Assembly (NCBI GenBank): GCA_947090755.1
Contig: CAMUPF010000005.1
Span: 1 to 64,000 of the forward strand
Length of the DNA stretch: 64,000 bases
Direction: 5' to 3'
Source: an uncultured Candidatus Melainabacteria bacterium
GTDB lineage: Bacteria; Cyanobacteriota; Vampirovibrionia; Gastranaerophilales; Gastranaerophilaceae
This document shows positions 1 through 64,000 of the stretch, one piece after another (within the stretch, counting starts at the first letter, position 1; every line of letters begins with the position of its first letter). The translations under genes were made by a program, and so were the position numbers. A model generated the notes under the pieces. It searched no databases and was not told the origin of the DNA. It saw only the letters and a program-made list of their open reading frames with translations.

Positions 1-2
1 GT

Positions 3-1007
3 TCCGAGCTTGCGGACGACGTGAAAATTAACGCGAAGGGCGGAGAGCCGGCGGGTCATGGTTTCACAATGGCAGAGATACTTCTGTCATTAACAATAAT
101 CGGCGTGGTGGCTGCGATAACGCTTCCGTCGCTCACCGGTAACATTAACGAACGCACTTGGAACACGCAAAGAAAAGCGCTTTATGCAAGGATGTCACAG
201 GCAATAGCGCTAATGCCGGCACTTAATGGTTACGGAACCTTAACCGAGGGTAACGAATCTACGTCCGCTGTTGACACCGCTGCAGAAACTTTTGTCACAG
301 AAGGTCTTTCTAAAGTTCTCAAAATTAACAATATTTGCGACAGTGAACATCTTGAAGACTGTGGGATTCCTAAAAAGATAACGGATTTCTCCGGTGCTGT
401 CATTGAACAGGTGCCGCAAACTCTGGCTGCGTTGAATAATATGTTTTCCGGCAGTTATATAAACGGTGCAGGAACAAGTTTTAGTTATCACCAAATAGAT
501 ACAAAAGCCGCTGCGTTTGAAACACAAAACGGGGAAAGTCTTTTGGTTTATTATAATCCTTATTGTCAAGGTGCACTTAATGATGGTAATGAATATTATA
601 CGCAGGCATTGATGTGTGCAAATTTTGTCTATGATTTGAATGGAAATAAGGGGCCGAATACAGTCGGAAAGGATATAGGGTTTATGTCTGTTATTTATCC
701 GTCGGATAGTGTTGTTGTCGCTCCAAATCCGTTAAGAATCGTTATGGCTGATCAGTATAATGCAAGTGCTAAATGCAATGCCGTTGAAGATTCACGGGTT
801 GCAAACTTACAGGAATTAATGTCTATTTTTTATAACAGAACCTTGATTAATATGTCATATTTGCGCCAGCATAACGGCTTTTTGGTGTGGAGCAGCGGGA
901 TTGTGCCGGGGGATAGTACAAAAGCTTCCGGTCTGGATATGACCGTGGGGCGTTCACACTCATGGCCAAGGGTTAATGAAAATGGTGTAATCTGTGTTAA
1001 ACGTTAG
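3..1007 (+). CDS. Type IV pilin-like protein, copy A (5' end outside window)
   Basis: Surface or pseudopilus-type protein with a class III prepilin signal. The frame is open from base 3, so the true start and any G tract lie upstream of the window; a GTG at 21 is only an internal candidate. The cleavage site is HG|FTMAE, with Glu at mature position 5, followed by a hydrophobic helix. A central stretch contains the conserved YDLNGNKGPNTVGKDIGF loop, and the C-terminal domain ends in CVKR. Six cysteines sit at positions shared by all family members in the window and could form three disulfides. The first 100 residues match copies B-F nearly exactly. The C-terminal domain is the most divergent of the six and lacks the usual ESRLPN motif (it has DSRVAN). 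Confidence 0.85.
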   Translation, partial: SELADDVKINAKGGEPAGHGFTMAEILLSLTIIGVVAAITLPSLTGNINERTWNTQRKALYARMSQAIALMPALNGYGTLTEGNESTSAVDTAAETFVTEGLSKVLKINNICDSEHLEDCGIPKKITDFSGAVIEQVPQTLAALNNMFSGSYINGAGTSFSYHQIDTKAAAFETQNGESLLVYYNPYCQGALNDGNEYYTQALMCANFVYDLNGNKGPNTVGKDIGFMSVIYPSDSVVVAPNPLRIVMADQYNASAKCNAVEDSRVANLQELMSIFYNRTLINMSYLRQHNGFLVWSSGIVPGDSTKASGLDMTVGRSHSWPRVNENGVICVKR

Positions 1008-1017
1008 CTATTAAAAC

Positions 1018-1043
1018 GGGTGCCTATGGCACCCATTTTTTTG
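1018..1043 (+). terminator. Intrinsic terminator of pilin copy A
   Basis: The 7-bp stem GGGTGCC/GGCACCC with a TAT loop is followed by ATTTTTTTG. It lies 10 bases after the pilin stop. The stop codon and last codons of the convergent DciA-like gene lie inside the same hairpin, so the two units share this boundary. Confidence 0.8.
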
Positions 1044-1350
1044 CGTCAAATTTTAAATCGTTTACCGTAATATCAAGAGATTTCGCGTACGGTTGGAATT
1101 TTACTAACAACTGGGTTTTGTTTAATAAAAGTTCCTGCGCAACGATTGCGTTTTCGCAGGCGATTACCATAATATTGCCTGGAAGCATTGAGTATGGCCT
1201 TGAACGGTCGGCAAATTTTTTGTTTACAACATTTCGCCAGAATTTACACAGATTAGAGCGCGTCATTGCCTTTTTGAACTCTTTTTGTTTTAAGAGTTCT
1301 CCGACAAGTTCGTCTACCCCTACAAAATCCGTGTATAAAACTTTTTCCAT
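1024..1350 (-). CDS. DUF721/DciA-like protein
   Basis: Small protein (108 aa from the chosen start) resembling the DUF721 family, whose DciA members act as replicative-helicase loaders in bacteria lacking DnaC. The pattern 'CKFWRNVVNKKFADRSRP' followed by 'GNIMVIACENAIVAQELLL' matches the family core, in which a short basic/aromatic helix is followed by a strand ending in a hydrophobic helix. I chose the ATG at 1350, with AAGGG just upstream, over an in-frame codon at 1389 that has no ribosome site. The gene is divergent from nrnA with only about 45 bases between starts, so their promoters overlap. Family assignment is from motif recognition only. Confidence 0.6.
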   Translation of the reverse strand: MEKVLYTDFVGVDELVGELLKQKEFKKAMTRSNLCKFWRNVVNKKFADRSRPYSMLPGNIMVIACENAIVAQELLLNKTQLLVKFQPYAKSLDITVNDLKFDAKKWVP

Positions 1351-1395
1351 TTTTGACCCTTGTTTAATCTGATGTGTTTGTGGTATCATCAGAGA

Positions 1396-2358
1396 ATGAG
1401 TTGCGATAATATTGATTATATCATAAAGAGTTCAAAAAAAATACTCATTATTTCACATATAAATCCTGACGGCGACACGCTCGGTTCAATGAGCGGACTG
1501 TATTCTCTCATTAAGGAAAATTATAAAAAAGAATGCGACATGCTTCTTGATAATCTTCCTGCGGTATACGAATTTCTTCCCGCTCTAAAAAATGCTAAAC
1601 TTTATAATACAATTGACAAATCGCTTGTTTACGATTTAGTTATAACCGTTGATGTGGCGGCTATTGACAGGATGAATGAGGCCAAAATATTTTTTGATAA
1701 AGCGGCTATTACATTAAATATTGATCACCACGCAACAAATGTTTCTTATGCACAGAATAATATTGTAGTGCCGGATGCAAGTTCTACGGGCGAAGTTATT
1801 GCTTCTATTGCGCAAGACTGCGGCTGGAAAATGAATTATGATTCGGCGTTGGCGCTTTATACCGCGATTTTGACCGATACAGGTGCGTTTAAGTTCAGCA
1901 ATACTTCCGTTAAAACCTTTGAAACGGCCGCAAAACTTCTGGAATACGGCGTTAAGCCGCACGATGTTTATAAACAATGCTTTGAATCTTATCCGAAAAA
2001 TTTCTTTTTATTCCAGAATTATTGCCTTAATAAAGCCGTGTTTCTGCATAACGATAAGGTTGCATATACGGAAATTTATAAAAAAGATGTGGAAAAATTT
2101 GCCGTCGGCCCTGACTGTACCGAGGGTTTGACTGAGAAATTACGCGCAATTTCTTCAACGGAAATCGCATTTATTGCAAAAGAAATCGCGCAAGGGTTAA
2201 CGAAATTTTCTATGCGCAGTAAGACCGTGGATGTTTCTGCAATTTGCGCTGTGTTTGGCGGCGGCGGACATAAACTCGCGGCAGGTTGTGTTATAAAGGC
2301 GTCTGTGAAAAGCGCTGTAGAAAAAGTTCTGGCGCAGATTGAAAAATTAGAATTATGA
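1396..2358 (+). CDS. nrnA: Bifunctional oligoribonuclease / PAP phosphatase NrnA (DHH family)
   Basis: Degrades short oligoribonucleotides (nanoRNA) and probably dephosphorylates pAp, in the cytoplasm. The N-terminal DHH domain shows HINPDGDTLGS (metal ligands), a central Asp in 'VITVDVAAIDRM', and NIDHHATN, the family's DHH motif. The C-terminal DHHA1 domain has the substrate-binding GGGGH loop in 'FGGGGHKLAAGC'. The start chosen is the ATG at 1396; an upstream in-frame ATG at 1360 would overlap the divergent gene's start region and lacks support. About 320 aa, normal for NrnA. The stop overlaps the next gene by 4 bases (ATGA), so it is translationally coupled to the YihY-type gene. Confidence 0.9.
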   Translation: MSCDNIDYIIKSSKKILIISHINPDGDTLGSMSGLYSLIKENYKKECDMLLDNLPAVYEFLPALKNAKLYNTIDKSLVYDLVITVDVAAIDRMNEAKIFFDKAAITLNIDHHATNVSYAQNNIVVPDASSTGEVIASIAQDCGWKMNYDSALALYTAILTDTGAFKFSNTSVKTFETAAKLLEYGVKPHDVYKQCFESYPKNFFLFQNYCLNKAVFLHNDKVAYTEIYKKDVEKFAVGPDCTEGLTEKLRAISSTEIAFIAKEIAQGLTKFSMRSKTVDVSAICAVFGGGGHKLAAGCVIKASVKSAVEKVLAQIEKLEL

Positions 2359-3254
2359 AAAGACATTTTATTATCGGTATAAGAAAATTAATTAAATCTG
2401 TTATTCGTAATGATTTCTGCGGTATGGCCGCGGAAATGGGCTTTATGATGGTTATCGGAATCTTTCCGTTTATGCTGTTTTTAATGGCTGTATTCGGTTG
2501 GATGGGGCATAAATCTATGATGACCCCGATATTGATGTTTTTAAATAATGTTATGCCGGCTCAGGCTATTAATCTTATTAAATCTGTGCTTAATGAAGTT
2601 ATGATATTCCAGAATGCAGATATCATGGCCGTCGTGGGGTTCTGCGTGACGCTGGTTCTTTCGACTAATAGCATTGCGGTTGTTTTGAAAGGTTTGAACC
2701 GCGCTTATAAAGTTGACGAAACAAGAAATTTCCTTTATACAAGACTTCTGTCGTTGATAATGGTATTTGTTGATACAATGGTTTTATTTTTGAGCATCAA
2801 CCTGATTGTCTTCGGTAAATTAATTATAACGACACTTGTAAATACTTTGCATATTTCGATTCCGACGGCGGGCGTAATCCTCGTTTTACGTTGGCCGATT
2901 GCGTTTTCGGCCTTATTCCTGATGGCGTTTTTAAGCTATTATGTATTGCCAAATCTTAAAGGCAAGGAATCTTTTAAGATGAAAAGTGCGCTTCCGGGAA
3001 CGTGGTTTTTCTGTACGTTCTGGCTTCTTGGTTCGTGGGGATTTTCGATTTATGTCAACAATCTGAATACTTATAACATGGTTTACGGTACAATCGGTGC
3101 GTTTGCGGTACTTATGGTGTGGCTGTATTATACGTCTTTGCTTATTCTTATCGGCGGAGAGATAAATTCACAGATTTACAACCAGTTGGAGAAGAAAGCT
3201 GCGGATATTCAGGCGCAGATTGATACTTTAAAAACTCTTAATAATGACAATTAA
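2355..3254 (+). CDS. YihY/BrkB-family inner-membrane protein
   Basis: Integral membrane protein of the YihY/BrkB (formerly 'ribonuclease BN') family, whose molecular function is unsettled. Visible features: a cytoplasmic N-terminus, the family-type segment 'DFCGMAAEMGFMMVIGIFPF', about six hydrophobic segments, and the C-terminal 'YGTIGAFAVLMVWLYYTSLLILIGGEIN' block. In that block the conserved Trp/Tyr-rich helix and GGE are diagnostic. 299 aa is the usual length. It overlaps nrnA by 4 bases and forms a two-gene operon with it. A short charged tail with coiled-coil character follows the last helix. Confidence 0.85.
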   Translation: MKRHFIIGIRKLIKSVIRNDFCGMAAEMGFMMVIGIFPFMLFLMAVFGWMGHKSMMTPILMFLNNVMPAQAINLIKSVLNEVMIFQNADIMAVVGFCVTLVLSTNSIAVVLKGLNRAYKVDETRNFLYTRLLSLIMVFVDTMVLFLSINLIVFGKLIITTLVNTLHISIPTAGVILVLRWPIAFSALFLMAFLSYYVLPNLKGKESFKMKSALPGTWFFCTFWLLGSWGFSIYVNNLNTYNMVYGTIGAFAVLMVWLYYTSLLILIGGEINSQIYNQLEKKAADIQAQIDTLKTLNNDN

Positions 3255-3319
3255 ACTTTTATTAAGAAGTTTGCCAAACCGTTTTTTTAATAATATAATT
3301 AGGGATACTTGGAGGAAAT

Positions 3320-4519
3320 ATGCCGCAGCCGGCTTACAGGGATAGTAGTTTTTATAATAGTAATTTATCAAGTTTCGAGGCACGTGAACGTTATTACAGG
3401 GGTGACAGACCTTATTATAGTGATGTGAATTATGAGCGTGTGCGCCCGCGCGTCATTATTAAACCTAATCAGAAGAAAATTCAGAGAAATCTTTTTATCC
3501 ATAAAATTATTTCGCTGGTATTTTTTACGCTTGTTGCAATGTTTATTATGCCTGCAATGTTTAATAAATTTATCAAAGCGATTCCGACCGGTTCACAGTA
3601 TTCTCATATTAAGGTTAATACTGAGAGATTGGTACACCCGCTTGAAACCTACCTTGCAAACGACTGGTCACTCGGGGTAAGAACTATTCAAGGGGCGAAT
3701 AAGAAAAATCCTAAAATGCTCCCTGTGAAAGAAAATCAGCAGATGACGGTTTTAAGAAATCGTTTGTTGGCGCTTCAACAGGAGTATCCTACGATTCATT
3801 CCTCAATTTATGTCTGGGATTATAACGATAATAATTATATTGATATTAACGCTGATGAAATTTTTTCAGCTGCAAGTATTATAAAACTTCCGGTGCTGGT
3901 TGCTCTGTTTAAGAATATTGAGAACGGCCAGACTTCTATTTATGATGAAATGGTTTTAACAGACCTGTTCCGCGCAGAAGGCTCCGGCTCATTACAATAT
4001 AAGGCGGAGAACTCTAAATATTCAATTGACACACTTGCACGTGTTATGATTACGCATTCTGATAATTCTGCGACGAATATGCTAATGACAAAAATCGGCG
4101 GAATGCCTGCTGTCAACAGACAAATTAAGGACTGGGGCCTTACAAGAACCCATGTTCATAACTGGCTTCCGGATTTGGAGGGCACAAATTATATTACAGC
4201 ACGCGATATGGGTAGACTCCTTTATAACATTGATAACCCTAAGTTCCTTAGCGTTTCTTCGCGCGAAAAAATTCTTTCTTATATGTCACATGTCAAAAAT
4301 GACAGGTTAATTCCGGCGGGCTTAGGCGCAGGTGCTGATTTCTTGCATAAAACCGGCGATATCGGAAAAATGCTCGGTGATGCCGGAATCGTTCATGCAC
4401 CGAACGGTCAGCGATATATTGTCGTAATCCTTGCAAACCGCCCGTATAACTCTGTTAAAGGTAAAGAATTTATTGTTGCGGCGTCTGATATGATTTATAA
4501 ATATCTGGTTAAAGGCTAA
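3320..4519 (+). CDS. Membrane-anchored class A beta-lactamase-fold serine hydrolase
   Basis: Penicillin-recognising serine hydrolase anchored in the inner membrane. A Tyr/Arg-rich cytoplasmic tail (residues 1-55) precedes one transmembrane helix (about 60-84), then a periplasmic beta-lactamase fold. All three catalytic motifs are present: S186-IIK, S247-DN and K344-TG. The class A Glu in the omega loop is not clearly recognisable (the region reads WLPDLEGTN), so it may be a carboxypeptidase or cell-wall enzyme, or a weak beta-lactamase, rather than a resistance enzyme. The ribosome site is GGAGGAA before the ATG. The stop overlaps the start of ldpA by one base, so the two are co-transcribed. 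Confidence 0.8.
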   Translation: MPQPAYRDSSFYNSNLSSFEARERYYRGDRPYYSDVNYERVRPRVIIKPNQKKIQRNLFIHKIISLVFFTLVAMFIMPAMFNKFIKAIPTGSQYSHIKVNTERLVHPLETYLANDWSLGVRTIQGANKKNPKMLPVKENQQMTVLRNRLLALQQEYPTIHSSIYVWDYNDNNYIDINADEIFSAASIIKLPVLVALFKNIENGQTSIYDEMVLTDLFRAEGSGSLQYKAENSKYSIDTLARVMITHSDNSATNMLMTKIGGMPAVNRQIKDWGLTRTHVHNWLPDLEGTNYITARDMGRLLYNIDNPKFLSVSSREKILSYMSHVKNDRLIPAGLGAGADFLHKTGDIGKMLGDAGIVHAPNGQRYIVVILANRPYNSVKGKEFIVAASDMIYKYLVKG

Positions 4520-5421
4520 TGCTAAAAGATTTACTTGAGGAAAGAAAATGTTTCAAACTCGTTTGCGGCGCAGGCAACGAAAATGAAGAAGAGGTTTATA
4601 ACCTTGTAAAACTTTATGCTCAGGCCGGATGTAAATTCTTTGACCTTTGCGCAAAAGAGGAAATCGTTCTTGCTGCAAAAAGAGCCTTGAAGGATTGCGG
4701 GGTTAACGACGCGTATATTTGTGTGAGTGTTGGTATAAGCGGAGATCCGCATGTTTCGAAAGCTTGTATCGATGCTGACAAATGTGTGCAATGCGGCAAA
4801 TGTCAGGAAATTTGCCCGCAAAAAGCAATTAATTATTTTAAGGTTAAAGAGAAGAATTGTATTGGCTGTGGCAGATGTTTGAAGGTTTGCCATAAGGGCG
4901 CAATCTCTTTTTACTCGAAAGAGAAAGATTTAAAAGAAGTTTTGCCGCCTATTATCGCACTTGGTGTTGATTGTATTGAGTTTCACGCAATGGGGCTTGA
5001 GGAGTCCGAAATTGAACAAAAATGGTCGTATATTAATTCAATTTATTCAGGTATGCTAAGTATTTGTACCGGCCGCGGCAAATTGGGCGACGAACAAATG
5101 ATTGCGCGAATTAGACGAATGATAGACGGCCGTGAACCTTATACAACAATCGTTCAGGCAGACGGATTCCCTATGAGCGGCGGACAGGATGATTATAAAA
5201 CAACGCTTCAAGCGGTCGCGACTGCTGAAATTGTTCAGAATGCCAAACTTCCGGTATATTTATTGCTTTCCGGCGGAACTAACTCCAGAACCGCAGAACT
5301 TGCAAAAATGTGCGGGATAAATTACAACGGAATCGCTGTCGGTTCATTCGCACGCAAAATTGTCAAAAATTCCGCCGACCCGTTAACTACAGCAAGGGAT
5401 TTGATAAACTCTACCCTTTAA
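4519..5421 (+). CDS. ldpA: LdpA-like Fe-S protein (light-dependent period A)
   Basis: Homologue of cyanobacterial LdpA, an iron-sulfur protein that feeds redox state into the Kai circadian clock of Synechococcus. Two ferredoxin-type 4Fe-4S motifs are intact: C89-x2-C92-x2-C95-x3-C99-P and C114-x2-C117-x2-C120-x3-C124. An N-terminal domain ('AGCKFFDLCA...') precedes them, and a C-terminal TIM-barrel-like domain with 'ADGFPMSGGQDDYKTT' and 'LLSGGTNSRTAELAKMCGI' follows. 300 aa, a little shorter than I recall for the Synechococcus protein. No kai genes are in this window, so its role here is probably more general redox sensing. It is coupled to the preceding hydrolase gene by a one-base overlap. 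Confidence 0.8.
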   Translation: MLKDLLEERKCFKLVCGAGNENEEEVYNLVKLYAQAGCKFFDLCAKEEIVLAAKRALKDCGVNDAYICVSVGISGDPHVSKACIDADKCVQCGKCQEICPQKAINYFKVKEKNCIGCGRCLKVCHKGAISFYSKEKDLKEVLPPIIALGVDCIEFHAMGLEESEIEQKWSYINSIYSGMLSICTGRGKLGDEQMIARIRRMIDGREPYTTIVQADGFPMSGGQDDYKTTLQAVATAEIVQNAKLPVYLLLSGGTNSRTAELAKMCGINYNGIAVGSFARKIVKNSADPLTTARDLINSTL

Positions 5422-5435
5422 TTTATAATAGGCGT

Positions 5436-6320
5436 ATGGAAATTTTTACAGAGGTTAATGAGAATAAAGGTTTGGCGCTTGCCCTCGGATATTTTGACGG
5501 CGTGCATAAGGGACATCAGGCTGTAATTAAATCAGCAGTGGATTTTGCACGTCAAAATGACTCTAAATCTGCGGTTGTAACCTTCAAAGAACACCCGCAG
5601 GTTGTTTTGCGCAGTTGTGCGCCACAATATATTTCAACTGAAGAGGATAGGCGCGAAAAACTGGCTGCCCTCGGTGTAGATTTTTGCTATGAACTTGATT
5701 TCTCTGAAATTTCCGGCATGAGCGGTGAAAAGTATATCCATGAAATTCTGGTGAAAAATTTTTCGCCGCTGTCGATTTCAACGGGATTTAACCACAATTT
5801 TGGCGCTAAGAAAAGCGGAACGCCTGAGTTACTTGAAGCATTGGCGTCTGAATATGACTATAAGTATTTCAAAATTCCGCCGGTTGTTGTTGAGGGGCAG
5901 GTTGTCAGTAGTTCATTAATACGCGAAAAATTGTCAGAGGGCCAAGTCGATGAAGCCGCACAGCTTCTCGGGCATAATTTTTCAGTTTGCGGCATAGTTA
6001 AAAAAGGCGCGGGACTGGCTTCAAAAATAGGGTTTAAGACGGCCAATATTTCGTATCCGAAGGGGATTTTACGTTTGCCTTATGGCGTTTATGCTGTGCG
6101 TGCAAACGACCTGTCTGCGATTGCAAATTTTGGTATAAAGCCAACATTTGAAAATCTTACAGCCGAACCGGTGCTTGAAATCCATATTCCGAATTTTGAT
6201 AAGGATATTTATGGAGAAATCTTGCAGGTAGAGTTTATAAACTTTTTGCGGCCGGAGAAGAAATTTGGGTCGGTTGAGGAATTGGTATCACAAATCCGGC
6301 ATGATATTGACCTGATATAA
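5436..6320 (+). CDS. ribF: Bifunctional riboflavin kinase / FAD synthetase
   Basis: Makes FMN from riboflavin and then FAD. The N-terminal nucleotidyltransferase domain has GYFDGVHKGHQAV (nucleotide-binding HxGH-type motif) and 'STGFNHNFGAKKSG'. The flexible 'SSSLIREKLSEGQVDEAAQLLG' segment leads into the riboflavin kinase domain with 'GFKTANI', 'PYGVYAVR' and 'NFGIKPTF...LEIHIPNFDKDIYG'. The start is the ATG at 5436, 14 bases after the ldpA stop; an open frame upstream runs back into ldpA and is ignored. 294 aa, typical. No FMN riboswitch precedes it. The 3' end overlaps the promoter-like remnant at 6307. Confidence 0.93.
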   Translation: MEIFTEVNENKGLALALGYFDGVHKGHQAVIKSAVDFARQNDSKSAVVTFKEHPQVVLRSCAPQYISTEEDRREKLAALGVDFCYELDFSEISGMSGEKYIHEILVKNFSPLSISTGFNHNFGAKKSGTPELLEALASEYDYKYFKIPPVVVEGQVVSSSLIREKLSEGQVDEAAQLLGHNFSVCGIVKKGAGLASKIGFKTANISYPKGILRLPYGVYAVRANDLSAIANFGIKPTFENLTAEPVLEIHIPNFDKDIYGEILQVEFINFLRPEKKFGSVEELVSQIRHDIDLI

Positions 6321-6339
6321 AACATGCTGCGGTAATAAT
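6307..6339 (+). promoter_or_regulatory. Decayed copy of the pilin-cassette promoter
   Basis: TTGACC, a 17-nt spacer ending in AAACATGCTG, then CGGTAATAAT. The 11-base core AAACATGCTGC is identical to the spacer/-10 junction of the promoters of pilin copies C and E, but CATAAT has become CGGTAA. No pilin gene follows; a terminator comes 40 bases later. It is read as the remnant of a lost or displaced pilin cassette, though chance similarity of a short motif cannot be excluded. Confidence 0.45.
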
Positions 6340-6375
6340 GTTTAGTGTATAAAACGATAAACCTTATAATTTCTT

Positions 6376-6404
6376 AACACCGCGCTTGACGCGGTGTTTT
6401 GTTT
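6376..6404 (+). terminator. Intrinsic terminator after ribF
   Basis: An AACACCGCG/CGCGGTGTT stem with a short CTTGA-type loop is followed by TTGTTT. It separates the nrnA-to-ribF region from the ribosomal-protein unit. The remaining 200 bases to rpsE are AT-rich, must hold the rpsE promoter, and contain AAAGG at 6593 as ribosome site. Confidence 0.75.
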
Positions 6405-6604
6405 ATGGTAATTTACCCTTGTCAGAAAAACCCGAATACAATTTCAAAATGCTATTTTAGTCGGTGCCGAATTTGTTATATGGCAGGCGGCTGTTGATTA
6501 CGGTGTGGCTAGACATTTTAATCAATAAGAAAAAGCTTTATTTTGGTGTATTCTTTAAATAAAAAATTTTTTAGATACTTATTAAAATCGAAAGGTAAAA
6601 ATCA

Positions 6605-7240
6605 ATGGATTTAGAAAACAAAGAAGAAATGGTTTCTGAAGTTACAGAAACAGTTGAAGTGGCAGAAGTTGCAACAGAAGAAAACGCAGCTGATGACAGA
6701 CAGGCTAGAAGAAAAGGCCGCGGCAGAAAACAAAAAATCGAAACATCTGAAGAAAAACCACAATCTGAATGGACAGAACGTGTTGTTCAAATCAGACGTG
6801 TAACTAAAGTTGTTAAAGGTGGTAAAAAATTAAGCTTCCGTGCAGTTGTTATCGTTGGTAACAAAAAAGGTCAGGTTGGCGTTGGCTGTGCTAAAGCTTC
6901 TGAAGTTATTATCGCTATTCAAAAAGCTATCGCTGACGGAAGAAAAAACCTTGTTACGGTGCCTATCTTCAAAACAACTATTCCTCACCCTATCACAGGT
7001 CGTTCAGGTTCTGGCGAAGTTATGTTAAGACCTGCTTCACAAGGTACAGGTATTATCGCCGGCGGTTCTGTTCGTTTAGTTCTTGAACTTGCTGGTATTG
7101 AAAACATTCTGTCTAAATCATTAGGTTCTAAATCACCGCTTAACGCAGCTTACGCAACAATCGAAGCGTTGAAAAACTTAACACCGTTCTCAGAAGTTGC
7201 TGCTCGTCGTGGTTTGACACTCGCTCAATTACTTAACTAA
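6605..7240 (+). CDS. rpsE: 30S ribosomal protein S5
   Basis: S5, involved in decoding accuracy and in the mRNA entry site of the small subunit. The core is clear: '[29 protein letters not shown]' (the S5 double-stranded RNA-binding start), then '[10 protein letters not shown]', '[24 protein letters not shown]' and '[16 protein letters not shown]'. At 211 aa it is about 45 residues longer than E. coli S5 because of an acidic then basic N-terminal tail (residues 1-55). It is the first gene of this unit: rplR and rplF, which usually precede it, are absent and ribF lies upstream instead. Codon use is strongly biased (GTT, GCT, AAA), as in highly expressed genes. Confidence 0.97.
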
Positions 7241-7290
7241 TTGGCTAATTGATTTTAGATGATAATTTAACTTATAAAGGAAATGAAAAA

Positions 7291-7482
7291 ATGACAAAAA
7301 CAGCAAATAAACAAATTAAAATCAAACTTGTAAAAAGTTTAATCGGCTGCTCTGAAGCTCAATGCAAAGTTGCTAAAGCTTTAGGCTTCACAAAAAAAGA
7401 TCAAGTAGTTGAACACTACGATTCACCTGTAATCATGGGTATGGTAAACAAAATTTCTCATTTGCTTCAAGTAATTGAGTAG
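7291..7482 (+). CDS. rpmD: 50S ribosomal protein L30
   Basis: L30, a small protein of the large subunit. 'IKIKLVKSLIGCSEAQCKVAKALGF' followed by 'DSPVIMGMVNKISHLLQV' matches the family, and 63 aa is the normal size. The start is the ATG at 7291 with AAAGGA upstream; an open frame from 7249 adds 14 residues without a ribosome site. It lies between rpsE and rplO as in the classical spc operon. To my knowledge L30 is missing from photosynthetic cyanobacteria, which would make it a difference from that group. Confidence 0.93.
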   Translation: MTKTANKQIKIKLVKSLIGCSEAQCKVAKALGFTKKDQVVEHYDSPVIMGMVNKISHLLQVIE

Positions 7483-7518
7483 TCGGCACTAAATTGATAA
7501 AATAAAGGAATAAATATT

Positions 7519-7965
7519 ATGACAATAACATTAGAAGATTTAAGACCTGCAGAAGGTTCAACACACAAATCAAAACGCGTAGGCAGAGGCCGTTCATCAG
7601 GACACGGTAAAACATCTTGCCGTGGTAACAACGGTGAAGGTCAAAGATCAGGCAGAAGCTCTAAAAGAGGTTTCGAAGGCGGACAAATGCCCGGTTACAG
7701 ACAAATGCCTAAATTAAAAGGTTTCAAAATTATTAACCAGCTTCAATATGAAGAAATCAATGTTGGCAGATTGGCTGCTCTCGGCTTGAAAGAAGTTTCT
7801 CTTGAAGCTTTGAAAGAAATCAGAAAAGCTCATCCGTCAACTGTTGGTTTGAGAGTTCTGGGCAATGGTGAAGTTAAAGAAGCTATGGTTGTTAAAGCAA
7901 GCTATGTTACTCCATCAGCAAAAGAAAAAATTGAAGCAGCAGGCGGAAAGGTTGAGTTAGTATAA
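7519..7965 (+). CDS. rplO: 50S ribosomal protein L15
   Basis: L15 of the large subunit. The Gly/Arg-rich N-terminal half 'KRVGRGRSSGHGKTSCRGNNGEGQRSG' and 'FEGGQMPGYRQMPKLKGF' are diagnostic; the C-terminal globular half ends 'ASYVTPSAKEKIEAAGGKVELV'. 148 aa, normal. AAAGGAA precedes the ATG. The stop overlaps the secY start by one base (TAATG), giving coupling of L15 and SecY synthesis as in many bacteria. Confidence 0.97.
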   Translation: MTITLEDLRPAEGSTHKSKRVGRGRSSGHGKTSCRGNNGEGQRSGRSSKRGFEGGQMPGYRQMPKLKGFKIINQLQYEEINVGRLAALGLKEVSLEALKEIRKAHPSTVGLRVLGNGEVKEAMVVKASYVTPSAKEKIEAAGGKVELV

Positions 7966-9302
7966 TGGCACAAGGAATGAGAATGCCTACAACTGATGAT
8001 TTGGTTTCTATGTGGCACGCTTCCGGCTTGAAACAAAAAATTATTTTTACTTTTTTGATGATAGCGGCGTTCAGATTGGGTGCACAGTTACCGCTTTTTG
8101 GCGTTAACAATGAAGCGTTCAGACAAATCGCACAGGGAAACAATATTATCGGATTCTTGGATTTATTTTCAGGCGGTGCGCTGGGTAACGTATCTATCTT
8201 TGCGTTAGGTATCGGCCCTTACATCACAGCCTCTATCATAATCCAATTGATGTCTGTAATTGTTCCGCATCTGGAAAAATTACAGAAAGAGGAAGGCGAA
8301 GCAGGCAGAAGAAAATTAGCGCAATATACAAGATATTTTACTTGTATTCTCGCGTTTTTCCAATCTTTTGTATTTATGCTTTACATGAAGCATTTGCCGA
8401 CTGCTATCATGCCGAACGTTAACCACGGAATGTTCTTCCTGAGTTCTGTTCTGGTATTGACAGCAGGCGCAGTGCTTGTAATGTGGATTTCCGAATTGAT
8501 TACTGAAAGAGGTATCGGAAACGGCGGCTCTTTGATAATCTTTGTAGGTATATTATCAGGTATTCCTGTTTACGCCTCAAGAACAGCGCAAATGGTTGCT
8601 AATAACGGCGCATTGCAGATGGGTTTAATGCTTTTACTTGCGGTATTCTTTGTTACGATGATTGTAATCGTAATTATGCAGGAGGCTGTTAGAAAAGTTG
8701 TTATCGTAAACCCTAAACGTCAGGTCGGAAACAAAGTTTACGGCGGTATGAATTCATTTATTCCGTTCAAGCTTAATCCGGGCGGCGTAATGCCTATCAT
8801 CTTTGCGATTGCAATTTTGCTTTTCCCGTCAACAATTTTGAGTTTGGTTGGACAGGCAAATATTTCAAATCCTGCGGTTAAGGCGGCGATTTTGAATTTA
8901 AGTCACTGGTTAAATCCGGATGGAGTACTTTACTATGTAATTTACTTCACAATGATTGTAATTTTGACTTTCTTCTACGCTTCAATTATGCCTAATATGC
9001 AGCCAAAAGATATTGCTGATAACCTTAAAAAGTATGGTTCATCAATCCCTGGTATCAAACCGGGCAGACCTACGGCAGAAGCGCTTGATAAAATCTTGAG
9101 TAAAACGACCTTTATCGGTGCGATTGCTCTTGGTATTATCGCGTTGATTCCGTCATTGATGAGTTATGTTACGGGAATTCAAACCTTGATGGGTATTGGT
9201 TCTACCTCCCTAATCATCATGGTCGGGGTTGCTTTAGACTTAATCAATCAAGTTAAGAGCCACCTGCTTGCAAGAAATTACGAATCATTCTTGAAACAGT
9301 AA
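7965..9302 (+). CDS. secY: Preprotein translocase subunit SecY
   Basis: Channel-forming subunit of the Sec translocon in the inner membrane. Ten hydrophobic segments are visible. Family signatures include 'RLGAQLPLFGVN' in the first segment and plug region, 'IGPYITASIIIQLM', 'ITERGIGNGGSLIIFVGI', 'VIVNPKRQVGNKVYGG' and 'GIKPGRPTAEALDKILSKTTFIGA'. 445 aa, normal. It is the last gene of the rpsE unit; adk, map and infA, often next in this operon, are replaced here by the terminator and the convergent pilin copy B. Confidence 0.96.
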   Translation: MAQGMRMPTTDDLVSMWHASGLKQKIIFTFLMIAAFRLGAQLPLFGVNNEAFRQIAQGNNIIGFLDLFSGGALGNVSIFALGIGPYITASIIIQLMSVIVPHLEKLQKEEGEAGRRKLAQYTRYFTCILAFFQSFVFMLYMKHLPTAIMPNVNHGMFFLSSVLVLTAGAVLVMWISELITERGIGNGGSLIIFVGILSGIPVYASRTAQMVANNGALQMGLMLLLAVFFVTMIVIVIMQEAVRKVVIVNPKRQVGNKVYGGMNSFIPFKLNPGGVMPIIFAIAILLFPSTILSLVGQANISNPAVKAAILNLSHWLNPDGVLYYVIYFTMIVILTFFYASIMPNMQPKDIADNLKKYGSSIPGIKPGRPTAEALDKILSKTTFIGAIALGIIALIPSLMSYVTGIQTLMGIGSTSLIIMVGVALDLINQVKSHLLARNYESFLKQ

Positions 9303-9320
9303 AATGGTTAAAATAAATAA

Positions 9321-9356
9321 AAAATAGCGGCGGATTATGTTACCCGCCGCTATTTT
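9321..9356. terminator. Bidirectional terminator between secY and pilin copy B
   Basis: A perfect 13-bp stem, AAAATAGCGGCGG paired with its complement around a 10-base loop. The A-rich and T-rich flanks give a U run in both directions, so it can end secY on the plus strand and pilin copy B on the minus strand. Confidence 0.85.
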
Positions 9357-9366
9357 TATGGATTGA

Positions 9367-10302
9367 TTAACGTTTAATACACCAAACATAAGCTTGCTGT
9401 GTAGTTCTATTAAAATCATCACGTTCGCCATTGTCCAGTCGCTGTCCCCATCCAATGATGGAAGTAATATTAGAAGACGACCAACAGGTGCTAATTGTAC
9501 TGTTAGTTAATAATTTTCGGTTAATAAACATTGAAGCGAGTTCGTCTGCATTCGGTAGCCTGTATTCGCTGTCATAATCAGAGCATGCCTTTGATGCAGC
9601 AGTCCCAAAATATGTTCCGTTGAGAGCATTTACTGACGGATATGGCGCAACCAAGACGGCATCAAAAGGGTAAAGAGCAGTGATAAACCCTATATCTTTG
9701 CCCACAGTATTCGGTCCTTTATTGCCATTCAAATCGTATATGAAATTTGCACAAATTTTGGGCTGCATATAAAAACCACCACCTGAGCTTTCAGGATTTT
9801 CATTTAAACTACCAAGGCAGTACGGATTGTAAAAAACAGTAATGCTCTCACCATTCAGTGTTTCAAACGCTGCGGCTTTTGTATCAATTATAGAAAATCT
9901 ATCGTGTATATTGGAATAACTGCCAACCATATTGCTATTCAATTCCTGCATTGTATTTGGCATATCAATCTGTGAACCATTTAGTGCGGTTATCTTAGAT
10001 ACAACACCGCAATCGGCCAGATGTTCAGAGTCGCAAATGTTGTTAATTTTTAAAACTTTTGACAAACCTTCAGTTACAAAAGTTTCTGCTGCGGTGTCGA
10101 CGGCGGATGTGGAATCATTCCCCTCTATTAAAGTTCCATAACCATTCAGTGCAGGCATTAATGCTATCGCCTGCGACATACGGGCAAAAAGCGCTTTGCG
10201 CTGTGTGTTCCATGTGCGCTCGTTAATATTACCGGTAAGTGATGGCAGTGTTATCGCCGCAACAACGCCGATAATAGTTAATGATAGTAAAATCTCGGCC
10301 AT
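9367..10302 (-). CDS. Type IV pilin-like protein, copy B (out of frame with its start)
   Basis: Pilin body of the dispersed family. The prepilin helix begins A|FTMAEILLS; the N-terminal 100 residues match the other copies. The six conserved cysteines are present and the C-terminal lectin/FGE-like domain has 'EYRLPNADELASMF', 'CWSSSN' and a final CIKR. The coordinates cover the body from an in-frame ATG inside the helix signal. The likely real start is the ATG at 10378 with AGGAGG upstream, reading MKTHNLKTLNLWPSRV into a tract of 11 G. From that start 10 or 13 G would join the pilin frame; with 11 it reads TAA directly after the tract. As sequenced it is therefore silent, consistent with phase variation. 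Confidence 0.85.
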   Translation of the reverse strand: MAEILLSLTIIGVVAAITLPSLTGNINERTWNTQRKALFARMSQAIALMPALNGYGTLIEGNDSTSAVDTAAETFVTEGLSKVLKINNICDSEHLADCGVVSKITALNGSQIDMPNTMQELNSNMVGSYSNIHDRFSIIDTKAAAFETLNGESITVFYNPYCLGSLNENPESSGGGFYMQPKICANFIYDLNGNKGPNTVGKDIGFITALYPFDAVLVAPYPSVNALNGTYFGTAASKACSDYDSEYRLPNADELASMFINRKLLTNSTISTCWSSSNITSIIGWGQRLDNGERDDFNRTTQQAYVWCIKR

Positions 10303-10318
10303 GGTAAATGCAATCTTA

Positions 10319-10329
10319 CCCCCCCCCCC
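10319..10329 (-). repeat. Poly-G (11) tract in the start region of pilin copy B
   Basis: Eleven uninterrupted G on the coding (minus) strand, 16 codons after the ATG at 10378. Pilin frame requires a length of 10 or 13. An internal ATG upstream would need a multiple of 3. Neither register is satisfied at 11. Homopolymer lengths are prone to sequencing and assembly error. Confidence 0.9.
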
Positions 10330-10400
10330 TGACCCGAGATGGCCATAAATTCAGTGTTTTCAGGTTGTGTGTTTTCATTCAATCCTCCTTTTATTTTATT

Positions 10401-10429
10401 ATTATGAGGTTTTTTATGACTTTTGTCAA
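10401..10429 (-). promoter_or_regulatory. Promoter of pilin copy B
   Basis: Read on the minus strand: TTGACA, exactly 17 bases, CATAAT, then an AT-rich leader with AGGAGG before the ATG at 10378. Both hexamers and the spacing recur in copies C, D, E and F. The spacer lacks the AAACATGCTG core of copies C, E and F. The rest of the 10379-10681 gap holds the upstream region of the next plus-strand gene. Confidence 0.75.
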
Positions 10430-10681
10430 TATAAAATAATACTTTTGGATGCTATTTTATTTCGCAAATTTAGTGCTTTACGTCAAGGATATACCTTGAA
10501 AAAAAGGGTATTATCAAAATATACAAAATATCCTCAACTCTTCTGATTGCTCAGTCTATGCTCTTTTCTTTTTGAAAGGAGCTTTTTATTATCGCGGAAA
10601 TCCCTCGGGATTGTAATATTCGTTTACATTCACGCAAGAAAATTTTTTAGGAGTATTATATTATGTAAATCAGGAGAAAAT

Positions 10682-11041
10682 ATGCAAGTAAATACATCTA
10701 TCCCAATATCAAGTCAAAATTTTGGTTCTGCGAGATTCCATAAAATACCTGAAGATATGCAAAATTTATTGAAATCTGATTATGTATTCAATAAAATCGC
10801 GCAGCAACAAGATATTTTTGTTTCAGCCAGACCAAAATTAAAGTGGAGCGACCCGTTTGGATTGAGGACTCCTCAGGCATCTGAGAAGTGTTGGTTATCC
10901 TATAAAATTAATGATTCAGAATTCTCTCAATCAAGACCTGTTCTTACTGACAACAACTTTATTGCGCCTTTAAAAGAGCATATTCAAACACTTTTGGAAA
11001 AACTCTCAATTGAGCGTATTTTGGGTGGCATTGACGTCTAG
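10682..11041 (+). CDS. Unrecognised small protein with N-terminal 'QNFGS' motif
   Basis: I do not recognise this 119-aa protein. There is no signal peptide or membrane segment. Near the N-terminus 'ISSQNFGSARFHKIPEDM' resembles short 'SFG/HFQG' segments in three other unrecognised proteins of the window. The remainder is mixed charged, with a helical tail. The start at 10682 has AGGAG upstream; a longer open frame from 10547 has no ribosome site. The last 4 bases overlap the convergent gene's stop. The upstream region shares an ACATTCACGCAA...AATTTTTT motif with the region before prs. Confidence 0.6.
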   Translation: MQVNTSIPISSQNFGSARFHKIPEDMQNLLKSDYVFNKIAQQQDIFVSARPKLKWSDPFGLRTPQASEKCWLSYKINDSEFSQSRPVLTDNNFIAPLKEHIQTLLEKLSIERILGGIDV

Positions 11042-11991
11042 CGTTTGTTGTTGACATATTTATCAACCTTTTCTGCTATGTAGGTTGAGAAAATTGGCAG
11101 GATTCCGTAGTAAATTGCGGCAAAAATTAATGCAGGGCGCAGAATATGCAGGCCTTCAATGTATTTTGCAAGTTTCGGATCGCCTTTATTGGCAGCCTTG
11201 AATTTTTCTACAAAAGTATCAGTGTTCTTTTTCATTACACCATCCACGAAATAGCCTCCGATTAGGGTTGCTCCTGTTGAGATGATGTTGTTGTAAATCA
11301 GTGCTTTTTTGCGGTTTTCTTTAATATCTTTGCTTTTGTTCGTGAGAACGGCAAAACTTGAAGTCAATAATATATCGTTGCCGGCGGTTATGTGTTTTGC
11401 GATATTTTTGTCATTTTTTTCATTCTTTTTGAGAAAGTTTTGAACTCCTTTTTTATCAAGGACATTGCCTAAGCCTTTTGCAAGTTTTTCAATAGGTCTG
11501 GCTCCGAAGGAAAGTGTTTTCTTTTCCTGCTCCGGTTTTCGGTGTTTGAAAAGTTTATCCATAATTATTGGAATCAACGCGATTGTGAGAATTGATTTTG
11601 GGATTGCAGTAATCACACCCGCGCTGAGTTTCATTATTTGTGTTCCGAGCTTGTAGGCTCTTGAATCAGGCGGTGTCAGTGTTTTTAAGGTGTTGGAGGA
11701 AAGATATTTCTTCGGGTTTTTATCCATTTTTTTTACTGCAGTTTCAATCGGAAACGCAATGGTTTCAATTAGTCCGAATTTTATAACCCCTGAGCCTATT
11801 GACTGGGCGCAGGCGTATTGTTTATTTTCTTTTTCCGTGTCGGGGGTTGCAAGTATCGCAAGCGGTCTTACTGTTGTAGACATCACAAGTGATGTCGCTG
11901 CCGCAAAGGAGGCGCCGTGTTCGGAGAGCGTTTCTAAACCCTTTTTTAGAAATTTATTATTCAATAAGCCATTTACATTTCGTACTTGCAT
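11038..11991 (-). CDS. Unrecognised membrane-associated protein with 'SFGAR' motif
   Basis: Unrecognised 317-aa protein. Hydrophobic stretches at about 27-50, 118-145, 205-218, 232-252 and 285-305 suggest several membrane segments. They are separated by strongly basic loops, including one at 145-200 with 'KKTLSFGARPIEKLAKGLG' (motif at 161-165). Segment style (a 'GASFAAATSLVMSTTVRPLAI' block, small-residue-rich helices) resembles the larger protein at 47540-49783, which suggests one lineage-specific family. Its convergent neighbour overlaps it by 4 bases, and pnuC is divergent with 46 bases between starts. No function is proposed. Confidence 0.6.
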   Translation of the reverse strand: MQVRNVNGLLNNKFLKKGLETLSEHGASFAAATSLVMSTTVRPLAILATPDTEKENKQYACAQSIGSGVIKFGLIETIAFPIETAVKKMDKNPKKYLSSNTLKTLTPPDSRAYKLGTQIMKLSAGVITAIPKSILTIALIPIIMDKLFKHRKPEQEKKTLSFGARPIEKLAKGLGNVLDKKGVQNFLKKNEKNDKNIAKHITAGNDILLTSSFAVLTNKSKDIKENRKKALIYNNIISTGATLIGGYFVDGVMKKNTDTFVEKFKAANKGDPKLAKYIEGLHILRPALIFAAIYYGILPIFSTYIAEKVDKYVNNKR

Positions 11992-12037
11992 TTCTATAGT
12001 ATTTCACAAAAATTAATTTTAGCATATAATAATCTTA

Positions 12038-12724
12038 ATGAACTTAATCAATTTTATTAAAAGAGAATTTGAGGGCTGGGGAAAGTATGAAAGGTTTGTT
12101 TTTCCTGCTGTAATTATGTTTGTTCTGATAACGGCACTATCAATGCGCGATAATCCTGTGGCGATTGTGTCAGCGGTTTGCGGCATAAGTTATACAATAC
12201 TTGCGGGCAAGGGTAAGATTTCCTGCTATTACATCGGGCTTTGCGGAACAATGTGTTATGCCTATTTGTCGTTTGTGAACGGGCTCTGGGGAAATCTTGC
12301 GCTTTATGCGTTGTATTATTTCCCTATGCAAATCCTCGGGATTTTTCGCTGGCGTAAGCATTTAAAAACAGACAAACAGGAAATTGTAAAAACGCAGTTG
12401 AGCGTTAAAGATAGGTTTTTCTATGCATTTTTAACATTGCTGGCTTCATTAGTGCTTGCTTATGTTTTAAAATTTACAGGTGACAGTTCTCCGGTTATTG
12501 ATGCTATAACAACGGTGTTTTCTGTGACGGGGCTGTTATTAACCGTCAAACGCTGTATTGAACAATGGCATGTGTGGCTTGTCGTAAACGGGCTTTCGGC
12601 TGTAATGTGGTTGAATCTCGTGTTACACGGTTCGAAGACTCTTGCAACATTTATGATGTGGAGTGTTTATTTTGTGCTGGCCATTTATTTCCTTATTGTG
12701 TGGCAAAAGGATTTAAAGAAGTGA
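12038..12724 (+). CDS. pnuC: PnuC-like nicotinamide riboside transporter
   Basis: Inner-membrane facilitator for a vitamin B3-type nucleoside. Seven hydrophobic segments are visible. The family marks are the 'CYYIGLCGTMCYAYLSFVNGLWGN' region, the 'FPMQILGIFRWRKHL' loop and the C-terminal 'IEQWHVWLVVNGLSAVMW' substrate-binding segment. 228 aa is typical. Substrate specificity (nicotinamide riboside versus thiamine or riboflavin for other Pnu types) cannot be settled from sequence alone. The stop overlaps the convergent kinase-like gene by 12 bases. No riboswitch is visible in the 46-base upstream gap. Confidence 0.8.
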   Translation: MNLINFIKREFEGWGKYERFVFPAVIMFVLITALSMRDNPVAIVSAVCGISYTILAGKGKISCYYIGLCGTMCYAYLSFVNGLWGNLALYALYYFPMQILGIFRWRKHLKTDKQEIVKTQLSVKDRFFYAFLTLLASLVLAYVLKFTGDSSPVIDAITTVFSVTGLLLTVKRCIEQWHVWLVVNGLSAVMWLNLVLHGSKTLATFMMWSVYFVLAIYFLIVWQKDLKK

Positions 12725-13561
12725 CGCAATCTGGTGGACGATATTTCCTAAATCAATGAGTTTTACGATAAGCCGGCCGTTTTTATTTCTTGTAATAAGT
12801 ACATTTTCATCGTGCAAATCATGATGTTCAAAGTCTTTGCGTGATAAAATCTTTTGAATATCAGAATTATCACCTGTGATTTTTCTAAGCGTTGCAAAAT
12901 ATTCTTGTATTTTTTCTTCATCAAAAGCTTCCCACTTTTTTAATTTACGTGGGATTCTAACATTTTGGGGCGTGATTTCGTACTTGCTTACCAGAAAACT
13001 GCCTTTTGTGTCGCCAAAATACGGACGGAAAATTCGTTCGTTGCCTATAATTTTGCCGAGATGAAGGCCAAGAGCAAGTTCAGGAAGCATCCCTTCTGAA
13101 TCAGCATAACGTTTGCCGCTGTTATTTATGAACTGTTTAACAAAAAGCGGTTCGAGTGTTTTTTTAGGGCCGCGTTCTGAAATAGTAAATGCGCCTTTAA
13201 GAACTTTGCCGTCAAGGTTTCTTTTCTTTACGATGATTTGGTTTTCTTCAGGAATGATTTTGTGTTTTCTCAGGACTGCGGTAAATTGTCTGGAGATTTC
13301 ATCGGTATTCTGGGCGTTATTTGTTGAGAAAGAATTGTGGAAAAGTTGGTATATTTCTTTAAAAATCGAGTTTTTTTGTTCTTTTGGAAGCTGAACAATA
13401 TCTTTTGTCCAACTGTATGGTAAGTTGCCCGCTCTGCCGTCGGCTTTAGGATGTTTTTCAAAAATGTCAGTGACATCCTGTACTGTTTTGCAGTAATTAT
13501 GTTTTAAGGCTCTTGTGGCGCCTTGAAAATGTATATTCGGGGTGTTCGGGTAAACTTGCAT
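12713..13561 (-). CDS. Protein-kinase-like fold protein of unknown target
   Basis: Putative phosphotransferase of the protein-kinase-like superfamily. The catalytic loop reads HDLHDEN (D248, N253), followed 17 residues later by LIDLG (D270), the expected spacing for catalytic and metal-binding Asp. An upstream 'PLFVKQF' (K142) could be the ATP lysine and E161 its helix C partner. The first 100 residues form a separate region starting with 'NIHFQGATRALK', the short motif shared with neighbouring unrecognised proteins. The protein ends only 12 residues after the DLG, so the C-lobe is unusually short. It is not obviously HipA, APH or a Ser/Thr kinase of the PknB type. Confidence 0.6.
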   Translation of the reverse strand: MQVYPNTPNIHFQGATRALKHNYCKTVQDVTDIFEKHPKADGRAGNLPYSWTKDIVQLPKEQKNSIFKEIYQLFHNSFSTNNAQNTDEISRQFTAVLRKHKIIPEENQIIVKKRNLDGKVLKGAFTISERGPKKTLEPLFVKQFINNSGKRYADSEGMLPELALGLHLGKIIGNERIFRPYFGDTKGSFLVSKYEITPQNVRIPRKLKKWEAFDEEKIQEYFATLRKITGDNSDIQKILSRKDFEHHDLHDENVLITRNKNGRLIVKLIDLGNIVHQIASLL

Positions 13562-13650
13562 ATCTGCATAAAACCTGTGAATGGAAATTTTTGCTATGAC
13601 TAGAAAATAAAATTTGCGGGTTCGCCCCGCTCCATGAACAATTCAAAACA

Positions 13651-13687
13651 AAATAAAACAGGATACCAAATGGTATCCTGTTTTATT
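13651..13687 (-). terminator. Terminator of tRNA-Leu(CAA)
   Basis: A perfect 17-bp inverted repeat with loop AAAT, ending in TTTTATTT on the minus strand. It begins immediately after the tRNA 3' end and is well placed to stop tRNA transcription. Confidence 0.8.
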
Positions 13688-13773
13688 TGCCGAAGGTCGG
13701 GGTCGAACCGACACGAGGTGTGATCCTCACCAGATTTTGAGTCTGGCACGTCTACCAATTCCATCACTCCGGC
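13688..13773 (-). tRNA. tRNA-Leu (anticodon CAA)
   Basis: Cloverleaf on the minus strand: acceptor stem GCCGGAG/CTTCGGC with discriminator A, D-loop with AATTGGTAGAC, anticodon loop CTCAAAA (anticodon CAA, reads UUG), long class II variable arm and GGTTCGACCCC T-arm. 86 nt; CCA is not encoded. A 17-bp terminator hairpin follows directly. Confidence 0.95.
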
Positions 13774-13914
13774 ATGAAGTGCTTCTTTATTCTATATCAA
13801 ACATATTTTTTTTTCAAGCATAAGATTTTAAGTGTAATATAACTTATAATTCGCTTTTAAATCAACTGTTTTCGTAATATCATGCTTCTATATCAGTATA
13901 AAAAGAGGGAAATT

Positions 13915-16563
13915 ATGTTAACAGGAAACCAGATTAGAAAGTTATATTTAGATTATTTCAAAGATAAACACCAGCATACAATCGTTGAAAGTTCAAGCCT
14001 TGTGCCTGATAACCCGACTGTATTGCTTACAACTGCCGGTATGTTACAGTTTTTACCGATATTTTTGGGTATCGTAAAATCCCCGTATGATCCGGCACGC
14101 GCTGCTTCTTGTCAAAAATGCGCCAGAGCGGGCGGTAAGGATTCTGATATCGAAAATGTCGGCAGAACTCCGCGCCACCATACTTTCTTTGAAATGCTCG
14201 GTAACTTCTCATTTGGCGACTATTATAAAAGAGAAATTATTCCGTGGGCATGGGAATTTGTAACCGAAGTTTTAAAACTTGATAAAGACAGACTATGGAT
14301 TACTATTTTTGAAACCGATGATGAAGCAGCTGAAATCTGGCAAAGTATAGGTGTTCCGGCTGAACGTATTAAGAGAAAAGGCAAAAAAGATAACTTCTGG
14401 GGCCCTCCGGGTGCGTCAGGTTCTTGCGGCCCTTGCTCTGAAATTCACTACGACCTTGGTGAACAGTATAAATGTGACCATCCGAACTGCGGAATCGATA
14501 CCTGCGAATGCGACCGCTGGGTAGAAATCTGGAACCTTGTATTTACGGAACTTTATCAGGACGAAGAGGGCAACCAATCTCCGCTTGAAAAGAAAAACGT
14601 TGATACAGGCATGGGCCTTGAACGTATCACAATGGTTTGTCAGGGCGTTGCTTCAACCTTTGAAACTGACCTTTTAAAACCGATTTTGGATAAAGTTTCT
14701 GAAATGAGCGGTGTTCCTTACAAAAAATCTGATAAAACGGATATTTCATTACGTATCATTACCGACCACGCAAGATGTGTGTCTTTCTTGATTTCTGACG
14801 GTGTAATTCCGGGAAATGAAGGCAGAAGTTATGTCTTGAGAATGATTTTAAGACGTGCATTACGTCACGGTAAAATTCTCGGTATGGATTTACCGTTCCT
14901 CTATAAGCTTGTCGATACAGTTGTCGAACTTTACGGGGAAGCTTATCCGGAACTCGTTAAAAATCAAACCAAAATCAAAGATGTTATCAAAAAAGAAGAA
15001 GAACGTTTCAAAGTTACACTTGACCGCGGTTACAAATTGTTAGAAGAATTTATCGCTGACAAGAAAGATATTGACGGCGAAAGTGCGTTCAGACTTTACG
15101 ATACTTTTGGCTTCCCGTTTGAACTTACACGTGAAATCGCAGAAGAAAACGGCCTTAAAGTTGATGAAGACGGCTTTAAAAAAGCTATGCAAGAGCAAAA
15201 AGACCGTGCAAAAGCAGCAACAGCTAAGATTTCTGTAACAGGTGATATCAAATATGCCAAAATCGAAGAACAAGTCGGCTCAACAGAGTTTGTAGGATAC
15301 GAAGAAACTGTTTGTGATGCAAAAATTCTGGCTCAGGTTGAGGGCGAGGGTTACGTTGACATCGTGCTTGACAAAACACCGTTCTACGCTGAATGCGGCG
15401 GGCAGGTTGGCGACAGCGGTATAATCGAAAGTGAAAACCTCAAAGCTGAAGTTCTAACTACATTCAAAGTTAACCACTTATTCGTTCACAGATGTCAAAT
15501 TCTGAACGGCGAAGTCGTTATCGGCGATACTGTTTGTGCTTCGATTGACGCGGCACGCCGTTCTGAAATTCGTGTTCACCACACATCAGCGCACTTATTA
15601 CAAGCGGCACTTGTGAAAACTCTCGGAGATGAGGTTAAACAAGCAGGTTCGCAGGTAGAAGAAAATCGTATGAGATTTGACTTTACTTTCTCTCGCGCAA
15701 TGACGCCTGATGAAGTTCAAAAAGTTGAAAACCTTATGAACGATTGGATTAGTGAAAAACTTACCGTCCGCACTGATGTTATGGATATTGAAGAAGCGAA
15801 ATTGACCGGTGCGACCGCGTTATTCGGCGAAAAATACGAAGATGTTGTTCGCGTTGTATCAATCGGCGGCGCGAAGAAGTGTAAATGTGGCGAGGGTAAA
15901 TGTAAGTGCAATCACGGTGAAGCCCCACAGGTTATTTCCAGAGAATTCTGTGCAGGAACGCATGCGAAAAATACAGGCGATCTGCGTTTGGTAAAAATCG
16001 TTTCTGAAAGCGCAATAGCAGCCGGTACCCGACGTATAGAACTCGTTGTCGCTAAAGCAGCACTTGAATATATGAATCAAAAAGCTAAAGTTACGAACGC
16101 TCTTGAGGCTAAATTCAAGGTTCATACCGACGAAGTGCTTGAACGTGTTGAAAAACTCGCTGATGAAAACCGTGAACTTCAAAAACAACTTGCTCAACTC
16201 AAAGAAGAACAAGCAAGAAATAAATTCGCAACATTTATTTCCCGTGCAAAAGAGGTTGACGGCGGCAAAGTCTTTATCTCTAAAATCGAAAACTTTGACG
16301 CAGATGCTGTTAAGGCCGGCGTTGAACTTCTTGCAAACAAACTTGGGGACAGCGTAATAGTTCTTGCCAACGACAAAATGGTGCTTGCAAAAGTTTCAGA
16401 CAGCTTTATTCAAAAAGGCGTTAATGCCGGTAAAATCGTCGGCGAAATCGCTCGTGCAACAGGCGCAAACGGCGGCGGCCGTCCTAACTTCGCTCAAGGC
16501 GGTGTGAAAGACGCGTCTAAGCTTGATGAAGCATTAGCTGCTATTGAAACACAACTTTTATAA
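13915..16563 (+). CDS. alaS: Alanyl-tRNA synthetase
   Basis: Charges tRNA-Ala. The class II core carries 'RTPRHHTFFEMLGNFSFGDYYK' and 'DTGMGLERI'; the editing domain carries the HHTSAH metal site and CAGTH; the C-terminal domain has a coiled coil and 'GGGRPNFAQGG'. 882 aa from the ATG at 13915 (AGAGGGA upstream), normal length. Odd feature: just before the editing-domain CAGTH there is an inserted Cys-rich loop, KKCKCGEGKCKCNH (about bases 15874-15918), in a CxC-x4-CxC-x-H pattern that could bind an extra metal ion. The gene is followed 11 bases later by dut. Confidence 0.96.
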   Translation: MLTGNQIRKLYLDYFKDKHQHTIVESSSLVPDNPTVLLTTAGMLQFLPIFLGIVKSPYDPARAASCQKCARAGGKDSDIENVGRTPRHHTFFEMLGNFSFGDYYKREIIPWAWEFVTEVLKLDKDRLWITIFETDDEAAEIWQSIGVPAERIKRKGKKDNFWGPPGASGSCGPCSEIHYDLGEQYKCDHPNCGIDTCECDRWVEIWNLVFTELYQDEEGNQSPLEKKNVDTGMGLERITMVCQGVASTFETDLLKPILDKVSEMSGVPYKKSDKTDISLRIITDHARCVSFLISDGVIPGNEGRSYVLRMILRRALRHGKILGMDLPFLYKLVDTVVELYGEAYPELVKNQTKIKDVIKKEEERFKVTLDRGYKLLEEFIADKKDIDGESAFRLYDTFGFPFELTREIAEENGLKVDEDGFKKAMQEQKDRAKAATAKISVTGDIKYAKIEEQVGSTEFVGYEETVCDAKILAQVEGEGYVDIVLDKTPFYAECGGQVGDSGIIESENLKAEVLTTFKVNHLFVHRCQILNGEVVIGDTVCASIDAARRSEIRVHHTSAHLLQAALVKTLGDEVKQAGSQVEENRMRFDFTFSRAMTPDEVQKVENLMNDWISEKLTVRTDVMDIEEAKLTGATALFGEKYEDVVRVVSIGGAKKCKCGEGKCKCNHGEAPQVISREFCAGTHAKNTGDLRLVKIVSESAIAAGTRRIELVVAKAALEYMNQKAKVTNALEAKFKVHTDEVLERVEKLADENRELQKQLAQLKEEQARNKFATFISRAKEVDGGKVFISKIENFDADAVKAGVELLANKLGDSVIVLANDKMVLAKVSDSFIQKGVNAGKIVGEIARATGANGGGRPNFAQGGVKDASKLDEALAAIETQLL

Positions 16564-16574
16564 AAGGAGAAATT

Positions 16575-17015
16575 ATGACAGTTTTAAAAATTCAACGTTT
16601 ACCACACAACGTGAATGTTCCAGAGTACAAAACAGAAGGTGCTGCCGGCATGGATTTATGTGCCGCTATCACAGAACCTGTTGTTCTTAAACCGTTAGAA
16701 CGTAAATTAATCCCTACCGGTTTGAAAATCGAACTGGAACACGGATACGAAGCGCAAATCAGACCGCGTTCAGGGCTTTCTATTAAACACGGAATCAGCT
16801 TAATCAACTGCGTCGGTACTATTGATGAAGATTACCGCGGTGAAGTTTGTATCGCGCTTGTTAACCTTTCAAATCAGGCTTACGTAATCCAACCGGGTGA
16901 ACGCGTTGCACAAATGGTTATTGCAAAATACGAACAGGCTAAAATTGAAGTTGTAACAGAACTTTCTGAAACTGTTCGCGGTGCCGGCGGTTTCGGTTCT
17001 ACCGGGGCATTATAA
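16575..17015 (+). CDS. dut: dUTP diphosphatase (dUTPase)
   Basis: Hydrolyses dUTP to dUMP, keeping uracil out of DNA and feeding dTMP synthesis. All five trimeric dUTPase motifs can be read: AGMDLCA, PRSGLSIKHG, GTIDEDYRGEV, GERVAQMVI and the flexible C-terminal RGAGGFGSTG that closes over the substrate. 146 aa, normal. The ribosome site AAAGGAG lies before the ATG and the gene starts 11 bases after alaS, probably in the same transcript. Confidence 0.95.
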   Translation: MTVLKIQRLPHNVNVPEYKTEGAAGMDLCAAITEPVVLKPLERKLIPTGLKIELEHGYEAQIRPRSGLSIKHGISLINCVGTIDEDYRGEVCIALVNLSNQAYVIQPGERVAQMVIAKYEQAKIEVVTELSETVRGAGGFGSTGAL

Positions 17016-17110
17016 ACATTAACAAATGTAAATTTTTTGCGAAAACCGGCAAATAATTTTATGTTTGAATTTAGATATAGTGTGTAGTTTCGATAAATTG
17101 GAGAAATCGT

Positions 17111-17773
17111 ATGCAAATAGATAATAATAATCGTGCCGGAATTATAACTGCAGCCACTGTCGTTGGAGCAGGTGCCGGTGTTACCGCCGGACACTATATG
17201 CCGTTTGTAAACGCAAAAGGTGTGTCAACATCTGATAAATTTGTAAAAGAAGTTGCAAAAGAAATGAGCAATAATAAGGTTATGAATCTTGTGAACGCTG
17301 CCGGTGCTAAAGATTATCTTGATACGGTTTTTGTTGATAAAAAAGGTTACAACGCTACAGGCGCGCAAATTGATAAATTCTTTAATCGTTTTGGCGACTT
17401 CTTAGAAATTAAACGTGAACAATTTGTTGATGAAAAAGGCAAACCGCTCGGACAAAAAGCGTTAGGAGCTAAATTAAATGAAGTTGTTGAAGCAAAAATC
17501 GCTCAAAATGGTGAGATTAAATTCTCAGATGATTACAAAAAAATAGATCTTACCTTCAACACAACAGATGATGAGGCAAAAGCATTAATTAAAAACGGGT
17601 TTGATAAAAAGAAAAAGCTTGTTAAAGACACCATTTCTACAGAAGGGCATGAAGCATTAAAACGTGCTATGAAAACTGTAAAACATGAACGTATGATTAA
17701 AGGTGGAATAATAATAATGGCCGGAGTTACCGCTCTGGCAGCCGCTGTGGTTGCAACCTGTCAGCGTGATTAA
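17111..17773 (+). CDS. Unrecognised protein with terminal hydrophobic segments
   Basis: Unrecognised 220-aa protein. A Gly/Ala-rich hydrophobic segment near the N-terminus (about 10-30) and another at the C-terminus (about 195-215, 'GGIIIMAGVTALAAAVVA') enclose a charged, lysine-rich middle of about 160 residues, with no recognised motif. It may be a membrane-tethered hairpin-like protein. It has its own short upstream gap of 95 bases with GGAG before the ATG. No clear terminator follows before the convergent GH57 gene. Confidence 0.6.
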   Translation: MQIDNNNRAGIITAATVVGAGAGVTAGHYMPFVNAKGVSTSDKFVKEVAKEMSNNKVMNLVNAAGAKDYLDTVFVDKKGYNATGAQIDKFFNRFGDFLEIKREQFVDEKGKPLGQKALGAKLNEVVEAKIAQNGEIKFSDDYKKIDLTFNTTDDEAKALIKNGFDKKKKLVKDTISTEGHEALKRAMKTVKHERMIKGGIIIMAGVTALAAAVVATCQRD

Positions 17774-17822
17774 GTAGCTGAGCTACATCCATAATTGAAC
17801 CCGGGCGAGTAGCCGCAGTCAT

Positions 17823-20021
17823 TTAAACTCTTTTAACCTTTAAGAGAACTTCATTAGGTGTTACTGAATCCAGTACACCTAATTTTGATTGTGCAATAAT
17901 AAATTCCATTTCTTCACCGTAACCTATTTCAAGGTTATCAAAAGGAATCGTAACATCAATAGTTTTTTCGTGATTTATCGCAAAATCTTTATTTGAAAGC
18001 AGTGCCCAGAGTCCGTTTTGAATCGCACCGGTCAGACGGGAGAATTTTAACACACCCTCGTCAACTGTAAATTGAAATTCATTATGGAACTTTTCTTTGC
18101 AAACGGGTAGAACACTTTCTGTTTTATTTATAAGACGAATATGCGATAAATAGCTTTTTTTATTTGAGTTTCGCATATAGATATATGTCTGGAAGGTTTG
18201 AAAATATTTCGCAGGGTTATTTGCCATATACTCATTCAGGTAGAATTTCAAATGAAAATTTTGCGAATCACAACCGTACGCGATTTTGTCATATAGTTTA
18301 TTCTCCTGTAATACCGGCCCGTCTGAAATCTCAAGGAATTTCATATCCACTGCAGCCGGTATCGGGTGTGCGGCGTCAAAATGTTCTTCAAGTGAATCGA
18401 TTAGAGGTACACTGAGTCGTTCTGGCACAGGCATATTCAAAAATTCATATACATTTTTGAGGTGCGTGCGGAAAAGATAGTCAAAGATATTATCGTGGCC
18501 CGAATCATTAGGTTCACCGAACCACCAGAACCAATCGCTGCCCTGACAAACATGAAGTTCTCTTCTGGCTTTTTCAATGTTTGGATGAGAAGGGTTGAGC
18601 AGGATAAAGTTCTCTAAATCATCTTTAACCTGTTTCAGGTAAGTCCACGCCAAATTTTTCAGCGGCTCGTCAATCCACAATTTGAAATCCTGATTTATCC
18701 AGGAGCCGGCTTTTATACTGTTGATATCTTTAGTGTGGATGTCTTTTTCTATATAATCGCTGATAAGAACCGTTTCAAGCGTAGGGTCATTATTAATCAG
18801 GCCGTAAAGTGTATTCAAAAATACAGCCCCGTCTTTCGCATAATTTTCCCAGCAGTTTTCACCATCCATTGCGATTGTAAGCAGATGGGTTTCATCAGGA
18901 GAGTTTTGAATCTTATTTTGAATGGTTTTTATCCTGTCATAAAGGTCATTTGCAGCCCGTTCCGAATCGTGATTGGGGTATTCAAAACTAATCAGGTTAG
19001 GGAAGACCGCTTCGCGAAAGATTACTTTAAGATTAGATTTTCCGCTCTTGTAGTTATAAACCTTTAACAGCGGGTAAGGGTTTTCAAGGTTGCCGTTGAA
19101 ATCACGCACAAAGTCAAATTTTATTGAATTTGACAAAACTCCCTCGTCAGAAATTGTCCATTTTAGTCCTAAATCGGCCATTAATTTAAGTGTTTTTGCG
19201 CTGATACAATGTTCTGAAGGCCATATTCCTGAAGGTCTGACTCCAAAAGTCCTCTCCATTATGTCAATGGCTTCCTTGATTTGTAATTCTGCGTCCTTTT
19301 TCATTCCGAGCGTCAGCGGCAAATCGCCCGCTGCGTTTGTTGAAGTATCCGCAATATCGACAAGTATAGGTAAAATCGGATGGTAATGCGGACTTGTCGT
19401 AAGTTCAATCCTGCCGGATTTAAGATATTTTTTGAATGTTGGAATGATTTTTCTGATTATATCGCGTTGGATTTCGATAATTTGTTTTCTGTCTTCAAGG
19501 GTGTAACCTGAACCTTTTTTGTACAGAGCTTTTAATTCCGGGTAATCTTTAATATGCGAAGAGTCAATCCACGCGAGGTTAAACAGTGCCATCAGGTCTG
19601 AATATTCCTGCGGTGTAAAGTCGTTTATGTCTTTTGTGAATTGGTATTTGTGTATCAACCGGTCGTATTCTTTGAGCGGTAAAATCATAAACTGGTAATT
19701 TGCGTCAAAGAAATTGTTAATGATAAAGTTTTTGTCGTCGTCGGTCAATTCTTCAACAGGTTTAACGGTTATTCTTGAATGCAAATCGTGAAACCCTTGT
19801 TCGCCGTAGCGGATAAATGAATCCACAAGAATCGGCACTATGTTGAAGTTAAGTTTGATATTTTTGTGATTTTTTATAATCGTCAGCATATCAAGGTAGT
19901 CTTTTACTGCGTGAAGTCTTGTCCACGGCATAATATAATCACTTTCAGCCGTAAGCTGATATACCGGCTGGTGCATATGCCAGTAGAACGCAATTGATAA
20001 CTTTTTCGAATTTCCTACCAT
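17823..20021 (-). CDS. Glycoside hydrolase family 57 enzyme (alpha-amylase/pullulanase or glucanotransferase type)
   Basis: Acts on alpha-glucans such as glycogen. GH57 conserved regions in order: the start motif HMHQPVYQ (HQP); 'SGRIELTTSPHYHPILPIL' (region 2); 'GVRPSGIWPSEHCIS', where the Glu is the expected nucleophile (region 3); and 'IAMDGENCWENY', with the acid/base Asp (region 4). 732 aa, with an additional C-terminal beta-rich domain of about 200 residues, as in the longer amylopullulanase-like members. No signal peptide, so it is probably cytoplasmic. Single gene, convergent with the preceding plus-strand gene. Hydrolase versus transferase activity cannot be separated from sequence here. 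Confidence 0.88.
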   Translation of the reverse strand: MVGNSKKLSIAFYWHMHQPVYQLTAESDYIMPWTRLHAVKDYLDMLTIIKNHKNIKLNFNIVPILVDSFIRYGEQGFHDLHSRITVKPVEELTDDDKNFIINNFFDANYQFMILPLKEYDRLIHKYQFTKDINDFTPQEYSDLMALFNLAWIDSSHIKDYPELKALYKKGSGYTLEDRKQIIEIQRDIIRKIIPTFKKYLKSGRIELTTSPHYHPILPILVDIADTSTNAAGDLPLTLGMKKDAELQIKEAIDIMERTFGVRPSGIWPSEHCISAKTLKLMADLGLKWTISDEGVLSNSIKFDFVRDFNGNLENPYPLLKVYNYKSGKSNLKVIFREAVFPNLISFEYPNHDSERAANDLYDRIKTIQNKIQNSPDETHLLTIAMDGENCWENYAKDGAVFLNTLYGLINNDPTLETVLISDYIEKDIHTKDINSIKAGSWINQDFKLWIDEPLKNLAWTYLKQVKDDLENFILLNPSHPNIEKARRELHVCQGSDWFWWFGEPNDSGHDNIFDYLFRTHLKNVYEFLNMPVPERLSVPLIDSLEEHFDAAHPIPAAVDMKFLEISDGPVLQENKLYDKIAYGCDSQNFHLKFYLNEYMANNPAKYFQTFQTYIYMRNSNKKSYLSHIRLINKTESVLPVCKEKFHNEFQFTVDEGVLKFSRLTGAIQNGLWALLSNKDFAINHEKTIDVTIPFDNLEIGYGEEMEFIIAQSKLGVLDSVTPNEVLLKVKRV

Positions 20022-20089
20022 TCAATTAACCCAAACATATTTCAAGTTTATAATAGCATTAAAAAAGTATTTTAGCAACAGTAAAAGGG

Positions 20090-20117
20090 GAGGCGCCAGC
20101 CGAACGGCTGGCGCCTC
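20090..20117 (-). terminator. Terminator-like hairpin after the 198-aa gene
   Basis: A 12-bp GC-rich stem, GAGGCGCCAGCC with its complement, and a 4-base loop. On the minus strand it is followed by CCCTTTTAC, a short U run. It lies just after the stop of the minus-strand gene at 20123. Confidence 0.6.
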
Positions 20118-20122
20118 TGAAT

Positions 20123-20719
20123 TTAGGATAAGTCAGGCGGCTCCTGCATGAAAGGATTATTAACCGGTGGTGGTTGCGGACCTGCTTTTTTAAGTTCTTC
20201 AAGCTTTTGCATTTGTTCTATTGCTTCTGATTCGTCAAAAAGGTTTTCGTAATCAGTTTTGGTTTCTATTTGGCCGTCTGACCTGTATCGGACTTCTTTG
20301 AACTGCCGTCCGCTTTCCGGAGTGTAATACTTGCACACAATCGGCGTGTCGCTGTCGTATTCAGGCTTGTTAAAGATAACTTTTTTTGTTACCTCCTTGT
20401 ATGAATTTATCTCAGAAATCTCATAACCGGTATCGGTTTGCCGGTACTTAAAATGTTTATCCGGCACCTGTCCCTGTTTTATGAGTAAATTTATATATTC
20501 TTTAGGAGTCATGTCGGGTCGCAGAACATTTGCAGCGTGAATTTTTGCCATTGCGTTTGACCGCGTGCAAGCCGCATAAGGCTTGCTGGCAAAATCATTC
20601 GCCGCAACATAACCTTCCAAATCGCCGCGTTTAAACGGCATACCTGTCCCTATATTTTCGCGCTCACCCCGCCTTGAAGTACGCACGTTGGGGTACGCGT
20701 ATGGATACACATTGTACAT
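20123..20719 (-). CDS. Unrecognised 198-aa cytoplasmic protein
   Basis: Unrecognised. The sequence opens MYNVYPYAYPNVRTSRRGERENIGTG, rich in Tyr, Pro and Arg, followed by a soluble region with 'DMTPKEYINLLIKQGQVPDKHFKY' and repeated basic/aromatic strands. It ends in a proline-rich tail, 'AGPQPPPVNNPFMQEPPDLS'. No signal peptide or membrane helix. The ATG at 20719 is preferred; an upstream in-frame start at 20755 adds a short hydrophobic stretch without clear support. It stands alone between GH57 and prs. Confidence 0.55.
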   Translation of the reverse strand: MYNVYPYAYPNVRTSRRGERENIGTGMPFKRGDLEGYVAANDFASKPYAACTRSNAMAKIHAANVLRPDMTPKEYINLLIKQGQVPDKHFKYRQTDTGYEISEINSYKEVTKKVIFNKPEYDSDTPIVCKYYTPESGRQFKEVRYRSDGQIETKTDYENLFDESEAIEQMQKLEELKKAGPQPPPVNNPFMQEPPDLS

Positions 20720-20958
20720 AAATATAACTAACCTATTTTTACAGTAATGCGGCACGACGCAGAACTGCTTTACCTAACCTTATTTATATAAAGGTTTTGT
20801 TTCGTCAAATATTGCCTTTTTGTTACGGATTTTTAACATTCACGCAAAATTTTTTATTGAGGATTTTTATCTCTATACAAAACTTAAAATATGCTTGTAG
20901 ATATATCAAATCAGTTTTATAATTGTAATGCTAAAAATTATGAAAGGGTTATAAAAGA

Positions 20959-21969
20959 ATGGTTTTACAAGAAACATTAAAACAATTGGAACGCTCAATT
21001 AATCCGACACACGATATCAAACTTTTTGCGGGACGTTCTAATACCAAGCTTGCACAGGAAATAGCCGATTATCTGGGCACTACTATCGGGCCTATGCTTG
21101 TCAAAAATTTTGCTGACGGCGAAATTTATGTTCAGGTAAAAGAAAGTGTACGTGGTGATGATGTTTTTATTATTCAGCCGCTTTGTAATCCTGTTAACGA
21201 AAATTTGATGGAATTGCTGATTATTATTGATGCGTTTAAACGGGCTAGTGCAAAAACAATCACTGCGGTTATTCCTTATTACGGCTATGCAAGACAGGAT
21301 AGAAAAACTTCCGGCCGTGAAGCTATTACAGCCAAACTCGTTGCAGATTTGTTGACAACAGCGGGTGCGGACAGAGTCCTTGCAATGGACTTGCACACCG
21401 GCCAAATCCAAGGTTTCTTTAATATTCTTGTTGACCACATTTATGCAACGCCGATTCTGGTAAATTATATTAAAAGTTTGAATATTAACCCTGATGATAT
21501 GGTTGCGGTAAGTCCGGATACCGGCGGTGTTCAACGTACAAGACACTTTGCAAAAGATATCGGATGTTCACTTGCGATTATTGATAAACGCCGCGACAAA
21601 CACAACGAAGCGATTGCAAATTACGTAATCGGTGACGTTAAAGGCAAAGTTTGTGTGATGTATGACGATATGATTGATACAGCGGGTACAATCTGTGAAG
21701 CCTCAAAACTTCTTATGAAAGAAGGTGCAAAAGAGGTATATGTTTGCGCTGTGCACCCTGTGTTCTCAGGCCCTGCGCTTGAAAGAATTGCGAATGCACC
21801 GATTAAACAGTGCGTTGTGACAAATACTATTCCGCTTGACTTGTCCAAAATGCCGGAAAACGTAAAACAACTATCAGTCGCGCCGCTTTTAGGACAGGCG
21901 ATATCAAGAATCCACGATGATGAATCAGTAAGTTCATTGTTTGGTTTTGAAAAAGAAATGACAGTTTAA
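20959..21969 (+). CDS. prs: Ribose-phosphate pyrophosphokinase
   Basis: Makes PRPP, the ribose donor for pyrimidines (PyrE in this window), purines, NAD, His and Trp. Signatures: 'LFAGRSNTKLAQEIADYLG', 'FADGEIYVQVKESVRG', 'YYGYARQDRKTSGREAI', the PRPP/metal loop 'AMDLHTGQIQGFF' and the ribose-5-phosphate loop 'VCVMYDDMIDTAGTI'. 336 aa, slightly longer than average owing to an N-terminal extension of about 12 residues. Transcribed alone and followed by a strong terminator whose stem also contains the -35 of pilin copy C. Confidence 0.97.
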   Translation: MVLQETLKQLERSINPTHDIKLFAGRSNTKLAQEIADYLGTTIGPMLVKNFADGEIYVQVKESVRGDDVFIIQPLCNPVNENLMELLIIIDAFKRASAKTITAVIPYYGYARQDRKTSGREAITAKLVADLLTTAGADRVLAMDLHTGQIQGFFNILVDHIYATPILVNYIKSLNINPDDMVAVSPDTGGVQRTRHFAKDIGCSLAIIDKRRDKHNEAIANYVIGDVKGKVCVMYDDMIDTAGTICEASKLLMKEGAKEVYVCAVHPVFSGPALERIANAPIKQCVVTNTIPLDLSKMPENVKQLSVAPLLGQAISRIHDDESVSSLFGFEKEMTV

Positions 21970-21970
21970 A

Positions 21971-21999
21971 AATCAAGGGGTTTAGCCCCTTGATTTTTT
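21971..21999 (+). terminator. Terminator of prs
   Basis: A 10-bp stem, AATCAAGGGG paired with CCCCTTGATT, loop TTTAG, then T6. The distal stem arm contains TTGATT, the -35 hexamer of the following pilin promoter. Confidence 0.9.
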
Positions 22000-22018
22000 A
22001 TAAAACATGCTGCATAAT
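21990..22018 (+). promoter_or_regulatory. Promoter of pilin copy C, overlapping the prs terminator
   Basis: TTGATT, 17 bases, CATAAT. The end of the spacer and the -10 form AAACATGCTGCATAAT, identical in copy E and one base different in copy F. ATGC-T-GCAT is a small dyad across the -10 that could be an operator. The leader AAGAAAGGA precedes the ATG at 22042. Confidence 0.75.
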
Positions 22019-22068
22019 AAATAAAAAGAAAGGATCACGAAATGAAAAAGAATGTATTAAGTTTATGC

Positions 22069-22081
22069 GGGGGGGGGGGGG
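22069..22081 (+). repeat. Poly-G (13) tract in the start region of pilin copy C
   Basis: Thirteen G follow ATG-AAA-AAG... (MKKNVLSLC) that starts at 22042. Pilin frame needs 12 or 15. At 13 the reading goes GAG TTT TCT TAA, stopping four codons after the tract. Confidence 0.9.
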
Positions 22082-22114
22082 AGTTTTCTTAACCGCCCAT
22101 CAATAGCTTTTACC

Positions 22115-23065
22115 ATGGCGGAGATATTACTATCGCTCACAATCATCGGCGTGGTTGCGGCGATTACATTACCGAGTTTGACCGGCAATATTAACGAACG
22201 CACATGGAATACGCAGAGAAAAGCTTTATACGCCCGTATGTCACAGGCAATCGCTTTAATGCCGGCGTTGAACGGTTACGGAACATTGACCGAAGGCAAC
22301 GAGTCAACCTCTGCAGTAGACACGGCGGCTGAAACCTTCGTCACCGAAGGCCTAAGTGAAGTCCTTAAAATTAATAATATCTGTGACAGCGAACACCTTG
22401 CTGACTGCGGGATTCCGTCAACAATAAATACTTTGAATGCCTCAATAATAAGTATGCCTACAACTATGGAAGAGTTGAATCCGGAAATGGTTTCTGTGTT
22501 TGACGCTGATTATGGCGGTACTTCTTTGAACCTGATTAATACGAAAGCCACAGCATTTGAAACTCAAAATGGTGAAAGTTTGATCGTCTATTATAATCCG
22601 TCCTGCGTTGCAAATATGGGAGAAACTTCCCGCCATTTTGTACAACCTAAAATTTGTGCAAATATGATATACGATTTAAATGGTGCGAAAGGCCCGAATA
22701 CTGTTGGAAAAGATATTGGTTTCCTTTCGGTTTTGTATCCGTCTGATAGTTCAGTGGTTGCACCGGTTCCTTATAATCGTCTAATTAACGGATTTACGTC
22801 GGCGGAGGCTTCAAGGGCTTGTACGCAAAATGTTGGGGAAGAGTATAGATTGCCAACAAAAGATGAGTCCGTTTCCTTGTTTATTAACCGCCGGCTTCTT
22901 GGGTATGCCGCCAGTACTGGTGCTGAAGGCCATTGGTTTACCTCAAGCAAGTATTCAAATACAAGCGGTGCTGTTCGAAATTGGGTAATGGTTCAAGGCG
23001 TAGGGCAACTTAGAGTCGCAGATTCTGACAGCCAGTGGCATTCATTATGTGTAAAACGTTATTAA
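22115..23065 (+). CDS. Type IV pilin-like protein, copy C (out of frame with its start)
   Basis: Pilin body read from an in-frame ATG inside the helix signal. With the leader in register the product would start at 22042: MKKNVLSLC, a Gly run, SFLNRPSIA|FTMAEILL, with cleavage before Phe. The first 100 residues equal copy A except K82E and E96A, yet over half the codons differ silently. It has the conserved cysteines and the loop YDLNGAKGPNTVGKDIGF. The C-terminal domain 'EYRLPTKDESVSLF ... HWFTSSKYS' is among the most divergent, and the protein ends KRY instead of KR. 13 G places it off. It is a single-gene unit with its own promoter and terminator. Confidence 0.85.
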   Translation: MAEILLSLTIIGVVAAITLPSLTGNINERTWNTQRKALYARMSQAIALMPALNGYGTLTEGNESTSAVDTAAETFVTEGLSEVLKINNICDSEHLADCGIPSTINTLNASIISMPTTMEELNPEMVSVFDADYGGTSLNLINTKATAFETQNGESLIVYYNPSCVANMGETSRHFVQPKICANMIYDLNGAKGPNTVGKDIGFLSVLYPSDSSVVAPVPYNRLINGFTSAEASRACTQNVGEEYRLPTKDESVSLFINRRLLGYAASTGAEGHWFTSSKYSNTSGAVRNWVMVQGVGQLRVADSDSQWHSLCVKRY

Positions 23066-23093
23066 AAAGGCGGCCGCGTAACGGCCGCCTTTT
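23066..23093 (+). terminator. Terminator of pilin copy C
   Basis: An 11-bp stem, AAAGGCGGCCG with its complement, and loop CGTAA, followed by TTTTAAT. It starts directly at the stop codon. Confidence 0.85.
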
Positions 23094-23102
23094 AATAGGG
23101 GC

Positions 23103-23131
23103 TTGCAAATATTTACAATTCATGTTATAAT
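23103..23131 (+). promoter_or_regulatory. Promoter of the zinc-ribbon/RGG gene
   Basis: TTGCAA, 17 bases, TATAAT, about 110 bases before the ATG. The remaining leader is AT-rich and contains AACATTTACGAGGAGAA with no open reading frame of note. Confidence 0.6.
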
Positions 23132-23242
23132 TCCAGTAGCGAAGTGAAATTTTTTGTATTTTTAACATTTACGAGGAGAATATTGAATTTTTTCAATTCA
23201 TTTGTATGTATTTTTTAAAGAAGTATTAAGAGGCTATTTGTT

Positions 23243-24298
23243 ATGTATGTAAACAAATGTATTAAGTGTGGTCGTGAGTTTGAGACCAAAAACCCTAAGA
23301 GAGTAATTTGTCCTGAATGTTTATACCCTGATAAAAGTATGATGTTGAATAGTAATTCACAATCTTCAGCACCTCAACCGCAGCAATCTTATTCAGCAGT
23401 CGGACATGATAGTAAGCCTCAAGAAGAAGTTCCAAGATTCTATAGCGCAGGCGGAAACGATGAACAACCGCAAAGATATTCAAGACCGCAGCGCCCGTCT
23501 TATGATAACCGCGATAGGAACAATAATTACAACCGCGGCGGTTATAGCAACAATCGTCCACAGGGAAATAACAGATATCAAAATAATAATAATCGTGGCG
23601 GATACGGTCAACGCCCGCAAAATAACAACCGTTATCAAAACAACAATAACCGCGGCGGTTATAACAACAATCGTCCGCAGGGCGGCGGCAACCGCTTCCA
23701 GAATAACAGACGCCCTATGCAAAATCGCAACAGAGCGCCTAAACAATTACTCGTAAGTAAAGAACAACTGGCTCAAATTGAATTGTTATACAAAATGATG
23801 ATGCCGCTTCCAAACCCTGATGCACATGAAGTTATTGCAGAAAAAATCGGGTTGGAACCAAGAAAAGTATTTTTCGGTATAAATTTAATCAGACAAAAAA
23901 TGATGTTACCGAAACTTCCGTTCCCGAAACGTAAACTCGCGATTTCTCCGGATCAGTTGTTCGCAATCAAAAACCTTTACGGTTTATTGCTTCCGTTGCC
24001 TCCAATCGGCTGCCACAAAATCATTGCAGCGCAGTTGAAAATGGATGAATGGCGTGTTCACGTTGGTATCGGTCTGATTCGTGCACAAATGGGACTTCCT
24101 CGTTGGAACGAAGAACGTACTGATATTCCTGAAGTTTTACTTGAAAAAACAAGACTTTCTAACGAAGCTAAGGCGAAAAAAGAAGCGGAAAAACAGGCTG
24201 CTTCCGGTGTAAAAGCAGAAGAGGCCGTGACTGAACCTGTTGTTGAAGAAGTTAAAGAGAAACCAAAAAGAGGCAGAAAACCGAAAGTCAATGAGTAA
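23243..24298 (+). CDS. Zinc-ribbon protein with Asn/RGG low-complexity region and duplicated helical module
   Basis: Unrecognised as a whole, but clearly modular (351 aa). The N-terminal zinc ribbon has C6-x2-C9 and C23-x2-C26. A disordered Asn/Arg/Gly/Tyr/Gln-rich stretch (about 78-166) has tandem units of the NNRYQNNNNRGGY type, like RNA-binding RGG regions. Two homologous helical modules of about 57 residues follow (169-225 and 232-287), each with 'LYxxxxPLPxxxxHxxIAxxLxxxxxxVxxGIxLIRxxMxLP'. It ends in a charged tail with a basic GRKPK. It overlaps rimM by 8 bases and leads an operon with tRNA/rRNA maturation genes, which points to an RNA-related role. Confidence 0.75.
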   Translation: MYVNKCIKCGREFETKNPKRVICPECLYPDKSMMLNSNSQSSAPQPQQSYSAVGHDSKPQEEVPRFYSAGGNDEQPQRYSRPQRPSYDNRDRNNNYNRGGYSNNRPQGNNRYQNNNNRGGYGQRPQNNNRYQNNNNRGGYNNNRPQGGGNRFQNNRRPMQNRNRAPKQLLVSKEQLAQIELLYKMMMPLPNPDAHEVIAEKIGLEPRKVFFGINLIRQKMMLPKLPFPKRKLAISPDQLFAIKNLYGLLLPLPPIGCHKIIAAQLKMDEWRVHVGIGLIRAQMGLPRWNEERTDIPEVLLEKTRLSNEAKAKKEAEKQAASGVKAEEAVTEPVVEEVKEKPKRGRKPKVNE

Positions 24299-24803
24299 GT
24301 TTATTTCAGTTGGAAAAATTCTTAATTTTCACGGGATTAAGGGAGAGGCCAAGATTGGTTTCTCTAAAAATCAAGAGGAATTTTTTCTTGGCTTGAAGTC
24401 TGTTTTTATTCGTAAAGACAACGAATATATTCCGTTTGAGATTGAATCCAGCCGTTTGAATAAAACTTTTGCACTGGTGAAATTCAAAGGCATTACTTCT
24501 ATTAACGAACTTTTAGAGTTTAAAGGCTGTTTGATTTTTGTAGAAGAAGAACTTATCCGCGAAACTCTTGATGAGGACGAGTTTTTGATTGATGAACTTG
24601 TAGGCCTCGGTGTTTTTGACGCGGAGGATAAAAGTTTGGGGTTTGTTGTCGGGGTTTCTAATAACGGCGCAACCGACTTGCTTTCAGTCAAAACAAAATC
24701 TGGCAAAATCTCATTGATTCCGTTTGTAAAAGCCATTGTTCCATCGGTGGATATCAAAGCTAAAAAGATTGTCGTCAATAATATTGAAGGGCTTTTGGAC
24801 TAA
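24291..24803 (+). CDS. rimM: Ribosome maturation factor RimM
   Basis: Helps assemble the 30S head around S19. The N-terminal RimM barrel starts 'FISVGKILNFHGIKGEAKIGF' and the C-terminal PRC-like half contains 'LIDELVGLGVFD' and 'LIPFVKAIVPSVDIKAKKIVV'. 170 aa, normal. The start chosen is the ATG at 24291, which overlaps the preceding stop by 8 bases; the open frame back to 24240 lies inside the upstream gene. The stop overlaps the trmD start by one base (TAATG), the classical rimM-trmD pair. Confidence 0.93.
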   Translation: MSKFISVGKILNFHGIKGEAKIGFSKNQEEFFLGLKSVFIRKDNEYIPFEIESSRLNKTFALVKFKGITSINELLEFKGCLIFVEEELIRETLDEDEFLIDELVGLGVFDAEDKSLGFVVGVSNNGATDLLSVKTKSGKISLIPFVKAIVPSVDIKAKKIVVNNIEGLLD

Positions 24804-25498
24804 TGCGTTTTGATGTATTGACTCTATTTCCGGAAATTATTGAGTCTTACTGCAATGTGAGCATCATGAAACGCGCGCGTGAAAGCGAAGTTTTTTCTGT
24901 GAACACTGTAAATCCGCGTGATTTTACCCTTGATAAACACAAAAAAGTCGACGATACGCCTTATGGGGGTGGCGCAGGAATGGTTTTAATGCCTCAGCCG
25001 TATGTTGATGCGTATGAAAGCGTTCAGCGTATAGAAAATTCAGTTACGGTAATGCTTACACCGCAGGGAAAACCGTTGACCGATAGTGTTGTGAATGAAC
25101 TTGCAAAGTTTGACCAGATTGTCATGCTTTGCGGACATTATGAAGGGTTTGACGAACGGATAAGAGATATTATTAAACCGGTTGAGATTTCTGTGGGGGA
25201 TTTTGTTCTGACCGGCGGTGAATTGCCTGCGTTATGTCTGATTGACGCCGTAAGCCGAAAGATTGAAGGAACTCTGGGCAAGATTGAATCAGCGGATTAT
25301 GATACATTTTCTAACGGACTGATTGAGTATCCGCATTATACGAAACCGCGTGTGTATCGCGGGTTAGAGGTTCCGGAAGTACTTTTGAACGGGAATCATA
25401 AACTTATTGATGAGTTTCGTTTGCAGGAAAGCTTAAGGCGTACGAAGTCAAAACGCCCTGATTTATACGAAAAATATATGAACAAAACGCCGGACTAG
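24803..25498 (+). CDS. trmD: tRNA (guanine-37-N1)-methyltransferase
   Basis: Methylates G37 of tRNAs reading CNN/CCN/CGN codons and prevents frameshifts. SPOUT-fold signatures: 'RFDVLTLFPEII', 'DDTPYGGGAGMVLMPQP', 'LCGHYEGFDERI', 'EISVGDFVLTGGELPA' (knot region) and 'EYPHYTKPRVYRGLEVPEVLLNGNH'. 231 aa, normal. It is the last gene of the operon; rplS, a common next gene, is absent and pilin copy D converges on it 15 bases away, with no clear terminator between. Confidence 0.96.
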   Translation: MRFDVLTLFPEIIESYCNVSIMKRARESEVFSVNTVNPRDFTLDKHKKVDDTPYGGGAGMVLMPQPYVDAYESVQRIENSVTVMLTPQGKPLTDSVVNELAKFDQIVMLCGHYEGFDERIRDIIKPVEISVGDFVLTGGELPALCLIDAVSRKIEGTLGKIESADYDTFSNGLIEYPHYTKPRVYRGLEVPEVLLNGNHKLIDEFRLQESLRRTKSKRPDLYEKYMNKTPD

Positions 25499-25512
25499 CC
25501 GACGCTTTTAAT

Positions 25513-26544
25513 TTATCGTTTCACGCACCGAACGAATAAGGTATTGGACCTAGGATAAGGGATGCGGTTGCCTGTATTAAAAGTCTGATACCAAGCCGTG
25601 CCTGCCTCTCCGGAAGACATGACAGAGCTGGACCAAAAGGTTCCGGACGTAATACCAATGAGTTCACGGTTATAGAACATTGCACTAAGTTCATTAATAT
25701 TTGGAAGTCTGGATTCATTGTCCATGTTTGTGCATTCATTACCTGCTTCAGCTTGTTTTTTAGTACCCGAAACATTTTGTGCTAAGGGTACCGGAGCTAC
25801 TACAACTGGATCAGAAGGATAAAGTGCAGTAATAAATCCAATATCCTTACCAACCGTATTCGGTCCTTTGTTACCGTTTAAGTCATAGATGAAGTTAGCA
25901 CACATTTTAGGTTGTGAGTAATGCGCGTTAGTTTCTCCCATATCGCTTTGGCAGTATGGATTGTAGTAAACAGCAATGGATTCTCCGTTTTGAGTTTCAA
26001 ATGCAGCTGCAAAGGTGTTTATATCTTTTTGTGGATTTGTAAACTCTGTTCCTCCGCTGCCGTTCGGCCCATTATTGAATGTACTTGTAAATAAACTGTT
26101 CATTTCGCTTAATCTTGTCGGCCAAGTTTTTATGTTTCCGGCCAAGTTAGTGTAAGAAGTAACAATACCACAGTCTTCTAAATGTCCGTGGTCACAAATG
26201 TTGTTAATCTTGATTACCTTACTCAATCCTTCTGTGACGAAAGTTTCGGCGGCTGTGTCAACGGCGCTAGTAGAAGTCGCTTCGTCTGCGAGTTGATAAG
26301 TACCGTAACCGCTTAAAGACGGCATTAAAGTAAGTGCTTGCGAGAATCGTGCGTACAGAGCTTTTCGCTGAGTGTTCCACGTACGCTCATTAATATTGCC
26401 GGTCAGTGCCGGTAACGTTATGGCCGCAACCACACCGATAATCGTCAAGGACAGCAAAATTTCCGCCATTGTAAACGCGCGACGATACCCCCCCCCCCGA
26501 CTCAACAGGTCCATATTACAAGGGTTTTCAGATGTTGTGTTCAT
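25513..26544 (-). CDS. Type IV pilin-like protein, copy D (in frame: expressed state)
   Basis: The only complete copy in the window whose normal start is in frame with the pilin. From the ATG at 26544 (GGAGG upstream) it reads MNTTSENPCNMDLLSR, then Gly-Gly-Gly encoded by the 11-G tract, YRRA|FTMAEILL. Mature parts: N-terminal helix with Glu5; six conserved cysteines; loop YDLNGNKGPNTVGKDIGF; C-terminal lectin/FGE-like domain with ESRLPNINELSAMF, FWSSS and FVRCVKR. The N-terminal region differs from the others at a few residues (F for M in ARFSQ, TLMPSLSGYG). The tract is two residues upstream of the basic part of the leader, so slippage of one base would switch it off. Confidence 0.9.
   Translation of the reverse strand: MNTTSENPCNMDLLSRGGGYRRAFTMAEILLSLTIIGVVAAITLPALTGNINERTWNTQRKALYARFSQALTLMPSLSGYGTYQLADEATSTSAVDTAAETFVTEGLSKVIKINNICDHGHLEDCGIVTSYTNLAGNIKTWPTRLSEMNSLFTSTFNNGPNGSGGTEFTNPQKDINTFAAAFETQNGESIAVYYNPYCQSDMGETNAHYSQPKMCANFIYDLNGNKGPNTVGKDIGFITALYPSDPVVVAPVPLAQNVSGTKKQAEAGNECTNMDNESRLPNINELSAMFYNRELIGITSGTFWSSSVMSSGEAGTAWYQTFNTGNRIPYPRSNTLFVRCVKR
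26488..26498 (-). repeat. Poly-G (11) tract in the start region of pilin copy D
   Basis: Eleven G on the coding strand after codon AGT-C: CGG GGG GGG GGG TAT keeps the pilin frame. Lengths of 8, 11 or 14 are on; any other is off. Confidence 0.9.
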
Positions 26545-26572
26545 ATTATATACCTCCAATTCTTTCTTTTTT

Positions 26573-26601
26573 ATTATGAAATATTTTTAGCCTTCTGTCA
26601 A
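26573..26601 (-). promoter_or_regulatory. Promoter of pilin copy D
   Basis: Minus strand: TTGACA, 17 bases, CATAAT. The hexamers are identical to those of copies B and E. TTGACA lies 4 bases outside the stop of recO. Confidence 0.75.
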
Positions 26602-26604
26602 GGC

Positions 26605-27369
26605 TTAAATCGCGGCCAGAATTTCGGTTGTTCTGATTTTTCTTGCGCTATGCTGTTCTATACATTTTTTTAAAAGGTTGAAGCAGACCTCGCAAACCTT
26701 TTCAGTCGCTTTTGTTTCGTAATCTGTTACCGCACTGTAATCCGCTTGGGCAAGATAGTTTAGAAACTCGCGAATTTTGTTATGAATTACAAGTTTGCCG
26801 CGTGAATCGTTTATGCAATTCTCGCAAATAATTCCGCCCTCGTTGATTAGAAAATATGCGTTGGAATCTACTTTGCAGCCGCATTTCAGGCAGGTGTTAA
26901 ATTCCGGTGAGAATCCCGAAATATGCATTATTTTTAGTTGAAATTTTAAAACCGTAAGCAAAACATCTTTCTTTTCCGTTGCACAAGCAATGGCTTTTAG
27001 GGCATTGTATAGTGTATCGTAGGTGTCAGCCGCGCAAGGGTCGTTTTCAACTCCGAAGTTATTTACAACCTCTGTAAGGTACATTGAATAGAAAATTTTA
27101 TCCAGATCTTTCCTTGTATCGCCGAAAGAATTAAGGGTTTCAGCCTGTGATACAACATCAAGATTACGGCCCTTAGAAAGTAAAAGGTTGTTTGCAATAA
27201 AGGCTTCCATACGCGCACCAAGTGAACTTTTAGGCTTTTTGATTCCTTTTGCGACCGCGTGGATAATCCCTTTATCACGAGAATACATCACAATAATCTT
27301 GTCAGATTCTTTGAGCGGATAAGATTTCAGGTTTATGGCGTTGGTTGTGTATGTTTGCCTAGTTGTCAC
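26605..27369 (-). CDS. recO: DNA repair protein RecO
   Basis: Works with RecF/RecR to load RecA on gapped DNA. The N-terminal OB fold has 'TNAINLKSYPLKESDKIIVMYSRDKG' and 'GIKKPKSSLGARMEAF'; a helical C-terminal domain carries a four-cysteine zinc site, C-x2-C...C-x2-C ('CLKCGC', 'ICENC'). 254 aa, normal. It overlaps the upstream pilT by 11 bases and is co-transcribed with it. The stop lies only 4 bases from the pilin D -35. Confidence 0.9.
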   Translation of the reverse strand: MTTRQTYTTNAINLKSYPLKESDKIIVMYSRDKGIIHAVAKGIKKPKSSLGARMEAFIANNLLLSKGRNLDVVSQAETLNSFGDTRKDLDKIFYSMYLTEVVNNFGVENDPCAADTYDTLYNALKAIACATEKKDVLLTVLKFQLKIMHISGFSPEFNTCLKCGCKVDSNAYFLINEGGIICENCINDSRGKLVIHNKIREFLNYLAQADYSAVTDYETKATEKVCEVCFNLLKKCIEQHSARKIRTTEILAAI

Positions 27370-28489
27370 GTGAAACTCCGTGGTACATACCTCTTAGCAT
27401 TTGCTGAAGTTCGTTTTTATTGTCTGAATATTCTACCGCGTCTTCGGCCGAGATTATTCCGGCCTTGTGCAACTGGAATAATGAGGTATTCATAGTAATC
27501 ATCTGGTTGAAAGAGCCTGCTTTTACGAGCGAATAAATGCTTTCGATTTCTTCTTTAATAATAAGGTCGCGGATAGTTGAAGTTACAACAAGAAGTTCGC
27601 AGGCCGGCCGTCTGGAATTGCCGTCGATTGTTGGTACAAGTTTTTGTGCCAAAGTTGCTCTTAAGGTTGAAGCAAGCTGTTGGCGCAGGAATGGACGTTG
27701 TTCCGGATCAAACATGTTAATAATACGGTTAATTGTTTGAACCGCGTCGTTTGTGTGGAGTGTTGAAAACACGAGGTGTCCGGTTTCTGCGGCTTTTAAC
27801 GCTGCGTTAAGCGTTTCAATGTCGCGAATTTCGCCGATGAAGATTATATCAGGGTCTTGGCGGAGTGCGTATTTTACACCGCTTGAAAAACTTTCTGTAT
27901 CGAATTCAACCTGACGTTGGGAAATTGCACATTTTTTATTTGTGAACACAAATTCTACAGGGTCTTCAATTGATATAATATGTTTTTGCTGTGTTTTGTT
28001 TATGTAATCAATAATGGAGGCAAGTGTGGTAGATTTACCGGAGCCCGTAGGGCCTGTAACCAGAACAAGACCGTTATTGTAATCCGCGAAGCTTGTAACC
28101 GCCGGCGGAAGATGTAATTCTTCAATATCTACCGGCTCAGAAGGAATTACGCGGATAACCATACCTTTCTGGTACATTCTGCTGCAAACGTTAACACGAA
28201 ATCTTGATACCCCTTCAATTTCGTAACAAAAGTCAAAGTCGTTGGAGGTTTCCATTTTTATCGCAAAGTGCTTAGGAAGTGTTTGAACCGGCAGGATTTG
28301 TCTGATTGAAGCCAGTATTATGTCTTCGGAAAGTACAGGATAATTTTCAGCCTGTTCGATTTTGCCGTTTTTTCTGTATATCGGGTGCGAACCGGCCATT
28401 AAATGCACATCGGAAACTCCAAATTTAACCATTTCTTCAAGGCATTCATTTATCTCAAATATATCGTGTTTTACTAATTCCTGTTCCAA
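27359..28489 (-). CDS. pilT: Type IV pilus retraction ATPase PilT
   Basis: Hexameric cytoplasmic ATPase that depolymerises type IV pili, giving twitching motility. N-terminal PAS-like domain with 'GVSDVHLMAGSHPIYRKNG'; Walker A GPTGSGKST; Asp box 'IISIEDPVEFV'; Walker B 'PDIIFIGEIRD'; His box 'FSTLHTNDA'. The PilT-specific 'GxIxxxDA' tail segment reads AGIISAEDA. 376 aa, slightly longer than E. coli-type PilT. It shows that a retractable type IV pilus exists, giving the dispersed pilin-like proteins a machine to use. No pilB, pilC or pilQ in the window. Confidence 0.9.
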   Translation of the reverse strand: MEQELVKHDIFEINECLEEMVKFGVSDVHLMAGSHPIYRKNGKIEQAENYPVLSEDIILASIRQILPVQTLPKHFAIKMETSNDFDFCYEIEGVSRFRVNVCSRMYQKGMVIRVIPSEPVDIEELHLPPAVTSFADYNNGLVLVTGPTGSGKSTTLASIIDYINKTQQKHIISIEDPVEFVFTNKKCAISQRQVEFDTESFSSGVKYALRQDPDIIFIGEIRDIETLNAALKAAETGHLVFSTLHTNDAVQTINRIINMFDPEQRPFLRQQLASTLRATLAQKLVPTIDGNSRRPACELLVVTSTIRDLIIKEEIESIYSLVKAGSFNQMITMNTSLFQLHKAGIISAEDAVEYSDNKNELQQMLRGMYHGVSRDN

Positions 28490-28615
28490 AGCTTTTCTCC
28501 TCTACAACTTTCCATTATCAATTATATTTCTGTGCTTAATTTCGGGCAAATTATTAATAAATCTACATTAAATGAATAGTTGAATAAAATTTGAAAAAAT
28601 AGTACAATATTTTAT

Positions 28616-29449
28616 ATGAGAGAGATTGTCTTAATACTGTTAACCCTGCTGTTATTTACCCCGTCTGCGCATGCCAGAAGCAAAAATCCGGACGGATATA
28701 TTCCGAATGTTTTTATTTACGAGATTCCGGATGAGGAAGACGAAGCTAAGCCTGTTGAAAATGAAATAGGAAATACTGACCTGAAGACGAATACTACGGT
28801 AAAACCTACCGTTTTAAAAACTGAAATTCAGTATTTTGATAATCTTGATGTGGTAAGTCTTGATAAAACCGTTAATTCAAAGAAAATAAACATTTCTCAG
28901 CCGCAAAAACTTGCCGCAACGAGTTTAAAGGATTATAACAAGAAGCTTGAGGCAAATAAAGCCGCAAGGGTTTCTAATAAAGTTGTTCAAGCTGCATATA
29001 GAGGCGAAGAGGAAAGCTGGATTGCCGCTAACAACAAGGGCGTTGAAGAAAAATACGGCAATTTTACGTTCGGTACGGATTATTCATCAGAGGTTTCTTG
29101 TTTATCTAGCCTTGAGTATTCCTCCGGACTGTTTACAAAATATCAAAAAAAGAATTTTTCTTTAAAAACGAAAGTGTTTAAAGATCAGGTTGCGACTTAC
29201 GGGCTTACAACAAATAATGTTTCAATAGCTCCGGAATTGCGGTTAAATAAGGCTCTGGCGATTAAAAATGTCCTGAAAGCGGATTTGACCCGTCAGCGTA
29301 AAACCGCACAATTAATTCTTCTTTTAACTCCGTTTGCGTATCAGGGAAACGACAGGTTCAATGTTGAACTGGGGGCAGGCCAAACTTATGACGATACAAA
29401 TTCTCTTATGAGAACAAAATTTGAATTTTCTACAAAACTGGAATTGTAA
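28616..29449 (+). CDS. Probable outer-membrane or periplasmic protein, unrecognised
   Basis: Unrecognised 277-aa exported protein. Signal peptide at 1-21 ('IVLILLTLLLFTPSAHA'); a charged linker at 22-135; then alternating strands such as 'GNFTFGTDYSSEVSCLSSLEYSSG' and 'RFNVELGAGQTYDDTNSLMRTKFEFSTKLEL'. The final strand has the alternating hydrophobic pattern typical of an outer-membrane barrel, although it ends in Leu rather than Phe. Barrel size seems small. The gene is divergent from pilT and followed 60 bases later by the FtsB-like gene. Confidence 0.6.
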   Translation: MREIVLILLTLLLFTPSAHARSKNPDGYIPNVFIYEIPDEEDEAKPVENEIGNTDLKTNTTVKPTVLKTEIQYFDNLDVVSLDKTVNSKKINISQPQKLAATSLKDYNKKLEANKAARVSNKVVQAAYRGEEESWIAANNKGVEEKYGNFTFGTDYSSEVSCLSSLEYSSGLFTKYQKKNFSLKTKVFKDQVATYGLTTNNVSIAPELRLNKALAIKNVLKADLTRQRKTAQLILLLTPFAYQGNDRFNVELGAGQTYDDTNSLMRTKFEFSTKLEL

Positions 29450-29511
29450 ATTTATCAAAACATTTTTGTATATTCTCTATATTTTGATTATAATTTTTAT
29501 AGAGGTGTTTT

Positions 29512-29889
29512 GTGGAAAAAAAGCGTAGAAAAGTTTTCGATAAATTAAAAAAAACGGATAAAAAACAGAATTCCAAACAGCACGAAAAAATTTATTATTC
29601 CGGTTTGACCTTGTTTTTGCTTTTTGCATTGATTCAGGTGGGATGGAGTGTTTTAATTAATTTTTCTAAAGTTGTTTCGTTCAATCAGAAGATTTCGGCA
29701 CTTGAGGCTTATAAAGATGTGGAAGTCAAAAAAAATGAGCACCTGAAAAATGAGATTAAGGCTTATTCTCAGGTTTCTCAATTGGAAGGAATAGCCAGAA
29801 ATTCTTTAAAGATGGCAAGTCAGGATGAAGTTTTAATCCTTATTAATGAGCCGCAGGCTGAAGATTTACAGGACGAAAAGGCAGAATAA
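29512..29889 (+). CDS. FtsB/DivIC-like septum protein
   Basis: Small bitopic membrane protein of the divisome type. A basic cytoplasmic tail (1-28) is followed by a single transmembrane helix (about 30-50), then a coiled coil ('KISALEAYKDVEVKKNEHLKNEI') and a short tail with 'IARNSLKMASQDEVLILI', the ARxxLxMxxxxExxI pattern of DivIC/FtsB. 125 aa, GTG start at 29512. The downstream TPR gene begins 2 bases after its stop. Confidence 0.75.
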   Translation: MEKKRRKVFDKLKKTDKKQNSKQHEKIYYSGLTLFLLFALIQVGWSVLINFSKVVSFNQKISALEAYKDVEVKKNEHLKNEIKAYSQVSQLEGIARNSLKMASQDEVLILINEPQAEDLQDEKAE

Positions 29890-29891
29890 TT

Positions 29892-31472
29892 ATGATAGGA
29901 AAAGAAGTTGATGAGCTGAAAATAAACTTTGATAAGGCTTGTGAACACAGAGAAAAAGGTGAATATAAACTCGCTGTGGAAGCTTTATATAAAGCGCTTG
30001 ACGTGGAGAGTGATAATATTGAGGTTTTGACTTCTCTTGCTGAAATTTATGCCCTGATGAACGATTTGGAACGCTCTATTCGTTATTACAAAGATATTCT
30101 TGAGGTTGATGAAAATAATTTACAGGCAACTTGCGCACTGTTTAATAAATATTTTGCAGCCGGAAAATTTAAAGATGCGCTTGAATATTCACAAAAAGCC
30201 GTAGCGCTTTCGCCGTCTGAACAAAATTATATGAAACTCGTAAGCGTTTATGATAAATTCGCAGATATTAAGTCTTTGAAATCACTTATTGCTGAAAAGG
30301 ATTTGCCGGAAAATGTTCTTGTTAAAATTGCAGGAGTTTTTGTAAACCATGCTTTTGCCTCTGAGGCTGAAATTTTACTTGGAAGTTTGAATGATTCCGA
30401 GGAAAAAACTGCAGTTCTCGCTCAAATTGCGTTTAATAAGAATGATTTAGAAACTGCCCGCAGGCTTGTTATGGAATTAAACCTTGATGATGCTGGGGTT
30501 TATAATCTTAAAGGGCTTTTTTATATTGAAGATATGACTTTTGTAGAGGCGATTAAATGTTTTTCAAAAGCTGCGGCTTTAGAGCCTTCTAATCCTAAGT
30601 ATTATTTTAACCTTGGTAATGCTTATTTTTACAACGGATGGCTTGATGAGGCTGCAGAGGCTTATCGTAAGTCCATTGAACTTGATGTGACCAATGTCGA
30701 TTATCGTTTTGCACTTGCCAATCTTTATTTTGAACAGAAAGATTTTGCAAAAGCGCGTCTTGAAGTCGCTAATATTAAACATATTGATGATCAACACCTT
30801 GATACAAGGGTTTTGCAGGCTCTTTTGCAATACGCTGATAAAGATTACCTTGGCGCAAAAGACGGGCTTGAAAAAGTACTTGAAATCACTCCGGACAACG
30901 ACTTTGTTAATACCTCGCTTGCAAGAGTTCTTGTTGACCTGAAACTTTTTGACAAAGCTGAAGACCTTATTTTAAGAGTCATTGCAAATAGTGGTGAAAA
31001 ACCTGAATCACTCAGTGTTCTGGCTTATCTTTTCGCTGAACAAAATAAGTTTAACGAGGCATTAGAACTTGTTGATAAACTCCTTGAAAAGAATCATTTT
31101 TATATGCCTGCTTATGCTGTCGGGCTTAAGGCGGCTTATGGAACCGGTGACTCTGAAAAACTTCAAAAATTGGCGCAGGATTCACTCGCTGTAGATATTA
31201 ATTTTTCAAAAGGATACTACTATTTAGCGCTGTTAAGAAAAGATAAAAAAGATTATGATGAAGCAGTTGAGTGTTTGAAGCGTGCAATCATGTATGATTT
31301 GTCTAATCCGGAATACTACGCTGAAATGGCGAGAATTTATGTTGAAAAAGAGGACATTAAATCGGCTTTGGAGTATGCAAATGAGGCTGTAACAATTGAT
31401 AGTAATTCTGCGCAATATATGCTTTTATATTCGGATTTGGCCGCAAAAAACAGAAAAATTTGCCGAAATTAA
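29892..31472 (+). CDS. TPR-repeat protein
   Basis: 526-aa scaffold protein built almost entirely of tetratricopeptide repeats of about 34 residues; at least ten are recognisable, e.g. 'YKLAVEALYKALDVESDNIEVLTSLAEIYA', 'EAIKCFSKAAALEPSNPKYYFNLGNAYF' and 'EAVECLKRAIMYDLSNPEYYAEMARIYV'. No signal peptide or catalytic domain is visible, so it is an adaptor of unknown partners. It starts 2 bases after the FtsB-like gene, suggesting co-expression. The ORF ends abruptly after the last repeat. Confidence 0.85.
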   Translation: MIGKEVDELKINFDKACEHREKGEYKLAVEALYKALDVESDNIEVLTSLAEIYALMNDLERSIRYYKDILEVDENNLQATCALFNKYFAAGKFKDALEYSQKAVALSPSEQNYMKLVSVYDKFADIKSLKSLIAEKDLPENVLVKIAGVFVNHAFASEAEILLGSLNDSEEKTAVLAQIAFNKNDLETARRLVMELNLDDAGVYNLKGLFYIEDMTFVEAIKCFSKAAALEPSNPKYYFNLGNAYFYNGWLDEAAEAYRKSIELDVTNVDYRFALANLYFEQKDFAKARLEVANIKHIDDQHLDTRVLQALLQYADKDYLGAKDGLEKVLEITPDNDFVNTSLARVLVDLKLFDKAEDLILRVIANSGEKPESLSVLAYLFAEQNKFNEALELVDKLLEKNHFYMPAYAVGLKAAYGTGDSEKLQKLAQDSLAVDINFSKGYYYLALLRKDKKDYDEAVECLKRAIMYDLSNPEYYAEMARIYVEKEDIKSALEYANEAVTIDSNSAQYMLLYSDLAAKNRKICRN

Positions 31473-31518
31473 AATAAGAATTATACTATTACTATAGTAG
31501 TAATAGAAAGAGAGAGTT

Positions 31519-32196
31519 ATGAAGAAGATTAAAACACTTTTAAGTATTTCATTAGCAGCGTTTATGCTTTCGTCGACAGCATTTGCGGCAGAAAAAAGCG
31601 CGGTTTATAATAAAAAATATCCGGCTAAGTATACGCAGGAATACGTTGAAAACCTGAAACCTATTTATAAAAAGAATACTAAAGAGGAAGTTATTTACGT
31701 TGCACTGGATATGTTAAAAGGGACAAACGGCGAGTTTTCAAGAAAAGCAATTCTTGGCAATAATTTATCCGGCTGTCCTGTGAAAATTGAGTTTAAGGAT
31801 TTGGGCGAAATCGGCAAGGAATATTCGAGTTTTGATGCGTTAGGCTGGAAAAAAAGTAACAAATTGTACATTTTTATCAACCAGAAACATAGAAATGCCC
31901 CTCCTGGAGCACTTGCGGCCCTGTTAGCGCACGAAGCATTGCATCAGGATGAATATAATTCACTGGCGGAAGAAACTTATGCGTGGACAATGGAGGCTTC
32001 TGTATGGTGCGAAATTTTACGTGTATTCCCTGAAAGTGCAGACGATACGCATAACGCACTTGTTGCGCGCGAAAATACCTTGAAAAAGCTTTTTGAACGC
32101 GGCAAATATTCTGATAAATATATCAAGAAGACAGTCTGGTCAAACGACGGTTACAAAAATCTTCCGACGACCTCTCCGGGATTTGAGGATTTATAA
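31519..32196 (+). CDS. Secreted putative zinc metallopeptidase
   Basis: Exported protein with a clear signal peptide (1-23, ending TAFA|A). The motif H138-EALH142 (HExxH) is followed by Glu at about position 151, giving a plausible short-spacer zincin arrangement 'HEALHQDEYNSLAEETYAW'. An upstream Tyr/Phe-rich domain could bind substrate. I recognise no exact family; it resembles small uncharacterised peptidase-like proteins. 225 aa. It has its own AGAGAG ribosome site, with no linked operon genes. Confidence 0.65.
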   Translation: MKKIKTLLSISLAAFMLSSTAFAAEKSAVYNKKYPAKYTQEYVENLKPIYKKNTKEEVIYVALDMLKGTNGEFSRKAILGNNLSGCPVKIEFKDLGEIGKEYSSFDALGWKKSNKLYIFINQKHRNAPPGALAALLAHEALHQDEYNSLAEETYAWTMEASVWCEILRVFPESADDTHNALVARENTLKKLFERGKYSDKYIKKTVWSNDGYKNLPTTSPGFEDL

Positions 32197-32210
32197 ACAT
32201 TACACTTGAA

Positions 32211-32798
32211 CTACTTCAATTTGCGCGCGAAAGACAGTCCTGCCGGTAAGTTTAAAACGACATTTTCGTAATCCGGATGCGCGTTGATTGCGTCAATGAA
32301 CGGCTGAACTTTCTCCTGATGCGAAAGCACATTGTCACAGGTATAAATTCCCCCTTTTACAAGGTGCGGGTGGATAAGATTAAAGTAGTCGATTGATTCG
32401 CGCTTGTTCGCGTCAACAAAAACAAAATCAAACTTTGCATCCTCCGGCAACTCTCTTAAAATGTCGCATGCAGATCCGATAACCGGCGTTACAACATCAA
32501 TTGTGCCGCATTTGGTGAAGTTCTCGATAGCAATGTTCTGACGCTTAGGGTAATACTCAATCGTTGTCAAATGGCCGCCTGTCTGTTTTAGCGCCTTGGA
32601 TATCCATAAACCTGAATATCCGTTTGAGGTGCCAACTTCAAGTACATTTTTTGCACCCTTTTCTATTATTGAAATATACAAAAACTCTGCCGTTGCCCGT
32701 GAAATATTCCAGAAATCGCGTTGTGTTTTTTCAAGTGCGAGCATTGTTTCACGTGTTATGTCATCAAATTTATTAATCATTGTGTCTTTATTTATCAT
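32211..32798 (-). CDS. SAM-dependent O-methyltransferase (class I, caffeoyl-CoA-type)
   Basis: Soluble methyltransferase of the O-methyltransferase 3 family. SAM-binding motif I 'NVLEVGTSNGYSGLWISKAL', then 'GGHLTTIEYYPKRQNIAIENF', and 'FDFVFVDANKRESIDYFNLIHPHLVKGGIYTCDNVL', the metal-binding Asp/Asn region of the class. 195 aa, normal for short members. Natural substrate unknown. It overlaps the end of the upstream propeller gene by 11 bases and is probably translated from the same message. Confidence 0.85.
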   Translation of the reverse strand: MINKDTMINKFDDITRETMLALEKTQRDFWNISRATAEFLYISIIEKGAKNVLEVGTSNGYSGLWISKALKQTGGHLTTIEYYPKRQNIAIENFTKCGTIDVVTPVIGSACDILRELPEDAKFDFVFVDANKRESIDYFNLIHPHLVKGGIYTCDNVLSHQEKVQPFIDAINAHPDYENVVLNLPAGLSFARKLK

Positions 32799-34218
32799 TG
32801 AATTTCCTGATTACTTTGCCTATTTCCATTTGTGTGACAGGTTCGTCGATTTCCTGATTAAGGATTATCTTGTCGCTGTTCATATCCAGAACGTAAAACG
32901 CACAGCGTGCAGAGTCGCTTATTATTAAATACGGAGTGTCTTTAATTCTGTATAATTTGTTAGGGAACCCTTCCTCTGACGGAAGTTTTATTTCACCTGT
33001 AAAATCATCTGTTTCCGTATTCATTATCTGAATTTTTCCTGCCCTTGCGGAAAGAATATAGAGTTTATCGTTAAAAACGTATAAATCAACGGGTTTTTCT
33101 TCTATATCGTATTCGCCCGTGAGGTTCATCTCCAGATAATCAATTATTGCGATTCTGTTTTTAGTCCGGCTTATCACATAAACCTTATCGTTACTGTATG
33201 CAATTTTTGAAACATTCGGGAAAAGTCCTATGTCTTTTAACAGATATTCGTTGTCAAGTTCGACACTCCATAGTGTTTTTGTCTGTTTGTCATAATAGAA
33301 AAGTTTTGTTCCATCTTCTGAAATAATAAGTTTTTCGCACATTCCGTTGATAAGAATTTGTTGTGTTGCGCTCATCTTTAATAGGTCAATTACATAGATG
33401 CAGTGACCTTCTGAACTTGATACATAAGCCTTATCGTCATGAATTACTATTTCATCCGGTGTTGTTTGAAGCGGAATTTCTCTTATAATTGCGTCATCAT
33501 ATAGTGACAAAACGTTTAATGCTTTTCTGCTATATGAACTTAAAATAAGATATCTGTCACTATAAAGTGCCATTTTGTTTGGCGAATTTTTTTGCTGATA
33601 GTAGAAATATCCTTTTTTGTTATTAGAAGATATAACTTTTACGTTTTTAGAAATCGGCGTTGTAATATAGAAAACGCTGTTTTTGAGGGCCGGAAGGTTG
33701 AAATACATTTTGGTGTAGTCTTTTGTTGCGTTTGTATTAACCCGCATATCGTCAATTTCCGGAGAAAAAGTTTCGAGGGTTCCTTTGATGTTATTAAGCC
33801 CTTCGGGAATTTCCAGCCTGCGGGGAAGAAGAATGTCCTGCGGAAGGATTCCGGATTTGATTTCTGTCGGATATGTTGTCTGGTTTAGCAGTGTAGAACC
33901 GCCGTTTTTGTCTTTTAACACTTTTAACAACACGAAATCGTTGTTAAAGATTACTGCATCAGGAAGTTTTGTTAAGTCCTTGTTTGCAGGGATTGTTTCT
34001 TTAATCTCAAGAGTTTCAACATCAGTATCAAATTTAGCGGGAATTACTGGTAAATATACAGTGTTATCCGGCAGTATTACTAAGCCGTCGAATCTAAAAT
34101 AGGCGTCGTTAAAAGAGTTTTTTACAAAATCTTGAATGTTTTGTGGTACCGTTTGCGCTAAAACTGCGTTGAATGAGGTCATAAGAACCGTCAAGATTAG
34201 TAAAAATATCTTTTGCAT
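32788..34218 (-). CDS. Exported beta-propeller (YncE/NHL-like) protein
   Basis: Periplasmic or surface protein with a signal peptide (1-21, ending VLAQ). After an N-terminal region of about 170 residues, the chain shows repeated units of about 40 residues. Examples are 'LNVLSLYDDAIIREIPLQTTPDEIVIHDDKAYVSSSEGHCIYVIDL', 'IAIIDYLEMNLTGEYDIEEKPVDLYVFNDKLYILSARAGKIQIMN' and 'YVLDMNSDKIILNQ'. These are YncE-type propeller blades. 476 aa. Its start touches the dnaJ stop (one-base overlap), so it may be read through from the heat-shock unit; ligand unknown. Confidence 0.75.
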   Translation of the reverse strand: MQKIFLLILTVLMTSFNAVLAQTVPQNIQDFVKNSFNDAYFRFDGLVILPDNTVYLPVIPAKFDTDVETLEIKETIPANKDLTKLPDAVIFNNDFVLLKVLKDKNGGSTLLNQTTYPTEIKSGILPQDILLPRRLEIPEGLNNIKGTLETFSPEIDDMRVNTNATKDYTKMYFNLPALKNSVFYITTPISKNVKVISSNNKKGYFYYQQKNSPNKMALYSDRYLILSSYSRKALNVLSLYDDAIIREIPLQTTPDEIVIHDDKAYVSSSEGHCIYVIDLLKMSATQQILINGMCEKLIISEDGTKLFYYDKQTKTLWSVELDNEYLLKDIGLFPNVSKIAYSNDKVYVISRTKNRIAIIDYLEMNLTGEYDIEEKPVDLYVFNDKLYILSARAGKIQIMNTETDDFTGEIKLPSEEGFPNKLYRIKDTPYLIISDSARCAFYVLDMNSDKIILNQEIDEPVTQMEIGKVIRKFNDK

Positions 34219-35336
34219 TAGTGGAATACTCCTTTAACTTTTTCCAGTATATTTTCATGGGCTTTTTTGCCGGTGTTTAATTCGTATAATTTTTTGTAAA
34301 GATGTCGTTCTTCTTCGGTGATACTTGTAGGAATCGCGACACTTACGATTACGATATGGTCGCCGCGCTGTGCCGGTCTGGAGATAACCGGAACGCCGGC
34401 ACCTTTGATTTTAATGCTGTTACCGTTCTGGCAGCCGGCCGGAATTGTAATGGAGGTTTCACCGTCAAGAGTTTTTATAGTAACTTCATCGCCCAGAACA
34501 GCTTGTGCCGGAGTGATTTCCAGCTTTGTAAAGACATTAATTCCGTCGCGTTTAAAGTAATCAGAGGATTTAACGTGTATAACGACGAATAAATCTCCAG
34601 CCGGCCCGCCATTTGAACCCGCGTCGCCTTCACCTGAAACTCTGATTTTAGAAAGGTTGTCTACACCTGCAGGGATTTTTATATCAATACTTTTTTCTTT
34701 TTCGATTTTGCCGGCACCTTTGCAGTGTTTGCAAGGTTTGGAAATCCTTTGTCCTGTGCCGTGGCAGTCCGGACAGGTGCTAATTTGAGAGAATGCACCC
34801 AGAGGCGTTCTCATTACCTGTTGAACCTGACCTGTGCCGTGGCAGGTTGGGCAGGTTTCAGGCTTAGAACCCTTTTCGGCACCGGTTCCGCCGCATTCCG
34901 GACAAACTTCGAGGTGGTCAAATTTTATATTCTTTTTAAGCCCGAAAACGGCTTCTTCAAATGAAAGTTCGACGTCGAGTCTTAAATCATCACCCTCTTG
35001 CGGTGCATTCGGGTCGCGGCGGGAGTTGAAACCGAATCCAAAACCGCCCATAAATGAGTTTAAAATATCGTTTAAATCGCCAAAACCGCCATCAAAAGGC
35101 CCGCCGGTATAACCGGCATTTTGCAGACCGTCTTCACCGTAACGGTCATAGGTGGCGCGTTTGTTATCGTCTATTAATGTTTCGTATGCTTTTCCTAATT
35201 CTTTAAATTTTTCTTCTGCGTCAGGAGCCTTGTTGACGTCGGGGTGAAGCGTTCTTGCTTTTTTACGGAAAGCGGATTTTATTTCATCTTTCCCTGCGTC
35301 TTTTGAGACTCCGAGTATTTCATAATAATCTGTCAT
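34218..35336 (-). CDS. dnaJ: Chaperone DnaJ
   Basis: Hsp40 co-chaperone for DnaK. J domain at residues 1-68 with HPD in 'RTLHPDVNK'; Gly/Phe-rich linker 'GGFGDLNDILNSFMGGFGFGFN'; four CxxCxGxG-type zinc motifs ('CPECGGTG', 'CPTCHGTG', 'CPDCHGTG', 'CKHCKGAG'); C-terminal substrate-binding domains. 372 aa, normal type I DnaJ. Transcribed after grpE with a 36-base gap. dnaK itself is not in this window, so the usual grpE-dnaK-dnaJ order is broken here. Confidence 0.96.
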   Translation of the reverse strand: MTDYYEILGVSKDAGKDEIKSAFRKKARTLHPDVNKAPDAEEKFKELGKAYETLIDDNKRATYDRYGEDGLQNAGYTGGPFDGGFGDLNDILNSFMGGFGFGFNSRRDPNAPQEGDDLRLDVELSFEEAVFGLKKNIKFDHLEVCPECGGTGAEKGSKPETCPTCHGTGQVQQVMRTPLGAFSQISTCPDCHGTGQRISKPCKHCKGAGKIEKEKSIDIKIPAGVDNLSKIRVSGEGDAGSNGGPAGDLFVVIHVKSSDYFKRDGINVFTKLEITPAQAVLGDEVTIKTLDGETSITIPAGCQNGNSIKIKGAGVPVISRPAQRGDHIVIVSVAIPTSITEEERHLYKKLYELNTGKKAHENILEKVKGVFH

Positions 35337-35372
35337 TTTATCCCTATGCTCTTTATGATTGCTAATGTAACT

Positions 35373-35945
35373 CTAAGCGCTTGTCGCAACATTGACTAAT
35401 GCCGGACGAAGCACTTTATCGCCTAATTTGTAGCCTTTTTGAAGTTCGTTCAAAATTGTATGTTCCGGAACATCATTGTTAGGTGTTTGCATTACTGCAT
35501 CGTGGAAGTTTGGATCAAACTCTTTGCCTTCGGTGTCGATGGTTTCCAGACCCAATTTTTGTAATGTTTCGATAACCTGTTTGTGTACTAGATTGAAACT
35601 GTCTTTTACAGTCTGGCAGTCTTCGACTTTTTCAAGCGCTTTTTGACCGCGTTCGAAGTTGTCCAGAACTTCAATCATTTTTTTCAACGCGTTTTCACTT
35701 CCGTATTTTAAAAGGCTTTCGCGCTCTTGAGCTTGACGTTTTCTGTAGTTGTCAAAATCCGCCGCAAGCCTTACATACTGCTGGTTGAGAACATCAAGTT
35801 TCTTTTGTAATTCTTCAACTTCGCTGTTGTTTTGAACCCGTTCAGCCGGTTGTTCTTCAGGTTCGGCCGGTACTTCACCTGCGAATAAATTATCTTTATT
35901 TTCTTCGTTAAAAGGGTTTTCTTCGTGATGTTTTTTGTGTGACAT
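35373..35945 (-). CDS. grpE: Nucleotide exchange factor GrpE
   Basis: Releases ADP from DnaK. The charged N-terminal tail is followed by a long coiled coil ('EVEELQKKLDVLNQQYVRLAADFDNYRKRQAQERESL') and the C-terminal 'LETIDTEGKEFDPNFHDAVMQTPNNDVPEHTILNELQKGYKLGDKVLRPALVNVA'. 190 aa, normal. First gene of the unit. No CIRCE inverted repeat (HrcA site) is visible in the 85 bases upstream, so another heat-shock control or constitutive expression is likely. Confidence 0.95.
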   Translation of the reverse strand: MSHKKHHEENPFNEENKDNLFAGEVPAEPEEQPAERVQNNSEVEELQKKLDVLNQQYVRLAADFDNYRKRQAQERESLLKYGSENALKKMIEVLDNFERGQKALEKVEDCQTVKDSFNLVHKQVIETLQKLGLETIDTEGKEFDPNFHDAVMQTPNNDVPEHTILNELQKGYKLGDKVLRPALVNVATSA

Positions 35946-36031
35946 ATCTCCTACCTCTTATTACGTATTCAATACTACTATTATAAGTTATAAAGATAAA
36001 TTCTCAAGGTAAATTTATTATTTCTTAACTA

Positions 36032-36060
36032 TTGACATGTATAGAAACATGCTGCATAAT
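36032..36060 (+). promoter_or_regulatory. Promoter of pilin copy E
   Basis: TTGACA, 17 bases, CATAAT, with spacer ending GAAACATGCTG as in copy C; it is the best match to the family consensus. AAGAAAGGAAGGG lies between it and the ATG at 36089. Confidence 0.8.
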
Positions 36061-36121
36061 GAGAGTATATAAGAAAGGAAGGGTAAAAATGAAAAAACAT
36101 AGCAATGTCTTAACATGGACA

Positions 36122-36134
36122 GGGGGGGGGGGGG
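36122..36134 (+). repeat. Poly-G (13) tract in the start region of pilin copy E
   Basis: Thirteen G follow the 11 codons MKKHSNVLTWT from the ATG at 36089. The pilin frame needs 12 or 15. At 13 the reading continues 16 codons to a TGA at 36180. Confidence 0.9.
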
Positions 36135-36156
36135 AGCAAGCTGAGCAGAGCCACGA

Positions 36157-36196
36157 GCATAACTCCGCGAGCGACCATTGAATTGCGGAGTTATGC
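36157..36196. repeat. Inverted repeat inside the leader of pilin copy E
   Basis: A perfect 12-bp inverted repeat, GCATAACTCCGC ... GCGGAGTTATGC, around a 16-base loop, lies 22 bases after the G tract. The surrounding 160 bases are far more GC-rich than the rest of the window and look like an inserted repeat element, yet they keep the pilin frame open. Confidence 0.65.
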
Positions 36197-37232
36197 GAGA
36201 GTCGAGCGCGCGACGGGCAAGACCGCGCTCTTGCCTGCAAGCGCGAGCGTTGGCGTTTTACGCGAAGCGCAGTACCCACGTTGCGCATTCACTATGGCAG
36301 AAATCCTTCTATCCCTAACAATCATCGGCGTGGTTGCGGCGATAACTTTACCGTCGCTGACAGGAAACATAAATGAGCGCACATGGAACACCCAGCGCAG
36401 AGCCCTTTATGCCCGTATGTCGCAGGCGATAGCTTTAATGCCTGCTTTAAACGGATACGGAACATTCGATGCCGGAAATGAGTCAACATCCGCTGTAGAC
36501 ACAGCCGCTGAAACGTTTGTCACAGAAGGCCTGTCTAAAGTTCTAAAAATTAACAATATTTGCGACGCCGACCATCTTGCTGATTGCGGAATTCCTTCAA
36601 CTATCACGAATATTGCGGGAACAAGTCAGATTTCACCGTTCCCTACAAAGATTAGCGAATGGAATCCTGCGTTTACCGAATCTGTTATTTATAATAGTAC
36701 TACGACTTATCAAAACCCGTTGAAAGATATCGATACAAAAGCCGCTGCGTTTGAAACCCAAAATGGTGAAAGTATTGCGGTTTTTTATAATCCTTATTGC
36801 GCTTCAGATTCAAGTGAAATGTTTTATTATGCACAACCTTTAATGTGTGCTAATTTTATATATGATTTAAACGGAAACAAAGGCCCGAACACAGTTGGTA
36901 AAGATATCGGGTTCATGACCGCGCTTTATCCGTCTGATTCTGTTGTTGTCGCTCCGGTACCGCTTGCACGTAAAGCCGGAGATACAAACCATATCAACGC
37001 TCTTGTTATGTGTAAAAATCAGGATTCTGAAAGCAGACTGCCTAATCGTGATGAATTAAGTTCTATGTTTTATAACCAATCGCTGATGGGAATTTCAGGC
37101 GGATATTTCTGGTCCAGTTCTGTTATTACCCCGGGGGCAGACGGTAGGGCTTGGGCTCAATTCTTTGATACCGGTCACAGAAACGCCCATCCGCGTCGAA
37201 ATGCCCCTGTTGTATGGTGTGTAAAACGTTAA
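36183..37232 (+). CDS. Type IV pilin-like protein, copy E (out of frame with its start)
   Basis: Pilin body. The coordinates start at an alternative TTG inside the leader; the pilin frame is actually open back to the G tract. With 12 or 15 G the product from 36089 would carry a leader of about 65 residues before A|FTMAEILL, far longer than usual prepilin leaders; much of it is encoded by a GC-rich palindromic insert. Six conserved cysteines and the YDLNGNKGPNTVGKDIGF loop are present. The C-terminal domain (ESRLPNRDELSSMF, YFWSSS, VVWCVKR) is closest to copy D. 13 G places it off. It has its own promoter and terminator. Confidence 0.85.
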   Translation: MRSYARVERATGKTALLPASASVGVLREAQYPRCAFTMAEILLSLTIIGVVAAITLPSLTGNINERTWNTQRRALYARMSQAIALMPALNGYGTFDAGNESTSAVDTAAETFVTEGLSKVLKINNICDADHLADCGIPSTITNIAGTSQISPFPTKISEWNPAFTESVIYNSTTTYQNPLKDIDTKAAAFETQNGESIAVFYNPYCASDSSEMFYYAQPLMCANFIYDLNGNKGPNTVGKDIGFMTALYPSDSVVVAPVPLARKAGDTNHINALVMCKNQDSESRLPNRDELSSMFYNQSLMGISGGYFWSSSVITPGADGRAWAQFFDTGHRNAHPRRNAPVVWCVKR

Positions 37233-37237
37233 TAAAA

Positions 37238-37262
37238 AAGCCCGATTTCGGGCTTTTTTTTT
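37238..37262. terminator. Terminator between pilin copy E and the efflux operon
   Basis: The GCCCG/CGGGC hairpin with loop ATTT is flanked by A6 on the left and T9 on the right, so it can serve pilin E on the plus strand and the tolC-like gene on the minus strand. Confidence 0.85.
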
Positions 37263-38697
37263 ACTCTGTTAAATTCAAGATATCATCATTACAAGGGTTT
37301 ATGTTTTTACCCACAGCCTTTTCAACTAATGCACGCGCCGAGTTGTACTGATAAAGAGCGGAGTAGTAATTCAATTGAGCCGTCTGGTAAAGGTTCTGCG
37401 CGTCTTTTAACTCAATCGGGCTGGCTTCACCGACTTTATAGCGTCCGTAGGAAAGTTCATAGTTCTCTTTTGTTTGTTTAACCTGTAAAAGTGCGACCGG
37501 TACGGAGTTTTTCTTTTCTTGAAGTGTCAGGTATGCGTTTCTGATTTCAAGATAGATGTCGTTTTGAACTTTTTTTGCCGCGGCAAGTTGTCTGTCGTAA
37601 AGATATCGTGCCTCTTTTATTTCATTTTTTATCAGCATTCCGTTGATTGTCGGGAAGGTCAGGTATGCACCGTAGTTATAACCGTAATTTGATGTCCAGT
37701 GTTTACCACCGACAGCGTATTGGCCTTCAGCTGTTATTGTCGGGAAGTAAGATTTTTTGACAAGTTTGAGTGTTTGTTTGGCGGTTTCAACCTGAAGCTC
37801 TGCCTGTCTTAGTTCCGGCCTTGCTTCGCGTGCAACGTCAATAAGTTCGTCAAATGTAAGGTCAAATGGCGTGAACATTAGTGCATCTTTCGGCGAATAT
37901 TTGTCAATAAACGGAATTCCCATTACATTATTCAGTCTTGCAACTGCAAGATTGACAGCATTTTCAGCCGTGATAAGCTTTAATTTCGCATCCGAAAGAT
38001 TCGCTTCTGCAATTGTTACGTCAACCTTAGGATTCAAGCCGATTTCGTAAAATGATTTGGCCTGATTATAAAAAAGTTCAAACTTTCTAACTGTATCAAG
38101 CGCAACTTCTTTTTGCTGGTTTGCATAAAGAAGGTTAAAGTACGCGTCTTTTGTCTGGTAGATTACGTTGTTAATCACAGACGCAAGTGTCTGTTTGGAG
38201 TTTTCGAATTCTAAGCGTCTGATTGTTGCCTGATTTTGTGTTACGCCAAAGTCGTAAAGCATTTGCTGCAGGGTTGCCTGACCGAGAATAAAGTAGTTGA
38301 ATGTCAGATTTCTTCCCAATGCGTCAGACAATTGCAGTTGTTTGATTTTTGTGTAACCGGTTTGCCAGCTGAATTTAGGAAAATAATTTGACCAGACCTG
38401 TCTTATTCTCGTGTCAGAAGCAAGGGTATCATGGAACGCTACGTTAATATCCGGATTGTTGCCGAGTGCAAGTTCAATACAATTCATCAGCGTGAGGTTA
38501 ACTGTTTTTTCAACGCCGGCTTCAATGACTATTTTCCCGTCTTCGTCCTGAGTTATGTCGTAGGGTAATACTTCTTCTGCCTGAGGGAATTCGTGTTCGT
38601 CAAGTTCGTTGCGAATATCCTCTTCACTTTCTGCCATAACCGCAGGTGAAGCAATAAGTGCCAGAATTATATTCAAAAGTAATAATTTTTTTATCAT
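37261..38697 (-). CDS. TolC-family outer-membrane efflux channel
   Basis: Outer-membrane exit duct of a tripartite pump. Signal peptide (1-21, ending AVMA|E); two homologous halves of long alpha-helical hairpins, e.g. 'NLTLMNCIELALGNNPDINVAFHDTLAS' and 'LTFDELIDVAREARPELRQAELQVETAKQTLKL', typical of outer-membrane efflux protein domains. 478 aa, normal. Last gene of an operon with the RND permease and adaptor. It starts one base after the permease stop. Confidence 0.9.
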   Translation of the reverse strand: MIKKLLLLNIILALIASPAVMAESEEDIRNELDEHEFPQAEEVLPYDITQDEDGKIVIEAGVEKTVNLTLMNCIELALGNNPDINVAFHDTLASDTRIRQVWSNYFPKFSWQTGYTKIKQLQLSDALGRNLTFNYFILGQATLQQMLYDFGVTQNQATIRRLEFENSKQTLASVINNVIYQTKDAYFNLLYANQQKEVALDTVRKFELFYNQAKSFYEIGLNPKVDVTIAEANLSDAKLKLITAENAVNLAVARLNNVMGIPFIDKYSPKDALMFTPFDLTFDELIDVAREARPELRQAELQVETAKQTLKLVKKSYFPTITAEGQYAVGGKHWTSNYGYNYGAYLTFPTINGMLIKNEIKEARYLYDRQLAAAKKVQNDIYLEIRNAYLTLQEKKNSVPVALLQVKQTKENYELSYGRYKVGEASPIELKDAQNLYQTAQLNYYSALYQYNSARALVEKAVGKNINPCNDDILNLTE

Positions 38698-38698
38698 A

Positions 38699-41600
38699 TC
38701 AGGAAATTCCTTTTTTAGATTTTATGTATCTTGCGACATTGATTTTCATTTCTTCAATCATGACATAGAAGGCCGGTACGAGGAAGGTTCCGATGAACGC
38801 AACAGCCATCATACCGCCGAATACTGTCATACCGACTGAGTGTCTGCTTGCTGCACCGGCTCCTGTTGCCGTAACAAGCGGTACCAGACCTAAAATGAAT
38901 GCAATGTTTGTCATCATAACCGCCCGGAAACGCAGGTATGCTGCCTGCACGGCTGCTTCTTTTATTGGTAAGCCATTTTCGTGGGCTTCTTTCGCAAACT
39001 CAATAATCAAAATCGCCTGTTTTGTACTTAAACCGATTAACATTACCAAACCGATTTGCGCATAAATATCGAGCGCTCCGCCGAATTGTGCCTGAATCGC
39101 AATGAATGCAAGCGCTCCGACCATCGCAATAGGTGAAATCAGAAGTACCGCAACAGGCAGCATCCAGCTTTCGTATAAACCTACGAGGAATAAGTATACG
39201 AAAACAAGTGACATAGCAAGGATTGCACCGATTTGACCGCTGGAATCCTTTTCCTGTAATGAACTTCCTGACCATGCATAGCCAATATCGCGCGGAAGAA
39301 CTTTATCTGCGATTTCTTCAAATTTTTTCATCGCCTGACCGGAACTCTTTCCCGCTTTTACGCTGGCGTTTACTGTTACTGCTTCATACATATTGAAACG
39401 TGTCAAACTATACGGGCCTGTTACGTTTTTGTATTTAACAACAGCGTTCAACGGAACCATTTTGCCCTGATTGTTTTTAACGTAAATTTTATCAACATCG
39501 GACGGCTTTTCACGGAAAGGTGCGTCAGCCTGTAAGTACACACGGTAAACACGGCCAAATTTGTTAAAGTCGTTTACGTAAGATTTGCCGAAATATCCTG
39601 ATAATGCCGAATAAATGCTGGAAATTTCTACACCTTGCGATAACGCTTTTTCTTCATCAATTAGCATCATCATCTGCGGTAAGTTCGCGGTGAAGGATGT
39701 ATAAACCATTGAGTATTCTGGTTCGTGCATTGCGGCAGCGATAAATTTCAAGGTTTCCTGATAAAGTTCCTGCGGAGAGCGTTCACCCTTGTCCAGTATT
39801 TGGAACTCTAAGCCCCCGAACATACCCAGACCCGAGATTGACGGAGGCGGGAAGGACGCGATAATCGCAGACGGATAGTTCGCAAACATTCTGTTTATCT
39901 GGCCTAAAATACTTTGCATAGAAAGTTCTTTTTTCTTTCTATGTTTAAATTCTTGAAGTTCTGTAACGATGAAAGCTGTGTTTTCGCCGTTCATACCAAC
40001 CAGAACGATTGTTCCTTCAACCCCCGGAATTGTACGGATTTTTTTATCAATCGCGTCAGCGACTTCGCTGGTTCTTGATGCTGATGAACCTTCCGGTAAT
40101 TGGATTTGAGAGAAAATAGTTCCCTTGTCTTCTGTCGGGATAAAGCCTGACGGAACAATAAGGAAAAATACTATGATTAACGCTAAAATTGTGCCGTAAA
40201 CCGCAAGTGTTAACGGAATATTATTTATAAATTTTTTCGCGACATCAAGGTATTTTTCACGGATATCATTGAACCAGACGTTAAATTTATCAATGAAAGC
40301 ATAATCAGCTTTTTCTGTATTAGAATCCAGAATCATCGCGCAAAGTGCCGGTGTAAGCGTTAGGGCAACAACGGTAGAAAGCCCTATGGAACTTGCAATA
40401 CACAGCGCAAATTGCCGGAATATCTGCCCCGTAATCCCGGCCATAAAAGATACCGGAACGAATACGGCCATCAAAACGAGTGATGTTGCAACAACCGGGC
40501 TTAAAACCTCTTTCATTGTGATTTCGGTGGCTTCTTTAGGTGATTTGCCGTCCTGAATATGCCGCTGGGTGTTTTCAAGTACAACAATCGCGTCGTCTAC
40601 AACCAGACCAACAGCGAGTACCAGCGCAAAGAGGATTAACAGGTTAATTGAGAACCCGAACATATTCATAAAAATAAATACGCCTATTAAGGAAACCGGA
40701 ATCGCGCAAAATGGGATTAACGCGGCTCTTTTACTTCCTAAGAACAGGTACGTAACTATACCAACGAGCAAGACCGCAAGTCCGATTGCGCTGATAACTT
40801 CTTTGATGGATTCGCGGACAAACTCTGTTTCATCGTACTGGATATGGTATTCAATACCCTGCGGTAAGCTTTTGCCAAGTTGCGCCATTTTTTTCTTAAC
40901 TTTATTCGCTAGGTCAATGGCGTTTGCTTCCGGAAGTTTGTTAACTGCAATAATTGCCGCGTTATCACCGTTGATTCTTGAGAAGAACGAATAACTTTCC
41001 GCCCCGAGTTCAACGCGTGAAACATCTTTTAGTCTTACATTTGAACCGTCCGATTTTGATTTGACAATAATATTTTCAAAGTCTTCTACAGAAGTTAAGC
41101 GGCCTTTTGTACGCAGGGTTAATTTGACCATCTGCTTGTTGACCATAGGTTCAACGCCTAAGTCACCGGCCGGCGCCTGAGTGTTTTGGGATTGAATAGC
41201 TTTGGATACTTCTTCGACGGTTATGCCGAGGTTTGCCATTTTGTTTGCGTCGAGCCATATTCTCATCGCATAGCTTGAGGAGCCGAATACCGAAATATCC
41301 CCGACACCCTTGATACGTGCAAGTTCGTCTTTCAGATAAATTGACGCATAGTTTGCGATGTATAAGTTATCATAAGTTCCGGTGGGGGAGTTTACGGAAA
41401 TCATCATGAAACCCGGACCGCCCGTGGATTTCTTAACTGAAAGCCCGTAACGCTTAACTTCTTCCGGCAAACGCGGGGTTACAAGTTGTAACTGGTTTTG
41501 AACGTTTACAACCGCCATGTCAGGGTCTGAACCTACGTTAAAAAACAGGGTTAATTTATATTGACCGTTCTGTGAAGTTGAGGACATGTAAATCATATCT

Positions 41601-41830
41601 TCAACCCCGTTCAGTTGTGCTTCAACCGGAGCGGCGATAGTTGATTCGATTACGTCAGAACTCGCACCGGCATAAGTTGCTGTTACAACAACCTGCGGCG
41701 GGGTAATTGACGGGTATTCCTCTAATGGCAGAACGTTTACCATCAACAAGCCCGCAAGTATGATTACAAGCGAAATTACTATTGCTAATTTCGGACGTTG
41801 TATAAATAAATTCCCTTTATTTTCTGCCAT
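38699..41830 (-). CDS. RND (HAE1-type) multidrug efflux permease
   Basis: Proton-driven inner-membrane pump of the AcrB/MexB type. 1043 aa with twelve transmembrane segments and two large periplasmic loops. Family marks: 'IQRPKLAIVISLVIILAGLLMVNVLPLEEYPSITPP', the transmembrane 4 'GLVVDDAIVVLENTQRHI' with paired Asp used in proton relay, 'PVSFMAGITGQIFRQFA' and 'IGLVMLIGLSTKQAILIIEFAKE'. Substrate is unknown; HAE1 type suggests drugs, bile salts or other hydrophobic compounds, sensible in a gut. It overlaps the adaptor stop by one base. Confidence 0.93.
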   Translation of the reverse strand: MAENKGNLFIQRPKLAIVISLVIILAGLLMVNVLPLEEYPSITPPQVVVTATYAGASSDVIESTIAAPVEAQLNGVEDMIYMSSTSQNGQYKLTLFFNVGSDPDMAVVNVQNQLQLVTPRLPEEVKRYGLSVKKSTGGPGFMMISVNSPTGTYDNLYIANYASIYLKDELARIKGVGDISVFGSSSYAMRIWLDANKMANLGITVEEVSKAIQSQNTQAPAGDLGVEPMVNKQMVKLTLRTKGRLTSVEDFENIIVKSKSDGSNVRLKDVSRVELGAESYSFFSRINGDNAAIIAVNKLPEANAIDLANKVKKKMAQLGKSLPQGIEYHIQYDETEFVRESIKEVISAIGLAVLLVGIVTYLFLGSKRAALIPFCAIPVSLIGVFIFMNMFGFSINLLILFALVLAVGLVVDDAIVVLENTQRHIQDGKSPKEATEITMKEVLSPVVATSLVLMAVFVPVSFMAGITGQIFRQFALCIASSIGLSTVVALTLTPALCAMILDSNTEKADYAFIDKFNVWFNDIREKYLDVAKKFINNIPLTLAVYGTILALIIVFFLIVPSGFIPTEDKGTIFSQIQLPEGSSASRTSEVADAIDKKIRTIPGVEGTIVLVGMNGENTAFIVTELQEFKHRKKKELSMQSILGQINRMFANYPSAIIASFPPPSISGLGMFGGLEFQILDKGERSPQELYQETLKFIAAAMHEPEYSMVYTSFTANLPQMMMLIDEEKALSQGVEISSIYSALSGYFGKSYVNDFNKFGRVYRVYLQADAPFREKPSDVDKIYVKNNQGKMVPLNAVVKYKNVTGPYSLTRFNMYEAVTVNASVKAGKSSGQAMKKFEEIADKVLPRDIGYAWSGSSLQEKDSSGQIGAILAMSLVFVYLFLVGLYESWMLPVAVLLISPIAMVGALAFIAIQAQFGGALDIYAQIGLVMLIGLSTKQAILIIEFAKEAHENGLPIKEAAVQAAYLRFRAVMMTNIAFILGLVPLVTATGAGAASRHSVGMTVFGGMMAVAFIGTFLVPAFYVMIEEMKINVARYIKSKKGIS

Positions 41831-43020
41831 TATTTATTTCCTTTTTTCTTGTGTTTTTTGTTGTTTTTTTCTTCTTCGAGCGCAACCATCTTTGCTTTTT
41901 CTTCCGGTGTTATTTCTTGAACAGGAGAGCCCGGAACAACTTTTTGCAAGCCGTCAACAACTATTCTGTCGCCGGTTTTTACGCCGTCTGTTATAATCCA
42001 GTTGTCGCCTGACTGAATGCCTGTTTTTATATATGTAAGGTTTGCGATGTTGTTTTCATCAACCGTGTAAACATATTTTCCTGTCTGATTTTCCTGAATA
42101 GCTATTTGCGGAACTATTGGTGCTTTAATTTTATTATTTGAGAATAGTTTTATGTTAACGAATTCGCCGTGAAGCAGGATGTTTTTAGGGTTTGCAAACG
42201 TTGCACGCATTGTGACCGTGCCGGTTGTTTCATCGACTTTGTTGTCGTGGAAATCTTGTGTGCCTTCAAGTTCATATTTGTAGCCGCTTGAGAAATAGAG
42301 TTCAACTTTTCGCGGCTGATTGTTTGTTTTGTCGGTCTGCATAAGTGTTGCAAAATCTGCTGTATCCATCGGGAATGTTACATAAATCGGATCCATACTG
42401 TTGATGGTTGTGAGCGGACCGGAGGTTGGTGAAACGTAGTTCCCCAGCGTTACCGTTATAAGACCTACACGTCCGTCAACAGGTGCTTTTACGTCAGTAT
42501 AGCCAAGAATTCTGTTTGAATCGGAATTAGCGGCTTTTGCAGAGGCTAACTGCGCAACAAGTGAATCTCTGTTTGCAAGCATTTCGTCATATTGCGCTTT
42601 TGAAATATAATCGTTTTTAATAAGTTCCTGCGCGCGTTTAAGCTGTTTTTCAGCGTATGTTAAACGGGCCTGAATATTTTTAACATTAGCCTGTGCAACC
42701 TGTGCGGCATTGCTAAATTCATCAGGTTCGATTTTGAAAAGGTTTTGTCCTGCTTTTACATAGTCGCCTTCTTTAAAGTAACTCTGGGTCAAATAGCCTG
42801 AAATTCTGGCAAGGACTTTAACCTGATACTTAGAAACCACGCGTCCCGGAGCCTCGTAAGTCCAGATAATTTCTTCTTCGCCGACAGGTTCAATAATAAC
42901 CTGCGGTGCCGGTCTTCCTTTTCCCGCTGACTTTTTGGATACAATAAGTTTGTATATTCCGAAGCCTGCCAGAAGCACTAAAACGGCCAATATTGCAGTA
43001 TATATATGTTTATTATTCAT
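41830..43020 (-). CDS. RND efflux periplasmic adaptor (membrane fusion protein)
   Basis: Links the permease to the TolC-like channel in the periplasm. N-terminal membrane anchor (about 7-27); lipoyl half 'VKVLARISGYLTQSYFKEGDYVKAGQNLFKIE'; coiled-coil hairpin 'LTYAEKQLKRAQELIKNDYISKAQYDEML'; second lipoyl half 'TDVKAPVDGRVGLI'; and a beta-barrel with 'PIVPQIAIQENQTGKYVYTVDENN'. 396 aa, normal. It is the first gene of the operon. No regulator gene is adjacent; a 12-bp palindrome at 43187 is a candidate operator. Confidence 0.92.
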   Translation of the reverse strand: MNNKHIYTAILAVLVLLAGFGIYKLIVSKKSAGKGRPAPQVIIEPVGEEEIIWTYEAPGRVVSKYQVKVLARISGYLTQSYFKEGDYVKAGQNLFKIEPDEFSNAAQVAQANVKNIQARLTYAEKQLKRAQELIKNDYISKAQYDEMLANRDSLVAQLASAKAANSDSNRILGYTDVKAPVDGRVGLITVTLGNYVSPTSGPLTTINSMDPIYVTFPMDTADFATLMQTDKTNNQPRKVELYFSSGYKYELEGTQDFHDNKVDETTGTVTMRATFANPKNILLHGEFVNIKLFSNNKIKAPIVPQIAIQENQTGKYVYTVDENNIANLTYIKTGIQSGDNWIITDGVKTGDRIVVDGLQKVVPGSPVQEITPEEKAKMVALEEEKNNKKHKKKGNK

Positions 43021-43128
43021 TACACTCTCCCTTAAAATTATAATATCCCTTTAAAAGCAGTTCTCCGCCACCTGCCGTCCTCACTCACGTGAGGCCGCGC
43101 CGTGGCTGCGCTGTCTAATACGCCGCTC

Positions 43129-43154
43129 AGAAATTTCGCGAAGCGAAATTTCTT
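43129..43154. repeat. Inverted repeat upstream of the efflux operon
   Basis: AGAAATTTCGC and its complement around GA form a nearly perfect palindrome in the 213-base gap before the efflux operon. The neighbouring bases 43076-43125 are GC-rich; 43104-43119 is repeated at 56410-56425. It may be part of a dispersed repeat or an operon-leader hairpin. Confidence 0.5.
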
Positions 43155-43186
43155 CGGACCCTTATAACTTTTATAGCAGACTAATT

Positions 43187-43215
43187 TTGACATGTCAACT
43201 TGTTTGTTATAGCAT
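43187..43215 (+). promoter_or_regulatory. Palindrome and possible panD promoter
   Basis: TTGACATGTCAA is a perfect 12-bp palindrome between the divergent efflux operon and panD. Its first half can act as a -35 (TTGACA), with TAGCAT 17 bases on as a weak -10 for panD. A repressor bound to the palindrome could control either side. Confidence 0.4.
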
Positions 43216-43233
43216 TATACGGGTGAGGGAATT

Positions 43234-43584
43234 ATGTTGAGAGAATTTTTAGAATCAAAAATCCACAGAGCCACAGTTACAGACGCAAACCTTAATTACG
43301 TCGGCTCAATTACAATAGACGAAGAACTTATGAACGCAGCAAAAATGCGTGAATGGCAAAAAGTCGAAATTTTAGATATTAATAACGGCGAACGTTTTCA
43401 GACATATATTATTAAAGGGAAAGCCGGAAGCGGCGTTATATGTTTGAACGGTGCAGCTGCCCGAAAAGTTCAAAAGGGCGATAAAGTTATTATCGTGACT
43501 TACGCAATTTTGAACGAACAGGAAATTCAAAATTACAAGCCGAATATTGTTATCGTTGATGATAATAATAAAATTGTCGGCTAG
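43234..43584 (+). CDS. panD: Aspartate 1-decarboxylase
   Basis: Makes beta-alanine for pantothenate and coenzyme A. Pyruvoyl enzyme that cleaves itself at Gly-Ser in '[13 protein letters not shown]'; further motifs '[11 protein letters not shown]', '[18 protein letters not shown]' type and '[23 protein letters not shown]' are typical. 116 aa, normal. The ribosome site GTGAGGGA lies before the ATG at 43234. The AsmA-like gene follows after 22 bases, possibly in the same transcript. Confidence 0.95.
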
Positions 43585-43606
43585 AATTTACTAAGGAGTA
43601 TTAGGG

Positions 43607-46600
43607 ATGAAATTATTTTTTAAAATATTAGGGATAACTGTAGGTGTATTATTAATAGGCCTTTATCTGGCGTTTTTATTTTTACTGCCGAAATTTGATT
43701 TGAATCAGTTTAAACCTGAGATTCAAAAAATAGCAAAAGAACAGGCAAAATTGGATATTAATTTTGAAAACGCAAAGATAATTACAACACCGCTTCTAGG
43801 CGTTGGCGTTAAGGCCGATGATATTTCCGTAAAACTTCCTGACGGTTCTGTTTTGTTCAGCGCAGACGGCGTTAAAGGCCGTATTGCTTTGCCGAGCCTT
43901 TTCCTTTTGACGGTTAAAGTTTCCTGTGCGGAAGTTTATTCTCCGTTTGTAAATATTGAAATCGTCGATGACAAGGCGTTCAAAATAGTTCAAGTTCTGG
44001 ATGAAATCCTTAGTGCTCAGGAAACCGTACTTGAAGAAGCCGAGCAAACAGCATCTACTGAGGCTCCGGCGTTTAATCCGGCATGGATTAGAATTAAAGT
44101 TCCCTGCGTTAAACTTACAAACTATAAAGTCCTCATTAACGACTTGAAATCTAAGCATTATTTGACACTTAAGGGTGACGAATTAAAGCTTGCATACCTT
44201 AACGGCAAGATTTTTAAATTCAAAACTTACGCGGAATTTTTCTCCGATGAGGAAAAGAATATTACTGCGAATCTTGAAATCAACACATTTATTCCGCCGG
44301 CAGTTCAGTTGGACGAAGAAGACGACGAAGCACAGCGCGTGGAAATTCCCTTTATAAACCCTGTTTCTATGTATAGAAATTATGATTTGAAATCAAATGT
44401 GGATGTAAAAATTCGTCTTCGTGAACGTGCTAAAAATCTCGTTTCTTTCGGTCATGTGAATATTGACGGCGTAACTTTGAAGTTGTCACAATTACAGCTT
44501 CCTGAAAGTTATTTCCATCTTAAAACCCGCGGTTTCTGGGCTGATATTGATACAAACCTAAACTTACTAAAAGACCAGCATATCGCGCTTCTGGGCAAAG
44601 TCAACTACAGCCGCCGCCCGAAATTTGATATGAATATCAAAACAAATGAAATCTATTTTAACGATATAATTGTTTTGACAAAGGCTCTTCTTGATTCACT
44701 TCATATTCAAAACGATTTGAATAAAGTTAATATGGCGGGATTTGTAAAAGCTAATACACATATTAAAACAAATTTTAAAAAACTTATTTCTAATGGTGAA
44801 ATTGATATTAAAGACGGCGCGTTGACAATAAAAGGCGTCGGAAATGTAATTTCTGATTTGAAAGCGCTTATTCTTCTTGAAAATAACGTTATGGCGATTA
44901 AGGATACTTCTCTAAACCTTGCAGGCGCAAAAGTCGTCGCTGATGGTAAGATTGATGAAAAATCAGTCGCTGATATAAATATTAAAACTGAAAGAATTTC
45001 TATTCCGACATTATTCAACGCTTTTGCACCGGATGATGTTAAGCGTGCATTTAATTTTGCTTCAGGCGATTTCACATTGAACCTTGATATCAAAGGCAAA
45101 CTTAATAATGCCGTTGCAAAACTGGGGTTTGATTTAAATAATTTGAATCTTTCAGACCGTGCAAGAACATTTGTTGTTACAAATAATAAGCTTAACGCAG
45201 ATTTTTCTTGCGATAAGAAGGATTTAGTCGGCGCTGTTAATAATACCGGATTAAAAATTGCGCTTCCGGTTAATAAGTCGAATATCGCAGTGCCGGAATT
45301 TGAAATGAATATTGCGCAAAAGAATGTTGTAATTCCTGAAAATACAATTGTTTTAAATAACAGTTCAAATATATTTTTCCACGGGGAAATTACGGATTAC
45401 ACTAAACTTTCAAATATAGATTTGACAGCGGATGGTAAAGTTCTGGCGTCAGATTTGATAAATATTATCGGTAAAAATTTATCCCCGTTCTTTAATATGA
45501 AAGGCCAGCCGGCCGTTCAGGTTGCGGTTAACGGTAATGCTAAAAAACAAACATTGAACGCGGAAATCCTTGCCGACAAGGATAACTATTTTACACCTGT
45601 CAATATTGACCTTTTGAGGGATAAAGTTACGGCGTTGCGCTCAACGATTGATTTTAAAGGTGACAGAATAAAAATTAAAGATACAGGTATTTTTACCAAA
45701 AATATTGTTGTTGATGATAAAGGCAATGAAAAACCTGTATATAAAGAGGTTCTAGGTGTTGACGGCACAATCGTCGGCAATAATATTAACCTTTTGAAAA
45801 TTACTATGCCGGAAACATTAAAAGTTTCAATTCAAGCGTTTAAAAATTCAATAATGGATGTGAAAGGTCATCTTTTTGTTTTCGGAGAAATCGCTTCTCC
45901 GAGATTTAGAGGCGGATATGAGATTAAAAATCTTTCTATTCCGGACCTTATGATGACGCTGGAAAGCGGCTCACTCGCGTTTAAAGGGAGAGAACTTGGC
46001 GCAAAAGTCAGAAACTTGCTTGTCAACGGTTCTGATTTTGAAGTTGACACAACGATAAGCCTTGTTCCGGCCACTGTTTTGAATATTACCGGCATGGATG
46101 TTAAATCAAACCTTGTTGACGCTGATAAGTTGATGAAAGTCAGCGAAGCGGCAATGAAATTTGTACCGGCATCACCTGCACCTGCGGCAAATGCGGCACC
46201 TGCTGATATTCCGGTGGCATTGAGAAACGGACACTTTAGCGGCAGAACTTTGAAAAGCGGTGCAATCGTAACGGGTCAAACCGATACGGACTTCGCTTTG
46301 AATAGAAATATTCTTGTTTTAAATAATCTGCGCACACGTGTTTTTGACGGCGCTGTACGCGGCGATATTTCTATGAATTTACTTACAACTTTAATGCAGA
46401 TTAAAGTAAGCGGTAGTAATTTAGATGTTCAAAAAGCACTCCTTCAAGCAGCCGCTATGGATAACATGCTTTACGGTACGGCTGAATTTGATACAGATAT
46501 TTCATTACGTGGCGTAACTTATGAAGAACAAATGAAATCCTTGAAGGGTGAAGTTAATTTCACCGTTAAAGACGGTCAATTCGGGCCGTTCGGCAAACTT

Positions 46601-47449
46601 GAAAATTTAATCATTGCAGAAAACATACGTGAATCAGAGTTCTTCCAGACAACACTTGGCGGTGTTCTTGATTCCCTCACTAAAATTGATACAACTCACT
46701 TTGATACCTTGAAAGGTCACTTAACATTTGACAAAGGTATTGCGACAATGGACCCGATTACATCAATCGGCGACGCGTTGAGTTTGAAAATCTTCGGTGA
46801 TATGGACTTGCTTGCAAACAGTGTTGATATGAAAGTTCGTGCGCGTTTGACTTCAACTATCGCAAACCTTCTGGGACCGCTCAACGCAATTAACCCTATT
46901 AACCTGATGAATCAGGCAGGTGGCATGAATGTATTTACAGCAAAAGCTTTCTCACTTTTCTGTGAGGCTGTTTCGCAGGAGGAAATGGATTCGATTCCGG
47001 CGTTTGAGAATGGTTATATTGATTTCAATTCAACAAAATTCCAAATCGTTGTTCGCGGAGATTTGGCTAAACCGCTCACACTTGTTAAATCCTTCAAGTG
47101 GCTTGCGTTAGCGTCCGATGTTGAAAAAGCAAACGAATTCGTAAATACTCTTCCGACCGGCAAGGATGGCGCGAACTATATTCTTGACGCCAAAAGTCTT
47201 GAACAGGCAAAAGAAAATGCTAAAAAAGAGGCCCAAAAAGCTGTCGAAGCAAAGAAAGAAGAATTAAAACAACAGGCGAAAGACGCGGCAGAAGCTAAAA
47301 AACAGGAGGCTAAAGAAGCTGTTCAGAAAAAACTTGAAGAGAAAATTGATTCTGAAAAACAACAGAAAATTCGTAATTTCCTGAAAAATGCGAAAGAGGT
47401 TAAAGAACAGTTAGACGCAGCTACACAGGCTCCGGCAGTTGCTGAATAA
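43607..47449 (+). CDS. AsmA/TamB-like large envelope protein
   Basis: 1280-aa protein with one N-terminal transmembrane helix (about 5-30) followed by an AsmA-type start, 'LPKFDLNQFKPEIQKIAKEQAKLDINFENAKI'. Next come a very long series of beta-strands and, near the C-terminus, the AsmA_2-like block 'LRGVTYEEQMKSLKGEVNFTVKDGQFGPFGKLENLI'. Proteins of this type bridge inner and outer membrane and carry phospholipids. A lysine/glutamate-rich coiled coil closes the protein (about 1200-1270), which is unusual for the family. There is a proline/alanine linker at about 855-870. The gene follows panD closely; no clear terminator before the next gene. Confidence 0.8.
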   Translation: MKLFFKILGITVGVLLIGLYLAFLFLLPKFDLNQFKPEIQKIAKEQAKLDINFENAKIITTPLLGVGVKADDISVKLPDGSVLFSADGVKGRIALPSLFLLTVKVSCAEVYSPFVNIEIVDDKAFKIVQVLDEILSAQETVLEEAEQTASTEAPAFNPAWIRIKVPCVKLTNYKVLINDLKSKHYLTLKGDELKLAYLNGKIFKFKTYAEFFSDEEKNITANLEINTFIPPAVQLDEEDDEAQRVEIPFINPVSMYRNYDLKSNVDVKIRLRERAKNLVSFGHVNIDGVTLKLSQLQLPESYFHLKTRGFWADIDTNLNLLKDQHIALLGKVNYSRRPKFDMNIKTNEIYFNDIIVLTKALLDSLHIQNDLNKVNMAGFVKANTHIKTNFKKLISNGEIDIKDGALTIKGVGNVISDLKALILLENNVMAIKDTSLNLAGAKVVADGKIDEKSVADINIKTERISIPTLFNAFAPDDVKRAFNFASGDFTLNLDIKGKLNNAVAKLGFDLNNLNLSDRARTFVVTNNKLNADFSCDKKDLVGAVNNTGLKIALPVNKSNIAVPEFEMNIAQKNVVIPENTIVLNNSSNIFFHGEITDYTKLSNIDLTADGKVLASDLINIIGKNLSPFFNMKGQPAVQVAVNGNAKKQTLNAEILADKDNYFTPVNIDLLRDKVTALRSTIDFKGDRIKIKDTGIFTKNIVVDDKGNEKPVYKEVLGVDGTIVGNNINLLKITMPETLKVSIQAFKNSIMDVKGHLFVFGEIASPRFRGGYEIKNLSIPDLMMTLESGSLAFKGRELGAKVRNLLVNGSDFEVDTTISLVPATVLNITGMDVKSNLVDADKLMKVSEAAMKFVPASPAPAANAAPADIPVALRNGHFSGRTLKSGAIVTGQTDTDFALNRNILVLNNLRTRVFDGAVRGDISMNLLTTLMQIKVSGSNLDVQKALLQAAAMDNMLYGTAEFDTDISLRGVTYEEQMKSLKGEVNFTVKDGQFGPFGKLENLIIAENIRESEFFQTTLGGVLDSLTKIDTTHFDTLKGHLTFDKGIATMDPITSIGDALSLKIFGDMDLLANSVDMKVRARLTSTIANLLGPLNAINPINLMNQAGGMNVFTAKAFSLFCEAVSQEEMDSIPAFENGYIDFNSTKFQIVVRGDLAKPLTLVKSFKWLALASDVEKANEFVNTLPTGKDGANYILDAKSLEQAKENAKKEAQKAVEAKKEELKQQAKDAAEAKKQEAKEAVQKKLEEKIDSEKQQKIRNFLKNAKEVKEQLDAATQAPAVAE

Positions 47450-47539
47450 TTTTGTAAAGATTAGTTAATATACTAGCAAAAAAATCTTGTTACGGTTTTT
47501 ACTTTTTGAGAGAATAGTGAAAACAGGAAATTTGAAAAA

Positions 47540-49783
47540 GTGTTAGTAAGTAATTATAATTTACGTCCTAAACAAAATCAGCGAATGCCGCTTGTCGAGA
47601 GAAAGCGACACAAGGGAGAATTTTCTCAAAGAGATGAGTTTTTAGCTAATAATTTTAATAATAAAATAAACACAGAGGGACCTTCAAAAATAAATTCACA
47701 GGATTTATCATTTGGGGTCTCTCTTTTATCAGTAAAAGTAGATAAGATTAAGCCTGTAAAAGCAAAGGATATAATCGATTTTTATAAAAATTCTCCGCTG
47801 GGCGAAATGCCGCAAAAATTATATGAAAGTTTGAGTAAATCTGATTCTGCGAAGAATTTTATGCGGGTCGGTACCGATGGAAACATAACGTTCCATAAAA
47901 AATCCATTTTGCGTTTAATCTGGGATGGCGCGACTTATCCGTTTGTTCAATTGCCGCAGGATATTCTTAACGGAACGGTTGAACTTTTAGGAAAATTTAA
48001 GCCGCTTGAAAAATGGTCAAAAGATGTTCTTGCAACAGATTTCTTTAAAGGTATCCGCCGTCGTTCCAAAGAGGACGCGAAGGTTAACTCTTTCCGCGGA
48101 CTGGCTGAACTCAGACAAAAACTTTTGTCCGAAGGAAAATCTGAAGATGAAATTCGCAGAATCCTTTTTAGCAAAAGTACTAAAATGTTCGACCCTAAAA
48201 CAGGTAACTATGATACAAAACACGAACGTGCTCTAAACCGTCTTGTTACCGGTTTACCGCCTGCAATTTTTCTTGCAAACGACGCATATAACCTGTCACG
48301 TATGATGGATGATAGCCCTGAACAGGCCGAAAAGGAACGTAAACAACGTTTCAAACAGGAAGCAAGCCGTATTTTTACAAGCGGTTATTTGACTCTTGTT
48401 ACATTAGGGGCGCTTCAAAAATATATTAACAACTCACAGCTAGGCATTATGCTTATGACCGGTTCTACTGTTCTTGTGACAGAAATGTTCTCACGTTTAA
48501 GCAACGGTAAGCATATTACACGTTTGACACCGGAAGAAGCCAAAGCAATTAACGCTAAGAACGCGAAAAAAGACGGCACAGAACAAAAGCCCGCTGCAGA
48601 ACCGAAAAAGCTTGCGTTCAAAGCAAACGATGTAAAAACTGATAAAGAAAAACAACAAAAACCTTTACTTTCTTTTGATACCTTATTAAAAGGTTCGCTT
48701 GCTATTATCGGAACCGGTTTGCTTATAAAAGAATCCCGTCGCGTTCCGAAAATAGATAACTTCTTTAAAACAGTTTCAAAACATTATGATGATATTTATA
48801 AAAAACTTACCGTAAATACTGATTATACGGTTCCAAAAGAAAAATTTGATAAAGTTGTTGATGTTTTAAAGCAAAATGGCTTTGATGAACTTGCAGCACA
48901 ATACGAAAAAGCCGGAAAAAGCGCACTCGGTAAGAATGATAACTTAATTCACCTTGGTGAAAAAGATAAGAAAATTAAGCCGTTTGTGAATTTCGTCATT
49001 GCTCCGTTCAAATTTGCAAAGAATATTATAACAATGCCTTATCGCTTGACCCAAAAACTTATCGGTGCAATGATGCCGCGTGTTAAAAAAGAAGAAAAAC
49101 TTCCGGAAGATATAAAATCTCTTGCAATGAGTATTGATAAGATTATGGATAAGGCGTTGAAAAAGAACCTTTCACCTGAAAAATTCCATGATTTTGTAAG
49201 TGATAATATTTTGAAAGGTTTTAACTCTGACAGTATGTCAAATGTTTCAAACGCGGAACTTTCAAATCTTGCAAAAACTGCCGCAACTGCCGCTACAATC
49301 TGGTTCTTGATGACAGATAACTATAACATGGTAATGTTGAAATCCAACGGTGAAGATAAAGAAGGCGCAAATACCAAGTTTAAAGAACGTTTTGTTCAGG
49401 AAGGTTCAAGGCTCTTCTATCAAACATTATTGATTGACCTGTTTAATTCAACATTCAGAAATCAGTATAACGCGTCATTGTTCGGTATGAGTTGGATTTC
49501 TTTAACCAATACAACAATGGGTGAATGGCTGACAAGAAAATCCGTCGGTGTCGCAGTTAAGCCTCATACACGTGATGAACTTCTTGCCCTTGAAAAAGAG
49601 AAAAATGAAGCGAAAGGCTTCTTGAAAGGTTACTACAACTTCATGACACGTCTGACCGGTAAACGTTCTATTGAATCATATAATGTCAAAAAAGACGCAG
49701 CAAAACCTGAGGTTAAACCTGAAATTAAAGAATCAAACCTTACGACCGCCGATTATATGGCAATGATTAAAGCTTCAAAATAG
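47540..49783 (+). CDS. Large unrecognised membrane-associated protein with internal duplication
   Basis: Unrecognised 747-aa protein, GTG start at 47540. It contains 'DLSFGVSLL' near residue 58 and 'KLAFKAND' near 355, short motifs also seen in other unrecognised proteins here. Two related segments face each other: about 271-335 ('RFKQEASRIFTSGYLTLVTLGAL...MFSRLSNGKHITRLTPEEAKAI') and about 625-695 ('RFVQEGSRLFYQTLLIDLFNSTFR...EWLTRKSVGVAVKPHTRDELLAL'). Each has hydrophobic helices. Many basic residues and about four membrane-like stretches. Possibly the same family as 11038-11991. Strong terminator after the stop. Confidence 0.65.
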   Translation: MLVSNYNLRPKQNQRMPLVERKRHKGEFSQRDEFLANNFNNKINTEGPSKINSQDLSFGVSLLSVKVDKIKPVKAKDIIDFYKNSPLGEMPQKLYESLSKSDSAKNFMRVGTDGNITFHKKSILRLIWDGATYPFVQLPQDILNGTVELLGKFKPLEKWSKDVLATDFFKGIRRRSKEDAKVNSFRGLAELRQKLLSEGKSEDEIRRILFSKSTKMFDPKTGNYDTKHERALNRLVTGLPPAIFLANDAYNLSRMMDDSPEQAEKERKQRFKQEASRIFTSGYLTLVTLGALQKYINNSQLGIMLMTGSTVLVTEMFSRLSNGKHITRLTPEEAKAINAKNAKKDGTEQKPAAEPKKLAFKANDVKTDKEKQQKPLLSFDTLLKGSLAIIGTGLLIKESRRVPKIDNFFKTVSKHYDDIYKKLTVNTDYTVPKEKFDKVVDVLKQNGFDELAAQYEKAGKSALGKNDNLIHLGEKDKKIKPFVNFVIAPFKFAKNIITMPYRLTQKLIGAMMPRVKKEEKLPEDIKSLAMSIDKIMDKALKKNLSPEKFHDFVSDNILKGFNSDSMSNVSNAELSNLAKTAATAATIWFLMTDNYNMVMLKSNGEDKEGANTKFKERFVQEGSRLFYQTLLIDLFNSTFRNQYNASLFGMSWISLTNTTMGEWLTRKSVGVAVKPHTRDELLALEKEKNEAKGFLKGYYNFMTRLTGKRSIESYNVKKDAAKPEVKPEIKESNLTTADYMAMIKASK

Positions 49784-49797
49784 GATATGGATATGAG

Positions 49798-49823
49798 AAA
49801 GCCCCGTGATTCGGGGCTTTTTT
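49798..49823. terminator. Bidirectional terminator between the 747-aa gene and manC
   Basis: AAAGCCCCG-TGATT-CGGGGCTTTTTT. Perfect stem with A and T runs on either side, 14 bases after the upstream stop and 3 bases before the manC stop. Confidence 0.9.
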
Positions 49824-49825
49824 AG

Positions 49826-51175
49826 TTAAACTCTGTTGTACATATCCTGATATCTTATAATGTCGGATTCTAAAAGGATTTCTCCTTTTTGAACCTCTAT
49901 GATTTTCAGGTCTGTTTCGTAAGGGTTTTGAAGCGAGTGGATGGCTTTTACCGGAATATCAATACTGTTACCGGCTTGAAGCGTATGGGTTACATCGTCT
50001 AGTATAACGCAGGCGGTTCCTTCCAGTACAACCCAGTGTTCTGAACGATGGTTGTGCGATTGGATTGAAAGTTTTTGGCCCGGATGTACGCAAATCATCT
50101 TTGTCTGGTATCCGTCGCCTCTGTTAAGGCAGGTATAATAACCCCAAGGACGGAAAACAGTTTTGTGAAGTTCAACCGTTTCGCTTTCTTTTTCTTTCAG
50201 CCTGTCATAAAGAACTTTTACATCCTGTGCACGGTCTTTGCGGCACGCCATTATTGCGTCTTCGGTTTCTACAAGGATAATATTTTCTAACCCTGAAACC
50301 GCGATTAATTCTTTAGAACTGTATATAAACGAGTTTTTTACATCATTTGTGACGACGTTTCCTGTCAGAACATTGCCGTTGGAATCTTTAGGGTTTACTC
50401 TGTATAAAGAGTGCCATGAACCGACATCCACCCAGTCTGATTTTAATTCTACCAGTGCGATATTGTTTGATTTTTCAAGTACTGCATAGTCAAATGAGAT
50501 TTCCGGAAGTTTTTCGTAGTCGCTGCAGTTCTCAAATACATTTTGGGCGTGTTTTTCAAATTCGTTTTTGAATGTTGAAAGTTTTGCCATAAAAATTCCG
50601 CTGTTCCAGAAGTAGTCTTTATTAGCGGCAAATTTTTCTGCAAGTGATTGTTCCGGCTTTTCAATAAATTTATTAACCTTGAATCCGTTATCGAGTTTTT
50701 CGCCTGCTTGAATATATCCGTAACCGGTTTCCGCATAAGTTGGTTTTACGCCGAAGGTTACAAGCCAGCCGTCGTTAGCTAGGTTTATTCCTGCTCTTAT
50801 ACTTTGTGTGAAAGTTTCTGTGTCTTTAATCAGGTGGTCGCAAGGAACTATTAAGATAATTTCGTCTTCACCGGAGTTTTTTTCAAGTTCTTTTAATGAT
50901 GTAGCGATAGCCGGAGCGGTATTTTTAGCAACCGGTTCTGAGATTACAGTGCTTTCCGGTGCAATATCGCGTAATTGAAGTTTTACATCTCCGGCCTGTT
51001 CGGAGTTGGTAATTGCTATAATTTCCTCTGCGTCAACGAGTGTAAGCAATCTTTTAACAGTAGATTGCAAAAGGCTAAGGTCGCCTTCTATTTTCAATAA
51101 CTGTTTAGGATACTGCTTACGTGATAAAGGCCAAAGTCTGCTTCCGGAACCGCCTGCGAGTATAATTGCTTTCAT
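49826..51175 (-). CDS. manC: Mannose-1-phosphate guanylyltransferase / mannose-6-phosphate isomerase
   Basis: Bifunctional type II enzyme making GDP-mannose for surface polysaccharide. N-terminal nucleotidyltransferase: 'IILAGGSGSRLWPLSRKQYPKQLL', 'IVPCDHLIKD', 'FIEKPEQSLAEKF', 'NSGIFMAKLSTF'. C-terminal cupin isomerase: 'PWGYYTCLNRGDGYQTKMICVHPGQKLSIQSHNHRSEHWVVLEGTACVILDD'. 449 aa, slightly shorter than average. Single gene on the minus strand; glycan genes are not nearby. It lies next to pilin copy F but is divergent from it. Confidence 0.94.
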   Translation of the reverse strand: MKAIILAGGSGSRLWPLSRKQYPKQLLKIEGDLSLLQSTVKRLLTLVDAEEIIAITNSEQAGDVKLQLRDIAPESTVISEPVAKNTAPAIATSLKELEKNSGEDEIILIVPCDHLIKDTETFTQSIRAGINLANDGWLVTFGVKPTYAETGYGYIQAGEKLDNGFKVNKFIEKPEQSLAEKFAANKDYFWNSGIFMAKLSTFKNEFEKHAQNVFENCSDYEKLPEISFDYAVLEKSNNIALVELKSDWVDVGSWHSLYRVNPKDSNGNVLTGNVVTNDVKNSFIYSSKELIAVSGLENIILVETEDAIMACRKDRAQDVKVLYDRLKEKESETVELHKTVFRPWGYYTCLNRGDGYQTKMICVHPGQKLSIQSHNHRSEHWVVLEGTACVILDDVTHTLQAGNSIDIPVKAIHSLQNPYETDLKIIEVQKGEILLESDIIRYQDMYNRV

Positions 51176-51264
51176 TAAAAAACTCTCCTTGAAAACTGAT
51201 AAAACTATTTTACAATAAACAGGGATTCAGTGGCTTTATTTTAAATTTTATTTACATAACGACC

Positions 51265-51293
51265 TTGACTAATTCCAAAACATGCTACATAAT
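51265..51293 (+). promoter_or_regulatory. Promoter of pilin copy F
   Basis: TTGACT, 17 bases, CATAAT, spacer ending AAACATGCTA (one base from copies C and E). The leader AAAGAAAGGATGAG and the ATG at 51319 also match copies C and E. Confidence 0.8.
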
Positions 51294-51343
51294 AATTTTA
51301 TAAAGAAAGGATGAGATTATGAAAAAACTTAATGTATTAACTT

Positions 51344-52486
51344 ATGCAGGGGGGGGGGGGGCCGGCTGAGCCGGTTCTATCTTTGGCCCCGAGCGACTGG
51401 ACGACGCAGAATGTGAGAAAAACTGAGCAGGCTCTATATTGTCATGCTGAACTTGTTTCAGCATCTGTCCAATGTAACCGTAAGAGCGTAACGCCGGACA
51501 GATCTCGAAATAAATTCGGGATGACGGTTATGGGATTTACGATGGCGGAAATATTGTTGTCGTTGACAATCATCGGCGTAGTCGCGGCGATAACGCTTCC
51601 TTCGCTGACCGGCAACATTAACGAGCGCACATGGAATACCCAGCGCAAGGCGCTTTACGCTCGTATGAGTCAGGCAATTGCGCTAATGCCTGCTTTGAAT
51701 GGTTACGGAACATTAACCGGAACATTCGGCGAGAGCGGTTCTCAGTCTGTAACCGAGGATACCGCCGCGGAAACTTTTATTACGGATGGCCTTGCAAAAG
51801 TCCTCAAAATTAACAACATTTGTGACAGCGACCATCTGGCAGATTGCGGGCTTGCCTCTAATATCACGACTTTAGCCGGAAACAGTATGTCAATGCCGAA
51901 TACTTTTGGGACATTAAATAAGTATTTTACTTATGCTGTAGGTTCTAGTCCGTCATATTCCTATAGTGCTCTTGATACAAAAGCAGCAGCTTTTGAAACG
52001 TCAAATGGTGAATCAATTTTAGTATTTTACAATCCTAATTGTATCATGTCGCTAAATCAGGAGAGCGGTTCGGATGATGATTGGCTTACCCAGCCTTATA
52101 TTTGTGCAAATTTTTTATATGACTTGAACGGCAATAAAGGGCCTAATACAGTTGGTAAGGATATTGGAGTTATAAGTGCGATGTATCCGTCAGACACGGT
52201 TGTTGTTGCGCCAAATCCGCTATTAAGAAATGCTGATGATGTTTTTGAACACCGTGATGCGCCTGCTGCTTGTACAAGTTTTGATTCTGAATCGCGCATG
52301 CCTAATATAGAAGAATTAATCTCTCTGTTTATCAATCAATATTTATTTGATTTGAAATCAAATCCGGGCGTGTGGTCGTCAACCCTTGCCTCTGCTGATA
52401 AAGCTTATGCTGTCGGCATAGGAAGCGGAAGAAAAATTCGTTATTTACGCTCCAGCAAATTGAATGTTCGTTGTATTAAACGTTAA
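51344..52486 (+). CDS. Type IV pilin-like protein, copy F (start out of frame; internal ATG in frame)
   Basis: Pilin body with a long leader. From an internal ATG at 51344, which has no ribosome site, it reads MQGGGGPAEP... to MG|FTMAEILL, so cleavage is after the canonical Gly. The intended start at 51319 (AAAGGATGAG upstream) is out of frame at 13 G. The leader of about 60 residues includes a translated palindromic repeat, read as 'CHAELVSAS ... RNKFGMT'. The mature part carries six conserved cysteines, an insertion relative to the other copies around GTLTGTFGESG, and a C-terminal domain with ESRMPNIEELISLF, VWSS and VRCIKR. It has its own promoter and terminator. Confidence 0.85.
   Translation: MQGGGGPAEPVLSLAPSDWTTQNVRKTEQALYCHAELVSASVQCNRKSVTPDRSRNKFGMTVMGFTMAEILLSLTIIGVVAAITLPSLTGNINERTWNTQRKALYARMSQAIALMPALNGYGTLTGTFGESGSQSVTEDTAAETFITDGLAKVLKINNICDSDHLADCGLASNITTLAGNSMSMPNTFGTLNKYFTYAVGSSPSYSYSALDTKAAAFETSNGESILVFYNPNCIMSLNQESGSDDDWLTQPYICANFLYDLNGNKGPNTVGKDIGVISAMYPSDTVVVAPNPLLRNADDVFEHRDAPAACTSFDSESRMPNIEELISLFINQYLFDLKSNPGVWSSTLASADKAYAVGIGSGRKIRYLRSSKLNVRCIKR
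51349..51361 (+). repeat. Poly-G (13) tract in the start region of pilin copy F
   Basis: Thirteen G follow MKKLNVLTYA from the ATG at 51319. The pilin frame needs 12 or 15 from that start; at 13 it stops at TGA two codons on. An internal ATG at 51344, in another frame, reads through to the pilin at exactly 13. Confidence 0.9.
51440..51526. repeat. Palindromic repeat element inserted in the pilin F leader
   Basis: GTCAT at 51441 and ATGAC at 51521 form the ends. Inside are ATGCTGAA/TTCAGCAT and ATCTGTCC/GGACAGAT inverted repeats. Translations of this type of element ('CHAELVSAS', 'RNKFGMT') recur in unrelated bacterial genomes as products of dispersed palindromic elements. Here the insert lies in the pilin frame without a stop. 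Confidence 0.75.
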
Positions 52487-52494
52487 AATGTAAT

Positions 52495-52525
52495 GCCCTG
52501 CGCTTCAATGTGCAGGGCTTGTTAA
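52495..52525 (+). terminator. Terminator of pilin copy F
   Basis: A GCCCTGC/GCAGGGC stem with a 10-base loop, followed by TTGTTAAG. The U run is weak. Confidence 0.6.
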
Positions 52526-52575
52526 GAATTGTTTAACAATTTGCTACGGCAAGGGCTTTAGTATATTATTAAAGT

Positions 52576-54171
52576 ATGGACATGGGGAAAAATATCGTAG
52601 TTGTAGATGATGATGTCATTGTTACCTCCGCGCTTAAAACGCTGTTTAAAGTCGAAGGTATCAAAAACTTCGTCACGTTTAATAATCCGATTGAGGCTTT
52701 GGAATATCTCAAAACTAACCGGCCTTGTATTATTATTTCTGACTTTATGATGCCGCAGATGAACGGTTTGGAATTTCTCACAGGAGCGAAAAAACTTTAT
52801 CCCGATGTTAGTATGATTTTGCTTACAGGATATGCAGATAAAGAAAACGCAATCCGTGCGATTAATGAAGTCGGGCTTTACAGATATATTGAAAAACCGT
52901 GGGATAATGATGATCTTCTTATCAATATTAAAAACGGTATTGAGAGAAGTTATCTTGTTGAAAAACTAAACGAAAAAGTCGCGGAACTTGAAGTCGCAAA
53001 CAAAAAGTTGGAAGATTATTCAAATAACCTTGAAAAACTTGTCGAAGAGCGTACAAAATCCTTAGCAGTTGCGAATATGAAGCTTTCCGGTATTATAGAA
53101 AACTGCGCGGACGGTATTATATTGCTTGATAACGATGGCGTAATACAGGAGGTTAATCCTGCCTGTGAAAACCTTATCGGTTATTCTGCAGCAGGTGTAA
53201 CAGGTAAGAATTTTTCTTCTTTTGTCGAATTTGAAACCCTCGCCGCAAGACAGCGTTATTCCGATGAAAAAGGCTTTTTGCCGGCGTTGAAGTCTGATAA
53301 TTCTGAGGTTTTGATAAAAGATTTATATGTGGTAAATGCCCTTTCAAAAGACAGAACTCCTGTTGAAATTAATTTTGCGCTCTGTTCGCTTGACGGTGAA
53401 GAACGCAGATATGTGGGGGTTATTAGAGATGTCCATGTTCAAAAAGAAACCGAAAAACTCCGCGATGATTTTATTGCGACACTTACCCACGATTTGAGAA
53501 CCCCGCTTCTGGCAGCGATTCAAACTCTTAGATTTTTCCTTGAAGGTGCTATGGGCGTTCTTAGCGACCAGCAAAAACTTTTACTTTCTACAATGCTCCA
53601 GAGTAACGAGGACTTACTCGGCCTTGTAAACGCGCTTTTAGAGGTCTACAGATTTGAAAGCGGCAAACTTGCGTTGTGTAAAACCAATTTCCCTGTGAAA
53701 AATCTTATTAATCAGTGTTATGAAGAAATTAAGCCGCTTGCTGATGCGAAGGATTTAGCGTTAGAACTTGAGTTTGAAACCGAAGAAAATCCGTATATTT
53801 ATGCGGATAGAGGTGAATTGAAACGAGTAATTACCAACCTTTGCGGTAATGCTGTTAATTATACAAACAAAGGCGGTGAAATTAAAATTATTCTTAAGCA
53901 AAAAGACGACGATGTGATTTTCTCTGTTATTGACAACGGTAACGGTATTCCAAAAGAAGATATTCCGCATTTGTTTAAGCGCTTTTCACAGGGTACAAGT
54001 AAAAAACGTTCAACAGGAACCGGTTTGGGCCTGTATCTTTCAAGGCAAATTATAGAGGCTCATAACGGTAAAATCTGGGTTGAAAGTAAAATTAATAAGG
54101 GCAGTGAGTTTTCGTTTCTGCTAACAGATGTAGTCACGACTGAAAAAGAAAGACAGGAAATAAATGGCTAA
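52576..54171 (+). CDS. Hybrid sensor histidine kinase (REC-PAS-HisKA-HATPase)
   Basis: Cytoplasmic signalling protein without membrane segments, 531 aa. N-terminal receiver domain with acidic pocket DDD and phospho-acceptor D56 (SDFMMP), K in 'IEKPW'; coiled coil 125-165; PAS domain 168-285; HisKA with H305 in 'THDLRTPL'; HATPase with N box 'NLCGNAVNYT', 'DNGNGI', 'LFKRFSQG' and 'GTGLGLYL'. The receiver before the kinase suggests it is itself driven by another kinase or acts in a relay. It overlaps the downstream LuxR-type regulator by 8 bases; the pair is one signalling unit. Input signal unknown. Confidence 0.92.
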   Translation: MDMGKNIVVVDDDVIVTSALKTLFKVEGIKNFVTFNNPIEALEYLKTNRPCIIISDFMMPQMNGLEFLTGAKKLYPDVSMILLTGYADKENAIRAINEVGLYRYIEKPWDNDDLLINIKNGIERSYLVEKLNEKVAELEVANKKLEDYSNNLEKLVEERTKSLAVANMKLSGIIENCADGIILLDNDGVIQEVNPACENLIGYSAAGVTGKNFSSFVEFETLAARQRYSDEKGFLPALKSDNSEVLIKDLYVVNALSKDRTPVEINFALCSLDGEERRYVGVIRDVHVQKETEKLRDDFIATLTHDLRTPLLAAIQTLRFFLEGAMGVLSDQQKLLLSTMLQSNEDLLGLVNALLEVYRFESGKLALCKTNFPVKNLINQCYEEIKPLADAKDLALELEFETEENPYIYADRGELKRVITNLCGNAVNYTNKGGEIKIILKQKDDDVIFSVIDNGNGIPKEDIPHLFKRFSQGTSKKRSTGTGLGLYLSRQIIEAHNGKIWVESKINKGSEFSFLLTDVVTTEKERQEING

Positions 54172-54829
54172 GGTTTTAATCGTAGAAGATCATGATATGA
54201 CGAGATTGGGGTTGTCGGTTATACTGGGCAACTGTCCGGATATTGAGGTTGCAGGCATGGCCGCTGACGGGCAGGATGGCGTCGAGAAGGCGTTAGAAAT
54301 TAACCCTGATATTGTTGTTATGGATATCGGGCTTCCGACTATCGACGGAATTGATGCTACCCGCAAAATTAAAGGGGTTAATCCCAACATTAAAGTTTTG
54401 ATGTACACTTCACGTGAAGATGAAGACGACATAATAGACTCTTTTCAGGCCGGTGCTGACGGTTATATTACAAAAGGTTCATCAAGCGAACAAACGATAA
54501 ACGCGGTTCTGGCGGTAAGTCAGGGTGTTGCATGGCTTGATCCGGCAATAGCAAAGGTCGTTCTTTCAAATATCAAAAAAACAACTATTATCCCTGAAAA
54601 GAAAGGCGAAATTGACTACAAGCGCGGCAAAAACCTTTACGGACTTACAGAACGTGAAATGGAAGTTCTTTCACTAATTGTTGACGGGTATTCTAACCCG
54701 CAGATTTCTGAAAATCTTGTTATTTCTCTTTCAACTACCAAAACCCACGTGCATAGTATTTTGCAAAAACTTTACGTGAAAAGCCGTTCTAAGGCAATAA
54801 GTATGGCAATGCAAGAAGGTCTGGTATAA
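54164..54829 (+). CDS. NarL/LuxR-type response regulator
   Basis: DNA-binding partner of the preceding kinase. Receiver domain 1-120 with D54 in 'DIVVMDIGLPTIDG' and the conserved 'MYTSREDEDDIIDSFQAGADGYITKGSS'. Linker, then a C-terminal LuxR helix-turn-helix, 'LTEREMEVLSLIVDGYSNPQISENLVISLSTTKTHVHSILQKLYVKSRSKAI'. 221 aa, normal. Target genes unknown. It starts 8 bases inside the kinase gene and ends one base before the next start. Confidence 0.93.
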   Translation: MAKVLIVEDHDMTRLGLSVILGNCPDIEVAGMAADGQDGVEKALEINPDIVVMDIGLPTIDGIDATRKIKGVNPNIKVLMYTSREDEDDIIDSFQAGADGYITKGSSSEQTINAVLAVSQGVAWLDPAIAKVVLSNIKKTTIIPEKKGEIDYKRGKNLYGLTEREMEVLSLIVDGYSNPQISENLVISLSTTKTHVHSILQKLYVKSRSKAISMAMQEGLV

Positions 54830-54830
54830 A

Positions 54831-56213
54831 ATGCGCAGAATTCTTGCCCTATGTCTTGTCCTTGTGTTGTCTTCAAACTATGTCCTTGCGGCAAAAGATT
54901 ACACAAGACGCAATGAAGCGTATATGCGTGATGTTAAAAAACGTGACGCAAAAAGAGAATATAATAAGGCAAAAGAAGAAAGGCTTCCTTCCGGCAAAAT
55001 GACTGTTGAGGAGTATGAACGCCTTGCAAAACACAAGAATCCTGAATCACCTGAAGATTTAAAGCCGATTGAAATTCCTTCAATTCCTGTGCCTTCGGAA
55101 ATGAAGTATGTTCCGCAGCCTACATACAAAATCGTTCGCTATAACGACCCGCCCGGAAGTGTTGAATTATCTTTGAAAAAGAATTTTTATCGCGAAAAAC
55201 AACAAAATTCTCAAGGTATAGTTTCACCGGATTTTACGCGGCTTGTTTACCCTGCGATTTATTATTCTCCCGACAGTGCTTCAACTTCAGCTGAACTTTT
55301 TGAAATCCCGCTTGATACAAAAGAAACGGAACTTGATAGAATCTTAAAGGCGCATACATCAAACAGAACGCAAAAGCCATTAATGGAAACAAGCAAGACT
55401 ATTGATAATTTTGCGACCTTCAGAACCCTTACTCCTGTTGATTTTTCTGCGGACGGAACAAAACTTCTGGTTAAGCAAAAAACCGGTAATTCTTATGATG
55501 GAATCTGGGAAACAGATGTATTTATATATGATTTTGAAACAGGTGAAGCGCGAGAATTATTGGAAATTCGTGATGCAATTACGCATCATTGGACGACATA
55601 TCGCGGGCTTCCTTTGTATGAAAAGCGCTGGGATATAGTACCGCTTGGTTTTTCAGTTGAAGATCCTGACAGGATAATTTGTACGGCTTACGCGTATACC
55701 GGTGAAAAGCCGGTGTTTTTAGGAGTTTGGAGTATTGATGTGAAGGGTGAGCAATCACGGCTCGTTTCATTTGAAAATATAGATATTGCAATCTCTGAAA
55801 ACGGGTATAAAATTGTTAAATCCGGCGTGAAACCTTATACGATGGTAGAGCAGGAAGAAAAACAACTCAAAGCAATAGATAAAAAGAATAAAAAAGCACA
55901 GAAAAACGCTGAAAAAGAGTATTATAAACAGTGCAAAATTGATTATCACGAGGAGTTAAAGCGGATTGACGCGGAATATAAAGAAAATGTCAAAGAATAC
56001 AATCGTCTTCAACGTTTTAAAGGCTCAACGACTTACGACGAAGCTGTGAACAGTTATAGAGATTCCAAAATTAAAGAACTGGAAAAAACAATACAGAAAG
56101 AAGAAAAAGCTATTAACAAACTGAATGCCCAAATCGAAGCAGCAGAAAGGAAACTACAACAATTTGGGCAAACAGAAGGCGAGGATTTAGAGCCTGCTAC
56201 GTCGCAGGAATAA
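54831..56213 (+). CDS. Exported protein with propeller-like repeats and coiled coil
   Basis: Unrecognised 460-aa protein. Signal peptide (1-20, ending VLA|A); a charged N-terminal region; a middle part with strand patterns like 'SPDFTRLVYPAIYYSPDSASTSAELFEIPLDTKE', 'TPVDFSADGTKLLVKQKTGNSYDGIWETDVFIYDFETGEARELLEI' and 'FLGVWSIDVKGEQSRLVSFE', which recall WD40/TolB-type propeller blades. A basic, Lys/Glu-rich coiled coil closes it (about 345-450). It follows the response regulator by one base and may be its co-regulated product. It overlaps the convergent DUF378 gene by 17 bases. Confidence 0.6.
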   Translation: MRRILALCLVLVLSSNYVLAAKDYTRRNEAYMRDVKKRDAKREYNKAKEERLPSGKMTVEEYERLAKHKNPESPEDLKPIEIPSIPVPSEMKYVPQPTYKIVRYNDPPGSVELSLKKNFYREKQQNSQGIVSPDFTRLVYPAIYYSPDSASTSAELFEIPLDTKETELDRILKAHTSNRTQKPLMETSKTIDNFATFRTLTPVDFSADGTKLLVKQKTGNSYDGIWETDVFIYDFETGEARELLEIRDAITHHWTTYRGLPLYEKRWDIVPLGFSVEDPDRIICTAYAYTGEKPVFLGVWSIDVKGEQSRLVSFENIDIAISENGYKIVKSGVKPYTMVEQEEKQLKAIDKKNKKAQKNAEKEYYKQCKIDYHEELKRIDAEYKENVKEYNRLQRFKGSTTYDEAVNSYRDSKIKELEKTIQKEEKAINKLNAQIEAAERKLQQFGQTEGEDLEPATSQE

Positions 56214-56391
56214 ATTTCGCGAAGATGAGAAGAATTGCACTGATACCAATCAGGATGTAGATGATTTTAGCCAGTGGTGACATCTCTCCGAAGAGCTTTT
56301 CAACAAGGTCGGTACGGAACAACCCTACAAGCCCCCAGTTCAGCGCTCCGATTAACACAAGGATTTCTGCTATTTTTAAAAGTACGTTCAT
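56197..56391 (-). CDS. DUF378 small membrane protein
   Basis: 64-aa integral membrane protein of the DUF378 family. The pattern 'KIAEILVLIGALNWGLVGLFRTDLVEKLFG' followed by 'LAKIIYILIGISAILLIFAKF' shows the family's two helices with the conserved ALNWGL. Function unknown. The start is the ATG at 56391 with GGAGG before it; a longer open frame to 56466 lacks support and contains a 16-base repeat. Convergent with, and overlapping, the preceding gene. Confidence 0.85.
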   Translation of the reverse strand: MNVLLKIAEILVLIGALNWGLVGLFRTDLVEKLFGEMSPLAKIIYILIGISAILLIFAKFIPAT

Positions 56392-56558
56392 AATGCCTCC
56401 TTTTACTACATTAGACAGCGCAGCCGCTATGGCGTAGTACTGCTTTTCAAATTTATTATGAGGCATATATTACCCGTTTTCATTAGAGGAAAGTAGTATT
56501 TTTTAAAACTTATTGACAATAAAGTGTGTTTATCATAGGATGAACTTACGGAATATAA

Positions 56559-56644
56559 GCTCTAGTGGCGGAATCGGTAGACGCGTTGGACTTAAAATCC
56601 AATCGGGAGCAATCTCGGTGCCAGTTCAAGTCTGGCCTGGAGCA
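56559..56644 (+). tRNA. tRNA-Leu (anticodon UAA), without intron
   Basis: Acceptor stem GCTCTAG/CTGGAGC, discriminator A, AATCGGTAGAC D-loop, anticodon loop CTTAAAA (UAA), class II variable arm, GTTCAAGTC T-loop. 86 nt, uninterrupted. The corresponding gene in cyanobacteria and plastids usually carries a group I intron in the anticodon; none is present here. CCA not encoded. Confidence 0.95.
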
Positions 56645-56699
56645 ATTTTTAAAAGACTCACTCACGTGGGTCTTTTTGTTTAGATTCGTTAATATTCAC

Positions 56700-56728
56700 T
56701 TGACTCTGTATGAACCTTTTTGGATAAT
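56700..56728 (+). promoter_or_regulatory. Promoter of the pyrimidine operon
   Basis: TTGACT, 17 bases, GATAAT, giving a transcript start near 56735, just before the leader peptide. It lies 55 bases after tRNA-Leu(UAA). Confidence 0.6.
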
Positions 56729-56744
56729 ATAATAAAGGGGAAAT

Positions 56745-56792
56745 ATGAAACGAACAAATTTAGTATATTTTCATATAACTACAAAGTTTTAA
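56745..56792 (+). CDS. Putative pyr operon leader peptide (15 aa)
   Basis: ATG at 56745 with AAAGGGG six bases upstream encodes MKRTNLVYFHITTKF and stops 11 bases before the attenuator hairpin. The coding sequence is U-rich in its second half, as in the pyrBI leader of enterics, where UTP shortage pauses RNA polymerase and lets the ribosome suppress termination. The position between promoter and terminator supports this reading. Not conserved-sequence based, so the peptide itself is a hypothesis. Confidence 0.5.
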   Translation: MKRTNLVYFHITTKF

Positions 56793-56802
56793 CCGGAAAA
56801 AG

Positions 56803-56833
56803 GGGAAAGTATTTTACTTTCCTCTTTTTTTAT
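56803..56833 (+). terminator. Attenuator terminator upstream of pyrK
   Basis: An 8-bp stem, GGAAAGTA/TACTTTCC with a three-base loop, is followed by T7. It lies between the operon promoter and the pyrK ATG at 56845, so it must be bypassed for expression of the whole operon. Confidence 0.75.
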
Positions 56834-56844
56834 AAGGGGTATTT

Positions 56845-57600
56845 ATGACAATTGAAAAAAACAAAAAGATGAATAAAGGGGAAGTTACGCTGATTGAACG
56901 TGTGGCTAACGAAATGTTTTTGATAAAGATTAAGGTTGCTGCGGATTTTGAGCCCCGTGCGGGCCAGTTCGTTTCTATATTGTGTGACAATCATACAATG
57001 CGCAGACCGTTTAGTATAATGAATTTTCTGGATGGTGAAATTAGCATTTTATTCAAGAAAAAAGGCGACGGAACAGCTTATATTGCAAACCTTAATGTTG
57101 GAGATACCGTTGATTTCATCGGGCCAATGGGTAACGGGTTCCAATGCGTAAGTGAAAAAACACTTTGCGTCGGTGCAGGCGTTGGGGTTGCGCCTGTTTA
57201 TTATCTGAAAAAGGTTCTGGGGGAAAATGCCCGACTAATTGCAGGGTTTCAAAACTCTAACGAGATTCCGGCATGCCTGCAAGATGAAATAGATTTTATT
57301 TCGACCGATGACGGTTCATTCGGTGCGCACGGAAGTATTATAGATTACCTTGACGCGCAGATAAATGAATATAAGCCTGAAAGGATTTGTGTTTGTGGGC
57401 CGCATATAGTTTTAAAACTTGTTGCAGAAAAGGCAAAGGCGCATGGCATTCCTTGTGAAGTCGCTATGGAAAAAACGATGGCATGTTCAATCGGGGTTTG
57501 CAGAGGGTGCGTGGTGACGCTTAACCGCAGCGGAAAAATCGATAATGCATCTGTTTGCAAGGACGGGCCGGTATTTTTAGGGGAGGAAATTGTATGGTAG
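56845..57600 (+). CDS. pyrK: Dihydroorotate dehydrogenase B, electron-transfer subunit
   Basis: FAD and 2Fe-2S subunit that passes electrons from PyrD to NAD. FAD domain 'RAGQFVSILCDNHTMRRPFSIMNF', NAD-binding part 'TLCVGAGVGVAPVYYLKKVL', and the C-terminal cluster 'MACSIGVCRGCVVTL...VCKDGPVF' with four Cys. 251 aa, normal. First enzyme gene of the operon; its end overlaps pyrD by 7 bases. The presence of PyrK indicates a class 1B, NAD-linked, soluble enzyme, unlike the quinone-linked PyrD usual in aerobes. Confidence 0.93.
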   Translation: MTIEKNKKMNKGEVTLIERVANEMFLIKIKVAADFEPRAGQFVSILCDNHTMRRPFSIMNFLDGEISILFKKKGDGTAYIANLNVGDTVDFIGPMGNGFQCVSEKTLCVGAGVGVAPVYYLKKVLGENARLIAGFQNSNEIPACLQDEIDFISTDDGSFGAHGSIIDYLDAQINEYKPERICVCGPHIVLKLVAEKAKAHGIPCEVAMEKTMACSIGVCRGCVVTLNRSGKIDNASVCKDGPVFLGEEIVW

Positions 57601-58511
57601 ATTTATCAGTAAAAAGAGGCAAACTTCTCTTGAAAAACCCTATAATGACGGCGTCAGGAACATTTGGCTATGCGGATGAGTTTAATGATTTTATGGATGT
57701 GTCAAAGCTTGGCGCGGTAGTGACAAAGGCGATTTCGCTTGAACCCCGTTCGGGTAATTCGTGGAATCGGGTTATTGAAGTGACGTCGGGCATGATTAAT
57801 TCAATCGGGCTTGAAAATGTCGGGATTGAGAAGTTTCTTTCTGACAAATTGCCGGTTTTGCGTGAAAAAAATATTGATTTTGTGATGAATCTTGCGGGTT
57901 CCGGCATGGAAGAATATGTAGAACTTGCAAAAATTTGCGAGGAGAATAAAATCGGTGCGGTTGAATTGAATGTGTCCTGTCCGAATGTTAAATCCGGCTG
58001 TTTGGAGTTTGGAACGGATGCGAAAGTTCTTGGTGAACTTGTTAAATCCGTGCGTGAAGTTTATAACGGCTGTTTGATTGTGAAATTGACGCCGAATGTT
58101 ACACGTATTGAGGATATCGGGCTTGCGGCTCAGGAAAGCGGTGCGGATGCTGTTTCAGCGATTAATACACTTAAGGGTTTGGGAATGAAGTTATCGTTTA
58201 GAAACGGTAAATTTTTGCGCGAACAGGTTATCGGCGGGTTTTCCGGCATGGCTGTGAAGCCGGTGGCGTTAGGGGTTGTGAATCGCCTTAAACAGGTTCT
58301 TGAAATCCCTGTTATCGGACTTGGCGGAATTGCTTCCATGCAGGATGTGTTGGAATTCTTGGCGGTCGGCGCAGAGGCTGTTCAGATTGGTACCGCAAAT
58401 TTTACCACGCCTGACATATCTGAGCGGATTATCGGCGAATTGACCCTTTTTATGGAAGAAAACGGATTCGCGACATTAGATGACTTGAAAGAAAGACTAC
58501 GAGGTGAATAA
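57594..58511 (+). CDS. pyrD: Dihydroorotate dehydrogenase B, catalytic subunit
   Basis: Oxidises dihydroorotate to orotate. FMN-binding TIM barrel with 'NPIMTASGTFGYADEF', 'INSIGLENVGIEKF', 'ELNVSCPNVKSGCLEFGTD' (catalytic Cys loop of class 1B), 'VKLTPNVTRI' and 'VIGLGGIASMQDVLEFLAVGAEAVQIGTANF'. 305 aa from the ATG at 57594 (GGGGAGGAAA upstream), normal. Works as a complex with PyrK, with which it overlaps. Confidence 0.95.
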   Translation: MVDLSVKRGKLLLKNPIMTASGTFGYADEFNDFMDVSKLGAVVTKAISLEPRSGNSWNRVIEVTSGMINSIGLENVGIEKFLSDKLPVLREKNIDFVMNLAGSGMEEYVELAKICEENKIGAVELNVSCPNVKSGCLEFGTDAKVLGELVKSVREVYNGCLIVKLTPNVTRIEDIGLAAQESGADAVSAINTLKGLGMKLSFRNGKFLREQVIGGFSGMAVKPVALGVVNRLKQVLEIPVIGLGGIASMQDVLEFLAVGAEAVQIGTANFTTPDISERIIGELTLFMEENGFATLDDLKERLRGE

Positions 58512-58513
58512 TT

Positions 58514-59089
58514 ATGAGTAATGAAGTTTTGGAATTGTTGGAATCAGCGGAAGGCGTTTTGCACGGGCATTTTTGTCTGACATCGGGTTTGCATTCTGAT
58601 ATTTATTTTCAGTGTGCAAAATTGTATCAGTATCCGCAAACAGTTGAAAAAATTGCCAAAAGAATAGCAGAACAGCTTAAAGATGTGGAATTTGATACTG
58701 TTGTTGCACCTGCAATCGGCGCTGTAATCATAGGTTATGAAACCGCTAAACAAACAGGCAAAAGAAATCTTTTTGTTGAAAGAAAAGACGGAGTAATGCA
58801 GTTACGCCGCGGGTATACTCTTAAAAAAGGTGAAAGAGTAGTGATTATGGAGGACGTAATTACGACCGCTAAGACTATTCACGAAACCATCGACGCCTTG
58901 AAAGAGTTTGAAGTTGAAATCGCGGCAGTTGGCTGTATTGTTGACAGAACTTGCGGGAAAACCGGTTTAAATATTAAATCTTTACTTCAAATTGAGCCGG
59001 TAACGTACGAACCGGACAACTGTCCGTTATGTAAAGCGGGTTTGCCGCTTGTAAAACCGGGAAGCAGAACAACAGTAATCGCGGGGTAG
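58514..59089 (+). CDS. pyrE: Orotate phosphoribosyltransferase
   Basis: Converts orotate and PRPP to OMP. The PRPP loop reads 'VVIMEDVITTAKTIHETIDAL'; N-terminal 'GHFCLTSGLHSDIYFQCAKL' and 'VVAPAIGAVIIGYETAKQ' are typical. 191 aa, normal. A C-terminal 'CPLCKAG' motif (two Cys) is of the type found in longer bacterial OPRT. It starts 2 bases after pyrD and ends 3 bases before pyrB. Confidence 0.95.
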   Translation: MSNEVLELLESAEGVLHGHFCLTSGLHSDIYFQCAKLYQYPQTVEKIAKRIAEQLKDVEFDTVVAPAIGAVIIGYETAKQTGKRNLFVERKDGVMQLRRGYTLKKGERVVIMEDVITTAKTIHETIDALKEFEVEIAAVGCIVDRTCGKTGLNIKSLLQIEPVTYEPDNCPLCKAGLPLVKPGSRTTVIAG

Positions 59090-59092
59090 ATT

Positions 59093-59998
59093 ATGAAACA
59101 TTTAATTGATATTAAAAGTCTTGATAAATCAGAAATCGCGCAAATCGTTTCGTTAGCGCGTACATTCAAACTGAAAAAACGTCAGCCTTCCGTTGGCGGT
59201 TCAACAGCTTGCTTGATGTTCTTTGAAAATTCAACAAGAACGAAAATATCATTTGATCTTGCAGCACAGAAGCTTGGCATGAATGTAATCCATTTTGACG
59301 GAGGAACATCATCTTTGTCAAAAGGCGAAACGCTTAAAGACACTCTTGAAAATCTTGCGGCAATCGGGGTTGATAATCTTATTGTAAGAACTACGGAGGA
59401 TGATTTTATCCAGCGTTGTATGAGTGAAATTAAAGTTCCGCTTTCTTATGTGAACGCAGGTTCAGGAACTACTGCGCATCCGACGCAGGCGTTGCTGGAT
59501 TTTCTTACTATGCTTGAAAAATTGGCAACTGTTAAAGGGAAGAAAATCTGTATTGTCGGAGATATCGCGCATTCCCGTGTCGCACGTTCAAATATCGAAC
59601 TACTGACCAGATATCAGGCTAATGTTCACGTTGTCGCACCTGAATATTTCATGCCGGAAGACAAACGTGATGATGTAACTTATCACACAAATCTTGCCGA
59701 CGGTATCAAAGATGCAAGTGTTGTAATGGCTTTACGTATTCAGAAAGAGCGTTTTGATAACCTTGAAGGCTACGATATTAACGATTATATCCGCCATTAT
59801 CGTTTGCATTCAAAATTGATTGCAGAATACTGCCAGTATGCACTGATTATGCATCCGGGGCCGGTTAATAGAGATGTGGAAATAACATCAGAACTACTTG
59901 ACAGCAAAAAAGGTCAAACGATTCTTGAACAGGCACAAAACGGAACTTACGTAAGAATGGCCGTTCTTGAAATGTTAAACGCTAAGGGGGCAAATTGA
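59093..59998 (+). CDS. pyrB: Aspartate carbamoyltransferase catalytic subunit
   Basis: Second step of UMP synthesis. Carbamoyl-phosphate site 'FFENSTRTKISFDLAAQKLG' (STRT), 'FDGGTSSLSKGETLKDT', 'NAGSGTTAHPTQALLDFLTM' (HPTQ), 'CIVGDIAHSRVARSN' and 'ALIMHPGPVNRDVEI'. 301 aa, normal. No pyrI regulatory subunit follows, so the enzyme probably lacks allosteric control by nucleotides in this operon. Overlaps pyrC by 4 bases. Confidence 0.96.
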   Translation: MKHLIDIKSLDKSEIAQIVSLARTFKLKKRQPSVGGSTACLMFFENSTRTKISFDLAAQKLGMNVIHFDGGTSSLSKGETLKDTLENLAAIGVDNLIVRTTEDDFIQRCMSEIKVPLSYVNAGSGTTAHPTQALLDFLTMLEKLATVKGKKICIVGDIAHSRVARSNIELLTRYQANVHVVAPEYFMPEDKRDDVTYHTNLADGIKDASVVMALRIQKERFDNLEGYDINDYIRHYRLHSKLIAEYCQYALIMHPGPVNRDVEITSELLDSKKGQTILEQAQNGTYVRMAVLEMLNAKGAN

Positions 59999-61041
59999 TA
60001 TTCGACTTGCAAGGTAATAAGTTAATAACAAACGGATTTGTCGAACTTCACTGTCATTTGCGTGAACCGGGTTTTGAGTACAAAGAAGATATTGAATCCG
60101 GCATCGCGGCGGCAAAAGCGGGTGGTTACGGGATTATTTGTCCTATGCCGAATACAAAGCCTGTTTGTGATAACCTTGAAACTTTGCGATATATCAAAAC
60201 GCGCGCAAATGAAGTCGGCGGCGTGAAAGTTCTTCCGGTATGTGCAATGACGAAAGGCTTGAATAGTGACGAACTTGTGGATTTTGAGGCTTTGCGTAGT
60301 GCGGGGGCAATTGCGTTTTCTAACGACGGCAGGCCGGTTGAGAATATGGAAACCTTTAAGCGGATTTTGCAGGAGGGCAAGCGGCTTGGCTTAGTGATGA
60401 TGTCGCATGCGGAAAATACGGCGTTTTCACCGTTTGATAACCGTTCTGAGTACACCGCGGTTGAGCGCGAATTGAAGGTGGTTGAAGAAGTTGGCGGACA
60501 GCTGCATTTTTGCCATATTTCGACAAAAGAGTCGCTTGAACTTATACGCGCGGCTAAGAAAAAAGGCTTGAATGTAACCTGCGAAACTGCTCCGCACTAT
60601 TTTACTTTATGTGGACGGCATGATGAGGCGCGGTTTAAGATGAATCCGCCTTTGCGCAGTGAAGATGACGGGCTTGCAGTGGTTGAAGCGTTAAAAGACG
60701 GAACAATTGACGCTATTGCGACAGACCACGCGCCGCATTCAATTGAAGAAAAGACAAAGTCGTTTGATGAAGCACCGTTCGGAATCGTAGGTTTTGAAAC
60801 CGCGTTTGCGCTCGGCTATACAAATTTGGTTCGCACAGGTCATCTGTCGCTTGAACAGCTTTTAGAGAAAATGATAGACAATCCTGCGCGCATAATAGGT
60901 GTGGAGCCGTTTGGCCGCGTGGAAATAGATTTAGATAAAGAATGGGGTGTGAAAGCCTCCGAATTTAAAACAAAGGCGAAAATTTCGCCGTTTGAGGGGA
61001 TGAAACTATACGGAAAAATTATTAGGAGTCAATATGTTTAA
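59995..61041 (+). CDS. pyrC: Dihydroorotase
   Basis: Third step of UMP synthesis; zinc amidohydrolase. TTG start at 59995 (AAGGGGG upstream), overlapping the pyrB stop by 4 bases. Metal motif reads ELHCHLREPG, with Glu where most have Asp. 'PMPNTKPVCDN', 'CHISTKESLELI', 'VTCETAPHYF', 'MNPPLRSEDD' and 'ATDHAPHSIEEK' complete the signature. 348 aa, shorter than class I enzymes (about 425), with the C-terminal part reduced. Confidence 0.9.
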   Translation: MIFDLQGNKLITNGFVELHCHLREPGFEYKEDIESGIAAAKAGGYGIICPMPNTKPVCDNLETLRYIKTRANEVGGVKVLPVCAMTKGLNSDELVDFEALRSAGAIAFSNDGRPVENMETFKRILQEGKRLGLVMMSHAENTAFSPFDNRSEYTAVERELKVVEEVGGQLHFCHISTKESLELIRAAKKKGLNVTCETAPHYFTLCGRHDEARFKMNPPLRSEDDGLAVVEALKDGTIDAIATDHAPHSIEEKTKSFDEAPFGIVGFETAFALGYTNLVRTGHLSLEQLLEKMIDNPARIIGVEPFGRVEIDLDKEWGVKASEFKTKAKISPFEGMKLYGKIIRSQYV

Positions 61042-61771
61042 AATTAATCCAAAAATTAAAGAAAAAATCGTTTTAGCACTTGATGTTGATACGGTCGAAG
61101 AGGCAAAGAAGCTTATAACAGAGTTGAAAGACTATGTGGGCGTTTTCAAAGTCGGGCTTCAATTCTACACAGCAAACGGCGGGGAAGTTTTTGAGTTTAT
61201 GAAAGAAATCGGCGCGGAGTTTTTCTTTGATGTCAAGTTGATGGATATTCCGAATACTGTTAAAAAGGCGTCAGAGAATATAATTAAATCCGGCGCAACT
61301 TTTTACAATCTTCACGCCCTCGGCGGAAGCGAAATGATGAGGCAATCAGCACTGGGAGCGCGCGAAATGGCTCAGAAACTCGGTGTTAAAGAGCCGACGA
61401 TCTTGGCGGTTACGGTTTTGACAAGTATCAGTGATGAAATTTTGTCGGAGGAATTGAAGATTAACCAAACAGCCTTGCAATACGTTGAAACCCTTGCAAA
61501 ACTTGCAAAAGAAAGCGGGCTTACAGGTGTTGTCGCATCAGTTTTTGAAGCAAGAAGAATTAAAGAGGTTTGCGGCGCAGATTTTAAAGTTCTCTGTCCG
61601 GGGATTCGCCCTGAATGGTCAGTGAAAGGCGACCAAAAACGTCTTGCGACTCCTGCCTTTGCGGTAAAAGAAGGCGCGGATTACCTTGTTATAGGCCGTG
61701 CTGTCACAGCCGCTGAAAACAAACTCGAAGCTATGCAAAAAATTTATGAAGAAATAGAAAGTGTATTATAA
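61034..61771 (+). CDS. pyrF: Orotidine 5'-phosphate decarboxylase
   Basis: Last step to UMP. Catalytic 'FFDVKLMDIPNTVKKA' (Lys/Asp), 'VLALDVDTVEEA', 'GVVASVFEARRI' and 'LCPGIRPEW...DYLVIGRAVTAAEN' match the family. 245 aa, normal group I enzyme. Overlaps pyrC by 8 bases and carA by one base. Confidence 0.95.
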   Translation: MFKINPKIKEKIVLALDVDTVEEAKKLITELKDYVGVFKVGLQFYTANGGEVFEFMKEIGAEFFFDVKLMDIPNTVKKASENIIKSGATFYNLHALGGSEMMRQSALGAREMAQKLGVKEPTILAVTVLTSISDEILSEELKINQTALQYVETLAKLAKESGLTGVVASVFEARRIKEVCGADFKVLCPGIRPEWSVKGDQKRLATPAFAVKEGADYLVIGRAVTAAENKLEAMQKIYEEIESVL

Positions 61772-62901
61772 TGGCGAAATTATTATTATCTAACGGTGAA
61801 GTTTTTGAGGGAAAGTCAATCGGCTATGAAGGCACGGCGTTTGGCGAAATCTGTTTTAACACCTCAATGGCCGGATATCAGGAAATCCTGACAGACCCTT
61901 CTTATGCAGAGCAGGTAATCGTTATGACTTACCCTGAAATAGGCAACTACGGGATTAACAAAGACGATTTTGAAAGTTCAAAGGTTCACGCAACAGGCTT
62001 TGTTATCAAGAATTTTTGTGAAAAAGAAAGTCACTATCTTTCATCTGTCAAACTTGATGAATACTTAAAACAGAAAAAAGTCGTTGCAATTGAGGGCGTT
62101 GACACAAGGCGGCTGACAACGATTATCCGCGAAACCGGTGCTATGAATTGCGTCATAACCTCTGGCGAATTAACCGATGAACACCGTGAGGGGCTTAAAA
62201 ATTATTCGATGGATAAAAATATCGCAGAAATAGTTTCGCGAAAATCCAAAGAGGTTATCAAAAGTAAAGCGGAAAACAGAAAAATCAGAATTGCCGTAAT
62301 CGATTGCGGCATTAAAAAGAGTATTCTCGACAATTTGATTAAACAGGGATGTACGCTTACGATTTATCCGTCTGACGTCAGTGCAAAAGAGATTTTGAAA
62401 GAAAAATTTAACGCGGTTTTAATTTCAAACGGCCCCGGTGATCCGGCAGATGCTCTGAAAACCATTGAAACAACAAAAGAATTAATCGGCAAAATCCCTG
62501 TTTATGGGATTTGTCTCGGGTACCAGATTTTGAGCATTGCGCTGGGCGGTAAAACCTACAAACTCAAATACGGCCACCGTGGCGGTAATCACCCTGTTAT
62601 TAATAAACAGACAAACAAAGTTTTTATGACGTCGCAAAATCACGGTTATGCGGTTGACGTTGAAACATTGCCTGAAAACGCTTATGCAACTTACGTAAAC
62701 CTTAACGACAGAACGCTTGAAGGCTTTGCATGTCCGGAACTTCAAATTGAAGCGGTTCAGTTTCACCCTGAAGCCGCTCCGGGGCCGGACGATGCGTGTC
62801 CAATTTTTGACGAATGGGTCGCGCAGATTAAACAGGACAGGCATGATAAAAAATTCTTCGGAATCTTAGGAAAATTAGGAGGCAAAAATGCCAAGAAATA
62901 A
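61771..62901 (+). CDS. carA: Carbamoyl-phosphate synthase small subunit
   Basis: Glutamine amidotransferase part of carbamoyl-phosphate synthase. N-terminal domain '[40 protein letters not shown]'; class I amidotransferase domain with nucleophile Cys in '[17 protein letters not shown]' and His/Glu in '[12 protein letters not shown]'. 376 aa, normal. Overlaps carB by 14 bases. Confidence 0.96.
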
Positions 62902-64000
62902 TAATATAAAAAAGGTTTTAGTAATAGGCTCCGGCCCAATCGTAATTGGTCAGGCAGCGGAATTTGACTATGCGGGCGTGCAGGCATGCAGAGCGCTCAG
63001 GGAAGAAGGGATTCAAGTAGTGCTTGTAAACTCCAACCCTGCGACGATTATGACTGATGAAAACATCGCGGATAAGGTTTATATTGAACCGCTGACGATT
63101 GAAGCGTTTAATGATATTATCGCGCGCGAAAAACCCGACGGACTTCTGGCAGGACTCGGCGGTCAAACAGGTCTGAACCTTGCGGTTGAACTTCATAACG
63201 CCGGAATTTTGGATAAATATGGCGTAAAGCTTCTGGGCACAACGATTGAATCTATCCAAAAAGCCGAGGACAGGGAACTTTTCAAGGAATTAATGCTTGA
63301 AATAGGTGAGCCTATCCCTGAAAGCATTACGGTTTCAAATCTCGCTGACGCTCAAAAATTCGCCGATAAAATCGGGTTCCCGCTCATTATCAGACCGGCT
63401 TTTACACTTGGCGGTTCAGGCGGCGGCATCGCAACCACGCAAGAAGAGTTTGAAGAAATCGTTCACAGCGGTTTACTTCGAAGCCCGATTTCGCAGATTC
63501 TGGTAGAGCGCAGTATCGCAGGCTTTAAGGAAGTTGAATACGAAGTTATGCGCGACGCAAACGACACCGCAATCGCAATTTGTAATATGGAAAATATCGA
63601 CCCTATAGGTATCCATACCGGCGACAGTTTTGTTGTCGCGCCATCTCAAACGCTTACGAATAAAGAGTATCAAATGCTTAGAAGTTCCGCGTTGAAAATT
63701 ATTCGCGCGCTCAAAATCGAGGGCGGATGTAACGTTCAATACGCGCTTGATACCGCAAGCAACCAGTATTATGTAATTGAGGTTAACCCGCGCGTCAGCC
63801 GCTCATCAGCGCTTGCGTCAAAAGCAACCGGCTACCCGATTGCAAAGGTCACGACAAAAATCGCTATCGGCTACCATCTGCACGAGATTCCAAACTCAAT
63901 TACGCAAAAAACAGTCGCAGCGTTTGAACCCGCGCTTGATTACGTGGTAACAAAAATTCCCAAATGGCCGTTTGATAAATTTGATCAGGGCGACAGGCTT
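62888..64000 (+). CDS. carB: Carbamoyl-phosphate synthase large subunit (3' end outside window)
   Basis: ATG at 62888, 14 bases inside carA. The window contains the first 371 residues: '[33 protein letters not shown]', '[18 protein letters not shown]', the ATP-grasp start '[26 protein letters not shown]', '[18 protein letters not shown]' and '[38 protein letters not shown]'. The complete protein is normally about 1070 aa. It supplies carbamoyl phosphate to PyrB at the operon's end. Confidence 0.96.

Follow-up and report, generated by a model that had tools for sequence, protein, structure and literature searches.

Poly-G contingency loci are known from the PilC tip adhesin of Neisseria and from surface genes of Campylobacter and Helicobacter. 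The Legionella protein Lcl, a collagen-like adhesin, has no pilin N-terminus. Diversity-generating retroelements (DGRs) act most often on DUF1566 domains, and a survey also mentions pilin-like targets of this type (PMC6642488). Among experimentally studied proteins, PilC of S. sanguinis comes closest to the pilin-lectin architecture described below; it is a lectin-bearing minor pilin that binds host glycans (PMC9934059). Each of the three elements, DGR, lectin-like pilin, and poly-G contingency gene, has precedents, and their combination in one family is absent from the literature searched. In the open-access literature searched we found no family that joins a DGR to phase variation, and no description of a DGR from Gastranaerophilales.

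We analyzed a window of 64,000 nucleotides from an uncultured Candidatus Melainabacteria bacterium, whose genome (G000) comprises 1.78 Mb in 53 contigs, together with six other species of its genus (G001 to G006). Residues 235-314 of a 314-amino-acid mature protein, together with its stop codon, are encoded by the segment at 36990-37232 (+). In our view this segment quite likely specifies the part of a modular type IV pilin that binds the receptor, and the pilin would belong to a repertoire of ~120 copies diversified by a DGR and by poly-G switching. As in poly-G contingency loci, a surface-protein gene contains close to its start a G tract at which slippage would shift the frame; what sets the family apart is that the tract occurs in far more of its members and that the family would be fed by a DGR. 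The system resembles the DGRs with DUF1566/CLec targets in its RT, Avd, template (TR), and variable region (VR), in its adenine-specific substitutions, in having several VRs per TR, and in the C-terminal position of the VR in a DUF1566/Lcl_C protein (PMC6642488). In contrast to the surveyed DGRs, its target is one of ~120 dispersed prepilins, of which nearly all lack a homing tail and most have their own promoter and poly-G tract (PMC6642488). With PilC of S. sanguinis it shares a pilin moiety, a C-terminal lectin module, and a proposed role as tip adhesin, whereas the lectin of PilC is ConA-like and not a C-type-lectin-like domain (CTLD), PilC is a single gene without a repertoire, and the part of the report considered mentions neither a DGR nor poly-G (PMC9934059).

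The prepilin-Lcl_C gene with its mature part at window positions 36288-37232 (+) is called the 36-kb copy, and residue numbers refer to its mature protein. Its features were the following, with the basis of each in parentheses.

36032..36060 (+): promoter-like TTGACA-17-CATAAT (sequence)
36071..36083 (+): purine-rich ribosome-binding site (sequence)
36089..36121 (+): ATG and short leader MKKHSNVLTWT (sequence; equivalent ribosome-binding site, ATG, and leader in other copies)
36122..36134 (+): poly-G tract of 13 G (sequence)
36288..36437 (+): predicted type IV pilin N-terminal helix, FTMAEILLSLTIIGVVAAITLP, Glu5, residues 1-50 (family conservation, weak profile match, model)
36591..36743 (+): second variable region, residues 102-152 (mean pairwise identity 0.29)
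36894..37232 (+): C-type-lectin-like Lcl_C domain, residues about 203-314, and stop (AlphaFold2 model, structure matches, Pfam)
37104..37229 (+): homologue of the variable region of the DGR template, residues 273-314 (TR comparison)
37235..37262 (+): terminator hairpin and T run (sequence)

The 3′ end of the gene reads AAACGT TAA and is followed by the terminator. At the N-terminus, FTMAEILLSLTIIGVVAAITLP with F1 and E5 was invariant or nearly so in 108 full-length copies, and the AlphaFold2 model of the 36-kb copy placed helices at residues 4-18 and 28-50. Profile matches in this part were weak and below the cut-offs, both for Pfam N_methyl (17.6 bits on the 36-kb copy) and for GspG/GspH. As predicted from sequence, the N-terminus of the protein is a type IV pilin helix.

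A sequence-only reading of the C-terminal segment had proposed a C-type-lectin-like fold of the DUF1566 group, and the AlphaFold2 model of the protein (pLDDT 90.6, pTM 0.87) bears this out. In the Foldseek match lists, which cover mainly residues 203-314, the best match was the C-terminal domain of Legionella Lcl (8q4e), which has the same fold (Z 9.8, rmsd 1.4 over 90 residues, 22% identity). The C-terminal domain of Bd2740 from the predatory bacterium Bdellovibrio was second, and C-type lectins ranked after the Lcl domain. In Pfam, Lcl_C (PF07603, formerly DUF1566) matched 64 of the 108 full-length copies at E≤0.01; the 36-kb copy itself reached 25 bits and thus stayed below the curated cut-off of 34.9. 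The additional label "FGE-like" was dropped, as the FGE-sulfatase family (PF03781) had no match anywhere in the genome at E≤0.001.

The same reading had described a fixed scaffold around a variable core. Eleven residues (C242, R250, E256, F261, N263, L266, S277, G296, C311, K313, and R314) were invariant in all six window copies, and C242 and C311 were kept in 108/108 full-length copies of the genome. The claim that all copies end alike holds for this scaffold; the motif as it had been spelled was too strict: SRLPN occurs exactly only in the 36-kb copy and in the copy at 25 kb, and the other four copies have SRMPN, EYRLPN, EYRLPT, and SRVAN. Across the 108 copies, mean pairwise identity fell from 0.95 in residues 1-60 to 0.48 in the CTLD scaffold (242-266) and 0.25 in residues 273-314. 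Variation in the family is concentrated in certain stretches and far exceeds chance. Residues 102-152 form a second variable stretch with a mean pairwise identity of 0.29; of the two stretches only 273-314 corresponds to the DGR template, and residues 102-152 (36591-36743 and the equivalents in other copies) lie outside it. The variable residues of the 36-kb protein (273, 290, 292, 294, 297, 299, 301, 305, 307, and 308) alternate i, i+2 on the neighboring strands 287-292 and 297-302. This alternation implies that they would share one clustered face, in line with the clustering anticipated by the sequence-only reading.

Six full-length copies of the family were present in the window (ON, in frame; G-1, tract shorter by one G). 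The family search delimited them at 3-1007 (+), 9367-10350 (-), 22061-23065 (+), 25513-26586 (-), 36114-37232 (+), and 51341-52486 (+); for the copies with a tract, the entries below give the annotated extents.

3..1007 (+): family copy, leader cut by the contig start (family search)
9367..10378 (-): family copy adjoining secY; poly-G of 11 at 10319-10329, ON at G-1 (family and frame scoring)
22042..23065 (+): family copy; poly-G of 13 at 22069-22081, ON at G-1 (family and frame scoring)
25513..26544 (-): family copy adjoining trmD, called the 25-kb copy; poly-G of 11 at 26488-26498, ON (family and frame scoring)
36114..37232 (+): family copy, the 36-kb copy (family search)
51319..52486 (+): family copy; poly-G of 13 at 51349-51361, ON at G-1 (family and frame scoring)

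The whole genome contained about 120 prepilin-Lcl_C copies (135 matches in one count, about 122 in another), 108 of them full-length; because the assembly breaks at copies or within VRs, the copy number may be underestimated, and some leaders are missing. With ~102 kb of mature coding sequence, the 108 full-length copies take up nearly 6% of the genome. Copy number was 89-115 in five sister species and 6 in the remaining one. Other genera of the order had almost no copies, and one other genus of the family gave 24 weak matches. Recent gene conversion was rejected as the source of the uniform N-terminus, since identity at fourfold sites was just 0.40 though protein identity was 0.95. Contigs of the genome often break at family copies or inside VRs, for example C1, C15, C19, C30, and C38.

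One of these contigs, C19, which lies outside the window, carried within positions 1-2492 a VR at the contig start, avd (555-923), the TR (1090-1227), and an RT gene (1287-2492). Of the target gene on C19 the VR alone is present, the remainder being unassembled in this genome. The order target prepilin (where assembled), avd, TR, and RT was syntenic in 7/7 genomes, and the cassette was followed by the same TPR gene in the genomes where this was tested. The RT matched RVT_1 with 58.7 bits, contained the motifs GLPIGNLTSQ and YVDD, and had as its best match among solved structures 8ub7 (1.6e-41), which we take to be a phage DGR RT; its close relatives were Candidatus Gastranaerophilales or Melainabacteria records and a few mislabelled ones, which makes a Gastranaerophilales metagenome assembly the most likely source of the window. 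Avd scored 48.3 bits against Pfam bAvd (cut-off 40) and 45 bits against NCBIfam DivGenRetAVD, under the 80-bit cut-off of that model. A hairpin with a z of -3.3 was found 3′ of the linked VR.

Mismatches between the linked VR and the TR affected 14/30 adenines but 0/102 other bases in G000 (p=5e-11). The corresponding values were 9/30 and 1/99 in G001, 10/30 and 0/99 in G003, 19/38 and 1/97 in G005, and 9/30 and 0/108 in G006, so that mismatches were almost adenine-only in 5 of the 6 readable pairs; G004 was excluded because its VR is unreadable (N). In G002 the linked VR equals the TR over 138 bases with zero mismatches, which looks like fresh copying without mutation. Judged from RT, Avd, and the adenine-specific TR/VR pair, the predicted C19 system is a diversity-generating retroelement. 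Two other RTs were rejected as the DGR of this family, as TR-like sequence was found only at C19: the RT on C16 lies next to an endolysin-like gene in a prophage-like setting, and the RT on C11 is retron type VI-like. The RT on C16 is preceded by a small ORF of about the size of Avd, for which a family match was sought and not found.

The translation of the TR is NFWSGSVISSGESGTAWNQNFNTGNRNPNTRSNGNNVRCVRR. Its Asn codons 21, 23, 25, 28, 30, and 32 correspond to the variable pairs Y/A, T/F, N/D, N/H, I/N, and Y/H, the six that the sequence-only reading had listed between WSSS and the last cysteine. Among the 108 paralogues, entropy was 3.80 bits at TR-Asn codons versus 2.39 bits at codons without A (p=4e-5). 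Several dispersed VRs differed from the TR mostly or only at adenines: in C30 mismatches affected 15/29 adenines and 0/100 other bases, in C15:38038 14/29 and 1/99, and in C21 14/29 and 5/98. Beyond the linked VR and those of C30 and C15:38038, further copies of the genome formed a graded series with 6, 5, 10, 14, 10, 17, 22, and 24 non-adenine mismatches. The VR of the 25-kb copy (77% identical to the TR; mismatches at 12/29 adenines and 17/98 other bases) is part of this series. In the case of the 36-kb copy, 8 of the 10 Asn codons of the TR were changed compared with 11 of the 30 other codons (p=0.028), and 14 more of these 30 differed synonymously.

The 3′ homing sequence in common with the TR, CCGCCGCTAGGTCGGTGGGGCG, was kept past the stop codon only in the VRs of C19 and C30 among the copies compared; the others end with lysine-arginine, a stop codon, and their own terminator, and in the 36-kb copy the tail was looked for and is absent. 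As this copy is too diverged from the TR and has no homing tail, it is probably not a live target or current substrate of the DGR and is probably frozen. A direct DGR origin is not demonstrable for a copy whose VR is not near-identical to the TR and whose tail is absent; we infer that the DGR acted on it in the past and that it would be a frozen descendant of DGR-made variation.

All three window copies that were tested, at the grpE-tolC, trmD, and secY sites, were missing from the same site in sister species. The absent segment runs from the -35 box of the promoter to about the terminator, roughly 1.1-1.2 kb.

36029-37232 (+): promoter-to-terminator unit of the 36-kb copy, absent in sisters (sister comparison)
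25478-26604 (-): promoter-to-terminator unit of the 25-kb copy, absent in sisters (sister comparison)
9325-10432 (-): promoter-to-terminator unit of the secY-adjacent copy, absent in sisters (sister comparison)

The 36-kb copy sits between grpE and tolC, which in five sister species are separated by about 100-300 bases without a pilin; in G005 grpE does not adjoin tolC, and no pilin is found there either. Homology with the sister gaps ends at 36028-36033, the left edge of the absent segment, at the promoter of the 36-kb copy. The 25-kb copy was missing in 6/6 sister species and the secY-adjacent copy in at least four, the other two having different sequence there. At a site after the TPR gene the situation is reversed, being filled in sister species and empty in G000. 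No transposase was seen at the units, and no obvious target duplication. An orthologue of the 36-kb copy at the same site was rejected for all six sister species, and so was a close orthologue anywhere in the genus: no match exceeded 71% in the same genome or 67% in a sister, as against TolC, which reaches 87-92% in the five nearest sisters.

A poly-G run, mostly of 11-13, lay between the start codon and the pilin in nearly all copies whose leader is intact, and the start codons before the tracts have a good ribosome-binding site. In 553 kb of the genome, 83 of 88 G runs of at least 9 lay just upstream of a copy and on its strand, and three of the other five belong, judged by position, to copies that a contig end truncates or that the search motif did not catch. 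In the window, 5/5 G/C runs of at least 8 were family-copy leaders. Frame scoring of the same 553 kb, on tract lengths that are those of the assembled consensus, gave 12 copies ON and 58 ON after a one-G change, 10 copies that are out of frame with each of G-1, G, and G+1, and 3 in which no start was clear. The 36-kb copy with its 13 G is out of frame and meets a stop in the leader after 30 codons; 12 or 15 G would join its ATG to the pilin. No poly-G tracts were found in the copies examined from the early-branching G005, and some copies near the DGR are without poly-G, e.g., in G002 and G005. We infer from the leader sequences that slippage should switch most copies ON and OFF.

In the mechanism that we propose, a pilin helix carrying a C-type-lectin-like domain would form the receptor-binding end, and one TR, Avd, and RT per genome would rewrite the VR of the linked target prepilin by adenine-specific mutagenic homing. 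DGR-made VRs would now reside in dispersed copies, graded from adenine-only differences to highly diverged ones, and most of these copies may have lost the homing tail, which would retain the variant. Most copies would be separate promoter-to-terminator units with poly-G between start codon and pilin, and slipped-strand changes would switch each on its own, with a small and shifting subset in frame. For the further step, in which the DGR mints binding sites in a donor pilin and phase-variable units spread to >100 sites, shed the tail, and form a poly-G-switched archive, our support is tentative and falls a little short of an even judgment. If true, hypermutation, archive, and switching would be united in one surface-variation system. 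The locus makes it possible to ask how an uncultured lineage common in animal guts, non-photosynthetic relatives of Cyanobacteria, may keep altering the surface of its cells, and whether the products of a DGR can persist as an archive away from the homing site.

The dispersed copies might instead never have been DGR targets, forming an ordinary expanded pilin-adhesin family shaped by point mutation and positive selection, with only the linked copy of each genome as target. Selection alone could vary the loop-face positions of a CTLD, most copies including that at 36 kb are far from the TR and lack the homing tail, the fourfold-site identity of only 0.40 indicates that the copies are old, and the variable region 102-152 falls outside the TR. 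We nevertheless regard this explanation as rather unlikely, given that the VRs in C30, C15:38038, and C21 differ from the TR mostly or only at adenines and lead in a smooth series to the 25-kb copy, and that variable positions match TR Asn codons family-wide. Another explanation, a static adhesin family in which the G tracts are Gly-rich linkers or assembly noise, could draw on the GGGG that the tract of the 36-kb copy encodes when in frame and on the homopolymer lengths of metagenome consensus sequences, which can be one off. It appears improbable: exactly one G puts the start codon out of frame in 58 of 80 scored copies, a shift incompatible with a selected linker; where only 10-27 nt lie between tract and pilin, there is no other proper start; and poly-G tracts recur at copies of several other, independently assembled species of the genus.

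A different question is what a diversified, poly-G-switched repertoire would bind. From their predicted architecture the family proteins may be binders displayed at the pilus tip, with gut ligands such as host or microbial glycans or the surfaces of phage or prey as possible partners. Recognition of predator or prey, phage, or contacting bacteria, in place of host-glycan adhesion or immune escape, would fit the variable faces of CTLDs, which bind proteins as well as glycans, and the second-best structure match, the Bd2740 domain, which comes from a predator. Legionella Lcl, which is described as glycosaminoglycan-binding, points the other way. So does the host-glycan binding of the modular pilin PilC of S. 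sanguinis (PMC9934059). We give the contact-recognition alternative a minor share of the probability. As to the pilus machinery, one component is encoded in the window itself.

27359..28489 (-): PilT-family type 4a pilus ATPase (TIGR01420, 407 bits, cut-off 319)

This ATPase is expected to belong to the machinery that handles these pilins. A prepilin peptidase is also present in the genome, with a PF01478 match above the cut-off.
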